Assembly: GCA_964019415.1 (NCBI GenBank)
Contig: OZ025876.1
Span: forward strand, 8,159,245 to 8,223,244
Reading direction: 5' to 3'
Source: Ianthella basta
Lineage: Eukaryota; Porifera; Demospongiae; Verongiida; Ianthellidae
DNA: 64,000 nt
In this document: in pieces, positions 1 to 64,000 of the stretch
Layout of the letters: the number at the start of each line of letters is the position of its first letter
How positions within the stretch are numbered: the stretch's first letter is position 1
Program-made: the position numbers and the translations under genes
Notes under the pieces: generated by a model
What the model saw: only the letters and a program-made list of their open reading frames with translations
What the model was told of the DNA's origin: nothing
Databases searched by the model: none

Positions 1-3000
1 GCCAAATCTTACCTTGTCATATCTTGCCTAATCTTGCTTAATCTTACCTTGTCATATCTTGTCAAATCTTCTTTAATCTTACCTCGTCATATCTTGCCAA
101 ATCTTGCTTAATCTTACCTTGTCATATCTTGCCAAATCTTGCCTATTTTTACCTTGTCATATCTTGCCAAATCTTGCTTAATCTTACCTTGTCATATCTT
201 GCCAGATCTTGACTAATCTTGCCTTGTCATATCATGCCTAATCTTGCTTAATCCTACCTTGTCATATCTTGCCTAATCTTGCTTAATCTTACCTTGTCAT
301 ATCTTGCCAAATCTTCTTTAATCTTACCTCGTCTTATCTTGCCAAATCTTGCTTAATCTTACCTTGTCATATCTTGCCGAATCTTGCCTAATTTTACCTT
401 GTCATATCTTGCCAGAGCTTGCCAAATCTTACCTTGTCATATCTTGCCTAATCTTGTCTAATCTTGCAATGTCATATCTTGCCTAATCTTGCCTAATTCT
501 ACCTTGTCATATCTTGCCAAATCTTGCCAAATCTTACCTTGTTATATCTTGCCAGATCTTGTCTAATCTTAACTTGTCATATCTGGCCTAATCTTGCTTA
601 ATCCTACCTTGTTATATCTTGCCTATTCTTGTTTAATCTTACCTTGTCATAATTTGCCAAATCTTGCTTAATCTTACCTCGTCATATATTGCCTAATCTT
701 GCCTAATCTTACCTTGTCATGTCTTACCAAACCTTGCCTAATCTTACCTTGTCATATCTTGCCAAATCTTGCCTAATTTTACCTTGTCATATCTTGCCAA
801 ATCTTGCCAAATCTTACTTTGTCTTATCTTGCCTAATCTTGCTTAATCTTACATTGTCATATCTTGCCTAATCTTGCCTAATTTTACCGTCATATCTTAC
901 CAAATCTTACTTAATCTTACCTTGTCATATCTTGTCATATCTTGCCAAATCTTGCTAAATCTTACATTGTCATATCTTGCCAAATCTTCTTTAATCTTAC
1001 CTCGTTATATCTTGCCGAATCTTGCCTAATCTTACCTTGTCATATCTGGCGAAATCTTGCATAATCTTACCTTGTCTTATCTTGCCAAATCTTGCTTAAT
1101 ATTACCTTGTCATACCTTGCCAAATCTTGCTTAATCCTGCCTTGTCATATCTTGCTTAATCTTACCTTGTCATAACTTGCCAAATCTTGTTTAATCTAAC
1201 TTTGTCATATCTTGCCAAATCTTGCCGAATCTTACCTTGTCATATCTTGCCTAATCTTACCTTGTCATATTCTACCTAATCTTGCCTTATTTTACCTTGT
1301 CATATCTTACCAAATCTTGCCTAATCTTACCTTGTCATATCTTGCCAAATCTTACCTAATTTTACCTTGTCATATCTTGACAAAACTTGCCAAATCTTAC
1401 CTTGTCATATCTTGCCAAATCTTGCTTAATCTAACTTTGTTATATCTTGCCTAATCTTGCTTCATCTTTCCTTGTCATATCTTGCCAAATCTTCCTTAAT
1501 CTTTCCTCGTTATATCTTGCCTAATCTTGCTTAATCTTACCTTGTCATATCTTGCCAAATCTTGCCTAATTTTACCTTATCATATCTTGCCGAATCTTGC
1601 CTAATCTTACCTTGTCATATCTTGCCTAATCTTGCCTAATCTTACCTTGTCATATTTTGCCAAATCTTGCATAATCTCACCTTGTCATATCTTGCCAAAT
1701 CTTACCTTGTCTTATCTTGCCAAATCTTGCTTAAATTTACCTTATCATATCTTGCAAAATCTTGCTTAATCTTACCATATCATATTCTGTAATATTTTCC
1801 ACATCTTACCTTGTCATATCTTGCAAAATCTTATCTTGTCATATCTTGCCAAATTTTTCTTAATCTGTCCTCGTCATATCTTGCCAAATCTTGCTTAATC
1901 TTACCTTGTCATATCTTGCCAAATCTTGCTTAATCTTACCTTGTCTTATCTTGCCAAATCTTGCTTAATCTTACCTTGTCATAGCTTGCCAAATCTTGCT
2001 TAATCTTACCTTATCATATTTTGTCAAATTTGCCAAATCTTACCTTGTCATATCTTGCCAAATCTTGCTTAATCTTACCTTGTCATATCTTGCCAAATCT
2101 TGCTTAATCTTACCTTGTCATACCTTGCCAAATCTTGCCTAATCTTACCTTGTCATATGTTGCCATATCTTGCCTAATTTTACATTGTCATATCCAGCCA
2201 AATCTTGCCAAGTCTTACCTTGTCATATCTTGCCTAAACTTGCCTAATCTTACATTGTCATATCGTGCCTAATCTTGCCTAATTTTACATTGTCATATCT
2301 TGCCAAATCTTGCCAAATCTTACCTTGTCATATCTTGCCAGATCTTGCTTAATCTTGCCTTGTCATATCTTGCCTAATCTTGCTTAATCCTGCCTTGTCA
2401 TATCTTGCTTAATCTTGCTTACTCTTACCTTGTCATATCTTGCCAAATCTTGCTTAATCTTACCTCGTCATATCTTGCCAAATCTTGCTTAATCTTACCT
2501 TGTCATATCTTGCCAAATCTAGCCTAATCTTACCTTGTCATATCTTGCTAAATCTTGCCTAATTTTATCTTGTCATATCTTGCCTAATCTTGCCTAATCT
2601 TACCTTGTCATATCTTGCCTAATCTTGCCTAATTTTACCTCGTCATATCATGCCAAATCTTGCCAAATCTTACCTTGTCATATCTTGCCTAATCTTGCTT
2701 AATCTTGCTTAATCTTACCTCGTCATATCTTGCCAAATCTTGCTTAATCTTACCTCGTCATATCTTGCCAAATCTTGCCTAATTTTATTTTGTCATATCT
2801 TGCCTAATCTTGCCTAATCTTACATTGTCATATCTTGCCTAATCTTGCTTAATCTTACCTTGTCATATCATGCCAAATCTTCCTGAATCTTACCTCGTCA
2901 TTTCTTGCCAAATCTTGCTTAATCTTACCTTGTCGTATCTTGCCAAATCTTGCCTAATTTTACCTTGTCATATCTAGCCAAATCTTGCCTAATCTTACAT

Positions 3001-6000
3001 TGTCATATCTTCCCTAATCTTTCTTAATCTTACATTGTCATATCTTGCTTAATCTTGCCAAATTTTACCTTGTCATATCTTGCCAAATCTTGCCAAATCT
3101 TACCTTGTCATATCTTGCCAAATCTTACCTTGTCATATCTTGCCAAATCTTGCTTAATCTTACCTTGTCATATCTTGCCAAATCTTCCTTAATTTTTCCT
3201 CGTCATATCTTGCCAAATCTTGCTTAATCTTACATTGTCATCTGTTGCCGAATCTTGCCTAATTTTACCTTGATATATCTTGCCTAATCTTGCCTAATCT
3301 TACATTGTCGTATCTTGCTTAATCTTGCCAAATTTTACCTTGTCATATCTTGCCAAATCTTGCTTAATCTTACCTTGTCATATTTTGCCAGATCTTGCCT
3401 AATCTTACCTTGTCATATCTTGCCTAATCTTACTTAATCCTGCCTTGTCATATTTTGCTTATTCTTGCTTAATCTTACCTTGTCATATCTTGCCAAATCT
3501 TGCTTAATCTTACCTCGTCATACCTTGCCAAATCTTGTTTAATCTTACCTCGTCATATCTTGCCAAATCTTGCCTAGATTTATCTTGTCGTATCTTACCT
3601 AATCTTGCCTAATCTTACATTGTCATATCCTGCCTAATCTTGCCTAATTTCACCTTGTCATATCTTGCCTAATCTTGCTTAATCTTACCTTGTCATACCC
3701 TGCCAAATCTTCCTTAATTTTACCTCGTCATTTCTTGCCAAATCTTGCTTAATCTTACCTTGTCATATCTTGCCAAATCTTGCCTAATTTTACCTTGTCA
3801 TATCTTGCCAAATCTTGCCTAATCTTAAATTGTCATATCTTGCCTAATCTTGCTTAATCTTACATTGTCATATCTTGCTTAATCTTGCCTAATCTTACCT
3901 TGTCATATCTTGCCAAATCTTGCCAAATCTTACCTTGTCATATCTTGCCAAATCTTACCTTGTCATATCTTGCCAAATCTTACCTTGTCATATCTTGCCA
4001 AATCTTGCTTAATCTTACTTTGTCATATCTTGCCAAATCATCCTTAATTTTTCCTCGTCATATCTTGCCAAATCTTGCTTAATCTTACATTGTCATATGT
4101 TGCCTAATCTTGCCTAATTTTACCTTGATATATCTTGCCTAATCTTGCCTAATCTTACATTGTCATATCTTGCTTAATCTTGCCTAATTTTACCTTGTCA
4201 TATCTTGCCAAATCTTGCCAAAGCTTACCTTGTCATATATTGCCAGATCTTGCCTAATCTTACCTCGTCATATCTTGCCAAATCTTGCTTAATCTTACCT
4301 CGTCATATCTTGCCAAATGTTGCCTAATTTTATCTTGTCATATCTTGCCTAATCTTGCCTAATCTTACCTTGTCATATCTTGCCTAATCTTGTCTAATTT
4401 TACCTTGTCATATCATGCCAAATCTTGCCAAATCTTACCTTGTCATAACTTGCCTAATCTTGCTTAATCTTACATTGTCATATCTTGCCAAATCTTCCTT
4501 AATCTTACCTCGTCATTTCTTGCCAAATCTTGCTTAATCTTACCTTGTCATATCTTGCCAAATCTTGCCTAATTTCACCTTGTCATATCTTGCCAAATCT
4601 TGCCTAATCTTACATTGTCATATCTTGCCTAATCTTGCTTAATCTTACATTGTCATATCTTGCTTAATCTTGCCTAATTTTACTTTGTCATATCTTGCCA
4701 AATCTTGCCAAATCTTACCTTGTCATATCTAGCCAAATCTTACCTTGTCATATCTGGCCTAATCTTGCTTAATCTTACCTTGTCATATCTTGCCAAATCT
4801 TCCTTAATCTTTCCTCGTCATATCTTGCCAAATCTTGCTTAATCTTACATTGTCATATCTTGCCTAATCTTGCCTAATTTTACCTTGATATTTCTTGCCA
4901 AATCTTGCCGAATCTTACCTTGTCATATCTTGCCTAATCTTGCCCAATCTTACATTGTCATATCTTGCCTAATCTTGCCTAATTTTACCTTGTCATATCT
5001 TGCCAAATCTTGCCAAATCTTACCTTGTTATATCTTGCCAGATCTTGACTAATCTTACCTTGTCATATCTATCCTAATCTTGCTTAATCCTACCTTGTCA
5101 TATCTTGTCTAAACTTGCTTAATCTTACCTTGTCATATCTTGCCAAATCTTACCAAATCTTACCTTGTCATATCTTGCCAAATCTTACTTAAACTTACCT
5201 TGTCATATCCTGCCAAATCTTGCTAAATCTTACCTTGTCATATTTTGCCAAATCTTTCCAAATCTTACCTTGTCATATCTTGCCAAATCTTGCCTAATCT
5301 TACATTGTCATATCTTGCCTAATCTAGCCTAACTTTACCTTGTCATATCTTCCCATATCTTGCCTAATTTTACCTTGTCATATCTTACCAAATCTTGCCA
5401 AATCTTACCTTCTCATATCTTGCCTGATCTAGCCTAATCTTAACTTGTCATATCTTGCCTAATCTTGCATAATTTTACTTTGTCATATCCTGCGAAATTT
5501 TACCTTGTCATTTCTGTCCAGATCCTACTTTGTCGTATCTTGCCAGAAAGTACCTGTCATATCTTGTCAGATCTTACCTTTTCAAATCTCGCCAAATCTT
5601 GCCAAATCTTTCCTTGTCATATCTTGCCTAATCTTGCTTAATTTTACCTCGTCAAATCTTGCCAAATCTTGCTTAATCTCACCTTGTCATATCTTGCCAC
5701 ATCTTGCCAAATCTTACATTGTCATATCTTTCTAAATCTTGCCTAATCTTACCTTGTCATATCTTGCCAAATCTTGCCAAATCTTACCTTGTCATATCTT
5801 GCCAAATCTTGCCAAATCTTACTTCATCATATCTTGCCAAATCTTGTTTAATGCTACCTTGTCATATCTTACTAAATCCTGCGTAATCTTACCTTGTCAT
5901 ATCTTGCCAAATCTTGCCAAATCTTACCTTGTCATATCTTGCCTAATCTTGCCCAATCTTACATTGTCATATCTTGCCTAAACTATCTTAATCCTGCCTT

Positions 6001-6384
6001 ATCATATCTTGCTTAATCTTGCTTAATCTTACCTTGTCATATCTTGCCAAATCTTACTGAATCTTACCATGTCATATCTTGCCAAATCTTGCTATATCTT
6101 AGTTTGTCATATATTGCCAGATCTTGCCTTATCTTACCTTGTCATATCTTGCCTAATCTTGCTTAATCCTGCCTTATCATATCTTGCTTAATCTTGCTTA
6201 ATCTTACCTTGTCATATCTTGCCAAATCTTGCCTAATCTTACCTTGTCATATCTTGCCAAATCATGCCTAATTTTATCTTGTCATAATTTGCCAAATCTT
6301 GCCAAATCTTACCATGTCATAGCTTGCCTAATCTTGCTTAATTTTACCGTGTCATATCTTGCCAAATCTTGCTTAATCTTACCT
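1..6384 (+). repeat. 35-bp satellite array, left part
   Basis: Continuous tandem array of a 35-bp unit made of three sub-units that all start CTT: a 10-mer (CTTGCCAAAT), a second 10-mer (CTTGCCTAAT or CTTGCTTAAT) and a 15-mer (CTTACCTTGTCATAT). Occasional units lack one 10-mer (25 bp) or have an extra one (45 bp). The plus strand is pyrimidine-rich: the consensus unit has about 14 T, 10 C, 8 A and 3 G. The array already runs at base 1, so its left end is outside the window. Positions 541-2800 resemble 44070-46400 in their rare variants, which shows long-range exchange inside the array. No gene is present; the open frames are repeat artefacts. Confidence 0.97.
6376..6384. repeat. Left target-site duplication of the retroelement
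   Basis: ATCTTACCT, the last nine satellite bases before the inserted element. The same nine bases begin the satellite again at 9466-9474. The target is the normal satellite junction between the second 10-mer and the 15-mer. Because the target is itself a repeat, a short duplication cannot be fully separated from the array's own periodicity. Confidence 0.6.
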
Positions 6385-6398
6385 AAAAATGGCGGACG
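6385..6398 (+). promoter_or_regulatory. YY1-like motif at the element's 5' edge, overlapping the start codon
   Basis: The first bases of the element read AAAAATGGCGGACG (counting the last base shared with the junction), close to the YY1 consensus AANATGGCGGC. The ATG inside it is the ORF start, with A at -3 and G at +4, a strong initiation context. In human L1 a YY1 site near +13 positions transcription initiation; a similar role here is inference. The motif AAAATGGCGGACG also occurs in the exon-like stretch at 61874-61886. Confidence 0.35.
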
Positions 6399-9358
6399 CG
6401 GAGCTGTCGCGAGATGAAGAGGAAGATGAAGATGAAGAGGAAGCTGAAGCGCAACCGTCTAGAGGAGGAAGCCAAAGTGCCATCTGTGCAGTTTGTGGCA
6501 GGGTCCTTACGTTGACGAAGGCTGGATTAGTCCGAACCCATGGCCCTCTTGGCAACCGCTGCCCCGGTTCGCGCGCGCCACCTGATGCGAGCGGCGCCCC
6601 CCTTACTGCTCTCACTGAAGATGTACGAGCACCTCAGCTGCCAGCACATGGGGATGATGACTACCCTCAGCACACACTGCCCAAGCCCCGGGTTAAGCCT
6701 ATACGGAGGATCCCGCGCGCATCCCGAGAACTTGCCGCCAAGAAATTCACCTCCATAATCGAGGCTGTAGTAGCCAACCCCGCCAACGTACCTGCTTGGG
6801 ATCGTCTTTTTCGTTTCAGCTCTCGCTGCCTACGAGCCCCAAGCCGGGGTGGCCGTCGGCAGAACCTAGTCAGGGTCTTCAACGAACAAATCAGGGTAGA
6901 ATCGGATCCTTCAGCCCTTCCATCACCCAGTAATCCGCAGAGCCGCCGGAAGCACCAGAAAGTGCGAGACTCAATGGAATCACTCGCCGGACTTGTTGCC
7001 TCCAAACTGGAGGAAGGCGACTTCAAGGGTGCAGTCCGCCTAGCCTGCTCAGAAGACTCCATTGCTAGTCAGAATGACAGTACCCTAGAGGCTCTTAGAC
7101 GGAAGCACCCCGCACCACACCCCGACTCCCAAATGCCACCTCCTTCTGAGGAATTCAGCCGCTGCCCCACTGTGTCAGAGGAGGAAGTTGCCCAAGCGAT
7201 TCGTTCTTTCCCGAATGGCTCTGCAGGGGGGCCAGATGGCTTAATGCCACAGCACCTCAAGGACATGACCGGAGCCTCTGCAGAGAGCGGGGGTCCAGTG
7301 TTACTGTCAGCACTCACTGCCCTGGTCAACATCATTCTCCAAGGCAAAGTTCCAAGGACAGTCCGGCCACTTTTCTTCGGCGCCAACCTTACAGCCCTCA
7401 CAAAGAAGGATGGAGGGGTGAGACCTATCGCAGTTGGTTGCACCCTCCGCCGGCTTGCAGCAAAGTTAGCAGGGAGGTGCGTCATGGATGCCATGGGAGA
7501 GCTCTTGGCCCCGCGCCAGTTGGGGTATGGCACCAAACTAGGCTGCGAGGCTGCAGTTCATGCAACCCGCCTCTACTTGAGTAACCTTCAGCCTGGCCAA
7601 GTCATCCTCAAGCTGGACTTTCAGAATGCCTTTAACTGCATCCGCCGTGACAAGATGATACAGGCTGTGAGCATTCTGGCTCCAGAGCTTACCCCTTTTG
7701 TTCATGCCTCTTACAGTGAACCTTCCTCACTTTTCTGGGGAGAGACCTCCCTCATGTCATCGGAAGGCGTACAGCAAGGTGACCCCCTTGGTCCCTTGCT
7801 CTTCTGCCTCACCATCCACAAGCTCACCTCCCAGCTGGGGTCTGAATTTTGCCTTTTCTACCTTGACGATGGGACCCTAGGTGGAGATGCTGAACAGGCC
7901 CTTCAGGACCTGCGTTTGGTGGAGCAAGGTGCAGGAGAGCTAGGTCTCTCCTTGAACCATGCGAAGTCTGAGGTCATCAGTAAAGACCCTGCTGCCACAG
8001 GTACCTTACTTGCTGCAGCTCCCAACCTCCAGGTGACTGACCCAGACTCTGCCACCCTCCTGGGTTCCCCCCTTGGCGGCATTGACAGCATCAATGAGTC
8101 CATCCGTGACAAGGTGGAATGCCTGAGAATCTTGGGTAACAGACTCGAGCACCTTCACACTCAAGACTCCCTCCTCCTCCTCCGCCACTCCCTAGCAATC
8201 CCGAGACTGTCATACATCCTCCGAACCTCTCCTTGTTTCCTTTCTGCAGAGCTCCGAGTTTATGATGATCTGCTGAAGTCCATCACTAGTAGCATCACCA
8301 ACAACTCTCTCCAGAGCTCAGTCACAGCGTGGTCCCAGGCCTCCCTCCCAGTCAAGAATGGTGGACTGGGCATCAGGAGTGCAGTCCAGCTTGCGCCCTC
8401 TGCCTTTCTGGCATCTGCTGCTGGCTCCTCCACCCTAGTTGCCCAGATTATCCCCAGGCACTTGCGGAAGTTCCCAATCGTTGCCAGGGAGGAGGCATTC
8501 AGTTGCTGGTCACAAGGACACCACAACCCTCCCCCACCCGACTCAGTATCCCACCGCCAGAGAGAATGGGACTCCCCAAGAGTTAAAGCCTCAGCCCAAG
8601 CCCTACTTGAGGATGCCCCAGATGCAAGATCCCGTGCCCGCCTCCTAGCTGCCAGCAGAAAGGAGTCTGGTGCCTGGCTGAATGCCCTCCCAGTATCAAC
8701 CCTGGGGCTACGCTTGGATGACGAGACAACGCGTGTGGCTGTGGGCCTCAGACTCGGCACACCTCTCTGCCGTCCACATGAATGCAGTAATTGTGGAACC
8801 ATGGTGGATGACCTGGCCACCCACGGCCTCAGCTGCCGTTTCAGTGAAGGCCGACATCCCCGCCATGCAGCTGTCAACTGCATTATTCAGAAGGCTTTGA
8901 CTTCAGCCAGGGTACCTTCCAGGTTGGAACCATCGGGACTGTACAGGTCTGATGGGAAGCGCCCTGATGGTTGCACCATCCTGCCATGGAAGGCAGGGAA
9001 GGTATTAGTATGGGATGCCACATGTCCGGACACTTACGCGCCCTCCCACATCTCCGCTGCAGCCAAAGGAGCAGGTGCAGTGGCTGCACAAGCCGAGCAC
9101 TTGAAGATTTCAAAGTATGCTCACCTTGAATCGAGCCACCTTTTCGTGCCAATTGCAGTGGAGACATCAGGTGTGCTGGGCCAAGCAGCACTAGACTTTG
9201 TGAGCGACCTAGGACAACGTCTCCATCAGGTGACTGGAGAAGCTAGAAGCAAGGAATACCTCCTGCAGAAGCTGTCAATAGCTATCCAGCGGGGGAATGC
9301 GGCAGCAGTGCTCGGTACTGCTGAGAAAGACAGGTATCAGGATCCCTTCTGGGATTAA
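6389..9358 (+). CDS. Retrotransposon polyprotein: zinc finger, reverse transcriptase, restriction-like endonuclease
   Basis: 989 codons, uninterrupted. Residues 1-20 are acidic. A C2HC finger follows (C33, C36, H51, C58), a likely DNA-binding domain. The reverse transcriptase spans about 270-670: PNGSAGGPDG near 276, motif A with D410 (LKLDFQNAF), motif B EGVQQGDPLGP at 459, catalytic YLDD at 491-494, and thumb-like KNGGLGI at 656. The C-terminal part has a CCHC finger (C799, C802, H812, C816), an RH pair near 822, then RPDG (D860) and VWDAT (D876), matching the PD-(D/E)XK-like endonuclease of R2-type elements. No apurinic endonuclease or RNase H domain is seen. The start is ATG 6389; the in-frame codon at 6374-6376 is a stop, so no longer N-terminus is possible. 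All catalytic motifs look intact. The product should nick target DNA and prime cDNA synthesis there (established for R2). The exact clade is not assigned. Confidence 0.94.
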   Translation: MADAELSRDEEEDEDEEEAEAQPSRGGSQSAICAVCGRVLTLTKAGLVRTHGPLGNRCPGSRAPPDASGAPLTALTEDVRAPQLPAHGDDDYPQHTLPKPRVKPIRRIPRASRELAAKKFTSIIEAVVANPANVPAWDRLFRFSSRCLRAPSRGGRRQNLVRVFNEQIRVESDPSALPSPSNPQSRRKHQKVRDSMESLAGLVASKLEEGDFKGAVRLACSEDSIASQNDSTLEALRRKHPAPHPDSQMPPPSEEFSRCPTVSEEEVAQAIRSFPNGSAGGPDGLMPQHLKDMTGASAESGGPVLLSALTALVNIILQGKVPRTVRPLFFGANLTALTKKDGGVRPIAVGCTLRRLAAKLAGRCVMDAMGELLAPRQLGYGTKLGCEAAVHATRLYLSNLQPGQVILKLDFQNAFNCIRRDKMIQAVSILAPELTPFVHASYSEPSSLFWGETSLMSSEGVQQGDPLGPLLFCLTIHKLTSQLGSEFCLFYLDDGTLGGDAEQALQDLRLVEQGAGELGLSLNHAKSEVISKDPAATGTLLAAAPNLQVTDPDSATLLGSPLGGIDSINESIRDKVECLRILGNRLEHLHTQDSLLLLRHSLAIPRLSYILRTSPCFLSAELRVYDDLLKSITSSITNNSLQSSVTAWSQASLPVKNGGLGIRSAVQLAPSAFLASAAGSSTLVAQIIPRHLRKFPIVAREEAFSCWSQGHHNPPPPDSVSHRQREWDSPRVKASAQALLEDAPDARSRARLLAASRKESGAWLNALPVSTLGLRLDDETTRVAVGLRLGTPLCRPHECSNCGTMVDDLATHGLSCRFSEGRHPRHAAVNCIIQKALTSARVPSRLEPSGLYRSDGKRPDGCTILPWKAGKVLVWDATCPDTYAPSHISAAAKGAGAVAAQAEHLKISKYAHLESSHLFVPIAVETSGVLGQAALDFVSDLGQRLHQVTGEARSKEYLLQKLSIAIQRGNAAAVLGTAEKDRYQDPFWD

Positions 9359-9465
9359 CTGATTGCATGTGCATGCTCAATGACTTGTCATTCTTGTAAT
9401 TTAACTTGAGTATATTGTTAAGTAATCTTTTCCTGCATGCTATTTTGATATATTTATTTTTATCT
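9359..9465 (+). other. 3' untranslated region of the retroelement
   Basis: 107 AT-rich bases between the TAA stop and the resumption of satellite. There is no poly(A) run and no clear AATAAA. In R2-type elements the 3' UTR RNA is what the protein recognises to start target-primed reverse transcription, so this is the likely recognition segment. I see no obvious similarity to the sequence following the truncated relative at 52415-52615. Confidence 0.6.
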
Positions 9466-9474
9466 ATCTTACCT
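9466..9474. repeat. Right target-site duplication of the retroelement
   Basis: ATCTTACCT directly after the element, repeating the nine bases at 6376-6384, after which the satellite continues in phase with TGTCATAT. Confidence 0.6.
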
Positions 9475-12400
9475 TGTCATATCTTGCCAAATCTTGCCTA
9501 ATCTTACCTTGTCATATCTTGCCATATCTTGCCTAATTTACCTTGTCATAACTTGCCAAATCTTGCCAAATCTTACCTTGTCATAGTTTGCCTAATCTTG
9601 CCTAATCTTACATTGTCATATCTTGCCTACTCTTGCCCAATTTTACCTTGTCATATCTTGCCAAAGCTTGCCAAATCTTACCTTGTCATAGCTTGCCTAA
9701 TCTTGCTTAATTTTACCGTGTCATATCTTGCCAAATCTTTCTTAATCCTACCTTGTCATATCTTGCCAAATCTTGCTTAATCTTAACTTGCCATATCTTG
9801 CCAAATCTTGCTTAATCTTACCTCGTCATATCATGCCAAATCTCGCTTAATCTTACCTTGTCATATCTTGCCAAATCTTACCTAATTTTACCTTGTCATA
9901 TCTTGCAAAACCTTGCCAAATCTTTCCTTGTCATATCTTGCCAGATCTTGCCAAATCTTGCCTTGTCATAATTTGCCTCATCTTGCTTAATCCTACCTTG
10001 TCACATCTTGCCTAATCTTGCTTAATCTTACCTTGTAATATCTTACCAAATCTTGCTTAATCTTACCTCGTCATATCTTGCCAAATCTAGCTTAATCTTA
10101 CCTTGTCATATCTTGCCAAATCTTGCCTAATCTTACCTTGTCATATCTTGCCAAATCTTGCCTAATTCTCCTTGTCATATGTTGCCAACTATTGCCAAAT
10201 CTTACCTTGTCATATCTTACCTAATCTTGCCGAATCTTGCCTAATTTTACCTCGTCATATATTGCCTAATCTTGCATAATTTTACCTTGTCATATCTTGC
10301 CAAATCATACTTTGTCATTTCTTGCCAGATCCTACTTTGTCGTATCTTTCCAGATCTTACCTGTGATATCTTGCCATATCTTACCAAATCTTTCCTTGTA
10401 ATATCTTGCCTAATCATGCCTAAACGTACCTCATCATATCTTGCCAGATCTTACCTTGTCATATCGTGCCAAATCTTGCCAAATCTTAACTTGTAATATC
10501 TTGCCAAATCTTGCCTTGTCATAGCTTGCCTAATCTATCTTAATTTCACCGTCTCATATCTTGCCAAATCTTGCTTAATCTTACCTTGTTATATCTTGCC
10601 AAATCTTGCTTGATCTTACCTTGTCATATCTTGCCATATCTTGCCTAATTTTACCTTGTCATAACTTGCCAAATCTTGCCAAATCTTACCTTGTCATATC
10701 TTGCCTAATCTTGCCTAATCTAACATTGTCATATCCTGCCTAATCTTGCCTAATTTAACCTTGTCATATCTTGCCAAATCTTGCCAAATCTTACTTTGTC
10801 ATAGCTTGCCTAATCTTGCTTAATTTTGCCATATCTTGCCAAATCTTGCCAAATCTTAACTTGTCATATCTTGCCTAATCTTGCTAAATCTTACCTTGTC
10901 ATATCTTTCCAGATCTTGCCTAATCTTACCTTGTCATATCTTGCCTAATCTTGCTTAATCCTACCTTGTCACATCTTGCCTAATATTGCTTAATCTTACC
11001 TTTTAATATCTTACCAAATCTTGCTTAATCTTACCTCGTCATATCTTGCCAAATCTAGCTTAATCTTACCTTGTCATATCTTGCCAAATCTTGCCTAATT
11101 TTTCCTTGTCATATGTTGCCAACTCTTGCCAAATCTTACCTTGTCATATCTCACTTAATCTTGCCATATCTTGCCAAATTTTACCTCGTCATATCTTGCA
11201 AAATCTTGCAAAATATTAACTTGTCATATATTGCCTAATCTTGCATAATTTTACCTTGTCATATCTTGCCAAATCTTACTTTGTCATTTCTTGCCAGATC
11301 CTGCTTTGTCGTATCTTGCCAGATCTTACCTGTGATATCTTGCCATATCTTACCAAATCTTTCCTTGTAATATCTTGCCTAATCATGCCTAAACGTACCT
11401 CATCATATCTTGCCAGATCTTACTTTGTCATATCTTGCAAAATCTTGCCAAATCTTACCTTGTCATATCTTGCCAGATCTTGCCTAATCTTACCTTGGCA
11501 TATCTTGCCTAATCTTGCTTAATCCTACCTTGTCATATCTTGCCTAATCTTGCTTAATCTTACCTTGTCATATCTTGCCAAATCTTACCTTGTCATATCT
11601 TGCCTAATCTTGCTTAATCTTACCTTGTCATATCTTGCCAAATCTTCTTTAATCTTACCTCGTCATATCTTGCCAAATCTTGCTTAATCTTACCTTGTCA
11701 TATCTTGCCAAATCTTGCCTAATTATACCTTGTCTTATCTTGCCAAATCTTGTCAAATCTTACCTTGTCATATCTTGCCTAATCTTTCCTAATCTTACAT
11801 TGTCATATCTTGCCTAATCTTGCCTAATTTTACCTTGTCATATCTTGCCAAATCTTGCCAAATCTTACCATGTTATATCTTGCCAGATCTTGCCTAATCT
11901 TACCTTGTCATATCTTGCCTAATCTTGCTTAACCCTACCTTGTCATATCTTGCCAAATCTTGCTTACTCTTACCTCGTTATATCTTGCCAAATCTTGCTT
12001 AATCTTACATTGTCATACCTTGCCAAATCTTGCCTCATTTTCCTTGTCATATCTTGCCAAATCTTGCCTAATCTTACCTTGTCATATCTTGCCAAATCTT
12101 CCTTAATCTTACTTCGTCATACCTTGCCAAATCTTGCTTAATCTTACCTTGTCATATCTTGCCAAATGTTGCCTAATTTTACCTTGTCATATTTTGCCAA
12201 ATCTTGCCTAATCTTACCTTGTCACATTTTGCCTAATCTTGCCTAATCTTACATTGTCATATTTTGCCTAATCTTGCCTAATTTTACCTTATCATATCTT
12301 GCCTAATCTTCTTTAATCTTACCTCGTCATATCTTGCCAAATCTTGCTTAATCTTACCTTGTCATATGTTGCCAAATCTTGCCTAATTTTACCTTGTCAT

Positions 12401-15400
12401 ATCTTGCCAAATCTTGCCAAATCTTCCCTTGTCATATCTTGCCAGATCTTGCCTAATCTTGCTTAATCCTACCTTGTCATATCTTGCCTAATCTTGCTTA
12501 ATCTTACCTGTCATATCTTGCCAAATCTTACCTTGTCATATCTTGCCTAATCTTGCTTAATCTTACCTTGTCATATCTTGCCAAATCTTCTTTAATCTTA
12601 ACTCGTCATATCTTGCCAAATCTTGCTTAATCTTAACTTGTCATATCTTGCCAAATCTTGCCTAATTATACCTTGTCATATCTTGCCAGATCTTGCCAAA
12701 TCTTACCTTGTCATATCTTGCCAAATCTTGCCTAATCTTACATTGTCATATCTTGCCTAATCTTGCCTAATTTTACCTTGTCATATCTTGCCAAATCTTG
12801 CCAAATCTTACCTTGTTATATCTTGCCAGATCTTGCCTAATCTTACCTTGTCATATCTTGCCTAATCTTACTTAATCCTACCTTGTCATATCTTGCCTAA
12901 TCTTGCTTAATCTTACTTTGTCATAACTTGCCAAATCTTGCTTAATCTTACCTCGTCATATATTGCCAAATCTTACTTAAACTTAGCTTGTCATGTCTTG
13001 CCTAATCTTGCCTAATCTTACCTTGTCTTATCTTGCCAAATCTTGCCTAATTTTACCTTGTCATATCTTGCCAAATCTTGCTTAATCTTACATTGTCATA
13101 TCTTGCCTAATCTTGCCTAATTTCACTGTCATATCTTACCAAATCTTGCTTAATCTTACCTTCTCATATCTTGCCAAATCTTGCCTATTCTTACCTTGTC
13201 ATATCTTTCCAAATATTGCCTAATCTTACCTTGTCAAATCTTGCCAGATCTTTCCTAATCTTACCTTGTCATATCTTGCCAAATCTTGCCTATTCTTACC
13301 TTGTCATATCTTTCCAAATATTGCCAAATCTTACCTTGTCATATCTTTCCCAATATTGCCAAATCTTACCTTGTCATATCTTGCCAGATCTTGCCTAATT
13401 TTACCTTGTCATATCTTGCCTAATCTTGCTTAATCCTACCTTGTCATATCTTGCCTAATCTTGCTCAATTCTACATTGTCATATCTTGCCTAATCTTGCC
13501 TATTCTTACCTTGAAATAACTTACCAAACTTGCCTATTCTTACCTTGTCATATCTTTCCAAATATTGCCAAATCTTACCTTGTCATATCTTTCCAAATAT
13601 TGCCAAATCTTACATTGTCATATCTTGCCAAATCTTGCCTAATTTTACCTTGTCATATCTTGCCTAATCTTGCTTAATCCTACCTTGTCATATCTTGCCT
13701 AATCTTGCTTTGTCTTACCTTGTCATATCTTACCAAATCTTGCATAATCTTACCACGTCATATCTTGCTAAATCTTGCTTAATCGTACTTTGCCATATCT
13801 TGCCAAATCTTGCCTAATTTTACCTTGTCATATCTTGCCAAATCTTGCCTAATCTTACCTTGTCATATCTTGCCAAATCTTGCCTTATTTCACCTTGTTA
13901 TATCTTGCCAAATCTTGCAAAATCTTACCTTGTCATATATTGCCTAATCTTGCATAATTTTACTTTGTCATATCTTTCCAAATCTTACTAGTCATTTCTT
14001 TCCAGATCCTACTTAGTCGTATCTTGCCAGATCTTACCTGTCATATCTTGCCAAATCTTACCAAATTTTTCCTTGTAGTATCTTGCCTAATCTTGCCTAA
14101 TCTTACCTCGTCGTATCTTGCCAGATAACACCTTGTCATATCTTGCCAAATCATGCTTAATCTTACCTTGTCATATCTTGCCAAAACTTGCTTAATTTTA
14201 CCTAGTCATATCTTGCCAAATCTTGCTTAATCTTACCTTGTCATATCTTGCCACATCTTGCCAAATCTTACCTTTTCATATCTTGCCAAATCTTGCCAAA
14301 TCTTACCTTGCCATATCTTGCCAAATCTTACTTTGTCTTATCTTGCCTAATCTTGCTTAATCTTACATTGTCATATCTTGCCTAATCTTGCCTAATTTTA
14401 CCGTCATATCTTACCAAATCTTGCCAAATCTTACCTTGTCATATCTTGCCAGATCTTGCCTAATCTTACCTTGTCATATCTTGCCTAATCTTGCTTAATC
14501 CTACCTTGTCATATCTTGCCTAATCTTGCTCAATCCTACATTGTCATATCTTGCCTAAACTTGCCTATTCTTACCTTGAAATATCTTACCAAATCTTGCG
14601 TATTCTTACCTTGTCATATCTTTCAAAATATTGCCAAATCTTACCTTGTCATATCTTTCCAAATATTGCCAAATCTTACCTTGTCATATCTTGCCAAATC
14701 TTGCCTAATTTTACCTTGTCATATCTTGCCTAATCTTGCTTAATCCTACCTTGTCATATCTTGCCTAATCTTGCTTAATCTTACCTTGTCATATCTTACC
14801 AAATCTTGCATAATCTTACCACGTCATGTCTTGCCAAATCTTGCCTAATCTTACCTTGTCATATCTTGCCAGATCTTGCCTAATTTCACCTTGTTATATC
14901 TTGCCAAATCTTGCAAAATCTTACCTTGTCATATATTGCCTAATCTTGCATAATTCTACTTTGTCATATCTTCCAAAATCTTACTTTGTCATTTCTTGCC
15001 AGATCCTACTTAGTCGTATCTTGCCAGATCTTACCTGTCATATCTTGCCAAATCTTACCAAATCTTTCCTTGTAGTATCTTGCCTAATCTTGCCTAATCT
15101 TACCTCGTCATATCTTGCCAGATATTACCTTGTCTTATCTTGCCAAATCTTGCTTAATCTTACCTTGTCATATCATGCCAAATCTTGCTTAATTTTACCT
15201 CGTCATATCTTGCCAAATCTTGCTTAATCTTACCTTGTCATATCTTGCCACATCTTGCCAAATCTTACCTTGTCATATCTTGCCAAATCTTGCCAAATCT
15301 TACCTTGCCATATGATGCCAGATCTTCCTTAATCTTACCTTGTCATATTTTGCCTAATCTTTATTAATCTTACCCTGTCATATCTTGCCAAATCTTGCCT

Positions 15401-17859
15401 AATCTTACCTTGTCATATCTTGCCTAATATTGCTTAATTTTACCTTGTCATATCTAGCCAAATCTTGCCAAATCTTACCTTGTCATATCTTGCCTAATCT
15501 TGCCTAATCTTACATTGTCATATCTTGCCTACTCTTGCCTAATTTTACCTTGTCATATCTTGCCAAAGCTTGCAAAATCTTACCTTGTCATAGCTTGCCT
15601 AATCTTGCTTAATTTTACCGTGTCATATCTTGCCAAATCTTGCTTAATCCTACCTTGTCATATCTTGCCTAATCTCGCTTAATCTTACCTTGTCATGTCT
15701 TGCCTAATCTTGCTTAATCTTACCTTGTCATATCTTGCCAAATCTTGCCTAATGTTACCTTGTCATATCTTGCCAAATCTTGCCAAATCTTTCCTTGTCA
15801 TATCTTGCCAGATCTTGCCTAATCTTATCTTGTCATAATTTGCCTAATCTTGCTTAATCCTACATTGTGACATCTTGCCTAATCTTGCTCAATCTTACCT
15901 TGTAATATCTTACCAAATCTTGCTTAATCTTACCTCGTCATATCTTGCCAAATCTAGCTTAATCTTACCTTGTCATATGTTGCCAACTCTTGCCAAATCT
16001 TACCTTGTCATATCTTACCTAATCTTGCCTAATCTTGCCTAATTTTACCTCGTCATATCTTGCCTAATCTTCCTTAATCATACCTCGTACTATCTTGCCA
16101 AATCTTGCTTAATTTTACCTTTTCATATCTTGCCAAATCTTACCTTGTCATATCTTGCCAGATCTTGCCTAATCTTACCTTGTCATATCTTGCCTAATCT
16201 TGCTTAATCTTACCTTGTCATATCATACCTAATCTTGCCTTATCTTGCCTAATTTTACCTCGTCATATCTTGCCAAATCTTGCAAAATATTAACTTGTCA
16301 TATATTGCCTAATCTTGCATAATTTTACCTTGTCATATCTTGCCAAATCTAACTTTGTCATTTCTTGCCAGATTCTACTTTGTCGTATCTTGCCAGATCT
16401 TACCTGTGATATCTTGCCATATCGTACCAAATCTTTCCTTGTAATATCTTGCCTAATCTTGCCTAAACATACCTCATCATATCTTGCCAAATCTTACCTT
16501 GTAATATTGTGCCAAATCTTGTTTAATTTTACCTCGTCATATCTTGCCAAATCTTGCTTAATGTTACCTTGTCATATCTTGCCACATCTTGCCAAATCGT
16601 ACCTTGGCATATCTTGCCAAATCTTGCTTAATCTTACCTTGTCATATCTTGCCAAATCTTGCTTAATCTTACCTTGTCATAATTTGCCAAATCTTGCCAA
16701 ATCTTACCTTGTCATATCTTGCCAAATCTTGCTTAATCTTACCTTGTCATATCTTGCCAAATCTTGCCTAATTTTACCTTGTCATATCTTGCCAACTCTT
16801 GCCAAATCTTACCTTGTCATATTTTGCCTAATCTTGCCTAATCTTACATTGTCATATCTTGCCAAATCTTGCCTAATTTTACCTTGTCATATCTTGCCAA
16901 ATCTTACCTTGTCATATCTTGCCTAATCTTGCTTAATCCTACCTTGTCATATCTTGCCTAATCTTGCTTAATCTTACCTGTCATATCTTGCCAAATCCTA
17001 CCTTGTCATATCTTGCCTAATCTTGCTTAATCTTACCTTGTCGTATCTTGCCAAATCTTCTTTAATCTTACCTTGTCAAATCTTGCCAAATCTTGCTTAA
17101 TCTTACCTTGTCATATCTTGCCAAATCTGGCCAAATTTTACCTTGTCATATCTTGCCAAATCTTGCCTAATCTTACCTTGTCATATCTTGCCTAATCTTG
17201 CCTAATCTTACATTGTCATATCTTGCCTAGTCTTGCATAATTTTACCTTGTCATATCCTGCCAAATCTTACTTTGTCATTTCTTGCCAGATCCTACTTTG
17301 TCGTATCTTGCCAGATTTTACCTGTCATATCTTGCCAGATCTTACCTTGTAAAATCTTGCCAAACCTTACCAAATCTTTCCTTGTCATGTCTTGCCTACT
17401 CTTGCCTAATGTTACCTCGTCATATCTTGCAGAATCTTACCTTGTCATATCTTGCCAAATCTTGCCAAATCTTACCTTGTCATATTTTGCCAAATCTTGC
17501 TTAATCTTACCTTGTCATAACTTGCCAAATCTTGCCAAATCTTACCTTGTCTTATCTTGCCAAATCTTGCTTAATCTTACCTTGTCATAACTTACCAAAT
17601 CTTGCTTAATCTTATCTTATCTAATTTTGCCGAATCTTGCCAAATCTTACCTAGTCATATCTTGCCAAATCTAGCTTAATCTTACCATGTCATATCTTGC
17701 CTAATCTTGCTTTATCTTACCTTTTCATAACTTGCCAAATCTTGCTTAATCTTACTTTGTCATATCTTGCCAAATCTTACCTTGTCATATCTTGCCAGAT
17801 CTTACCTTGTCATATCTTGCCGAATCTTGCCTAATCTTACCTTGTAATATTTTGCAATA

Positions 17860-18200
17860 TCTTGTCAAATCTTACCTTGTCATATCTTGCCACATCTTAC
17901 CTTGTCATATCTTGCCAAATCTTGCCAAATCTTACTTCGTCATATCTTGCCAGATCGATCATACCTCGTCATATCTTGCCAGATCTTACCTTGTCATATC
18001 TTGCCGAATCTTACCTTGTAATATCTTGCCATATCTTGTCAAATCTTACCTTGTCATATCTTGCAAAATCTTACCTTGTCATATCTTGCCAAATCTTGCC
18101 AAATCTTACTTCGTCATATCTTGCCAGATCGATCATACCTCGTCATATCTTGCCAGATCATACCTCGTCATATCTTGCCAAATTTTTCTTATACCTTGTC
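17860..18200 (+). repeat. 174-bp tandem duplication within the satellite
   Basis: The unusual string CAGATCGATCATACCTCGTC occurs at 17951 and again at 18125 with matching flanks on both sides, giving a tandem duplication of 174 bp (five units minus one base). It is a compact example of local unequal exchange. Confidence 0.8.
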
Positions 18201-21200
18201 ATATCTTGCCGAATCTTGCCAAATTTTACCTTGTCATATCTTGCTAAATCTTGCCTAATTTTACCTTGTCATATCTTGCCAAATCTTGCCGAATCTTACC
18301 TTGTCGTATCTTGCCTAATCTTACATTGCCATATCTTGCCTAATCTTTCCTAATTTTATTTTGTCATATCTTGCCAAATCTTTCCTAATCTTACCTTGTC
18401 ATATCTTGCCAAATCTTGCCTAATTTTACATTGTCATATCTTGCCTAATCTTGCCTAATCTTAAATTGTCATATCTTGCCTAATCTTGTCTAATTGTACC
18501 TTGTCATATCTTACCAAATCTTGCCAAATCATACCTTATCATATCTTGCCTGATCTAGCCTAATCTTAACTTGTCATATCTTGCCTAATCTTGCATAATT
18601 TTACCTTGTCATATCTTGCCAAATCTTACTTTGTCATTGCTTGTCAGATCCTACTTTGTCGTATTTTACCATATCTTACCAAATCATTCCCTGTAATATC
18701 TTGCCTAATCTGCTAATCTTACCTCGTCATATCTTGCCAGATCTTACCTTGTCATATCTTGCCAAATCTTGCCAAATCTTACCTTGTCATATCATGCCAA
18801 ATCCTACTTACTTTTACCTTGTCAAATCTTGCCAAATCTTTCTTAATCTTACCTTGTCATATCTTGCAACATCTTGCCAAATCATACCTTGTCATATCTT
18901 GCCAAATCTTGACTAATCCTACCTTGTCATATCTTGCCAAATCTTGCTTAATCTTACCTTGTCATATTTTGCCAAATCTTGCCAAATCTTACCTTGTCAT
19001 ATCTTGCCAAATCTTACCTTGTCATAGCTTGCCTAATCTTGCTTAATCTTACCGAGTCATATATAGCCAAATCTTCCTTAATCTTACCTCGTCATATCTT
19101 GCTAAATCTTGCTTAATGTTACCTTGTCATATCTTGCCAAATCTTGCTTAATCTTACCTTGTCATATCTTGCCTAATCTTACCTTCTCATATCTTGCCTA
19201 ATCTTGCCAAATCTTACCTTGTCATATCGTGCCTACTCTTGCCTAATCATACATTGTCATATCTTTCCTAATCTTGCCTAATTTTACCTTGTCATATCTT
19301 GCCAAATCTTACCTTGTCATATCTTGCCAGATCTTGCCTAATCTTACCTTATCATATCTTGCCATATCTTGCCTAATCTTATCTTGTCATATATTGCCAA
19401 ATCTTGCCAAATCTTACCTTGTCATATCTTGCATAATCTTGCCTAATCTTACATTGTCATATCTTGCCTAATCTTGCCTAATTTTACCTTGTCATATCTT
19501 GCCAAATCTTGCCAAATCTTACCTTGTCATATCTTGCCACATCTTGCCTAATCTTACCTTTTAATATCTTGCCAAATCTTGCTTAATCCTACCTTGCCAT
19601 TTATTGCCTAATCTTGCTTAATCTTGCCTTGTCGTATCTTGCCAAATCTTGCTTAATCTTACCTTGTCATATCTTGCCAAATCTTGCATAATCTTACCTT
19701 GTCATATCTTGCCAAATCTTGCCTAATTTTACCTTGTCATATCTTGCCAAATCTTGCCCAATCTTACCTTGTCATATTTTGCCTAATCTTGCCAAATCTT
19801 GCCTTGTCATATCTTGCCAGATCTTGCCTAATCTTGCTTAATCTTAACTTGTCATATCTTACCAAATCTTGCTTAATCTTACCTCGTCATATCTTGCCAA
19901 ATCTTGCTTAATCTTACATTGTCATATCTTGCCAAATCTTGCCTAATCGTACCTTGTCATATCTTGCCTAATCTTGCCTAATTTTTCCTTGTCATATGTT
20001 GCCAACTCTTGCCAAATCTTACCTTGTCATATCTTACCTAATCTTGCCTAATCTTACTTTGTCATATCTTGCCTAATCTTGCCTAATTTTACCTTGTCAT
20101 ATCTTGCCAGATCTTGCATAATCTTACCTTGTCATATATTGGCTAATCTTGCATAATTTTACCTTGTCATATCTTGCCAAATCTTACTTTGCTATTTCTT
20201 GCCAGATCCAACTTTGTCGTATCTTGCCAGATCTTACCTGTCATATCTTGCCAAATCTTACCAAATCTTTCTTTGTAATATCTTGCCTAATCTTGCCTAA
20301 TCTTACCTTGTCATATTTTGCCAGATCTTACCTTGTCATATCTTGCCAAATCTTGCCAAATCTTACCTTGTCATATCTTGCCAAATCTTGTTTAATTTTA
20401 CCTTGTCATATCTTGCCAAATCTTGCTTAATGTTACCTTGTCATATCTTGCCAAATCTTGCAAAATCTTACCTTGTCATATTTTGCCAAATCTTGCTTAA
20501 TCATACCTTGTCATATCTTGCCTAATCTTGCTTAATCTTATCTTATCATATTTTGCCAAATTTGCCTAATCTTACCTTGTCATATCTTGCCAAACCTTGC
20601 CTAATCTTACCTTGTCATATCTTGCCGAATCTTGCCTAATCTTACCTTGTCCTATCTTGCCAAATCTTGCCAAATCTTACATTGTCATATCTTGCCTAAT
20701 CTTGCCTAATATTACCTTGTCATATCTTGCCAAATCTTGCCTAATCTTACCTTGTCACATTTTGCCTAATCTTGCCTAATCTTACATTGTCATATCTTGC
20801 CTAGTCTTGCCTAATTTTACCTTGTCATATCTTGTTAAATCTTGCTTAATCTTACTTTGTCATATCTTGCCAGATCTTGCCTAATCTTACCTTGTGATAT
20901 CTTGCCTAATCTTGCTTAATCCTACCTTGTCATATCTTGCCTAATCTTGCTTAATCTTACCTTGTCATATCTTGCCAAATCTTGCTTAATTTTACCTTGT
21001 CATATCTTGCCAAATCTTGCCAAATCCTACCATGTTATATCTTGCCAGATCTTGCCTAATCTTACCTTGTCATATCTTGCCTAATCTTTCTCAAACTTAC
21101 CTTGTCATATCTTGCAAAATCTTGCTTATTCTTACCTCGTCATATCTTGCCAAATCTTGCCTAATCTTACCTTGTCATGTCTTGCCAAATCTTGCCTAAT

Positions 21201-23349
21201 CTTACCTTGTCATATCTTGCCAAATCTTGCCTAATTTTACCTTGTCATATCTTGCCAAATCTTGCCAAATCTTACCTTGTCATATCTTGCCTAATCTTGC
21301 TTAATCTTACATTGTCATATCTTGCCTAATCTTGCCTAATTTTACCGTCATATCTTACCAAATCTTGCCAAATCTTACCTTGTTATATCTTGCTAGATCT
21401 TGCCTAATCTTACCTTGTCATATCTTGCCTAATCTTGCTTAATCTTACCTTGTCATATCATGCCAGATCTTGCCTAATCTTGCCTTGTCATATCTTGCCT
21501 AATCTTGCTTAATCCTACCTTGTCATATCTTGCCTAATCTTGCTTAATCTTACCTGTCATATCTTGCTTAATCCTACCTTGTCATATCTTGCCTAATCTT
21601 GCTTAATCTTACCTTGTCATATCTTGCCAAATCTTGCTTATTCTTACCTCGTCATATCTTGCCAAATCTTGCTTAATCTTACCTTGTCATGTCTTGCCAA
21701 ATCTTGCCTAATCTTACCTTGTCATATCTTGCCAAATCTTGCCTAATTTTACCTTGTCATATCTTGCCAAATCTTACCTTGTCTTATCTTGCCTAATCTT
21801 GCTTAATCTTACATTGTCATATCTTGCCTAATCTTGCCTAATTTTACCGTCATATCTTACAAAATCTTGCCAAATCTTACCTTGTCATATCTTGCCAGAT
21901 CTTGCCTAATCTTACCTTGTCATATCTTGCCTAATCTTGCTTAATCCTACCTTGTAATATCTTGCCTAATCTTTCTTAATCCTACCATGTCATATCTTGC
22001 CTAATCTTGCTTAATCTTACCTGTCATATCTTGCCAAATCTTACCTTGTCATATCTTGCCTAATCTTGCTTAATCTTACCTTGTCATATCTTGTCACATC
22101 TTCTTTAATCTTACCTCGTCATATCTTGCCAAATCTTGCTTAATCTTACCTTGTCATATCTTGCATAATCTTGCCTAATTATACCTTGTCATATCTTGCC
22201 AAATCTTGCCAAATCTTACCTTGTCATATCTTGCCAGATCTTGCCTAATCTTGCCTTGTCATATCTTGCCAAATCTTGCTTAATCCTACCTTGTCATATC
22301 TTGCCTAATCTTGCTTAATCTTACCTTCTCATATCTTGCCTAATCTTGCTTAATCTTACCTTGTCATATCTTGCCAAATCTTCTTTAATCTTACCTCGTC
22401 ATATCTTGCCAAATCTTGCTTAATCTTACCTTGTTATATCTTGCCAAATCTTGCCTAATTTTACCTTGTCATATCTTGCCATATCTTGCCAAATCTTATC
22501 TTGTCATATCTAGCCTAATCTTGCCTAATTTTACCTTGTCATATCTTGCAAAATCTTGCCAAATCTTACCTTGTCATATCTTGCCTAATCTTGCTTAATC
22601 ATACCTTGTCCTATCTTGCCTAATCTTGCTTAATCTTACCTTGTCATATCTTACTTAATCTTGCCTAATCTTACATTGTCATATCTTGCCTAATTTTGCC
22701 TAATATTACCTTGTCATATCTTGCTAAATCTTGCCAAATCTTACCTTGTCATATCTTGCCAGATCTTGCCTAATCTTACCTTTTCATATCTTGCCAGATC
22801 TTGCTTAATCCTACCTTGCCATTTATTGCCTAATCTTGCTTAATCTTGCCTTGTCGCATATTGCCAAATCTTGCTTAATCTTACCTTGTCATATCTTGCC
22901 AAATCTTGCATAATCTTACCTTGTCATATCTTGCCAAATCTTGCCTAATTTTACCTTGTCATATCTTGCCAAATCTTGCCCAATCTTACCTTGTCATATT
23001 TTGCCAGATCTTGCCAAATCTTGCCTTGTCATATCTTGCCAGATCTTGCCTAATCTTGCTTAATCTTAACTTGTCATATCTTACCAAATCTTGCTTAATC
23101 TTACCTTGTCATATCTTGCCAAATCTTGCTTAATCTTACCTTGTCATATCTTGCCAAATCTTGCCTAATCGTACCTTGTCATATCTTGCCTAATCTTGCC
23201 TAATATTTCCTTGTCATATGTTGCCAACTCTTGCCAAATCTTACCTTGTCATATCTTACCTAATCTTGCCTAATCTTACTTTGTATTATCTTGCCTAATC
23301 TTACCTAATTTTACCTTGTCATATCTTGCCAAATCTTGCATAATCTTAC

Positions 23350-23530
23350 CTTGTCATATATTGGCTAATCTTGCATAATTTCACCTTGTCATATCTTGCC
23401 AAATCTTACTTTGTTATTTCTTGCCAGATCCTACTTTGTCGTATCTTGCCAGATCTTACCTGTCATATCTTGCCAAATCTTACTAAATCTTTCTTTGTAA
23501 TATCTTGCCTAATCTTGCCTAATCTTACCT
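23350..23530 (+). repeat. Block of 25-bp units (clear example of a 12-copy block)
   Basis: Here the array switches to 25-bp units (one 10-mer plus one 15-mer) with private variants: CATAATTTCACC, TACTTTGTTATTTC, GCCAGATCCTAC, TTTGTCGTATC, GATCTTACCTGTCATATC, then TTTCTTTGTAATATC. The same ordered variants recur at about 5467, 10265, 11234, 13945, 14947, 16308, 17229, 18590, 20142, 24936 and 33024. The block is therefore copied as a unit, independently of the flanking 35-bp monomers. Confidence 0.8.
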
Positions 23531-26500
23531 CGTCATATTTTGCCAGATCTTACCTTGTCATATCTTGCCAAATCTTGCCAAATCTTACCTTGTCATATCT
23601 TGCCAAATCTTGTTTATTTTACCTTGTCATAACTTGCCAAATCTTGCTTAATCTTACCTTGTCATATTTTGCCAAATCTTGCCAAATCTTACCTTGTCAT
23701 ATCTTGCCTAATCTTGCCAAATCTTACCTTGTCATATCCTGACAAATCTTCCTTAATCTTACCTTGTCATATCTTGCCATATCTTGCTTAATCTTACCTT
23801 GTCATATCTTGCCAAATCTTGCCAAATCTTACCTTGTCATATGTTGCCAAATCTTGCTTAATCTTACCTTGTCATATTTTGCCAAATTTTGCAAAATCTT
23901 GCCTTGTCATATCTTGCCAAATCTTGCTTATTCTTACCTCGTCATATCTTGCCAAATCTTGTTTAATTTTACCTCGTCATATCTTGCCAAATCTTGCTTA
24001 ATCTTACCTTGTCATATCTTGCCACATCTTGCCAAATCTTGCCTTATCATATCTTGTCAAATCTTGCCTAATCTTACCTTGTCATATGTTGCCAAATCTT
24101 GCTTAATCTTACCTTGTCATATTTTGCCAAATTTTGCAAAATCTTACCTTGTCATATCTTGCCAAATCTTGCTTATTCTTACCTCGTCATATCTTGCCAA
24201 ATCTTGTTTAATTTTACCTCGTCATATCTTGCCAAATCTTGCTTAATCTTAACTTGTCATATCTTGCCACATCTTGCCAAATCTTGCCTTGTCATATCTT
24301 GTCAAATCTTGCCTAATCTTACCTAGTCATATCTTGCTAAATCTTGCTTAATCTTACCTTGTCATATTTTGCCAAATCTTGCCAAATCTAACCTTGTCAT
24401 ATCTTGCCAAATCTTGCTTAATCTTACTTTATCATATTTTGCCAAATCTTGCCAAATCTTACCTTGTCATATCTTGCCAAATCTTGCCAAATCTTACCTC
24501 GTCATATCTTGCCAAATCTTGCTTAATCTTATCTTGTCATATCTTGCCATATCTTGCCTAATCTTACCTTGTCATATCTTGCCTAATCTTGCTTAATCCT
24601 ACCTTGTTATATCTTACCTAATCTTCTTAATCTTAACTTGCCATAACTTACCAAATCTTGCTTAATCTTACCTCGTCATATCTTGCCAAATCTTGCTTAG
24701 TCTTACCTTGTCATATCTTGTCAAATCTTGCCTAATCCTACCTTGTCATATCTTGCCAAATCTTGCCTGATTTTTCCTTGTCATATGTTGCCAACTCTTG
24801 CCAAATCTTACCTTGTCATATCTTACCTAATCTTGCCTAATCTTACATTGTCATATCTTGCCTATTTTTGCCTAATTTTACCTTGTCATATCTTGCTATA
24901 TCTTGCAAAATCTTACCTTGTCATAAATTGCCTAATCTTGCATAATTTTACCTTACTATATCTTGCCAAATCTTACTTTGTCATTACTTGCCAGATCCTA
25001 CTTTGTCGTATCTTGCCAGATCTTACCTGTCATATCTTGCCAAATCTTACCAAATCTTTCCTTGTAATATCTTGCCTAATCTTCCTAATCTTACCTAGTC
25101 ATATCCTGACAGATCTTACCTTATCTTATCTTGCCAAATCTTGCCAAATCTTATCTTGTCATATCTTGCCAAATCTTGTTTAATTTTACCTCGTCATATC
25201 TTGCCAAATCTTGCTTAATCTTACCTTGTCATATCTTGCCACATCTTGCCAAATCTTGCCTTGTCATATCTTGTCAAATCTTGCCTAATCTTACCTTGTC
25301 ATACCTTGCTAAATCTTGCTTAATCTTACCTTGTCATATTTTGCCTAATCTTGCCAAATCTTACCTTGTCATATCTTGCCAAATCTTGCTTAATCTTACT
25401 TTGTCATATTTTGCAAATTCTTGCCAAATCTTATTTTGTCATATCTTGCCAAATCTTGCCAAATCTAACCTTGTCATATCTTGCCAAATCTTGCTTAATC
25501 TTACCTTGTCATATTTTGCCAAATCTTGCCAAATCTTACCTTGTCATATCTTGCCTAATCTTGCCAAATCTTACCTTGTCATATCCTGACAAATCTTCCT
25601 TAATCTTACCTTGTCATATCTTGCTAAATCTTGCTTAATCTTACCTTGTCATATCTTGCCAAATCTTGCCAAATCTTACCTTGTCATATGTTACCAAATC
25701 TTGCTTAATCTTACCTTGTCATATTTTGCCAAATCTTCCTTAATCTTACCTTGTCATATCTTGCCAAATCTTGCCAAATCTTACCTTGTCATATCTTGAC
25801 AAATCTTCCTTAATCTTACCTCGTCATATCTTGCCAAATCTTGCTTAATCTTACCTTGTCATATCTTGCCAAATCTTGCTTAATCTTAACTTGTCATATC
25901 TTGCAAAATCTTCCTTAATCTTACCTCGTTATATCTTGCCAAATTTTGCTTAATCTTACCTCGTCATATCTTGCCAAATCTTACCTAATTTTACCTTGTC
26001 ATATCTTGCCTAATCTTGCCTAATCTTACATTGTCATATTATGCCAAATCTTGCTTAATCTTACCTTGTCATATCTTGCCAAATCTTACTTTGTCTTAAC
26101 TTGCTAAATCTTGATTAATCTTACCTTGGCATATCTTGCCAATTCTTACTTAATCTTACCTTATCATATTTTGTAAAATTTGCCAAATCTTACCTTTTCA
26201 TATCTTGCCAAATCTTGCCTAATTTTACTATGTAATATCTTGCCTAATCTTGCCAAATCTAACCTTGTCATATCTTGCCAAATTTTGCTTAATCTTACCT
26301 TGTCATATTTTGCCAAATCTTGCCAAATCTTACTTTGTCATATCCTGCCAAATCTTGCTAAATCTAACCTTGTCATATCTTGCCAAATCTTGCTTAATCT
26401 TACCTTGTCATATTTTGCCAAATCTTTCCAAATCTTACCTTGTCATATCTTGCCTAATCTTGCCTAATCTTATGTTGTCATATCCTGACAAATCTTGCTT

Positions 26501-29500
26501 AATCTTACCTTGTCATATCTTGCCAAATCTTGCTTAATCTTACCTTGTCATATCTTGCCAAATCTTGCCAAATCTTACCTTGTCATATCTTGCCTAATCT
26601 TGCCTAATCTTACGTTGTCATATCCTGACAAATCTTGCTTAATCTTACCTTGTCATATCTTGCCAAATCTTGCTTAATCTTACCTTGTCATATCTTGCCA
26701 AATCTTGCCAAATCTTACCTTGTCATATGTTGCCAAATCTTGCTTAATCTTACCTTGTCATATTTTGCCAAATCTTCCTTAATCTTACCTTGTCATATCT
26801 TGCCAAATCTTGCCAAATCTTACCTTGTCATATCTTGAAAAATCTTCCTTAATCTTACCTCGTCATATCTTGCCAAATCTTGCTTAATCTTACCTTGTCA
26901 TATCTTGCCAAATCTTGCTTAATCTTAACTTGTCATATCTTGCCAAATCTTTCTTAATCTTACCTCGTTATATCTTGCCAAATTTTGCTTAATCTTACCT
27001 CGTCATATCTTGCCAAATCTTACCTAATTTTACCTTGTCCTATCTTGCCTAATCTTGCCTAATCTTACCTTGTCATATTATGCCAAATCTTGCTTAATCT
27101 TACCTTGTCATATCTTGCCAAATCTTACTTTGTCTTAACTTGCCAAATCTTGATTAATCTTACCTTGGCATATCTTGCCAATTCTTACTTAATCTTACCT
27201 TATCATATTTTGTCAAATTTGCCAAATCTTACCTTTTCATATCTTGCCAAATCTTGCCTAATTTTACCATGTAATATCTATCCTAATCTTGCCAAATCTA
27301 ACCTTGTCATATCTTGCCAAATCTTGCTTAATCTTACCTTGTCATATTTTGCCAAATCTTGCCAAATCTTACTTTGTCATATCTTGCCTAATCTTGCCAA
27401 ATCTGACCTTGTCATATCCTGACAAATCTTCCTTAATCTTACCTTGTCATATCTTGCCAAATCTTGCTTAATCTTACCTTGTCATATCTTGCCAAATCTT
27501 GCCAAATCTTACCTTGTCATATGTTGCCAAATCTTGCTTAATCTTACCTTGTCATATTTTGCCAAATCTTCCTTAATCTTACCTTGTCATATCTTGCCAA
27601 ATCTTGCCAAATCTTACCTTGTCATATCTTGACAAATCTTCCTTAATCTTACCTCGTCATATCTGGCCAAATCTTGCTTAATCTTACCTTGTCATATCTT
27701 GCCAAATCTTGCTTAATCTTAACTTGTCATATCTTGCCAAATCTTCCTTAATCTTACCTCGTTATATCTTGCCAAATTTTGCTTCATCTTACCTCGTCAT
27801 ATCTTGCCAAATCTTACCTAATTTTACCTTGTCATATCTTGCCAAATCTTACTTTGTCTTAACTTGCCAAATCTTGATTAATCTTACCTTGGCATATCTT
27901 GCCAATTCTTACTTAATCTTACCTTATCATATTTTGTCAAATTTGCCAAATCTTACCTTTTCATATCTTGCCAAATCTTGCCTAATTTTACCATGTAATA
28001 TCTTGCCTAATCTTGCCAAATCTAACCTTGTCATATCTTGCCAAATCTTGCTTAATCTTACCTTGTCATATTTTGCCAAATCTTGCCAAATCTTACTTTG
28101 TCATATCTTGCCTAATCTTGCCAAATCTGACCTTGTCATATCCTGACAAATCTTCCTTAATCTTACCTTGTCATATCTTGCCAAATCTTGCCAAATCTTA
28201 CCTTGTCATATGTTGCCAAATCTTGCTTAATCTTACCTTGTCATATTTTGCCAAATCTTCCTTAATCTTACCTTGTCATATCTTGCCAAATCTTGCCAAA
28301 TCTTACCTTGTCATATCTTGACAAATCTTCCTTAATCTTACCTCGTCATATCTGGCCAAATCTTGCTTAATCTTACCTTGTCATATCTTGCCAAATCTTG
28401 CTTAATCTTAACTTGTCATATCTTGCAAAATCTTCCTTAATCTTACCTCGTTATATCTTGCCAAATTTTGCTTAATCTTACCTCGTCATATCTTGCCAAA
28501 TCTTACCTAATTTTACCTTGTCATATCTTGCCTAATCTTGCCTAATCTTACCTTGTCATATCTTGCCAAATCTTGCTTAATCTTACCTTGTCATATCTTG
28601 CCAAATCTTACTTTGTCTTAACTTGCCAAATCTTGATTAATCTTACCTTGGCATATCTTGCCAATTCTTACTTAATCTTACCTTATCATATTTTGTCAAA
28701 TTTGCCAAATCTTACCTTTTCATATCTTGCCAAATCTTGCCTAATTTTACCATGTAATATCTTGCCTAATCTTGCCAAATCTTACCTTGTCATATCTTGC
28801 CAAATCTTGTCAAATCTAACCTTGTCATATCTTGCCAAATCTTGCTTAATCTTACCTTGTCATATTTTGCCAAATCTTGCCAAATCTTACCTTGTCATAT
28901 CTTGCCTAATCTTACCTAATTTTACCTTGTCATATCTTGCCTAATCTTGCCTAATCTTACCTTGTCATATTTTGCCAAATCTTGCTTAATCTTACCTTGT
29001 CATATCTTGCCAAATCTAGCCAAATCTTACTTTGTCTTAACTTGCTAAATCTTGATTAATCTTACCTTGGCATATCTTGCCAATTCTTACTTAATCTTAC
29101 CTTATCATATCTTGTCAAATCTTACCTTGTCATATCTTGCCAAATCTTGCCAAATCTAACCTTGTCATATCTTGCCAAATCTTGCTTAATCTTACCTCGT
29201 TATATCTTGCCAAATTATGCTTAATCTTACCTTGTCATGTCTTGCCAAATCTTACCTAATTTTACTTTGTCATATCTTGCCTAATCTTGCCTAATCTTAC
29301 CTTGTCATATTTTGCCAAATCTTGCTTAATCTTACCTTGTCATATCTTGCCATATCTTGCCAATTCTTACTTAATCTTACCTTATCATATCTTGTCAAAT
29401 CTTGCCTAATCTTACCTTGTCATACCTTGCCAAATCTTGCTTAATCTTACCTTGTCATATCTTGCCTAATCTTGCCAAATCTTACCTTGTCATATCTTGC

Positions 29501-31420
29501 CAAATCTTGCTTAATCTTACTTATTCATATTTTGCCAATTCTTGCCAAATCTTACCTTGTCATATCTTGCCAAATCTTGCCAAATCTAACCTTGTCATAT
29601 CTTGCCAAATCTTGCTTAATCTTACCTTGTCATATTTTGCCAAATCTTGCCAAATCTTACCTTGTCATATCTTGCCTAATCTTGCCAAATTTTACTTTGT
29701 CATATGTTGTCAAATCTTGCTTAATCTTACCTTGTCATATTTTGCCAAATCTTGCTTAATCTTACCTTGTCATATCTTGCCAAATCTTGCCAAATCTTAC
29801 CTTGTCATATGTTGTCAAATCTTGCTTAATCTTACCTTGTCATATTTTGCCAAATCTTGCAAAATCTTACCTTGTCATATCTTGCCAAATCTTGCCAAAT
29901 CTTACCTTGTCATATCTTGCCAAATCTTCCTTAATCTTACCTCGTCATATCTTGCCAAATCTTGCTTAATCTTACCTTGTCATATCTTGCCAAATCTTGC
30001 TTAATCTTAACTTGTCATATCTTGCCAAATCTTCCTTAATCTTACCTCGTAATATCTTGCCAAATTTTGCTTAATCTTACCTTGTCATATCTTGCCAAAT
30101 CTTACCTAATTTACCTTGTCATATCTTGCCTAATCTTGCCTAATCTTACCTTGTCATATTTTGCCAAATCTTGCTTAATCTTACTTTGTCATATCTTGCC
30201 AAATCTTACTTTGTCTTAACTTGCCAAATCTTGATTAATCTTACCTTGGCATATCTTGCCAATTCTTACTTAATCTTACCTTATCATATTTTGTCAAATT
30301 TGCCAAATCTTACCTTTTCATATCTTGCCAAATCTTGCCTAATTTTACCATGTAATATCTTGCCTTATCTTGCTTAATCTTACCTTGTCATAACTTGCCA
30401 AATCTTGCTTAATCTTACTTAGTCATATCTTGACAAATCTTCCTTAATCTTACCTCGTCATATCTTGCCTAATCTTGCTTAATCTTACCTCATCATATCT
30501 TGCCAAATCTTGCTTATTCTTACATTGTCATATCTTGCCAAATCTTCCTTAAACTTACCTCGTTTTATCTTGCAACATCTTGCTTAATCTTACCTTGTCA
30601 TATCTTGCCAAATCTTACCTAATTTTACCTTGTCATATCTTGCCGAATCTTGCTTAATCTTACCTTGTCCTATCTTGCCAAATCTTGCCAAATCTTACCT
30701 TGTCTTATCTTGCCAAATCTTGCCAAATCTAACTTTGTCATATCTTGCCAAATCTTGCTTAATCTTACCTTGTCATATCTTGCCAAATCTTGCCAAATCT
30801 TACCTTGTCATATGTTGTCAAATCTTGCTTAATCTTACCTTGTCATATTTTGCCAAATCTTGCAAAATCTAACCTTGTCATATCTTGCCAAATCTTGCCA
30901 AATCTTACCTTGTCATATCTTGCCAAATCTTCCTTAATCTTACCTCGTCATATCTTGCCAAATCTTGCTTAATCTTACCTTGTCATATCTTACCAAATCT
31001 TGCTTAATCTTAACTTGTCATATCCTGCCAAATCTTCCTTAATCTTACCTCGTAATATCTTGCCAAATTTTGCTTAATCTTACCTTGTCATATCTTGCCA
31101 AATCTTACCTAATTTACCTTGTCATATCTTGCCTAATCTTGCCTAATCTTACCTTGTCATATTTTGCCAAATCTTGCTTAATCTTACCTTGTCATATCTT
31201 GCCAAATCTTACTTTGTCTTAACTTGCCAAATCTTGATTAATCTTACCTTGGCATATCTTGCCAATTCTTACTTAATCTTACCTTATCATATTTTGTAAA
31301 ATTTGCCAAATCTTACCTTTTCATATCTTGCCAAATCTTGCCTAATTTTACCATGTAATATCTTGCCTAATCTTGCTTAATCTTACCTTGTCATAACTTG
31401 CCAAATCTTGCTTAATCTTA

Positions 31421-31457
31421 TAAGATTAAGGAAGATTTGTCAAGATATGACAAAGTA
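31421..31457 (-). repeat. Single inverted satellite unit
   Basis: The only satellite sequence in the window on the opposite strand. The 37 bases are the reverse complement of one monomer (the CTTGACAAATCTTCC subtype). Both junctions are perfect palindromes: 10-base arms centred between 31420 and 31421, and 17-base arms centred between 31457 and 31458. Confidence 0.92.
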
Positions 31458-34400
31458 TACTTTGTCATATCTTGCCAAATCTTCCTTAAACTTACCTCGT
31501 TTTATCTTGCCACATCTTGCTTAATCTTACCTTGTCATATCATGCCAAATCTTGCCAAATCTTACCTTATCTTATCTTGCCAAATCTTGCCAAATCTTGC
31601 TTAATCTTACCTTGTCATATCTTGCCTAATCTTGCCAAATCTTACCTTGTCATATGTTGCCAAATCTTGCTTAATCTTACCTTGTCATATCTTGCCAAAT
31701 CTTGCCAAATCTTACCTTGTCATATCTTGCCAAATCTTGCCAAATCTTACCTTGTCATATCTTGACAAATCTTTCTTAATCTTACCTCGTCTTATCTTGC
31801 CAAATCTTGCTTAATCTTACCTTGTCATATCTTGCCAAATCTAGCTTAATCATAACTTGTCATATCTTGCCAAATCTTTCTTAATCTTACCTCGTTATAT
31901 CTTGCCAAATCTTGCTTAATCTTACCTTGTCATATCTTGCCAAATCTTACCTAATTTTACCTTGTCATATCTTGACTAATCTTGCCTAATCTTACCTTGT
32001 CATATTTTGCCAAATCTTGCTTAATCTTACCTTGTCATATCTTGCCAAATCTTGCCAAATCTTACTTTGTCTTAACTTGCCAAATCTTGATTAATCTTAC
32101 CTTGGCATATCTTGCCAAATCTTACTTAATCTTACCTTATCATATTTTGTCAAATTTGCCAAATCTTACCTTTTCATATCTTGCCTAATCTTACTTACTT
32201 TTACCTTGTCAAATCTTGCCAAATCTTTCTTAATCTTACCTTGTCATATCTTGCCTAATCTTGCTTAATTCTACCTTGTCATATCTTGCCTAATCTTGCT
32301 TAATCTTACCTCGTCATATCTTGCTAAATTTTGCCGAATCTTACCTTGTCATATCTTGCCTAATCTTACATTGTCATATCTTGCCTAATCTTGCCTAATT
32401 TTACCTTTTCATATCTTGCCTAATCTTGCCTAATCTTACCTTGTCATATCTTGAAAAATCTTGCTTAATCCTACCTTGCTATTTATTGCCTAATCTTGCT
32501 TAATCTTGCCTTGTCGTATATTGCCAAATCTTGCTTAATCTTACCTTGTCATATCTTGCCAAATCTTACCTAATCTTATCTTGTCATATCTTGCCAAATC
32601 TTGCCTAATTTTACCTTGTCATATCTTGCCAAATCTTGCCCAATCTTACCTTGTCATATTTTGCCAGATCTTGCCAAATCTTGCCTTGTCATATCTTGCC
32701 AGATCTTGCCTAATCTTGCTTAATCTTAACTTGTCATATCTTACCAAATCTTGCTTAATCTTACCTTGTCATATCTTGCCAAATCTTGCTTAATCTTACC
32801 TTGTCATATCTTGCCAAATCTTGCCTAATCGTACCTTGTCATATCTTGCCTAATCTTGCCTAATATTTCCTTGTCATATGTTGCCAACTCTTGCCAAATC
32901 TTACCTTGTCATATCTTACCTAATCTTGCCTAATCTTACTTTGTCATATCTTGCCTAATCTTGCCTAATTTTATTTTGTCATATCTTGCCAAATCTTGCA
33001 TAATCTTACCTTGTCATATATTGGCTAATCTTGCATAATTTTACCTTGTCATATCTTGCCAAATCTTACTTTGTTATTTCTTGCCAGATCCTACTTTGTC
33101 GTATCTTGCCAGATCTTACCTGTCATATCTTGCCAAATCTTACTAAATCTTTCTTTGTAATATCTTGCCTAATCTTGCCTAATCTTACCTCGTCATATTT
33201 TGCTAGATCTTACCTTGTCATATCTTGCCAAATCTTGCCAAATCTTACCTTGTCATATCTTGCCAAATCTTGTTTAATTTTACCTTGTCATATCTTGCCA
33301 AATCTTGCTTAATCTTACCTTGTCATATTTTGCCAAATCTTGCCTAATCTTACCTTGTCATATCTTGCCTAATCTTGCCAAATCTTACCTTGTCATATTC
33401 TGACAAATCTTCCTTAATCTTACCTTGTCATATCTTGCCATATCTTGCTTAATCTTACCTTGTCATATCTTGCCAAATCTTGCCAAATCTTACCTTGTCA
33501 TATGTTGCCAAATCTTGCTTAATCTTACCTTGTCATATTTTGCCAAATTTTGCAAAATCTTACCTTGTCATATCTTGCCAAATCTTGCTTATTCTTACCT
33601 CGTCATATCTTGCCAAATCTTGCTTAATTTTACCTCGTCATATCTTGCCAAATCTTGCTTAATCTTACCTTGTCATATCTTGCCACATCTTGCCTAATCT
33701 TGCCTTGTCATATCTTGTCAAATCTTGCCTAATCTTACCTTGTCATATGTTGCGAAATCTTGCTTAATCTTACCTTGTCATATTTTGCCAAATTTTGCAA
33801 AATGTTACCTTGTCATATCTTGCCAAATCTTGCTTATTCTTACCTCGTCATATCTTGCCAAATCTTGTTTAATTTTACCTCGTCACATCTTGCCAAATCT
33901 TGCTTAATCTTACCTTGTCATATCTTGCCGAATCTTGCTTAAACTTACCTCGTCATATCTTGCCTAATCTTTCTTAATCTTACCTCATCATATCTTGCCA
34001 AATCGTGCTTATTCTTACATTGTCATATCTTGACAAATCTTCCTTAAACTTACCTCGTTTTATCTTGCCACATCTTGCTTAATCTTACCCTGTCATATCT
34101 TGCCAAATCTTACCTAATTTTACCTTGTCATATCTTGCCAAATCTTACCTTGTCTTATCTTGCCAAATCTTGCCAAATCTAACTTTGTCATATCTTGCCA
34201 AATCTTGCTTAATCTTACCTTGTCACATTTTGCCAAATCTTGCCAAATCTTATCTTGTCATATCTTGCCAAATCTTGCCAAATCTTACCTTGTCATATCT
34301 TGACAAATCTTCCTTAATCTTACCTCGTCATATCTTCCCAAATCTTGCTTAATCTTACCTTGTCATATCTTGCCTAATCTTGCCAAATCTTACCTTGTCA

Positions 34401-37400
34401 TATGTTGCCAAATCTTGCTTAATCTAACCTTGTCATATCTTGCTAAATCTTGCCAAATCTTACCTTGTCATATCTTGTCAAATCTTGCCAAATCTTACCT
34501 TGTCATATCTTGACGAATCTTTCTTAATCTTACCTCGTCTTATCTTGCCAAATCTTGCTTAATCTTACCTTGTCATATCTTGCCAAATCTAGCTTAATCA
34601 TAACTTGTCATATCTTGCCAAATCTTCCTTAATCTTACCTCGTTATATCTTGCCAAATCTTGCTTAATCTTACCTTGTCATAACTTGCCAAATCTTACCT
34701 AATTTTACCTTGTCATATCTTGCCTAATCTTGCCTAATCTTACCTTGTCATATTTTGCAAAATCTTGCTTAATCTTACCTTGTCATATCTTGCCAAATCT
34801 TGCCAAATCTTACTTTGTCTTAACTTGCCAAATCTTGATTAATCTTACCTTGGCATATCTTGCCAAATCTTACTTAATCTTACCTTATCATATTTTGTCA
34901 AATTTGCCAAATCTTACCTTTTCATATCTTGCCTTATCTTGCCTAATTTTACCATGTAATATCTTGCCTAATCTTGCTTAATCTTACCTTGTCATAGCTT
35001 GCCACATCTTGCTTTATCTTACCTTGTCATATCTTGCCAAATCTTACCTAATTTAACCTTGATATATCTTGCCGAATCTTGCCTAATCTTACCTTGTCTT
35101 ATCTTGCCAAATCTTGCCAAATCTTGCTTAATCTTACCTTGTCATATCTTGCCAAATCTTGCTTAATCATACCTTATCATATCTTGCCAAATCTTGCCTA
35201 ATTTTACCTTGTTATATCTTGCCAAATCTTGCTTAATGTTACCTTATCATATCTTGCCAAATCTTGCCTAATTTTACCTTGTTATATCTTGCCAAATCTT
35301 GCCAAATCTTTCCTTGTCATATCTTGCCTAATCTTGCTTAATCCTACCTTGTCATATCTTGCCTAATCTTGCTTAATCTTACCTCGTCATATCTTGCTAA
35401 ATTTTGCCGAATCTTACCTTGTCATATCTTGCCTAATCTTACATTGTCATATCTTGCCTAATCTTGCCTAATTTTACCTTTTCATATCTTGCCTAATCTT
35501 GCCTAATCTTACCTTGTCATATCTTGCCTAATCTTGCCTAATTTTACCTTGTCATATCTTGCCATATCTCGCCAAATCTTACCTTGTCATATCTTGCCAA
35601 ATCTTGCCTAATCTTACATTGTCATATCTTGCCTAATCTTGCCTAATTTTACCTTGTCATATCTTACTAAATCTTGCCAAATCTTACCTTGTCATATCTT
35701 ACTAAATCTTGCCAAATCTTACCTTATCATATCTTCCCAAATCTTGCCTAATTTTACCTTGTTATATCTTGCCAAATCTTGCTTAATGTTACCTTATCAT
35801 ATCTTGCCAAATCTTGCCTAATTTTACCTTGTCATATCTTGCCAAATCTTGCCAAATCTTTCCTTGTCATATCTTGCCTAATCTTGCTTAATCCTACCTT
35901 GTCATATCTTGCCTAATCTTGCTTAATCTTACCTCGTCATATCTTGCCAAATCTTGCCGAATCTTACCTTGTCATATCTTGCCTAATCTTACATTGTCAT
36001 ATCTTGCCTAATCTTGCCTAATTTTACCTTTTCATATCTTGCCTAATCTTGCCTAATCTTACCTTGTCATATCTTGCCTAATCTTGCCCAATTTACCTTG
36101 TCATATCTTGCCATATCTCGCCAAATCTTACCTTGTCATATCTTGCCAAATCTTGCCTAATCTTACAGTGTCATATCTTGCCTAATCTTGCCTAATTTTA
36201 CCTTGTCATATCTTACTAAATCTTGCCAAATCTTACCTTGTCATATCTTGCCAAAGCTTGCCAAATCTTACCTTGTCATAGCTTGCCTAATCTTGCTTAA
36301 TCTTACCTTATCATATCTTGACAATACTTCCTTAATTTTACCTCGTCACATCTTGCCAAATCTTGCTTAATCTTACCTTGTCATATCTTGCCAAATCTTG
36401 CCTAATCGTACCTTGTCATATCTTGCTTAATCTTGCCTAATCTTACTTTGTCATATCTTGCCTAATCTTGCCTATTTTTACCTTCTCATATCTTACCATA
36501 TATTGCCAAATCTTACCTTGTCATATCTTGCCAGATCTTGCCTAATCTTACCTTGTCATGTCTTGCCTAATCTTTCTTAATCTTACCTTGTCACATCTTG
36601 CCTTATCTTGCTTAATCTTACCTTGTCATATCTTGCCTAATCTTGCCAAATCTTATCTTGTCATATCATGCCTAATCTTGCTTTATCTTACCTTGTCATA
36701 TCTTACCAAATCTTCCTTAATCTTACCTCGTCATATCTTGCCTAATCTTGCCTAATTTTACCTTGTCATATCTTGCCAAATCTTACCAAATCTTACCTTG
36801 TCATATCTTGCCAAATCTTGCCAAATCTTACCTTGTCATATCTTGCCAAATCTTGCCTAATCTTTCCTTGTCATATATTGCCAAGTCTTGCCAAATCTTA
36901 CCTTGTCATATCTTGCAAAATCTTGCCAAATCTTACCTCGTCATATCTTACTAAATCGTGCCAAATCTTGCCTTATCATATCTTGCCAAATCTTGCTTAA
37001 TTTTACCTTGTTATATCTTGCCAAATCTTGCTTAATGTTACCTTATCATATCTTGCCAAATCTTGCCTAATTTTACCTTGTTATGTCTTGCCAAATCTTG
37101 CCAAATCTTTCCTTGTCATATCTTGCCTAATCTTGCCTAATTTTACCTTTTCATATCTTGCCATATCTCGCCAAATCTTACCTTGTCATATCTTGCCAAA
37201 TCTTGCCTAATCTTACATTGTCATATCTTACTAAATCTTGCCACATCTTACCTTGTCATATCTTGCCAAATCTTGCCTAATTTTACCTTGTCATATCTTA
37301 CTAAATCTTGCCACATCTTACCTTGTCATATCTTGCCAAATCTTGCTTAATCTTACCTTGTTATAGCTTGTCCAATCTTGCTTAATCTTACCTTATCATA

Positions 37401-40400
37401 TCTTGACAAATCTTCCTTAATTTTACCTCGTCACATCTTGCCAAATCTTGCTTAATCTTACCTTGTCATATCTTGCCAAATCTTGCCTAATCGTACCTTG
37501 TCATATCTTGCTTAATCTTGCCTAATCTTACTTTGTCATATCTTGCCTAATCTTGCCTATTTTTACCTTCTCATATCTTGCCATATATTGCCAAATCTTA
37601 CCTTGTCATATCTTGCCAGATCTTGCCTAATCTTACCTTGTCATGTCTTGCCTAATCTTGCTTAATCTTACCTTGTCACATCTTGCCAAATCTTGCTTAA
37701 TCTTACCTTGTCATATCTTGCCTAATCTTGCCAAATCTTATCTTGTCATATCATGCCTAATCTTGCTTAATCTTACCTTGTCATATCTTGCCAAATCTTC
37801 CTTAATCTTACCTCGTCATATCTTGCCTAATCTTGCCTAATTTACCTTGTCATATCTTACAAAATCTTACTTTGTCATATCTTGCCAAATCTTCCTTAAT
37901 CTTACCTCGTCATATCTTGCCTAATCTTGCCTAATTTTACCTTGTCATATCTTACAAAATCTTACCTTGTCATATCTTGCCAAATCTTGCCTAATCTTTC
38001 CTTGTCATATTTTGCCAAGTCTTGCCAAATCTTACCTTGTCATATCTTGCCAAATCTTGCCAAATCTTACCTTGTCATAGCTTGCCTAATCTTGCTTAAT
38101 CTTACCTTGTCATATCTTGCCTAATCTTGCCAAATCTTATCTTGTCATATCATGCCTAATCTTGCTTAATGTTACCTTGTCATATCTTGCCAAATCTTCC
38201 TTAATCTTACCTCGTCATATCTTGCCTAATCTTGCCTAATTTTACCTTGTCATATCTTGCCAAATCTTACCTTGTCATATCTTGCCAAATCTTACCTTGT
38301 CATATCTTGCCAAATCTTGCCTAATCTTTCCTTGTCATATTTTGCCAAGTCTTGCCAAATCTTACCTTGTCATATCTTGCCAAATCTTGCCAAATCTTAC
38401 CTTGTCATATCTTGCCATATCTTGCCAAATTTTACCTCGTCATATCTTGCCAAATCTTGCCAAATCTTACTTTGTCATATCTTGCCAAATCTTGCCTAAT
38501 CTTTCCTTGTCATATTTTGCCAAATCTTGCCAAATCTTATCTTGTCATATCTTGCCAAATCTTGCCAAATCTTACATTGTCATATCTTGCCAAATCTTGC
38601 GTAATCTTACCTTGTCATATCTTGACAAATCTTGCTTAATCTTACCTTGTCATATCTTGACAAATCTTGCCTAATTTTACCTTGTTCTATCTTGCCAAAT
38701 CTTGCCTAATCTTACCTTGTCATATATTGCCTAATCTTGCCTAATCTTACACTGTCATATCTTGCCTAATCTTGCCTAATCTTACATTGTCATATCTTGC
38801 CAAATCTTGTCAAATCTTACCTTGTCATATCTTGCTAGATCTTGCCTAATCTTACCTTGTCATATCTTGCCTAATCTTGCTTAATCCTACCTTGTCATAT
38901 CTTGCCTAATCTTGCTTAATCTTACCTCGTCATATCTTGCCAAATCTTGCCGAATCTTACCTTGTCATATCTTGCCTAATCTTACATTGTCATATCTTGC
39001 CCAATCTTGCCTAATTTTACCTTATCATATCTTACCAAATCTTGCCAAATCTTACCTTGTCATATCTTGTCACATGCTGCCTAATGTTGCCTAATCTTAC
39101 CTTGTCATATCTTGCGAAATCTTGCTTAATCTTACCTTGTCATAATTTTCCAGATCTTGCCAAATCTTACCTTATCATACCTTGCCAAATCTTGCCAAAT
39201 CTTACCTTGTCATAGCTTACCTAATCTTGCTTAATTTTACCGTGTCATATCTTGCCAAATCTTGCTTAATCTTACCTCGTCATATCTTGCCAAATCTTGT
39301 TTAATCTTACCTTGTCATATTTTGCCTAATCTTGCCTAATCTTACATTGTCATATCTTGCCTAATCTTGCCTAATTTTAAATTGTCATATCTTGCCAAAT
39401 CTTGCCAAATCTTACCATGTTATATCTTGCCAGATCTTGCCTAATCTTACCTTGTCATATCTTGCCAAATCTTGCTTAATGTTACCTTGTCATATCTTGC
39501 CAAATCTTGCCAAATCTTACATTGTCATATCTCTCCAAATCTTTCTTAATCTTAACTTGTCATATCTTGCCAAATCTTGCTTAATCTTACCTTGTCATTT
39601 TGCCAAACCTTGTCAAATCTTACCTTCTCATATGTTGCCAAATCTTCCTTAATCTTACCTCGTCATATCTTACCAAATCTTGCTTAATCTTACCTTGTCA
39701 TATCTTGCCAAATCTTGCCTAATTTTACCTTGTCATATCTTGCCAAATCTTGCCTAATCTTACCTTGTCATATTTTGCCTAATCTTGCCTAATCTTACAT
39801 TGTCATATCTTGCCTAATCTTGCCTAATTGTACCTTGTCATATCTTGCCAAATCTTGCAAAATCTTACCTTGTCATATCTTGCCAGATCTTGCCTAATCT
39901 AACCTTGGCATATTTTGCCTAATCTTGCTTAATCCTACCTTGTCATTCTTGCCTAATCTTGCTTAATCTTACTTGTCATATCTTGCCAAATCTTACCTTG
40001 TCATATCTTGCCTAATCTTGCTTAATCTTACCTTGTCATATCTTGCCAAATCTTCTTTAATCTTACCACGTCATATCTTGCCAAATCTTGCTTAATCTTA
40101 CCTTGTCATATCTTGCCAAATCTTGCCTAATTTTACCTAGTCATATCTTGCCAAATCTTGCCAAATCTTACCTTGTCATATCTTGCCTAATCTTACATTG
40201 TCATATCTTGCTAGATCTTGCCTAATTTTACCTTGTCATATCTTGCCAAAACTTGCCAAATCTTACCATGTTATATCTTGCCAGATCTTGCCTAATCTTA
40301 CCATGTCATACCTTGCCTAATCTTACTTAATCCTACTTTGTCATATCTTGCCAAATCTTGCTTATTCTTACCTTGTCATAGCTTGCCAAATGTTGCCTAA

Positions 40401-41581
40401 TTTTACCTTGTCATATCTTGCCAAATCTTGCCTAATCTTACCTTGTCACATTATACCTAATCTTGCCTAATCTTACAGTGTCATAACTTGCCTAATCTTG
40501 CCTAATTTTACCTTGTCATATCTTGCAAATCTTGCCAAATCTTACTTTGTCATATCTTGCCAGATCTTGCCTAATCTTACCTTGTCATATCTTTCCTAAT
40601 CTTGCTTAATCCTACCTTGTCATATCTTGCCTAATCTTGCTTAATCTTACCTGTCATATCTTGCCAAATCTTACCTCGTCATATCTTGCCTAATCTTGCT
40701 TAATCTTACCTTGTCATATCTGGCCAAATCTTCTTTAATCTTACTTCGTCATATCTTGCCAAATCTTGATTAATCTTACCTTGTCATATCTTGCCTAATC
40801 TTGCCTAATTTTACATTGTCATATCTTGCCAAATCTTGCCAAATCTTACCTTGTCCTATCTTGCCTTATCTTGCCTAATCATGCATTGTCATATCTTGCC
40901 TAATATTGCCTAATTTAACCTAGTCATATCTTGCCAAATCTTGCCAAATCTTACCATGTTATATCTTGCCAGATCTTGCCTAATCTTACCTTGTCATATC
41001 TTGCCTAATCTTGCTTAATCTTACCTTGTCATATCTGGCCAAATCTTCTTTAATCTTACTTCGTCATATCTTGCCAAATCTTGATTAATCTTACCTTGTC
41101 ATATCTTGCCAAATCTTGCCTAATTTTACATTGTCATATCTTGCCAAATCTTGCCAAATCTTACCTTGTCCTATCTTGCCTTATCTTGCCTAATCATACA
41201 TTGTCATATCTTGCCTAATATTGCCTAATTTAACCTAGTCATATCTTGCCAAATCTTGCCAAATCTTACCATGTTATATCTTGCCAGATCTTGCTTAATC
41301 TTACCTTGTCATATCTTGCCTAATCCCGCTTATTCTTACCTCGTCATATCTGGCCAAATCTTACCTAATCTTACCATGTCATGTCTTGCCCAATCTTGCC
41401 TAATCTTACTTTGTCATATCTTGCCAAATCTTGCCTAATTTTACCTTGTCATATTTTGCCAAATCTTACCTTGTCTTATCTTGCCTAATCTTGCTTAATC
41501 TTACATTGTCATACCTTGCCTAAAGTTGCCTAATTTTACCGTCTTATCTTACCAAATCTTGCCAAATCTTACCTTGTCATA

Positions 41582-44500
41582 TCTTGCCAAATCTTGCCTA
41601 ATCTTACCTTGTCATATCTTGCCTAATCTTGCTTAATCCTACCTTGTAATATCTTGCCTAATCTTTCTTAATCCTACCAAGTCATATCTTGCCTAATCTT
41701 GCTTAATCTTACCTTGTAATATCTTGCCAAATCTTACCTTGTCATATCTTGCCTAATCTTGCTTAATCTTACCTTGTCATATCTTGTCAAATCTTCTTTA
41801 ATCTTACCTCGTCATATCTTGCCAAATCTTGCTTAATCTTACCTTGTCATATCTTGCCAAATCTTGCCTATTTTTACCTTGTCATATCTTGCCAAATCTT
41901 GCTTAATCTTACCTTGTCATATCTTGCCAGATCTTGCCTAATCTTGCCTTGTCATATCATGCCTAATCTTGCTTAATCTTACCTTGTCATATCTTGCCTG
42001 ATCTTGCTTAATCTTACCTTGTCATATCTTGCCAAATCTTCTTTAATCTTACCTCGTCATATCTTGCCAAATCTTGCTTAATCTTACCTTGTCATATTTT
42101 GCCGAATCTTGCCTAATTTTACCTTGTCATATCTTGCCAGAGCTTGCCAAATCTTACCTTGTCATATCTTGCCTAATGTTGCCTAATCTTGCAATGTCAT
42201 ATCTTGCCTAATCTTGCCTAATTTTACCTTGTCATATCTTGCCAAATCTTGCCAAATCTTACCTTGTTATATCTTGCCAGATCTTGTCTAATCTTAACTT
42301 GTCATATCTTGCCTAATCTTGCTTAATCCTACCTTGTTATATCTTGCCTTATCTTGCTTAATCTTACCTTGTCATAACTTGCCAAATCTTGCTTATTCTT
42401 ACCTCGTCATATCTTGCCAAATCTTGCCTAATCTTACCTTGTCTTGTCTTGCCAAATCTTGCCTAATCTTACCTTGTCATATCTTGCCAAATCTTGCCTA
42501 ATTTTACCTTGTCATATCTTGCGAAATCTTGCCAAATCTTACTTTGTTTTATCTTGCCTAATCTTGCTTAATCTTACATTGTCATATCTTGCCTAATCTT
42601 GCCTAATTTTACCGTCATATCTTACCAAATCTTGCTTAATCTTACCTTGTCATATCTTGTCATATCTTGCCAAATCTTGCTAAATCTTACATTGTCATAT
42701 CTTGCCAAATCTTCCTTAATCTTACCTCGTTATATCTTGCCAAATCTTGCTTAATCTTACCTTGTCATATTTTGCCAAATCTTGCCTAATTTTGCCTTGT
42801 CATATCTTGCCGAATCTTGCCTAATCTTACCTTGTCATATCTGGCCAAATCTTGCCAAATCTTACCTAGTCTTATCTTGCCAAATCTTGCTTAATCTTAC
42901 CTTGTCATACCTTGCCAAATCTTTCCTAATTTTACCATGTAATATCTTGCCTAATCTTGCTTAATCTTACCTTGTCATAACTTGCCAAATCTTGTTTAAT
43001 CTAACTTTGTCATATCTTGCCAAATCTTGCCGAATCTTACCTTGTCATGTCTTGCCTAATCTTACATTGTCATATCTTGCCATATCTTGCCTAATTTTAC
43101 CTTGTCATATCTTACCAAATCTTGCCTAATCTTACCTTGTCATATCTTGCCAAATCTTGCCTAATTTTACCTTGTCATATCTTGACAAAACTTGCCAAAT
43201 CTTACCTTGTCATATCTTGCCAAATCTTGCTTAATCAAACTTTGTTATATCTTGCCAAATCTTGCTTCATCTTACCTTGTCATATCTTGCCAAATCTTGC
43301 CTAATCTTTCCTCGTTATGTCTTGCCTAATCTTGCTTAATCTTACCTTGTCATATCTTGCCAAATCTTGCCTAATTTTACCTTATCATATCTTGCCAAAT
43401 CTTGCCTAATCTTACCTTGTCAAATCTTGCCTAATCTTGCTTAATCCTACCTTGTAATATCTTGCCTAATCTTTCTTAATCCTACCAAGTCATATCTTGC
43501 CTAATCTTGCTTAATCTAACCTTGTAATATCTTGCCAAATCTTACCTTGTCATATCTTGCCTAATCTTGCTTAATCTTACCTTGTCATATCTTGTCAAAT
43601 CTTCTTTAATCTTACCTCGTCATATCTTGCCAAATCTTGCTTAATCTTACCTTGTCATATCTTGCCAAATCTTGCCTATTTTTACCTTGTCATATCTTGC
43701 CAAATCTTGCTTAATCTTACCTTGTCATATCTTGCCAGATCTTGCCTAATCTTGCCTTGTCATATCATGCCTAATCTTGCTTAATCTTACCTTGTCATAT
43801 CTTGCCTGATCTTGCTTAATCTTACCTTGTCATATCTTGCCAAATCTTCTTTAATCTTACCTCGTCATATCTTGCCAAATCTTGCTTAATCTTACCTTGT
43901 CATATTTTGCCGAATCTTGCCTAATTTTACCTTGTCATATCTTGCCAGAGCTAGCCAAATCTTACCTTGTCATATCTTGCCTAATCTTGCCTAATCTTGC
44001 AATGTCATATCTTGCCTATTTTTGCCTAATTTTACCTTGTCATATCTTGCCAAATCTTGCCAAATCTTACCTTGTTATATCTTGCCAGATCTTGTCTAAT
44101 CTTAACTTGTCATATCTTGCCTAATCTTGCTTAATCCTACCTTGTTATATCTTGCCTTATCTTGCTTAATCTTACCTTGTCATAACTTGCCAAATCTTGC
44201 TTAATCTTACCTCGTCATATATTGCCTAATCTTGCCTAATCTTACCTTGTCATGTCTTACCAAATCTTGCCTAATCTTACCTTGTCATATCTTGCCAAAT
44301 CTTGCCTAATTTTACCTTGTCATATCTTGCGAAATCTTGCCAAATCTTACTTTGTTTTATCTTGCCTAATCTTGCTTAATCTTACATTGTCATATCTTGC
44401 CTAATCTTGCCTAATTTTACCGTCATATCTTACCAAATCTTGCTTAATCTTACCTTGTCATATCTTGTCATATCTTGCCAAATCTTGCTAAATCTTACAT

Positions 44501-45247
44501 TGTCATATCTTGCCAAATCTTCCTTAATCTTACCTCGTTATATCTTGCCAAATCTTGCTTAATCTTACCTTGTCATATTTTGCCAAATCTTGCCTAATTT
44601 TGCCTTGTCATATCTTGCCGAATCTTGCCTAATCTTACCTTGTCATATCTGGCCAAATCTTGCCAAATCTTACCTAGTCTTATCTTGCCAAATCTTGCTT
44701 AATCTTACCTTGTCATACCTTGCCAAATCTTTCCTAATTTTACCATGTAATATCTTGCCTAATCTTGCTTAATCTTACCTTGTCATAACTTGCCAAATCT
44801 TGTTTAATCTAACTTTGTCATATCTTGCCAAATCTTGCCGAATCTTACCTTGTCATGTCTTGCCTAATCTTACATTGTTATATCTTGCCATATCTTGCCT
44901 AATTTTACCTTGTCATATCTTACCAAATCTTGCCTAATCTTACCTTGTCATATCTTGCCAAATCTTGCCTAATTTTACCTTGTCATATCTTGACAAAACT
45001 TGCCAAATCTTACCTTGTCATATCTTGCCAAATCTTGCTTAATCAAACTTTGTTATATCTTGCCAAATCTTGCTTCATCTTACCTTGTCATATCTTGCCA
45101 AATCTTGCCTAATCTTTCCTCGTTATGTCTTGCCTAATCTTGCTTAATCTTACCTTGTCATATCTTGCCAAATCTTGCCTAATTTTACCTTATCATATCT
45201 TGCCAAATCTTGCCTAATCTTACCTTGTCAAATCTTGCCTAATCTTG
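41582..45247 (+). repeat. 1808-bp tandem segmental duplication in the satellite
   Basis: Rare variants repeat at a constant offset of 1808 bp. Examples are CCTACCAAGTCATATC (41674 and 43482) and the stretches at 42782 and 44590 and at 43122 and 44930, which are identical by eye over long runs. One internal patch differs: 44200-44270 resembles 661-720 rather than its partner near 42400, consistent with gene conversion from another copy. Confidence 0.8.
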
Positions 45248-46240
45248 CCTAATCTTACCTTGTCATATTTTGCCAAATCTTGCTTAATCTCACCTTGTCA
45301 TATCTTGCCAAATCTTACCTTGTCATATCTTGCCAAATCTTGCTTAATCTTACCTTATCATATCTTGCCAAATCTTGCTTAATCTTACCATATCATATTT
45401 TGTCAAATTTCTCACATCTTACCTTGTCATATCTTGCAAAATCTTATCTTGTCATATCTTGTCAAATCTTACCTAATTTTATCTTGTCATATCTTGCCAA
45501 ATCTTCCTTAATCTGTCCTCGTCATATCTTGCCAAATCTTGCTTAATCTTACCTTGTCATATTTTGCCAAATCTTGCCAAATCTTACCTTGTCTTATCTT
45601 GCCAAATCTGGCTTAATCTTACCTTGTCATAGCTTGCCAAATCTTGCTTAATCTTACCTTATCATATTTTGTCAAATTTGCCAAATCTTACTTTGTCATA
45701 TCTTGCCAAATCTTGCTTAATCTTACCTTGTCATATCTTGCCAAATCTTGCTTAATCTTACCTTGTCATACCTTGCCAAATCTTGCCTAATCTTACCTTG
45801 TCATATGTTGCCATATCTTGCCTAATTTTACCTTGTCATATCCTGCCAAATCTTGCCAAGTCTTACCTTGTCATATCTTGCCTAAACTTGCCTAATCTTA
45901 CATTGTCATATCGTGCCTAATCTTGCCTAATTTTACATTGTCATATCTTGCCAAATCTTGCCAAATCTTACCTTGTCATAACTTGCCAGATCTTGCTTAA
46001 TCTTACCTTGTCATATCTTGCCTAATCTTGCTTAATCCTGCCTTGTCATATCTTGCTTAATCTTGCTTACTCTTACCTTGTCATATCTTGCCAAATCTTG
46101 CTTAATCTTACCTCGTCATATCTTGCCAAATCTTGCTTAATCTTACCTTGTCATATCTTGCCAAATCTTGCCTAATCTTACCTTGTCATATCTTGCTAAA
46201 TCTTGCCTAATTTTATCTTGTCATATCTTGCCTAATCTTG

Positions 46241-48530
46241 CCTAATCTTACCTTGTCATATCTTGCCTAATCTTGCCTAATTTTACCTCGTCATATCATG
46301 CCAAATCTTGCCAAATCTTACCTTGTCATATCTTGCCTAATCTTGCTTAATCTTACCTTCTCATATCTTGCCATATCTTCCTTAATCTTACCTCGTGATA
46401 TCTTGCCAAATCTTGCTTAATCTTACCTTGTCATATCTTGCCAAATCTTGCCTAATTTTACCTTGTCATATCTAGCCAAATCTTGCCTAATCTTACATTG
46501 TCATATCTTGCCTAATCTTGCTTAATCTTACATTGTCATATCTTGTCTAATCTTGCCAAATCTTACCTTGTCATATCTTGCCAAATCTTACCTTGTCATA
46601 TCTTGCCAAATCTTGCTTAATATTATCTTGTCATATCTTGCCAAATCTTCCTTAATCTTTCCTCGTCATATCTTGCCAAATCTTGCTTAATCTTACCTTG
46701 TCATATCTTGCCAAATCTTGCCTAATTTTACCTTGTTATATCTCGCCAAATCTTGCCTAATCTCACCTCATCATAGCTTGCCAAATCTTGCTTAATCTTA
46801 CCTTGTCATATCTTGCCAAATCTTCCTTAATCTTACCTCGTCATAACTTGCCAAATCTTGCTTAATCTTACCTTGTCATATCTTGCCAAATCTTGCCTAA
46901 TCTTACCTTGTCATATCTGCCTAATCTTGCTTTATCTTACATTGTCATGTCTTGCCTAATCTTGCCTAATTTTACCTTGTCATATCTTGACAAATCCTGC
47001 CAAATATTTTCTTGTCATATTTTGCAAAATCTTGCCAAATCTTAACTTGTCATATCTTGCCAAATCTTGCCAAATCTTACCTTGTCATATCTTGCCAAAT
47101 CTTGCTTAATCTTACCGTGTCATATCTTGCCAAATCTTCCTTAATCTAACTTCGTCATATTTTGCCAAATCTTGCTTAATCTTACCTTGTCATACCTTTC
47201 AAAATCTTGCCTAATTTTAGCTTGTTATATCTTGCCAAATCTTGCTAAATCTTTCCTTGTCATATCTTGCCTAATCTTGCTTAATCCTACCTTGTCATAT
47301 CTTGCCTAATCTTGCTTAATCTTACCTTGTCATATCTTGCCAAATCTTGCCGAATCTTACTTTGTCATATCTTGCCTAATCTTGCCTAATCTTACCTTGT
47401 CATATCTTGCCTAATCTTGCCTAATTTTACCTCGTCATATCATGCCAAATCTTGCCAAATCTTACCTTGTCATATCTTGCCTAATCTTGCTTAATCTTAC
47501 CTTCTCATATCTTGCCATATCTTCCTTAATCTTACCTCGTGATATCTTGCCAAATCTTGCTTAATCTTACCTTGTCATATCTTGCCAAATCTTGCCTAAT
47601 TTTACCTTGTCATATCTAGCCAAATCTTGCCTAATCTTACATTGTCATATCTTGCCTAATCTTGCTTAATCTTACATTGTCATATCTTGCCTAATCTTGC
47701 CAAATCTTACCTTGTCATATCTTGCCAAATCTTACCTTGTCATATCTTGCCAAATCTTGCTTAATATTATCTTGTCATATCTTGCCAAATCTTCCTTAAT
47801 CTTTCCTCGTCATATCTTGCCAAATCTTGCTTAATCTTACCTTGTCATATCTTGCCAAATCTTGCCTAATTTTACCTTGTTATATCTCGCCAAATCTTGC
47901 CTAATCTCACCTCATCATAGCTTGCCAAATCTTGCTTAATCTTACCTTGTCATATCTTGCCAAATCTTCCTTAATCTTACCTCGTCATAACTTGCCAAAT
48001 CTTGCTTAATCTTACCTTGTCATATCTTGCCAAATCTTGCCTAATCTTACCTTGTCATATCTGCCTAATCTTGCTTTATCTTACATTGTCATGTCTTGCC
48101 TAATCTTGCCTAATTTTACCTTGTCATATCTTGACAAATCCTGCCAAATATTTTCTTGTCATATTTTGCAAAATCTTGCCAAATCTTAACTTGTCATATC
48201 TTGCCAAATCTTGCCAAATCTTACCTTGTCATGTCTTGCCAAATCTTGCTTAATCTTACCGTGTCATATCTTGCCAAATCTTCCTTAATCTAACTTCGTC
48301 ATATTTTGCCAAATCTTGCTTAATCTTACCTTGTCATACCTTTCAAAATCTTGCCTAATTTTAGCTTGTTATATCTTGCCAAATCTTGCTAAATCTTTCC
48401 TTGTCATATCTTGCCTAATCTTGCTTAATCCTACCTTGTCATATCTTGCCTAATCTTGCTTAATCTTACCTTGTCATATCTTGCCAAATCTTGCCGAATC
48501 TTACTTTGTCATATCTTGCCTAATCTTTCC
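46241..48530 (+). repeat. 1144-bp tandem duplication in the satellite
   Basis: The marker ACCTTCTCATATCTTGCC followed by ACCTCGTGATATC occurs at 46355 and 47499 (offset 1144), with near-identical sequence on both sides. A third copy has the marker at 50169. Upstream sequence 45660-46240 also matches 49510-50054, so the larger segment was copied as well. Confidence 0.8.
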
Positions 48531-51500
48531 TAATCTTACCTTGTCATATCTTGCCTAATCTTGCCTGATTTTACCTTGTCATATCTTGCCATATCTTGCC
48601 AAACCTTACCTTGTCATATCTTGCCAAATCTTGCCTAATCTTACATTGTCATATTTTGCCTAATGTAGCCTAATTTTACCTTGTCATATCTTACTAAATC
48701 TTGCCTAATCTTACCTTGTCATATCTTACCAAATCTTGCCTAATCTTACCTTGTCATAGCTTGCCTAATCTTGCTTAATCTTACCTTGTCCTATCTTGAT
48801 AAACTTTTTTTAATTTACCTTGTCATATCTTGCAAATCTTGCCAAATCTTACTTTGTCATATCTTGCCAGATCTTGCCTAATCTTACCTTGTCATATCTT
48901 TCCTAATCTTGCTTAATCCTACCTTGTCATATCTTGCCTAATCTTGCTTAATCTTACCTGTCATATCTTGCCAAATCTTACCTCGTCATATCTTGCCTAA
49001 TCTTGCTTAATCTTACCTTGTCATATCTGGCCAAATCTTCTTTAATCTTACTTCGTCATATCTTGCCAAATCTTGATTAATCTTACCTTGTCATATCTTG
49101 CCTAATCTTGCCTAATTTTACATTGTCATATCTTGCCAAATCTTGCCAAATCTTACCTTGTCCTATCTTGCCTTATCTTGCCTAATCATGCATTGTCATA
49201 TCTTGCCTAATATTGCCTAATTTAACCTAGTCATATCTTGCCAAATCTTGCCAAATCTTACCATGTTATATCTTGCCAGATCTTGCCTAATCTTACCTTG
49301 TCATATCTTGCCTAATCTTGCTTAATCTTACCTTGTCATATCTGGCCAAATCTTCTTTAATCTTACTTCGTCATATCTTGCCAAATCTTGATTAATCTTA
49401 CCTTGTCATATCTTGCCAAATCTTGCCTAATTTTACATTGTCATATCTTGCCAAATCTTGCCAAATCTTACCTTGTCCTATCTTGCCAAATCTTGCCTAA
49501 TCTTACCTTATCATATTTTGTCAAATTTGCCAAATCTTACCTTGTCATATCTTGCCAAATCTTGCTTAATCTTACCTTGTCATACCTTGCCAAATCTTGC
49601 CTAATCTTACCTTGTCATATGTTGCCATATCTTGCCTAATTTTACCTTGTCATATCCTGCCAAATCTTGCCAAGTCTTACCTTGTCATATCTTGCCTAAA
49701 CTTGCCTAATCTTACATTGTCATATCGTGCCTGATCTTGCCTAATTTTACATTGTCATATCTTGCCAAATCTTGCCAAATCTTACCTTGTCATAACTTGC
49801 CAGATCTTGCTTAATCTTACCTTGTCATATCTTGCCTAATCTTGCTTAATCCTGCCTTGTCATATCTTGCTTAATGTTGCTTACTCTTACCTTGTCATAT
49901 CTTGCCAAATCTTGCTTAATCTTACCTCGTCATATCTTGCCAAATCTTGCTTAATCTTACCTTGTCATATCTTGCCAAATCTTGCCTAATCTTACCTTGT
50001 CATATCTTGCTAAATCTTGCCTAATTTTATCTTGTCATATCTTGCCTAATCTTGCCTAATCTTACCTTGTCATATCTTGCCTAATCTTGCCTAATTTTAC
50101 CTCGTCATATCATGCCAAATCTTGCCAAATCTTACCTTGTCATATCTTGCCTAATCTTGCTTAATCTTACCTTCTCATATCTTGCCATATCTTCCTTAAT
50201 CTTACCTCGTGATATCTTGCCAAATCTTGCTTAATCTTACCTTGTCATATCTTGCCAAATCTTGCCTAATTTTACCTTGTCATATCTAGCCAAATCTTGC
50301 CTAATCTTACATTGTCATATCTTGCCTAATCTTGCTTAATCTTACATTGTCATATCTTGTCTAATCTTGCCAAATCTTACCTTGTCATATCTTGCCAAAT
50401 CTTACCTTGTCATATCTTGCCAAATCTTGCTTAATATTATCTTGTCATATCTTGCCAAATCTTCCTTAATCTTTCCTCGTCATATCTTGCCAAATCTTGC
50501 TTAATCTTACCTTATCATATCTTGCCAAATCTTGCCTAATTTTACCTTGTTATATCTCGCCAAATCTTACCTAATCTCACCTCATCATAGCTTGCCAAAT
50601 CTTGCTTAATCTTACCTTGTCATATCTTGCCAAATCTTCCTTAATCTTACCTCGTCATAACTTGCCAAATCTTGCTTAATCTTACCTTGTCATATCTTGC
50701 CAAATCTTGCCTAATCTTACCTTGTCATATCTGCCTAATCTTGCTTTATCTTACATTGTCATGTCTTGCCTAATCTTGCCTAATTTTACCTTGTCATATC
50801 TTGACAAATCCTGCCAAATATTTTCTTGTCATATTTTGCAAAATCTTGCCAAATCTTAACTTGTCATATCTTGCCAAATCTTGCCAAATCTTACCTTGTC
50901 ATATCTTGCCAAATCTTGCTTAATCTTACCTTGTCATATCTTGCCAAATCTTCCTTAATCTAACTTCGTCATATTTTGCCAAATCTTGCTTAATCTTACC
51001 TTGTCATACCTTTCAAAATCTTGCCTAATTTTAGCTTGTTATATCTTGCCAAATCTTGCTAAATCTTTCCTTGTCATATCTTGCCTAATCTTGCTTAATC
51101 CTACCTTGTCATATCTTGCCTAATCTTGCTTAATCTTACCTTGTCATATCTTGCCAAATCTTGCCGAATCTTACTTTGTCATATCTTGCCTAATCTTGCC
51201 TAATCTTACCTTGTCATATCTTGCCTAATCTTGCCTGATTTTACCTTGTCATATCTTGCCATATCTTGCCAAATTTTACCTTGTCATATCTTGCCAAATC
51301 TTGCCTAATCTTACATTGTCATATCTTGCCTAATGTAGCCTAATTTTACCTTGTCATATCTTACTAAATCTTGCCAAATCTTACCTTGTCATATCTTACC
51401 AAATCTTGCCAAATCTTACCTTGTCATAGCTTGCCTAATCTTGCTTAATCTTACCTTGTCCTATCTTGATAAACCTTTTTTAATTTATCTCGTCACATCT

Positions 51501-52348
51501 TGCCAAATCTTGCTTAATCTTACCTTGTCATATCTTGCCAAATCTTGCCTAATTGTACTTTGTCATATCTTGCCTAATCTTGCCTAATCTTACCTTGTCA
51601 TATCTTGCCTAATCTTGCCTATTTTTACCTTGTCATATCTTGCCAAATCTTGCCAAATCTTACCTTGTCATATCTTGCCAGATCTTGCTAAATCTTACCT
51701 TGTCATATCTTGCCTAATCTTGCTTAATCTTACCTTGTCACATCTTGCCTAATCTTGCTTAATCTTACCTTGTCATATCTTGCCTAATCTTGCTTAATCT
51801 TTCCTTGTCACATCTTGCCTAATCTTGCTTAATCTTACCTTGTCATATCTTGCCTAATCTTGCCTAATTTTACCTTGTCATATCTTGCCAAATCATGCTA
51901 AATCTTACCTTGTCATATCTTGCCAAATCTTGCCAAATCTTTCCTTGTCATATTTTGCCAAATCTTGCCTAATCTTACCTTGTCATATCTTGCCAAATCT
52001 TGCCAAATCTTACCTTGTCATATCTTGCCAAATCTTGCTTAATCTTACCTTGTCATATCTTGCCAAATCTGCCCTAATCTTACCTTGTCATATCTTGCCA
52101 AATCTTGCTTAATCTTACCTCGTCATATCTTGCCAAATCTTGCCTAATTTTACCTTGTTATGTCCTGCCAAATCTTGCCTAATCTTACCTGGTCATATCT
52201 TGCCTAATCTTGCTTAATTTTACCTTGTCATATCTTGCCAAATCTTGCCTAATCTTACCTCGTCATATCTTGCCTAATCTTGCCTAATTTAACTTGTCAT
52301 ATCTTGCCAAATCTTGCCTAATTTTACCTTGTTATGTCCTGCCAAATC

Positions 52349-52414
52349 CCTAAGAATGCGCCGAAACCGCACGGTCCAAGCTTGTGTAAACAAAGCTGCC
52401 ATAACCCACATGCG
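52349..52414. other. Junction segment between satellite and retroelement fragment
   Basis: 66 bases that are neither satellite nor recognisable retroelement coding sequence. They contain TGTGTAAACAAA, which also occurs near the left end of the 58181-61351 element, but this is too short to assign. The satellite ends just before it in a degraded monomer. Confidence 0.4.
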
Positions 52415-52615
52415 ATCGAGACATCTGGAGTCTTTGGGCCACAGACCATGGCATTCCTGAAGGAGTTTGGTCAGCGGTTAGCTCAAGCATCTGGAGATGA
52501 GAGGTCCACCACCTACCTCTTCCAAAGGCTGTCTGTGGATGTTCAGAGAGGGAACTCGGCATCAGTGCTGGGGACCACTGGCCAGCTGCCTGGTCAGGAC
52601 TTCCTTTTTAACTAG
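52415..52615 (+). pseudogene. 5'-truncated RLE retroelement fragment (C-terminus only)
   Basis: A 66-codon frame ending in TAG that aligns without gaps to residues 924-979 of the 989-aa retroelement protein. Shared blocks are ETSGV, GQRL, QRGN and VLGT; about half the residues match by eye. The finger, polymerase and nuclease are absent, as expected from 5' truncation during reverse transcription. The divergence shows it is a separate lineage, not a broken copy of the intact element. It sits at the right boundary of the satellite in the same orientation as the intact copy. An in-frame ATG at 52334 lies in satellite and is not evidence of expression. Confidence 0.85.
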
Positions 52616-53183
52616 CTAACTAGCCAACAGTGAAGCATGACCATTACTTTATTATTCATGTTATAATTTTAGAAATTTATCATTCTGAAATGGACTGTAT
52701 ATTTTACTCTATTAAGACATTGTATTGTTACTGTAGTATACACGTAATAATTGGCCGGTGGTGGTACTGGTGCGTAGAAACATTCATTCAAACACTCATT
52801 CATCAATTGATATTTTCTGCCATCATTCTAATTATGATCATTGGATCAATTATTTATTCCAATAATGTACCCTGTTATTTAACACATTATGGCAAAATTA
52901 ATAATTTAATTCATACATAAAGAAACTAAAAAAAATTAAAAGCAAAACTTTCTGGGCATACAAAGAATTTTAAAATAATTCTGGCTTATCAAAAATTTAA
53001 AAGTTGACTGAGTTTGCATTGCATTCTATATAAGATGGTGAGAGTACATACCTTAAATAAATGTTTACAAGTGTGTTGTTGAGAATTTTCTTTACAATAA
53101 CAGAAATGAATATTACATCATGTTGATAAATGTAGGTATATACTGGCACATGCATGTGCATGTGCATCATGCAAGGAAAACAG
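52616..53183. other. AT-rich spacer between two retroelement fragments
   Basis: AT-rich non-coding sequence without a recognised gene. It probably includes the 3' UTRs of the two tail-to-tail fragments on either side. A perfect 14-base palindrome GCACATGCATGTGC lies near 53141, beside further CATGTGCAT repeats. Confidence 0.5.
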
Positions 53184-53303
53184 TCAATAATATGAGAAGT
53201 CATAGACATTGTCATTGTCGGTTCTCATACACGTCCCCATCACGGCAGCTGTGTTCTCCCTTTGCACGGCTACAGCAACTCTCTGTTGCAGGTAGAAAAG
53301 TGA
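53184..53303 (-). pseudogene. Second RLE retroelement C-terminal fragment, opposite strand
   Basis: On the minus strand a frame ending at a TGA (53186-53184) reads YLQQRVAVAVQRENTAAVMG before a short divergent tail. It aligns to YLLQKLSIAIQRGNAAAVLG of the intact element and to the fragment at 52415-52615. Only about 37 codons are preserved; upstream the similarity stops at a CCCCAG that could be a chance splice-acceptor match. With the plus-strand fragment it forms a tail-to-tail pair about 570 bp apart. It is too short to be functional as a polymerase. Confidence 0.75.
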
Positions 53304-53337
53304 CTGGGGCAGAACATGTTGACTAGGAAGAAAAATT

Positions 53338-53945
53338 GAAAATGCCAAAATACATACTCAAACATGGAAATACAAAAAATGGACCTAAAAAATTGACATG
53401 CAAACATTAGACAAACTTTCTTATAGATACAAAATTTTGAGGTAAAATAAATTGTTTAAAAATACAAAATTTGAAAACTAAAAACTTAAATGACAAAAAT
53501 TTGGGAATACAGAAGTATTTAAAGACTCATAAAATTTAAAGATTGAAGAACATGTTTGAAGATAAAATATTGAAGAAATAAAAAATATAAAATTAAACAT
53601 TTTGAGGGCATTTAAAAAAATTTGGTCAGAAAATGTAAAGTTAACAAGGAAAAAAAATTAAAAAAATACCAAAATAGATACGCGAACAATATGGAAATAC
53701 AAAAAAAATCAGACCTACAAAACAAATTGGACATGCAAAAATTAGACAAAAAATTTTACTGATACAAAAATGTAGAGGCAGAAGAACATATTTGTAAATA
53801 TAAAATTTTGAAAACTATAAACTTGAAAAACAAAAATTAAGAAATACAAAAAATTAAATATGCAAAAAAATATATATAAAAACATGTTTGAAGGTATAAA
53901 ATATTTAAAAATGTAAAAATTTGAATTCAAATTTCTTTGGGCATA
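53338..53945. repeat. Diverged tandem duplication of an A-rich block
   Basis: Two copies of a roughly 320-base A-rich sequence, starting near 53340 and 53660. Both contain, in order, AAAATAxATACxCxAACA, GGAAATACAAAAAA, GACATGCAAA-ATTAGACAAA, TTTTGAAAACTA and AACATGTTTGAAG. They are clearly related but considerably diverged, with no convincing coding frame. Confidence 0.75.
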
Positions 53946-54099
53946 CAATAAAATGGGAGTTAAAATTTGTCCAATGGTGACCCATTTTGTCTTCGCCCCA
54001 AACACATCCAGACTGGTTCCTCGATGCTTTGCAAGCGATTTGCCGAGTCCTGAGTGATTTTTAAAGAATTTAGCCTCCTTTTCATCCACAGAGGCCTAT

Positions 54100-55610
54100 T
54101 TTTCTTTTCCCCCCCAGGGTTATCCCAATATCACATCTGATGCATTCTTATTGTTTCGGTTAGAATCAGTTTTTTTTCAAAAATGGGCCACCTTTTGGGC
54201 CAAAGTGGCCCAAAGGGTGGCCCATTTTCTGGAAACCCTCGCATGTGGGACATGTCCTATGTAAACAATGTGGGGCGATTTTTGACCTTCCTATATTTGC
54301 TTGTAGCTCCTACAGGGTGTGTTCGTACGAAGTCAAAGAAGTGCCGAGAGGAAGATCAAACACTGCTCTTTAAATGTATGCACGATTTCTGTTAACCAAG
54401 CCTGGCTGCGCTAAGATATGTCGCCGAATACAAAGCCATCTAAAAAGCCGAAAACTTCGATGTGGCGCTCGAGGGAATCTCTGAGGGAGAAACGGAAAGC
54501 ATAGCCCTGTTCCTACGCGGACCCTCTAACCGCATGCATAGTTACTAAATCAATCCTAACAAAAGTTATATGGAGAAAACTAACTTTCATTTCTCCCGTG
54601 ACAGGTTTCATGCCTTGAAACTCCACACAGGAACCGACTTTGCTCTATGCATGCGGTGAAATTTTAGATAATTTTCTTCACTTTCGGAAGCATCCTTCAA
54701 TGCGCCTCTAACTGAACTTCTCGAATGCCACACGACGTTCTCGTGATGGCACTCGTTCCAGCCTTCCATGATGGCCAGGACCCGTGACGATCTCGTGATC
54801 TCCTATATATGGTATACACAACGGAAGCAATCATATGACGTCATGAAACGTTCGCTGTCCTCAAAAAGCGAGATTTCTTTGCATAAAAGAACGAAACGTC
54901 GATCACTTCGAAGTTTGAGAACGGAGAAGACATCAGCTGTGCTTTCTTCTTACCAGAATTCTCTCTAGTCGTCTGAAACTTTGTTCCGCGCTGTCGCCGG
55001 ATATGACGTTCGATTTCTCTGGCCTCACGAATCACGCACACATCACATGCAGTGCAAGCGTAGCCATGGCAACACAGGAATTTCACACCTAAAGGTGTGA
55101 ATACCTCAAAGTGCACGTTATGTAAACGAACATGTCCCACAAGCGCTGCAATATTACCTTGTATAGTTGATCTTTGTCAGACAAGATGTCAGGAGTCCTC
55201 TGGGGCAAGAAAGGAAAATGGGCGTCTTTGGCCAAAAATGGTGGCCCATTTTTGAAACCCTGCAATTTTACCCCAACTGGTAGATCTGTGTCAGATATGA
55301 TGTCAGGAGTCTCCTGGGATAAAAATGAATAATGGACCACTATGGCCCAACAGGGTGGGCCATTTTTGGAAACCCTACAATTTCACCCCATAATGTAAAT
55401 CTATGTCAGACATGCTGTCAAGAGTCCTCAGGGCCAATAAACAAAATAGGTCACTTCGGCCCATTTTTAGGCCAAAGTGACCCATTTTCCTTTTTGCCCC
55501 AGGGGACTCTTGAAAGCATTTCTGATGCAAATTTACCATTTTGTGTAAACTTGCAGGGTTTCCAAAATTGGGCCATCTTTTAGGCCACTCCCAAAGTGGC
55601 CCATTCGTTC
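54100..55610. repeat. GGCC-rich dispersed unit, five copies in both orientations
   Basis: A 115-125 bp unit with GGAAACCCTGCAATTTTACC, then GTCAGATATGATGTCAGGAGTC, a CTGGGG run and AATGGGCCACTTTGG-type ends (a few bases vary between copies). Forward copies lie at 54231 (interrupted by the TIR element and resuming at 55146), 55251-55345 and 55369-55450. Reverse copies lie at about 54105-54185 and 55497-55575. The ends carry many TGGCCCA/TGGGCCA motifs, several forming inverted pairs. It may be a small transposable element or a complex repeat; I do not recognise the family. Confidence 0.7.
54240..55145. mobile_element. 906-bp TIR element (short relative of the 3.17-kb element)
   Basis: It begins CGCATGTGGGACATG and ends in the complement of CGCTTGTGGGACATG, a 15-base terminal inverted repeat with one mismatch. 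Sub-terminal TATGTAAAC motifs lie near both ends, and the right sub-terminal region (TCACG..CACAC, then AGCCATGGCAAC) resembles the right end of the 58181-61351 element. It splits a GGAAACCCTGCAATATTACC copy of the surrounding repeat; intact copies at 55251 and 55369 show the empty site, implying a 2-bp CT duplication (54238-54239 and 55146-55147). It holds no transposase. A 28-codon basic ORF at 54418-54504 and a TGACGTCA site near 54836 are present, with uncertain meaning. Confidence 0.75.
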
Positions 55611-56331
55611 GTTATTGAACTAGGAATTTATTTAGTCACAGAAATAGTAAGTAGGAAGGTAGTAAGTATTCATTCCACAATAATATATATTCTTTCTACA
55701 GCTTACAGGAAAAGATGGGCCACTGGGCCACTTTGGCCTATTTTCGGCCCACTTTTTTGATCCCAGTAAATGAACTTTACATTTTTCACATAGAAAACTA
55801 ACATTTATTAGAAATGTTTGCTTCTGGACCACTGAAACACTAAAAAATGAAGTTTCTTGGAAATGCATGCAATTACAGAAGTGTATATATAGATGCTGTG
55901 TTCACAACAGACATTGTGATAGACTGCTTTATAGCATATTGGTTTTGGGTCACCATTGTTCCACGCTAACCCTAACCCTTATATATGCATTATGTGCTGA
56001 GGCATGCGACATAAAGCTGCCGCCAAGGTTCCACACTTGGATACCACCTGGAACAATGGGAAAAAGTGCGCATGTACATGTGAAGTTCACTAGAGAGGAC
56101 TTACTTCTACTTATAATGGTAAGGCATGGAGTAGACCACATTCAAGAAAAGCCCCAAGAGTCCCACCGTGACCTGCACAAAAGTGCGTGGCAGCTCACTG
56201 CAAAACAGACACCAAAGCAATAAAGGAGTCCTGTTACCAAAAAGGGCCAGAGGTAATGTTAGCAGCCCGTTAAGAGTAAAGCATTAAAAGTCCCATAACC
56301 AAAATGTGGCCGAGAGCCCATGGACCACTGA
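55611..56331. other. Unassigned spacer with GGCC-motif patches
   Basis: Mostly AT-rich. Positions 55714-55760 carry another cluster of GGGCCACT/GGCCCACT motifs. 55967-55980 holds a two-unit CTAACCCTAACCCT telomere-like string. 55867-56223 is an open frame described separately. No other gene is seen. Confidence 0.5.
55867..56223 (+). CDS. Unrecognised ORF, possibly part of an exon
   Basis: A 118-codon frame with no domain I recognise. Its second half (from about 55999) is less AT-rich and includes KSAHVHVKFTREDLLLL, then an AATG-GTAAGG splice-donor-like site near 56118. The stop TAA at 56221 lies inside an AATAAA polyadenylation-type signal (56218-56223), compatible with either read-through or an unspliced last exon. 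There is no start context or homologue to support translation, so chance is quite possible. Confidence 0.15.
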   Translation: MQLQKCIYRCCVHNRHCDRLLYSILVLGHHCSTLTLTLIYALCAEACDIKLPPRFHTWIPPGTMGKSAHVHVKFTREDLLLLIMVRHGVDHIQEKPQESHRDLHKSAWQLTAKQTPKQ

Positions 56332-56558
56332 GGCTCAAAATATCCCCAGTAGTGGCCCATTCTGCTGGGAATAGTGAACCAAAAGTGGGATAAAAATGAC
56401 CCAAAATTGAAGTGGCACATTTCGGTGGCCCAAAATCTCAAAAGTGGCACATTACGAAATGGGCCAAAGTGGCCCAAAATTGCGGTGGGGTGGAAAATTA
56501 TAACAAGATGGTAGCCCAAATTGGCCGCTGGTGGCTCAAAATGGGCCACTAACAATGG
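56332..56558. repeat. Degenerate GTGGCCCA short repeats
   Basis: At least eight near-copies of AGTGGCCCAAAATTG-like strings at irregular spacing of about 20-40 bp, running directly into the telomere-type repeat. The core is the same TGGCCCA as in the dispersed unit at 54100-55610, suggesting a shared origin. Confidence 0.6.
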
Positions 56559-56610
56559 CCCTAACCCTAACCCTAACCCTAACCCTAACCCTAACCCTAA
56601 CCCTAACCCT
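56559..56610. repeat. Interstitial telomeric repeat (CCCTAA)8
   Basis: Eight perfect CCCTAA units plus CCCT with no interruption: the C-rich strand of the TTAGGG animal telomere repeat. As non-telomeric sequence lies on both sides it is internal, either a relic of chromosome-end repair or fusion, or a subtelomeric tract. The C-rich strand on plus would correspond to a left chromosome end. Confidence 0.95.
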
Positions 56611-56769
56611 GCGCAAGCAAGGCAAACCCTGCGCATGCAAAGCAAACGTACCTTGCTCGTGGCTTTGGCGGCCATTTTCCTTTGAATATGACGTAATGCA
56701 CCATCTTACTATAATTATATAATGCACCGAATCTCGGATTTTTATGTTTGTTTGCAGGGAATAGGCTCG

Positions 56770-56864
56770 AGACGCTCCGTGCCAGTTGAAAGACTCGGGG
56801 GCAGGTTGTTAGAAGGGTGCCGTTCGCCTAGCTGCCTTGCGGCCGAAAAGTGAGATGTCCTTCG
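56770..56864 (+). repeat. Diverged partial copy of the 817-bp unit's 5' part
   Basis: The stretch GCCAGTTGAAAGACTCGGGG through CTAGCTGCCTTGCGGCCGAA parallels GCCAGTTAAGAGAGTGGGAG through CTAGCTGCCCTGCAGCCGAA inside the 817-bp unit (near 56952). It appears to be an older duplication preceding the recent one. A TGACGTAA motif lies upstream at 56689-56696. Confidence 0.6.
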
Positions 56865-57681
56865 TCAATTCGCCGCGGGCCGAAGCGCCATTTTCGAAAT
56901 TATCGACCGGCCTTACCGCTACCGGTCATTGGTGGACTTGATACGAGCCATGCCAGTTAAGAGAGTGGGAGTACCTGAGCTTAGAGGGGTGCCGCTTACC
57001 TATAGCTGCCCTGCAGCCGAAGAGATCGCTTCCTTTTTTTTTTTTTTTACCGCGGGCCGAGACCCCATTTTTAATTATCCGTCTCTACGATTTTCGGTGA
57101 CGGGAGATCTTATTCGTTGTCGGCAAACGTTCGATTTAAGCTCTACCGTCGTTATAGCAGCCAGCCTCAGTTGCTACCTGTACAGGTAGTTCAAACTGGC
57201 AAGGGGCCGACTCGCTGGCTTGCAATAGGCTGGGAACCTGCCCATATATACGGCGGGCATTCAGCTAGTATGACGTAATGCAGCCAGTAGGGCTTGGCAC
57301 GTGACTTTGGCTGTCGGAGGAATAATATAAATGCCCATACATGCCAGGTTCTGCTTGCAGCAGCTCCTATCCCCCAATACTTAAGCTGCTGTTTTTGGCC
57401 TTCAACATTGTACAAGGAAAGTGGGATTTAAATAGGCAATTCTTGCATGGTACACTTGCCAGGGCATGCTCCAGCCAAGATTGCAAAAACCAGCAAGATG
57501 CGGCCCTTCCTGACCAAACTGCTGTGCCCCGCCCACAGGCCCCAAATGCATATTTTCAGGTCTTTTACTATGGCATGGTCGCACCTGCACGCAATGCAGT
57601 GGTGCCATGATGTAGTAGCACATCAGGGCTACAGCATGCTGCATTCGTGGGGAGTGCACGTCCAATTCGCAGGTTGATGAG
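56865..57681 (+). repeat. 817-bp tandem unit, copy 1 (uninterrupted)
   Basis: It begins TCAATTCGCCGCGGGCCGAA and ends GGTTGATGAG. The second copy starts immediately at 57682 and differs at only a handful of positions: a T15 run at 57034-57048 against T6 in copy 2, and a few substitutions. This copy contains the undisturbed CTATCCCCCAATACTTAAG site at 57368-57386 into which the TIR element inserted in copy 2. Its right part has open frames on both strands (57341-57610 plus, 57402-57707 minus); neither has a recognisable domain, and the copies are too alike to test for coding constraint. Confidence 0.9.
57271..57331 (+). promoter_or_regulatory. Promoter-like cluster in 817-bp unit copy 1
   Basis: TGACGTAA (CRE/ATF type) at 57271-57278, CACGTG E-box at 57298-57303 and TATAAA at 57326-57331, in the order and spacing of a polymerase II promoter pointing right. 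A transcript would start near 57355 and run into the right part of the unit. Binding and initiation are inferred from motifs only. Confidence 0.4.
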
Positions 57682-58180
57682 TCAATTCTCCGCGGCCGAA
57701 GCGCCATTTTCGAAATTATCGACCGGCCTTACCGCTACCGGTCATTGGTGGACTTGATACGAGCCATGCCAGTTAAGAGAGTGGGAGTACCTGAGCTTAG
57801 AGGGGTGCCGCTTACCTAGCTGCCCTGCAGCCGAAGAGATCGCTTCCTTTTTTACCGCGGGTCGAGACCCCATTTTTTAATTATCCGTCTCTACGATTTT
57901 CGGTGACGGGAGATCTTATTCGTTGTCGGCAAACGTTCGAATTAAGCTCTACCGTCGTTATAGCAGCCAGCCTCAGTTGCTACCTGTACAGGTAGTTCAA
58001 ACTGGCAGAGGGCCGACTCGCTGGCTTGCAATAGGCTGGGAACCTGCCCATATATACGGCGGGCATTCAGCTAGTATGACGTAATGCAGCCAGTAGGGCT
58101 TGGCACGTGACTTTGGCTGTCGGAGGAATAATATAAATGCCCATACATGCCAGGTTCTGCTTGCAGCAGCTCCTATCCCC
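57682..58180 (+). repeat. 817-bp tandem unit, copy 2, left piece
   Basis: Near-identical to 56865-57375, then cut by the TIR element within the run of C bases. It continues at 61352. Confidence 0.9.
58077..58137 (+). promoter_or_regulatory. Promoter-like cluster in 817-bp unit copy 2
   Basis: The same TGACGTAA (58077-58084), CACGTG (58104-58109) and TATAAA (58132-58137) arrangement as copy 1. The TIR element inserted about 45 bases downstream of the TATA motif, so any transcript from here would now enter the left end of that element. Confidence 0.4.
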
Positions 58181-58275
58181 CGCATGTGGAACATGTCTGT
58201 GTAAACAAACACCTTTAGCTATGTAAACAGGCCGAAATGTCCTATGTAAACAATGCGCGGCAGATTTTCATGTTG

Positions 58276-58294
58276 TTATTTTCTCTTATTCTTC
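58276..58294 (-). other. Candidate second coding exon of the CCCH gene
   Basis: After the acceptor-like TTATCTGCAG the minus strand reads GAAGAATAAGAGAAAATAA. Joined in phase to the donor at 58749/58748 it gives a short basic tail and a stop. The polypyrimidine tract is weak and there is no expression evidence. Confidence 0.3.
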
Positions 58295-58744
58295 CTGCAG
58301 ATAACATCGAATCAGAACACTCCAAGCGCGAGCTTAAAGTTGAACTATATTATTAACATCTTACGTACGGTACCTACAAATAAATGTCTTTCATTACGAG
58401 AAATGTCGCTGTGCACGAAGTATGAAAATTATTATTAAATGGTGATTCAGGTCTAGAGGTAAAGGCTGAGCGAGGAACAGAGAACGCAGTATGATGCACC
58501 TTCATGCACTCTAACTTTTCCATGTGGGGGGTTTTACTAAAACATTCTGCTAGTAAGTTACATAAAGAAAACTAAATTCGCTGCGATCAAGGACAACTTT
58601 CGGTCAAGCTAACTTCTTTTGAGAACAAGGAATAAAAACCCCCCAAATGGAGATCCTAGATAATGTCTTTGCCAAGGTAAAGCAGCCTTTGTCGCACCGT
58701 ATTCTTTCTTTCCCTGCACCTGATCGGCGTTCTTGTAAGAGCAC

Positions 58745-59215
58745 TCACCCGAGAGCCCGTGTCTCGTGACTGGCTCGTGACATTTCACCTGAGGTACTCA
58801 ACGGAAGTAAATCGTCATAATACGTCGACGCTGGAAACTGTCCGCCGTTGGGCAACTGAAACTCGCTTGGCCTGCAGACCTCTTCTGCCTCGCCGCCTGT
58901 CCAGTGCACGTATGGACAAGACTCTCTGGTACAGTCCGGGAAAGCGTAACAAAGCTTGTACGGCTTCATCTTTCCAACCAGGTACTTTTCCGGCAAATGC
59001 CGAAAGTGGCATTGCCCGGACGGTCTCTTGCACGCTTCCTGCCAGAAGCAGATGCGCTGGTCGGTCTTGGGCTTTTTTGCCTTTTTGGTTTGATTCTTGC
59101 CCTTCATTGCCCCGCTGTAAGCGCGCTTTCTTTGCTCGTCTGGTCCTTGGAAAATAACTATGTTGCCGTATACGTTATGGAAATGAGCACCACTGGGCGT
59201 AGAGGATTTAGACAT
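58745..59215 (-). CDS. CCCH zinc-finger protein, first exon (two Nab2/ZC3H14-spaced fingers)
   Basis: A 156-residue frame on the minus strand. A basic NLS-like stretch lies at 39-50 (KGKNQTKKAKKPK). Finger 1 is C56-x5-C62-x6-C69-x3-H73 and finger 2 is C89-x5-C95-x4-C100-x3-H104, the spacing of RNA-binding CCCH fingers in the Nab2/ZC3H14 group. The rest is not recognised. The frame ends in TGA inside a strong donor site, CGG-GTGAGTG, with the intron starting at 58748, so the stop is probably intronic. A candidate acceptor CTGCAG at 58300-58295 would add KNKRK and a TAA at 58278-58276 (intron 454 bp); this second exon is tentative. A TATA box lies 53 bases upstream of the ATG. The product is likely a nuclear RNA-binding protein (inference). 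Its location inside a TIR element makes it either captured cargo or an element-encoded accessory gene. Confidence 0.6.
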   Translation of the reverse strand: MSKSSTPSGAHFHNVYGNIVIFQGPDEQRKRAYSGAMKGKNQTKKAKKPKTDQRICFWQEACKRPSGQCHFRHLPEKYLVGKMKPYKLCYAFPDCTRESCPYVHWTGGEAEEVCRPSEFQLPNGGQFPASTYYDDLLPLSTSGEMSRASHETRALG

Positions 59216-59266
59216 TGTGTACTCTGCTAGCTAGTAGTCTGAGTGAGCCACTACAGTACCAGTGGC

Positions 59267-59274
59267 TCTTTATA
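59267..59274 (-). promoter_or_regulatory. TATA box of the CCCH zinc-finger gene
   Basis: TATAAAGA on the minus strand, 53 bases upstream of the ATG at 59215. With initiation about 30 bases downstream the 5' leader would be only some 20-25 bases. A good match in the right position, but not experimentally supported. Confidence 0.5.
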
Positions 59275-59665
59275 CAGGGACCAGAATGTCTAGGTATGGC
59301 CAAATGAAATCATAGTTCTTTTTGTGCTTACCTGTATTGTGATCTGTTCATTATTCATTGTGTATGTGTAATCCTCTGTGAATTCTCATCCTTGATCATG
59401 TATGATCATGGTTGTGTTTTAGTCACAGCATCATGACCTATGAAGAATCCATCACCCCATTGTCTCCACCTGTCATCCTGCATGATCACCAGCTGTTTAT
59501 CATGTGAATCTGGGCTGCCTTTGCATCAGTACAATCATGTATAACACTAGGCAGATGCATAGCATAGCATCGTGGGGCAAGCCTGAGCGAGTGAAGCCAG
59601 GGTGGTGCAGATATTGGCTGCACACATGAGTGTAGCTAACCCTATGTCAGGAAATTTTTTCCCTA

Positions 59666-59730
59666 TCATGTCAAGTTCTAAACGCTGTCATTCATTTGTG
59701 TTACCATGGTACATAGACCACCTTAATTAG
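59666..59730 (+). repeat. Diverged direct repeat, copy 1
   Basis: About 65 bases, from TCATGTCAAGTTCTAAACGC to CACCTTAATTAG, similar to 59951-60013 (about 285 bases downstream). Between them lies a nested hairpin at 59765-59810: TGTGGG/CCCACA outside and GGCTCTA/TAGAGCC inside. No coding potential is seen. Confidence 0.6.
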
Positions 59731-59950
59731 CATTTCCGAGTGTCACTGATTAGTCTGTGCCCGGTGTGGGAGTTTCAAAGGAGGCTCTAGCTGGATAGAG
59801 CCTGCCCACATCGGTATATAGGAGGGAATGGATCAGTGGCTGTTGGCGGTGACCAGTGACCTGGCTGCTAAAAGGTCGGCTAAAGATCTGGAGGTTGCCA
59901 GTGCTGGTCCGGTTCACTGCCATATTTTCCCTTCCCCCCTTCATTCCTTA

Positions 59951-60013
59951 CCATGTGTAGTTTCGAACGTTGTCTTTCATTCGTGTCAACATGATACAGA
60001 GCATCTTAATTAG
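59951..60013 (+). repeat. Diverged direct repeat, copy 2
   Basis: The second copy, from CCATGTGTAGTTTCGAACG to GCATCTTAATTAG. Similarity to copy 1 is around three quarters by eye. The pair may mark ends of an older insertion within the TIR element. Confidence 0.6.
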
Positions 60014-60247
60014 GAAATTAAAATGCTTGTAATAATTATATCGCAAGAGTGTGCAAAGAGCTGCAGCATGACATCTGTCTGAGACGTCTGCATGAAAGGG
60101 GCTGGATTTAGCTGATATATTTTTGATCATTTGTGCATGTGTGCGATGCATATGTGTATAGTAATTCCACTACAACTCCTTGCTATAGTCAATTGCAAAG
60201 TACATAATTTTTGTCACATATTAGTGGCCATTAAATATACCATGGTA

Positions 60248-60314
60248 CTCCAGTGCAAACGACACACAGTGTGTGTTTCGGCCAATACCAGGCCATCATC
60301 AGGTTTGCTGGGAG
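60248..60314 (-). ncRNA. Hammerhead-like self-cleaving ribozyme, minus strand
   Basis: Read on minus: stem I 5' strand CTCC..GCAAAC (60314-60303), core CTGATGA (60302-60296), stem II GGCC/GGCC (60294-60291 with 60283-60280), GAAA (60279-60276), stem III of six pairs (60276-60271 with 60267-60262), then the cleavage triplet GTC ending at 60261 and the stem I 3' strand GTTTGC..GGAG (60260-60248). Core residues and all three stems are present, with stem I open-ended (type I). The weak point is an extra T (60295) between the core and stem II. Such ribozymes occur in Penelope-like and retrozyme elements, but none is recognised around it. Confidence 0.6.
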
Positions 60315-60627
60315 TTTGTGAATGTAAACACTACTAAATATTTGCAAGGTAATACGGTAACATACTAGGGGCTCATTAAAGTACTAAAAGTGGGAACAAA
60401 ATCAACTATTATATATGGTAGTGCCACATGGCATACCACAGCTCACATAATATTATGGAGGACACACTGTTAACAGTGCATACACAGAAACACACAGTAT
60501 GCAATACAGCACACTCTGGTACAAACACATGCCATAAAATGCTTGTAAGACAAGATATACAGGGCAAATTAAATCACAGCTCAGACACTATCAGCCAGGT
60601 GCATGCTGCATTGAGACACACACTGTA

Positions 60628-60840
60628 CTGTGAAACCTGTCTAACATGATCACTGTATAAGGCATCCACCTCTCCATAAAACAGCCAGCCTCCCTGGCCC
60701 CAAATAGCACAAAAACGCTGTGTAAAGCACCCACCTCTCTATGCAAGTCGGCTATAACTGGCCCTCAGGTAGTTGTCCTAGACAGGCTCTACTCATAGAT
60801 AGAGGAAGAAGAAGGTTCTTCCTCTATCTATGCTCTACTG
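60628..60840. mobile_element. MITE-like segment with inverted ends
   Basis: The left end CTGTGAAACCTGTCTAACA and the complement of the right end CAGTAGAGCCTGTCTAGGACA share C-W-GT-R-R-A-R-CCTGTCTA. The interior has paired CCACCTCTC motifs at 60667 and 60731. A TA precedes the left end. The general look is that of small pogo/Tigger-type elements, but there is no coding sequence and no clear duplication on the right, so the family is a guess. It is interrupted by the 39-bp palindrome. Confidence 0.4.
60787..60839. repeat. 39-bp perfect hairpin flanked by 7-bp direct repeats
   Basis: A 17-base arm (60794-60810), five-base loop GAAGG, and perfectly complementary arm (60816-60832), bracketed by CTCTACT at 60787-60793 and 60833-60839. 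It looks like a very small insertion with target duplication, or a snap-back repair product. Confidence 0.85.
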
Positions 60841-61351
60841 CACACAGTACACACCGTCACAGACACGCAAATTCGTGCGCAAACGATGGCACAGACACAT
60901 AAACACAGACAAACTTGCCAGGGATACGCAGTACGAAGTACTAGGTTAGCAGACACGTAGAGACACGATGTGTGAAGCTATGTAGCTTACCTCAATACCT
61001 TGGCTGCGAGCGTGCCTTGCTTCGCCTTCGCGATCACCTACACGCGAACTCGGCTCCTGGTTACCTTCAAGCTTAGCCCGAAGATCAGATTCTTGGGTTC
61101 TACGCAGTACTTACTCTCTAGATCTTCCATCAAGGACAACGTTCCCTTCGCGTGTACACGGCCTACGGATGTGACGTTCTACGTGACGTTTTGCTCTGCG
61201 CATCCGGTTAGTTCTTCAGTCACGCGCACACCACGCATTCTAAGGCGGTGAAGCATGCGTAACCACGGCAACTCGGATACAGTGCGCAACCGCAGTGTTC
61301 ATAGCTATGTAAACAGCTATGTCAACTTTAGGTGGTCATGTCCCACATGCG

Positions 61352-61660
61352 CCCAATACTTAAGCTGCTGTTTTTGGCCTTCAACATTGTACAAGGAAAG
61401 TGGAATTTAAATAGGCAATTCTTGCATGGTACACTTGCCAGGGCATGCTCCAGCCAAGATTGCAAAAACCAGCAAGATGCGGCCCTTCCTGACCAAACTG
61501 CTGTGCCCCGCCCACAGGCCCCAAATGCATATTTTCAGGTCTTTTACTATGGCATGGTCGCACCTGCACGCAATGCAGTGGTGCCATGATGTAGTAGCAC
61601 ATCAGGGCTACAGCATGCTGCATTCGGGGGGAGTGCACGTCCAATTCGCAGGTTGATGAG
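61352..61660 (+). repeat. 817-bp tandem unit, copy 2, right piece
   Basis: Continues the unit interrupted at 58180, from CCCAATACTTAAGCTGCTG to GGTTGATGAG. It differs from 57373-57681 at about two positions (an A for T near 61404 and a G for T near 61627). Confidence 0.9.
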
Positions 61661-61863
61661 GTCCAAAATTACATAAAATCCTTTTCAACAATCCACAAGG
61701 GTCAACAAAGGAAGTGCATTTTTATATCATTGGTGTTCACACTTAGCATGGAGTGCGCCTGCCAGTTTGCAGCCCTTCAGTGCGCGCAGAGCATCTGCTG
61801 CAGGCCTTAAAAGCTTCCCCTAGTGAAGGGCTATGTTGGATAATCATATTCATACCCCTGCAA
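61661..61863. other. Unassigned spacer
   Basis: About 200 bases between the duplicated unit and a candidate first exon. No gene, repeat or RNA is recognised; it may hold the upstream promoter of the exon-like segment. Confidence 0.4.
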
Positions 61864-61958
61864 GATGAACAAAATGGCGGACGTTTGAGGCGCTTTTGGA
61901 TTTTTGATTTGAGATGGGCTTGAGCCGCGTTCGAGGGAGGCTCCTTCTCAAGTATCAG
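61864..61958 (+). other. Candidate first exon with YY1-like start and splice donor
   Basis: AAAATGGCGGACG (YY1-like) at 61874-61886 is followed about 70 bases later by a strong donor, TATCAG-GTAAGC, with the GT at 61959. The first ATG gives a four-codon frame ending in TGA; a second ATG (61914) gives MGLSRVRGRLLLKYQ up to the donor. Many animal housekeeping genes have YY1-type motifs at the start of transcription, so this could be the 5' end of a gene to the right. No downstream exon is recognised in the window. Confidence 0.35.
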
Positions 61959-62160
61959 GTAAGCAACTACTCTATCACTATGCTTTCTTTCGTTATTATT
62001 TTGGTATTAAGATTCTTACTGTTATGATTTCGTTATAATGGTCTTGAACCCTTTTTCTACTCATCACCATTAGTTGCATGACCTGTTTATGTTTGCTGAA
62101 CTGATTGCTTGGTAGCAATAATGTTTATGTCTTCAGAGTCTCGTCTTATATTGATTATTA
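61959..62160. other. AT-rich spacer, possibly intronic
   Basis: Follows the candidate donor. There is no coding signal. It ends in ATTATTA immediately before the Helitron-like TC terminus. Confidence 0.35.
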
Positions 62161-62219
62161 TCTAATCTAATATATAAAGCCGAAATTGTCTGTCTGTGTG
62201 TTCGCGATAACCGCCCGCT
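62161..62219 (+). mobile_element. Helitron-like 5' terminus
   Basis: TCTAATCTAATATATAAAGC followed by CGAAATTGTCTGTCTGTGTG and TTCGCGATAACC. A preceding A and a TC start followed by a TATAAAGC-GAAxTTGTCTGTCTGT string resemble 5' ends of animal Helitrons and their non-autonomous relatives, which often carry central tandem repeats and microsatellites, as here. No convincing CTRR 3' end with hairpin was located, so the right limit is unknown. Confidence 0.35.
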
Positions 62220-63016
62220 GGTTTGCTGTAGTCATTGGACATTTCCTCCCTCTGTACCAAGGCAGTTTGTATTGGGCATTTGCTGGCTCACCTGCTTGAA
62301 GACGGCAAGCAGTTGAGCCAGCAGAAGCCCAATACAAACTTGAGAGTTGTACGTGGTTTGCTGTAGTCATTGGACATTTCCTCCCTCTGTACCAAGGCAG
62401 TTTGTATTGGGCATTTGATGGCTCACCTGCTTGAAGACGGCAAGCAGTTGAGCCAGCAGAAGCCCAATACAAACTTGAGAGTTGTACGTGGTTTGCTGTA
62501 GTCATTGGACATTTCCTCCCTCTGTACCAAGGCAGTTTGTATTGGGCATTTGCTGGCTCACCTGCTTGAAGACGGCAAGCAGTTGAGCCAGCAGAAGCCC
62601 AATACAGACTTGAGAGTTGTACGTGGTTTGCTGTAGTCATTGGACATTTCCTCCCTCTGTACCAAGGCAGTTTGTATTGGGCATTTGATGGCTCACCTGC
62701 TTGAAGACGGCAAGCAGTTGAGCCAGCAGAAGCCCAATACAAACTTGAGAGTTGTACGTGGTTTGCTGTAGTCATTGGACATTTCCTCCCTCTGTACCAA
62801 GGCAGTTTGTATTGGGCATTTGATGGCTCACCTGCTTGAAGACGGCAAGCAGTTGAGCCAGCAGAAGCCCAATACAAACTTGAGAGTTGTACGTGGTTTG
62901 CTGTAGTCATTGGACATTTCCTCCCTCTGTACCAAGGCAGTTTGTATTGGGCATTTGATGGCTCACCTGCTTGAAGACGGCAAGCAGTTGAGCCAGCAGA
63001 AGCCCAATACAAACTT

Positions 63017-63018
<2 letters not shown>
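62220..63018 (+). repeat. Six tandem 135-bp repeats, each containing a long hairpin
   Basis: Units start at 62220, 62355, 62490, 62625, 62760 and 62895; the last is cut short by the GT tract. They are almost identical, varying chiefly at TTTGCTGGCTCA against TTTGATGGCTCA and at one AATACAGACTT in unit 3. As 135 is a multiple of three, the minus strand shows a 312-codon open frame of 45-residue repeats, but this follows from the repeat and is not taken as a gene. Each unit is a 77-base hairpin plus a 58-base spacer. Confidence 0.95.
62264..62340 (+). ncRNA. Pre-miRNA-like hairpin (first of six)
   Basis: 14 pairs (62264-62277 with 62127+200, i.e. 62327-62340), a 3x3 internal loop, 10 pairs (62281-62290 with 62314-62323), one mismatch, then 7 pairs (62292-62298 with 62306-62312) and a seven-base loop. 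That is 31 paired bases in 77 nt, the size and shape of an animal microRNA precursor, repeated every 135 bases; four of the six copies have one extra A-G mismatch. It may equally be a transposon structure that can form cruciform DNA. No small-RNA evidence is available. Confidence 0.4.

Positions 63019-63070
<52 letters not shown>
63019..63070 (+). repeat. (GT)26 microsatellite
   Basis: 26 uninterrupted GT units that begin exactly where the sixth 135-bp unit should continue with AGTTGTACGT, so the tract grew from, or replaced, the end of that unit. Confidence 0.97.
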
Positions 63071-63072
<2 letters not shown>

Positions 63073-63080
63073 GAATTTCA

Positions 63081-63151
63081 GGGTATGCTGCACTGATGAG
63101 ACCAAAACAGGTCGAAACTATGGCATACTCATGCCATAGTCTGCAGTTCCC
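63081..63151 (+). ncRNA. Hammerhead ribozyme (type I), plus strand
   Basis: All conserved elements are present in order: stem I 5' strand GGG..CTGCA (63081-63092), core CTGATGA (63093-63099), stem II GACC/GGTC (63100-63103 with 63110-63113, six-base loop), GAAA (63114-63117), stem III of ten perfect pairs (63117-63126 with 63131-63140, loop ACTC), and cleavage triplet GTC ending at 63141, followed by the stem I 3' strand TGCAG..CCC (63142-63151) with an internal loop suited to loop-loop contact. Predicted self-cleavage is after C63141. In animals such ribozymes process transcripts of repeats and small retroelements; here it lies just 3' of the hairpin array and GT tract. Confidence 0.85.
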
Positions 63152-63214
63152 TGCAATTGATGCCATATTTGTGCATGACGATTGTGCTTGTGCTTGTCTG
63201 ATGCATTTGTGTGG

Positions 63215-63234
63215 TTGTGTGTGTGTGTGTGTGT
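63215..63234 (+). repeat. (TG)10 microsatellite
   Basis: Ten TG units in a TG-rich context (63182-63234). Confidence 0.9.
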
Positions 63235-63355
63235 TCTGCCTTCCTCTGCTGCAGTACTCTGAAGCCTGCATGGTGACCATGGCTGGATTAGCCATGCCAA
63301 GTGCCAATGCTTTTAAACAAGGACTATCTAGTCACACGATTATACCACACGCACA

Positions 63356-63356
<1 letters not shown>

Positions 63357-63438
<82 letters not shown>
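63357..63438 (+). repeat. (CA)41 microsatellite
   Basis: 41 uninterrupted CA units, preceded by an imperfect CACACGCAC start and followed by CATGCACGCACGCACAC-type decay to about 63470. Opposite strand sense to the GT tract 300 bp upstream. Confidence 0.97.
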
Positions 63439-63439
<1 letters not shown>

Positions 63440-63510
63440 CCATGCACGCACGCACACACACGCACAACACATCATTTTATACCATTGGTCTGACTGGTTC
63501 GTGTGCATTG

Positions 63511-63567
63511 CTTGTCTCATCTTGCCTCATATTGTCTCGTCTTGCTTCATCTTGTCTCATCTTGCCA
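63511..63567 (+). repeat. Short 10-bp tandem repeat resembling the satellite sub-unit
   Basis: Successive 10-mers CTTGTCTCAT, CTTGCCTCAT, ATTGTCTCGT, CTTGCTTCAT, CTTGTCTCAT, then CTTGCCA. They parallel the satellite sub-units CTTGCCTAAT/CTTGCTTAAT, with TCAT in place of TAAT, and lie 11 kb from the array edge on the same strand. Confidence 0.7.
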
Positions 63568-63765
63568 GCATCTTCCTTCAGGTTCCAGTTCAGCCATGTT
63601 TGGAGTGAACTATTTTTACAGCTTTTTAACATTAACTGAAATAATTCGATATGTAATTTATTTTAATTTATTTTTTTGTAACAATGTAATAATGTAACAA
63701 TACTGTTTACTTTTACATTTAAATATAATTATGGAATATTGTATATGTCTGTATTGTATATGCAT
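63568..63765. other. AT-rich spacer
   Basis: T-rich sequence with short TAACAATGTAATAATG-like repeats. No gene recognised. Confidence 0.5.
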
Positions 63766-63797
63766 GGGGGCAGGTGGGGGGCTTAGGGGAAAAGGGG
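63766..63797 (+). other. G-quadruplex motif
   Basis: Four G runs of 5, 6, 4 and 4 separated by loops CAGGT, CTTA and AAAA: a textbook intramolecular quadruplex pattern on the plus strand. Confidence 0.8.
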
Positions 63798-64000
63798 ATG
63801 CATGCAATCAGTCATGCCCATGTACACGTATTGCCTTTCCTTTCCTTGCATGGCATGCTCATGTGCATTCTCATGCATTGACCTTAATGCATGGAGCACG
63901 CGTGTGGGCATGTACCAAACTCATCGTGGATGCATCAAATCGCATCCGCCCATGTGCAATCGTGTTGGGCGTGACTCCATCATGCGTGGGATGGATCCAT
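63798..64000. other. CATG-rich terminal segment
   Basis: About eleven CATG/GCATG occurrences in 200 bases, several in palindromic GCATGC or ATGCAT contexts. No ORF of note and no recognised element; the sequence runs off the window. Confidence 0.4.

Follow-up and report, generated by a model that had tools for sequence, protein, structure and literature searches.

The window analysed here is a stretch of 64,000 nucleotides (G000:C9:8159245-8223244) from the genome of Ianthella basta, which is assembled as 209 Mb in 96 contigs with TTAGGG telomeres. On its plus strand lies a type I hammerhead ribozyme of a family called A below, the full motif of which, outer stem I included, spans 63079..63153 and is backed by its core, its fold and covariation. 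Pattern matching places the core box CUGAUGA at 63093..63099 and the core GAA at 63114..63116. Stem-loop II (63100..63113, GACC, loop AAAACA, GGUC; strands 63100-63103/63110-63113) and stem-loop III (63117..63140, ten pairs and the loop ACUC; strands 63117-63126/63131-63140) are both supported by fold and covariation, and stem I pairs 63087-63092 with 63142-63147, its outer part joining 63079-63083 to 63149-63153. Cleavage 3' of C17 is established hammerhead chemistry; C17 is here the plus-strand base 63141, and a plus-strand transcript should self-cleave after it. The initial annotation had described the core bases, the three stems, the ten-pair stem III and the site at C63141, all of which were found where it had placed them, and its assignment to the type I class is correct, in that the core, three stems open at stem I and covariation all agree with it.

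The hammerhead is both the minimum free energy (MFE) and the centroid fold of its sequence (-35 kcal/mol, z -5.14), and none of 200 shuffles folded as well. A loose core pattern matched the window twice, and 100 shuffles of the window gave no match. The initial annotation had also named a sub-threshold covariance-model score as evidence against a hammerhead, and formally this is what we obtained. The motif stays below the Rfam gathering cut-offs, with sub-threshold scores of 26.8 bits for Hammerhead_HH9 (cut-off 52, E 5.9e-4) and 30.6 bits for RAGATH-1-hammerhead (cut-off 56.3, E 0.013) in the 2,001 bases searched, and nothing in the window or in eight related loci reached a gathering score. 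We do not take these scores as a refutation because of the strong covariation among the relatives of the motif. Judged by structure and covariation, it is a genuine hammerhead, which we assign to no particular Rfam family.

These relatives are numerous. With 100 bases of the window as query, 54 candidates were retrieved, and the best 40 of these 54 were scored; each of the 40 has at least 95% identity. A strict core pattern, TGCACTGATGAGN{8,16}GAAAC, has 386 matches in the genome (178 plus, 208 minus; 100 of the 386 were listed by place), against none for the reversed pattern used as control. In the loci that we fetched, four subtelomeric families could be distinguished, namely A, to which the window copy belongs, B, C and D; beyond them there are a family E and single interstitial copies. 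Stem III has 9-11 pairs in families A, B and C. A model built from A and B recovers C, D, E and all six fetched interstitial copies with E-values of 3.4e-10 or better. In the alignment of the families (31 rows, 24 distinct), 97.0% of the cells are paired, as compared with at most 39.7% when the stem partners are slid out of register, and both sides have changed in 17 of the 25 pairs; this alignment was fitted to the structure and the pairing figure therefore leans favourable, though the margin is still large. Without constraint, the MFE structure is the hammerhead in three of the six interstitial copies (L056, L057, L061) and not in L058, L059 and L060, nor in the family E copy L051; the model detects all seven.

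Families A, B, C and D are found mostly near contig ends, in arrays. On 13 contigs of known length, the ribozyme points outward in 21 of 25 copies of A and 23 of 31 of C, and inward in 21 of 25 copies of B and 10 of 13 of D. The counts for A and B are drawn from the best 40 of 54 and the best 42 of 67 candidates, respectively, and the subset of C used for orientation holds about one entry per array (43 entries for 158 matches). Family C advances in tandem steps of 150 bp.

In the window, the ribozyme sits in a cassette of about 145 bp (63071..63216, plus strand) that is common to other contexts and has GT repeats on both sides, (GT)26 on its 5' side (63019..63070) and (GT)n on its 3' side (63217..63234), with a (CA)n tract further downstream (63346..63471). 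The same arrangement, a piece of about 145 bp between GT repeats, is seen for family A in the seven loci displayed. Comparison of the flanks at ten loci yielded three contexts without mutual match: the window type (L002, L005, L007 and L009, with L010 as a partly matching variant of the unit W described below), a YR1 type (L012, L021, L030) and a third one (L013, L017). A fourth context had been counted and was withdrawn when the flank comparison made L010 a W variant. As for family B, in one GT tract it is present in three of four readable copies and absent from the other. The cassettes lie within GT microsatellites. Among eight distinct A cassettes (49 were read, some of them one place fetched twice), variable positions amount to 0/11 in the core, 4/50 in paired positions, 2/14 in loops and 8/50 in the tail. 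Pairing is kept at all four variable paired positions; in the same eight cassettes, the excess of invariance of the ribozyme over the tail is not significant (p 0.13).

The cassette is part of a larger unit, W, which occupies 56611..64000 on the plus strand, begins with GCGCAAGCAAGGC and continues past the window, its YR3 recombinase-like match lying at G000:C9:8228071-8228825. On the left, it abuts telomere-type repeats, (CCCTAA)8 at 56559..56610, in the orientation opposite to that of the right telomere. W-type units recur near several contig ends, and stretches of the window unit match the copies on C18, C2 and C7 at 96-100%, except for a nested insert (58181..61351). The left end starts with GCGCAAGC after CCCTAACCCT in four of five readings (the exception is L040), and after the right end, CAGCTAGTCACCCT, two of three readings have a CCCTAA joint that leads into the next W, and L041 has different sequence there. 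Between A and YR3, W copies elsewhere harbour one or two D ribozymes on the opposite strand; on C9, where 16 of 16 candidates were scored, no D ribozyme was found. Directly upstream of the GT tract, repeat analysis delineates a hairpin array with a 135-bp unit repeated 5.9 times (62219..63019). We considered this array as the carrier of the ribozyme and rejected it: it has few copies in the C18 unit and more in that of C7, and since family A also occurs without it, the cassette is separate from the array. Diverged half-hairpin matches (75-80% over about 50 bases) are also present in YR1 units. The initial annotation had regarded the neighbouring repeats as an undescribed carrier; within the literature searched the carrier is indeed undescribed, but the hairpin array is not that carrier and constitutes one module of W.

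The nested insert of W, 3.2 kb long and missing from the C18 copy (L034), has 15-bp terminal inverted repeats that are 93% complementary. Within it, on the minus strand, lies the second loose-core match of the window (60261-60302), which folds into a hammerhead in which an additional U precedes stem II. As 30 of 200 shuffles fold equally well (z -1.04) and no Rfam hammerhead match covers 60247-60315, we list 60247..60315 as a second, probably degenerate hammerhead-like fold. An ORF of the insert matches CCCH zinc fingers weakly, at scores below cut-off, and the short inverted ends of the insert (CGCATGTGG..) are the same as those of a smaller one at 54240-55145.

The units encode a protein in which the motifs GR.KE, DxKTxK, LRS.F, MRH and YDRR are invariant over three sequences. 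We read these as a putative catalytic R-K-R-H-Y pattern, from which the protein is a putative tyrosine recombinase. In Pfam, NCBIfam, PHROGs and PDB, the only match in favour was a weak one to Phage_int_SAM_5, below cut-off (E 0.029) and located N-terminally, as expected; a comparison of profiles with those of Cre and lambda Int (probability 3.6%) gave no support, and no relative was confirmed in viral contigs or in prokaryote genome contigs. The protein has 148 matches in the genome, 109 of which were used; the rows set aside were unclear or second exons, and some of these are interstitial on C2. These 109 were sorted by identity into four gene families, YR1 to YR4. On contigs of known length, 59 of the 61 used matches are within 300 kb of a contig end and two are far inside C2, as are some of the rows left out; short contigs contain further matches. 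Among the hammerheads listed, the one closest to the gene within 9 kb on its upstream side is divergent from it in 74 of the 109 cases and on the same strand in nine; in the remaining 26, no listed hammerhead lies in that range. The ribozyme family tracks the gene family, A or C going with YR1, C with YR2 and YR4, and D with YR3. Two unit types, one of which is that of the window's A copy, carry a hammerhead on the strand of the gene. All 109 places go back to a few unit types in multiple copies and represent only about three independent arrangements. Related units measure 8-12 kb and stand in tandem. No reverse transcriptase match was obtained for six W and YR4 ORF pieces and three YR1 ORFs that were scanned, none was recognized by eye in the other listed unit ORFs, and none was linked to the ribozyme cassettes.

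The ends of the units are fixed at TTAGGG, and the units form head-to-tail arrays in the loci read. In 11 of 11 readings, TTAGGG comes before the AGTGAAACG with which the YR1 unit (7.95 kb) starts, the neighbour being YR1 itself, another unit or telomeric arrays; the right end of the unit, GGGCCCGGGT, is followed by TTAGGG (as TTTAGGG) in seven of seven; the latter pattern was an exact string, so that the variant of L042 is uncounted. Likewise, the right end of the C/B unit, CGACCACAAGG, is followed by TTAGGG in six of six readings, and this unit repeats at 8,925 bp in L050. Ten contig ends were read. TTAGGG-type repeats are present at three of them (the left and right ends of C2 and the right end of C9); the other seven (C6, C10 and C20 left; C7, C18, C19 and C23 right) break off within units and lack telomere repeats. 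On C2, the right end (L043) shows a C/B unit succeeded by telomere-like repeats and, within 0.9 kb, by a run of 198 TTAGGG units. At the right end of C9 (L044:8208-9984), CCCTAA repeats are closely followed by the terminal TTAGGG repeats, in a head-to-head arrangement.

In YR1, the joint falls inside an intron of about 246 bases of the recombinase-like gene (e.g. L036:4023-4047), with a donor GTGAGT after the exon ending in KWIEW and an acceptor CATCCAG before the catalytic exon, both splice sites having been identified by eye. A lone copy would therefore have its gene split between its two ends, and the gene would be made whole again only in a circle or, by splicing, next to a tandem neighbour. 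The YR3 and YR4 genes are not interrupted in this manner in the copies read.

A different carrier was found with family E. A 19-base probe for this family has 13 places. Twelve of them group into six inverted pairs, with a span of exactly 7,283 bp in five cases and of 8,733 bp in the sixth. They correspond to six copies, with matching ends, of an element with a hammerhead in each inverted repeat, on C2, C3, C6, C14, C15 and C22 (L051-L055). A 561-base probe matches the 12 places over 547-561 bases at a displayed identity of 100%, and in the C3 copy 292 bases outside the ribozyme differ by one base between the two ends, which gives the inverted repeat a length of about 0.8 kb or more. In this element of about 7.3 kb, the ribozyme lies within each terminal inverted repeat and points inward. 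The six-copy comparison covers the ends; the coding content comes from the readable half of the C3 copy, which encodes pieces matching the integrase family rva_4 (E 6.7e-5 with 23.1 bits for a cut-off of 26, and E 0.076). On the strength of this below-cut-off match, we consider the element as putatively integrase-like.

The closest known systems are the animal retrozymes as regards the ribozyme and the TATE elements of trypanosomatids as regards the carrier. According to the available text of PMC7229834, animal type I hammerheads in repeats of 150-450 bp are retrozymes, and the non-LTR retrozymes of animals share with the present case type I hammerheads in small repeats and many families per genome. 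Family C, with its 150-bp step, falls within this range and has the tandem repeats of retrozymes, unlike the window's family A, which consists of single cassettes; A, B and D occur inside larger mobile units, as cassettes within GT/CA tracts or next to them, and not as dimers or multimers. Single cassettes such as A cannot by themselves yield circles. TATE elements, as described in the available text of PMC6681497, are recombinase-bearing, clustered in tandem and inserted at a fixed place in telomeric hexamers. A fixed junction together with tandem arrangement was likewise found for YR1 and C/B units in the fetched loci, W being less clean. The reverse transcriptase of TATE has no counterpart in the unit ORFs scanned or read, and the likeness is thus one of workings and not of class membership. 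The units also have hammerheads, whereas the word ribozyme is absent from the available text of the TATE paper (PMC6681497).

Two further comparisons concern the recombinase and the split of its gene. SSV-type archaeal viral integrases have their attachment site inside the recombinase gene, which is split upon integration. A split by the attachment site is suggested for YR1 as well, with the difference that the YR1 site is in an intron, which would let tandem neighbours restore the gene by splicing. Cryptons are eukaryotic DNA elements with a tyrosine recombinase and without reverse transcriptase. The likeness to the present units resides in a putative tyrosine recombinase and in the lack of a reverse transcriptase match among the ORFs scanned or read; here there are in addition telomere repeats, arrays and ribozymes. 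Cryptons are named in PMC6681497, and the literature searched yielded no description of hammerheads within Cryptons or DNA transposons.

Altogether, we consider it probable, with some reserve, that retrozyme-like cassettes have been caught up in, and multiplied by, telomere-joining mobile units, which carry a genuine type I hammerhead. The cassettes of about 145 bp would probably have spread into GT microsatellites via RNA and reverse transcription, like animal retrozymes, and would have been caught up in mobile DNA units near chromosome ends and multiplied by these. The units themselves would probably join TTAGGG by site-specific recombination through the putative tyrosine recombinase that they encode. 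As for the W ribozyme, its most likely present effect would be co-transcriptional cleavage of the unit's non-coding RNA. Passive carriage is to us the most likely status of the cassettes, the main rival being a role in the element's own RNA.

This rival supposes that the hammerheads are integral, selected parts of the units, cutting an outward or antisense transcript from a divergent recombinase promoter and so keeping antisense RNA from the next copy or the telomere. The divergent placement in 74 of 109 cases, the tracking of gene family by ribozyme family, the pairing kept at all four variable paired positions of family A and the presence of a ribozyme in both inverted repeats of the unrelated element of about 7.3 kb would all fit such a role. 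On the other hand, with about three independent arrangements, a shared orientation could arise by chance in 1 in 4 to 1 in 8 cases; two unit types, including that of the window's A copy, also bear a hammerhead on the same strand as the gene; and the 26 cases without a hammerhead are uncertain, since they refer only to the hammerheads listed. We therefore regard a selected role as possible and on balance doubtful.

Penelope-like elements and Terminons carry minimal hammerheads (PMC7229834, available text); these are in terminal repeats, and Terminons attach to telomeres next to the hammerhead (PMC6431247, available text). One could thus see in the present hammerheads the remains of such retroelements, as hammerheads occur together with C-rich telomeric repeats in the rotifer Terminons, which form tandem arrays at chromosome ends (PMC6431247, available text). 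The likeness extends to the hammerhead and, for Terminons, to the association with telomeres; those are, however, reverse-transcriptase elements with minimal motifs (PMC6431247, available text), and here the scanned W, YR4 and YR1 ORFs gave no reverse transcriptase match, the rest being judged by eye, while stem III reaches 9-11 pairs in A, B and C. Moreover, of 56 placed copies of A and C, 44 are directed outward on the TTAGGG strand, opposite to what we would expect of a Terminon-type template, and we hold this origin to be quite unlikely. That the motif might be a chance or decayed look-alike is suggested by its scores below the Rfam cut-offs; given the covariation over families, the 386 matches against none in the control and the shuffles, it appears extremely improbable.

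Starting again from cassettes carried by mobile units, the interest of the system lies in its carriers. Hammerheads are widespread among animal genomes and have been described, in the literature available in part to us, in retroelements, satellites, a few introns and RNA circles, whereas here they are in DNA elements, one kind of which is apparently aimed at telomeres. If this reading of the carrier is true, animals gain a telomere-specific recombinase element, one family of which has a natural split-gene control, and the retention of a self-cutting RNA near chromosome ends becomes testable. A more far-reaching proposal would be that the hammerheads are working parts of at least two unrelated classes of DNA transposons and cut the RNA, non-coding or leader, of these elements, one class, with the tyrosine recombinase, being specific for telomeric TTAGGG, with an intact YR1 gene only in a circle or tandem array, and the integrase element having one ribozyme per inverted repeat; taken jointly, we put this forward as a tentative possibility. 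In any case, the ribozyme families of this genome form a natural set in which covariation is rich.

Outside this genome, phage records yielded nothing beyond a 23-base match. In viral contigs, 53 stretches (L062-L114) match the strict hammerhead core, three of them twice. Finally, the remainder of the window contains, at 1-52348, a 52-kb array of a 35-bp satellite. Within this array lies an intact reverse-transcriptase ORF of 989 aa (6389-9358; RVT_1, E 1.9e-19), and a related C-terminal fragment seems, by eye, to begin at the right edge of the array near 52349.
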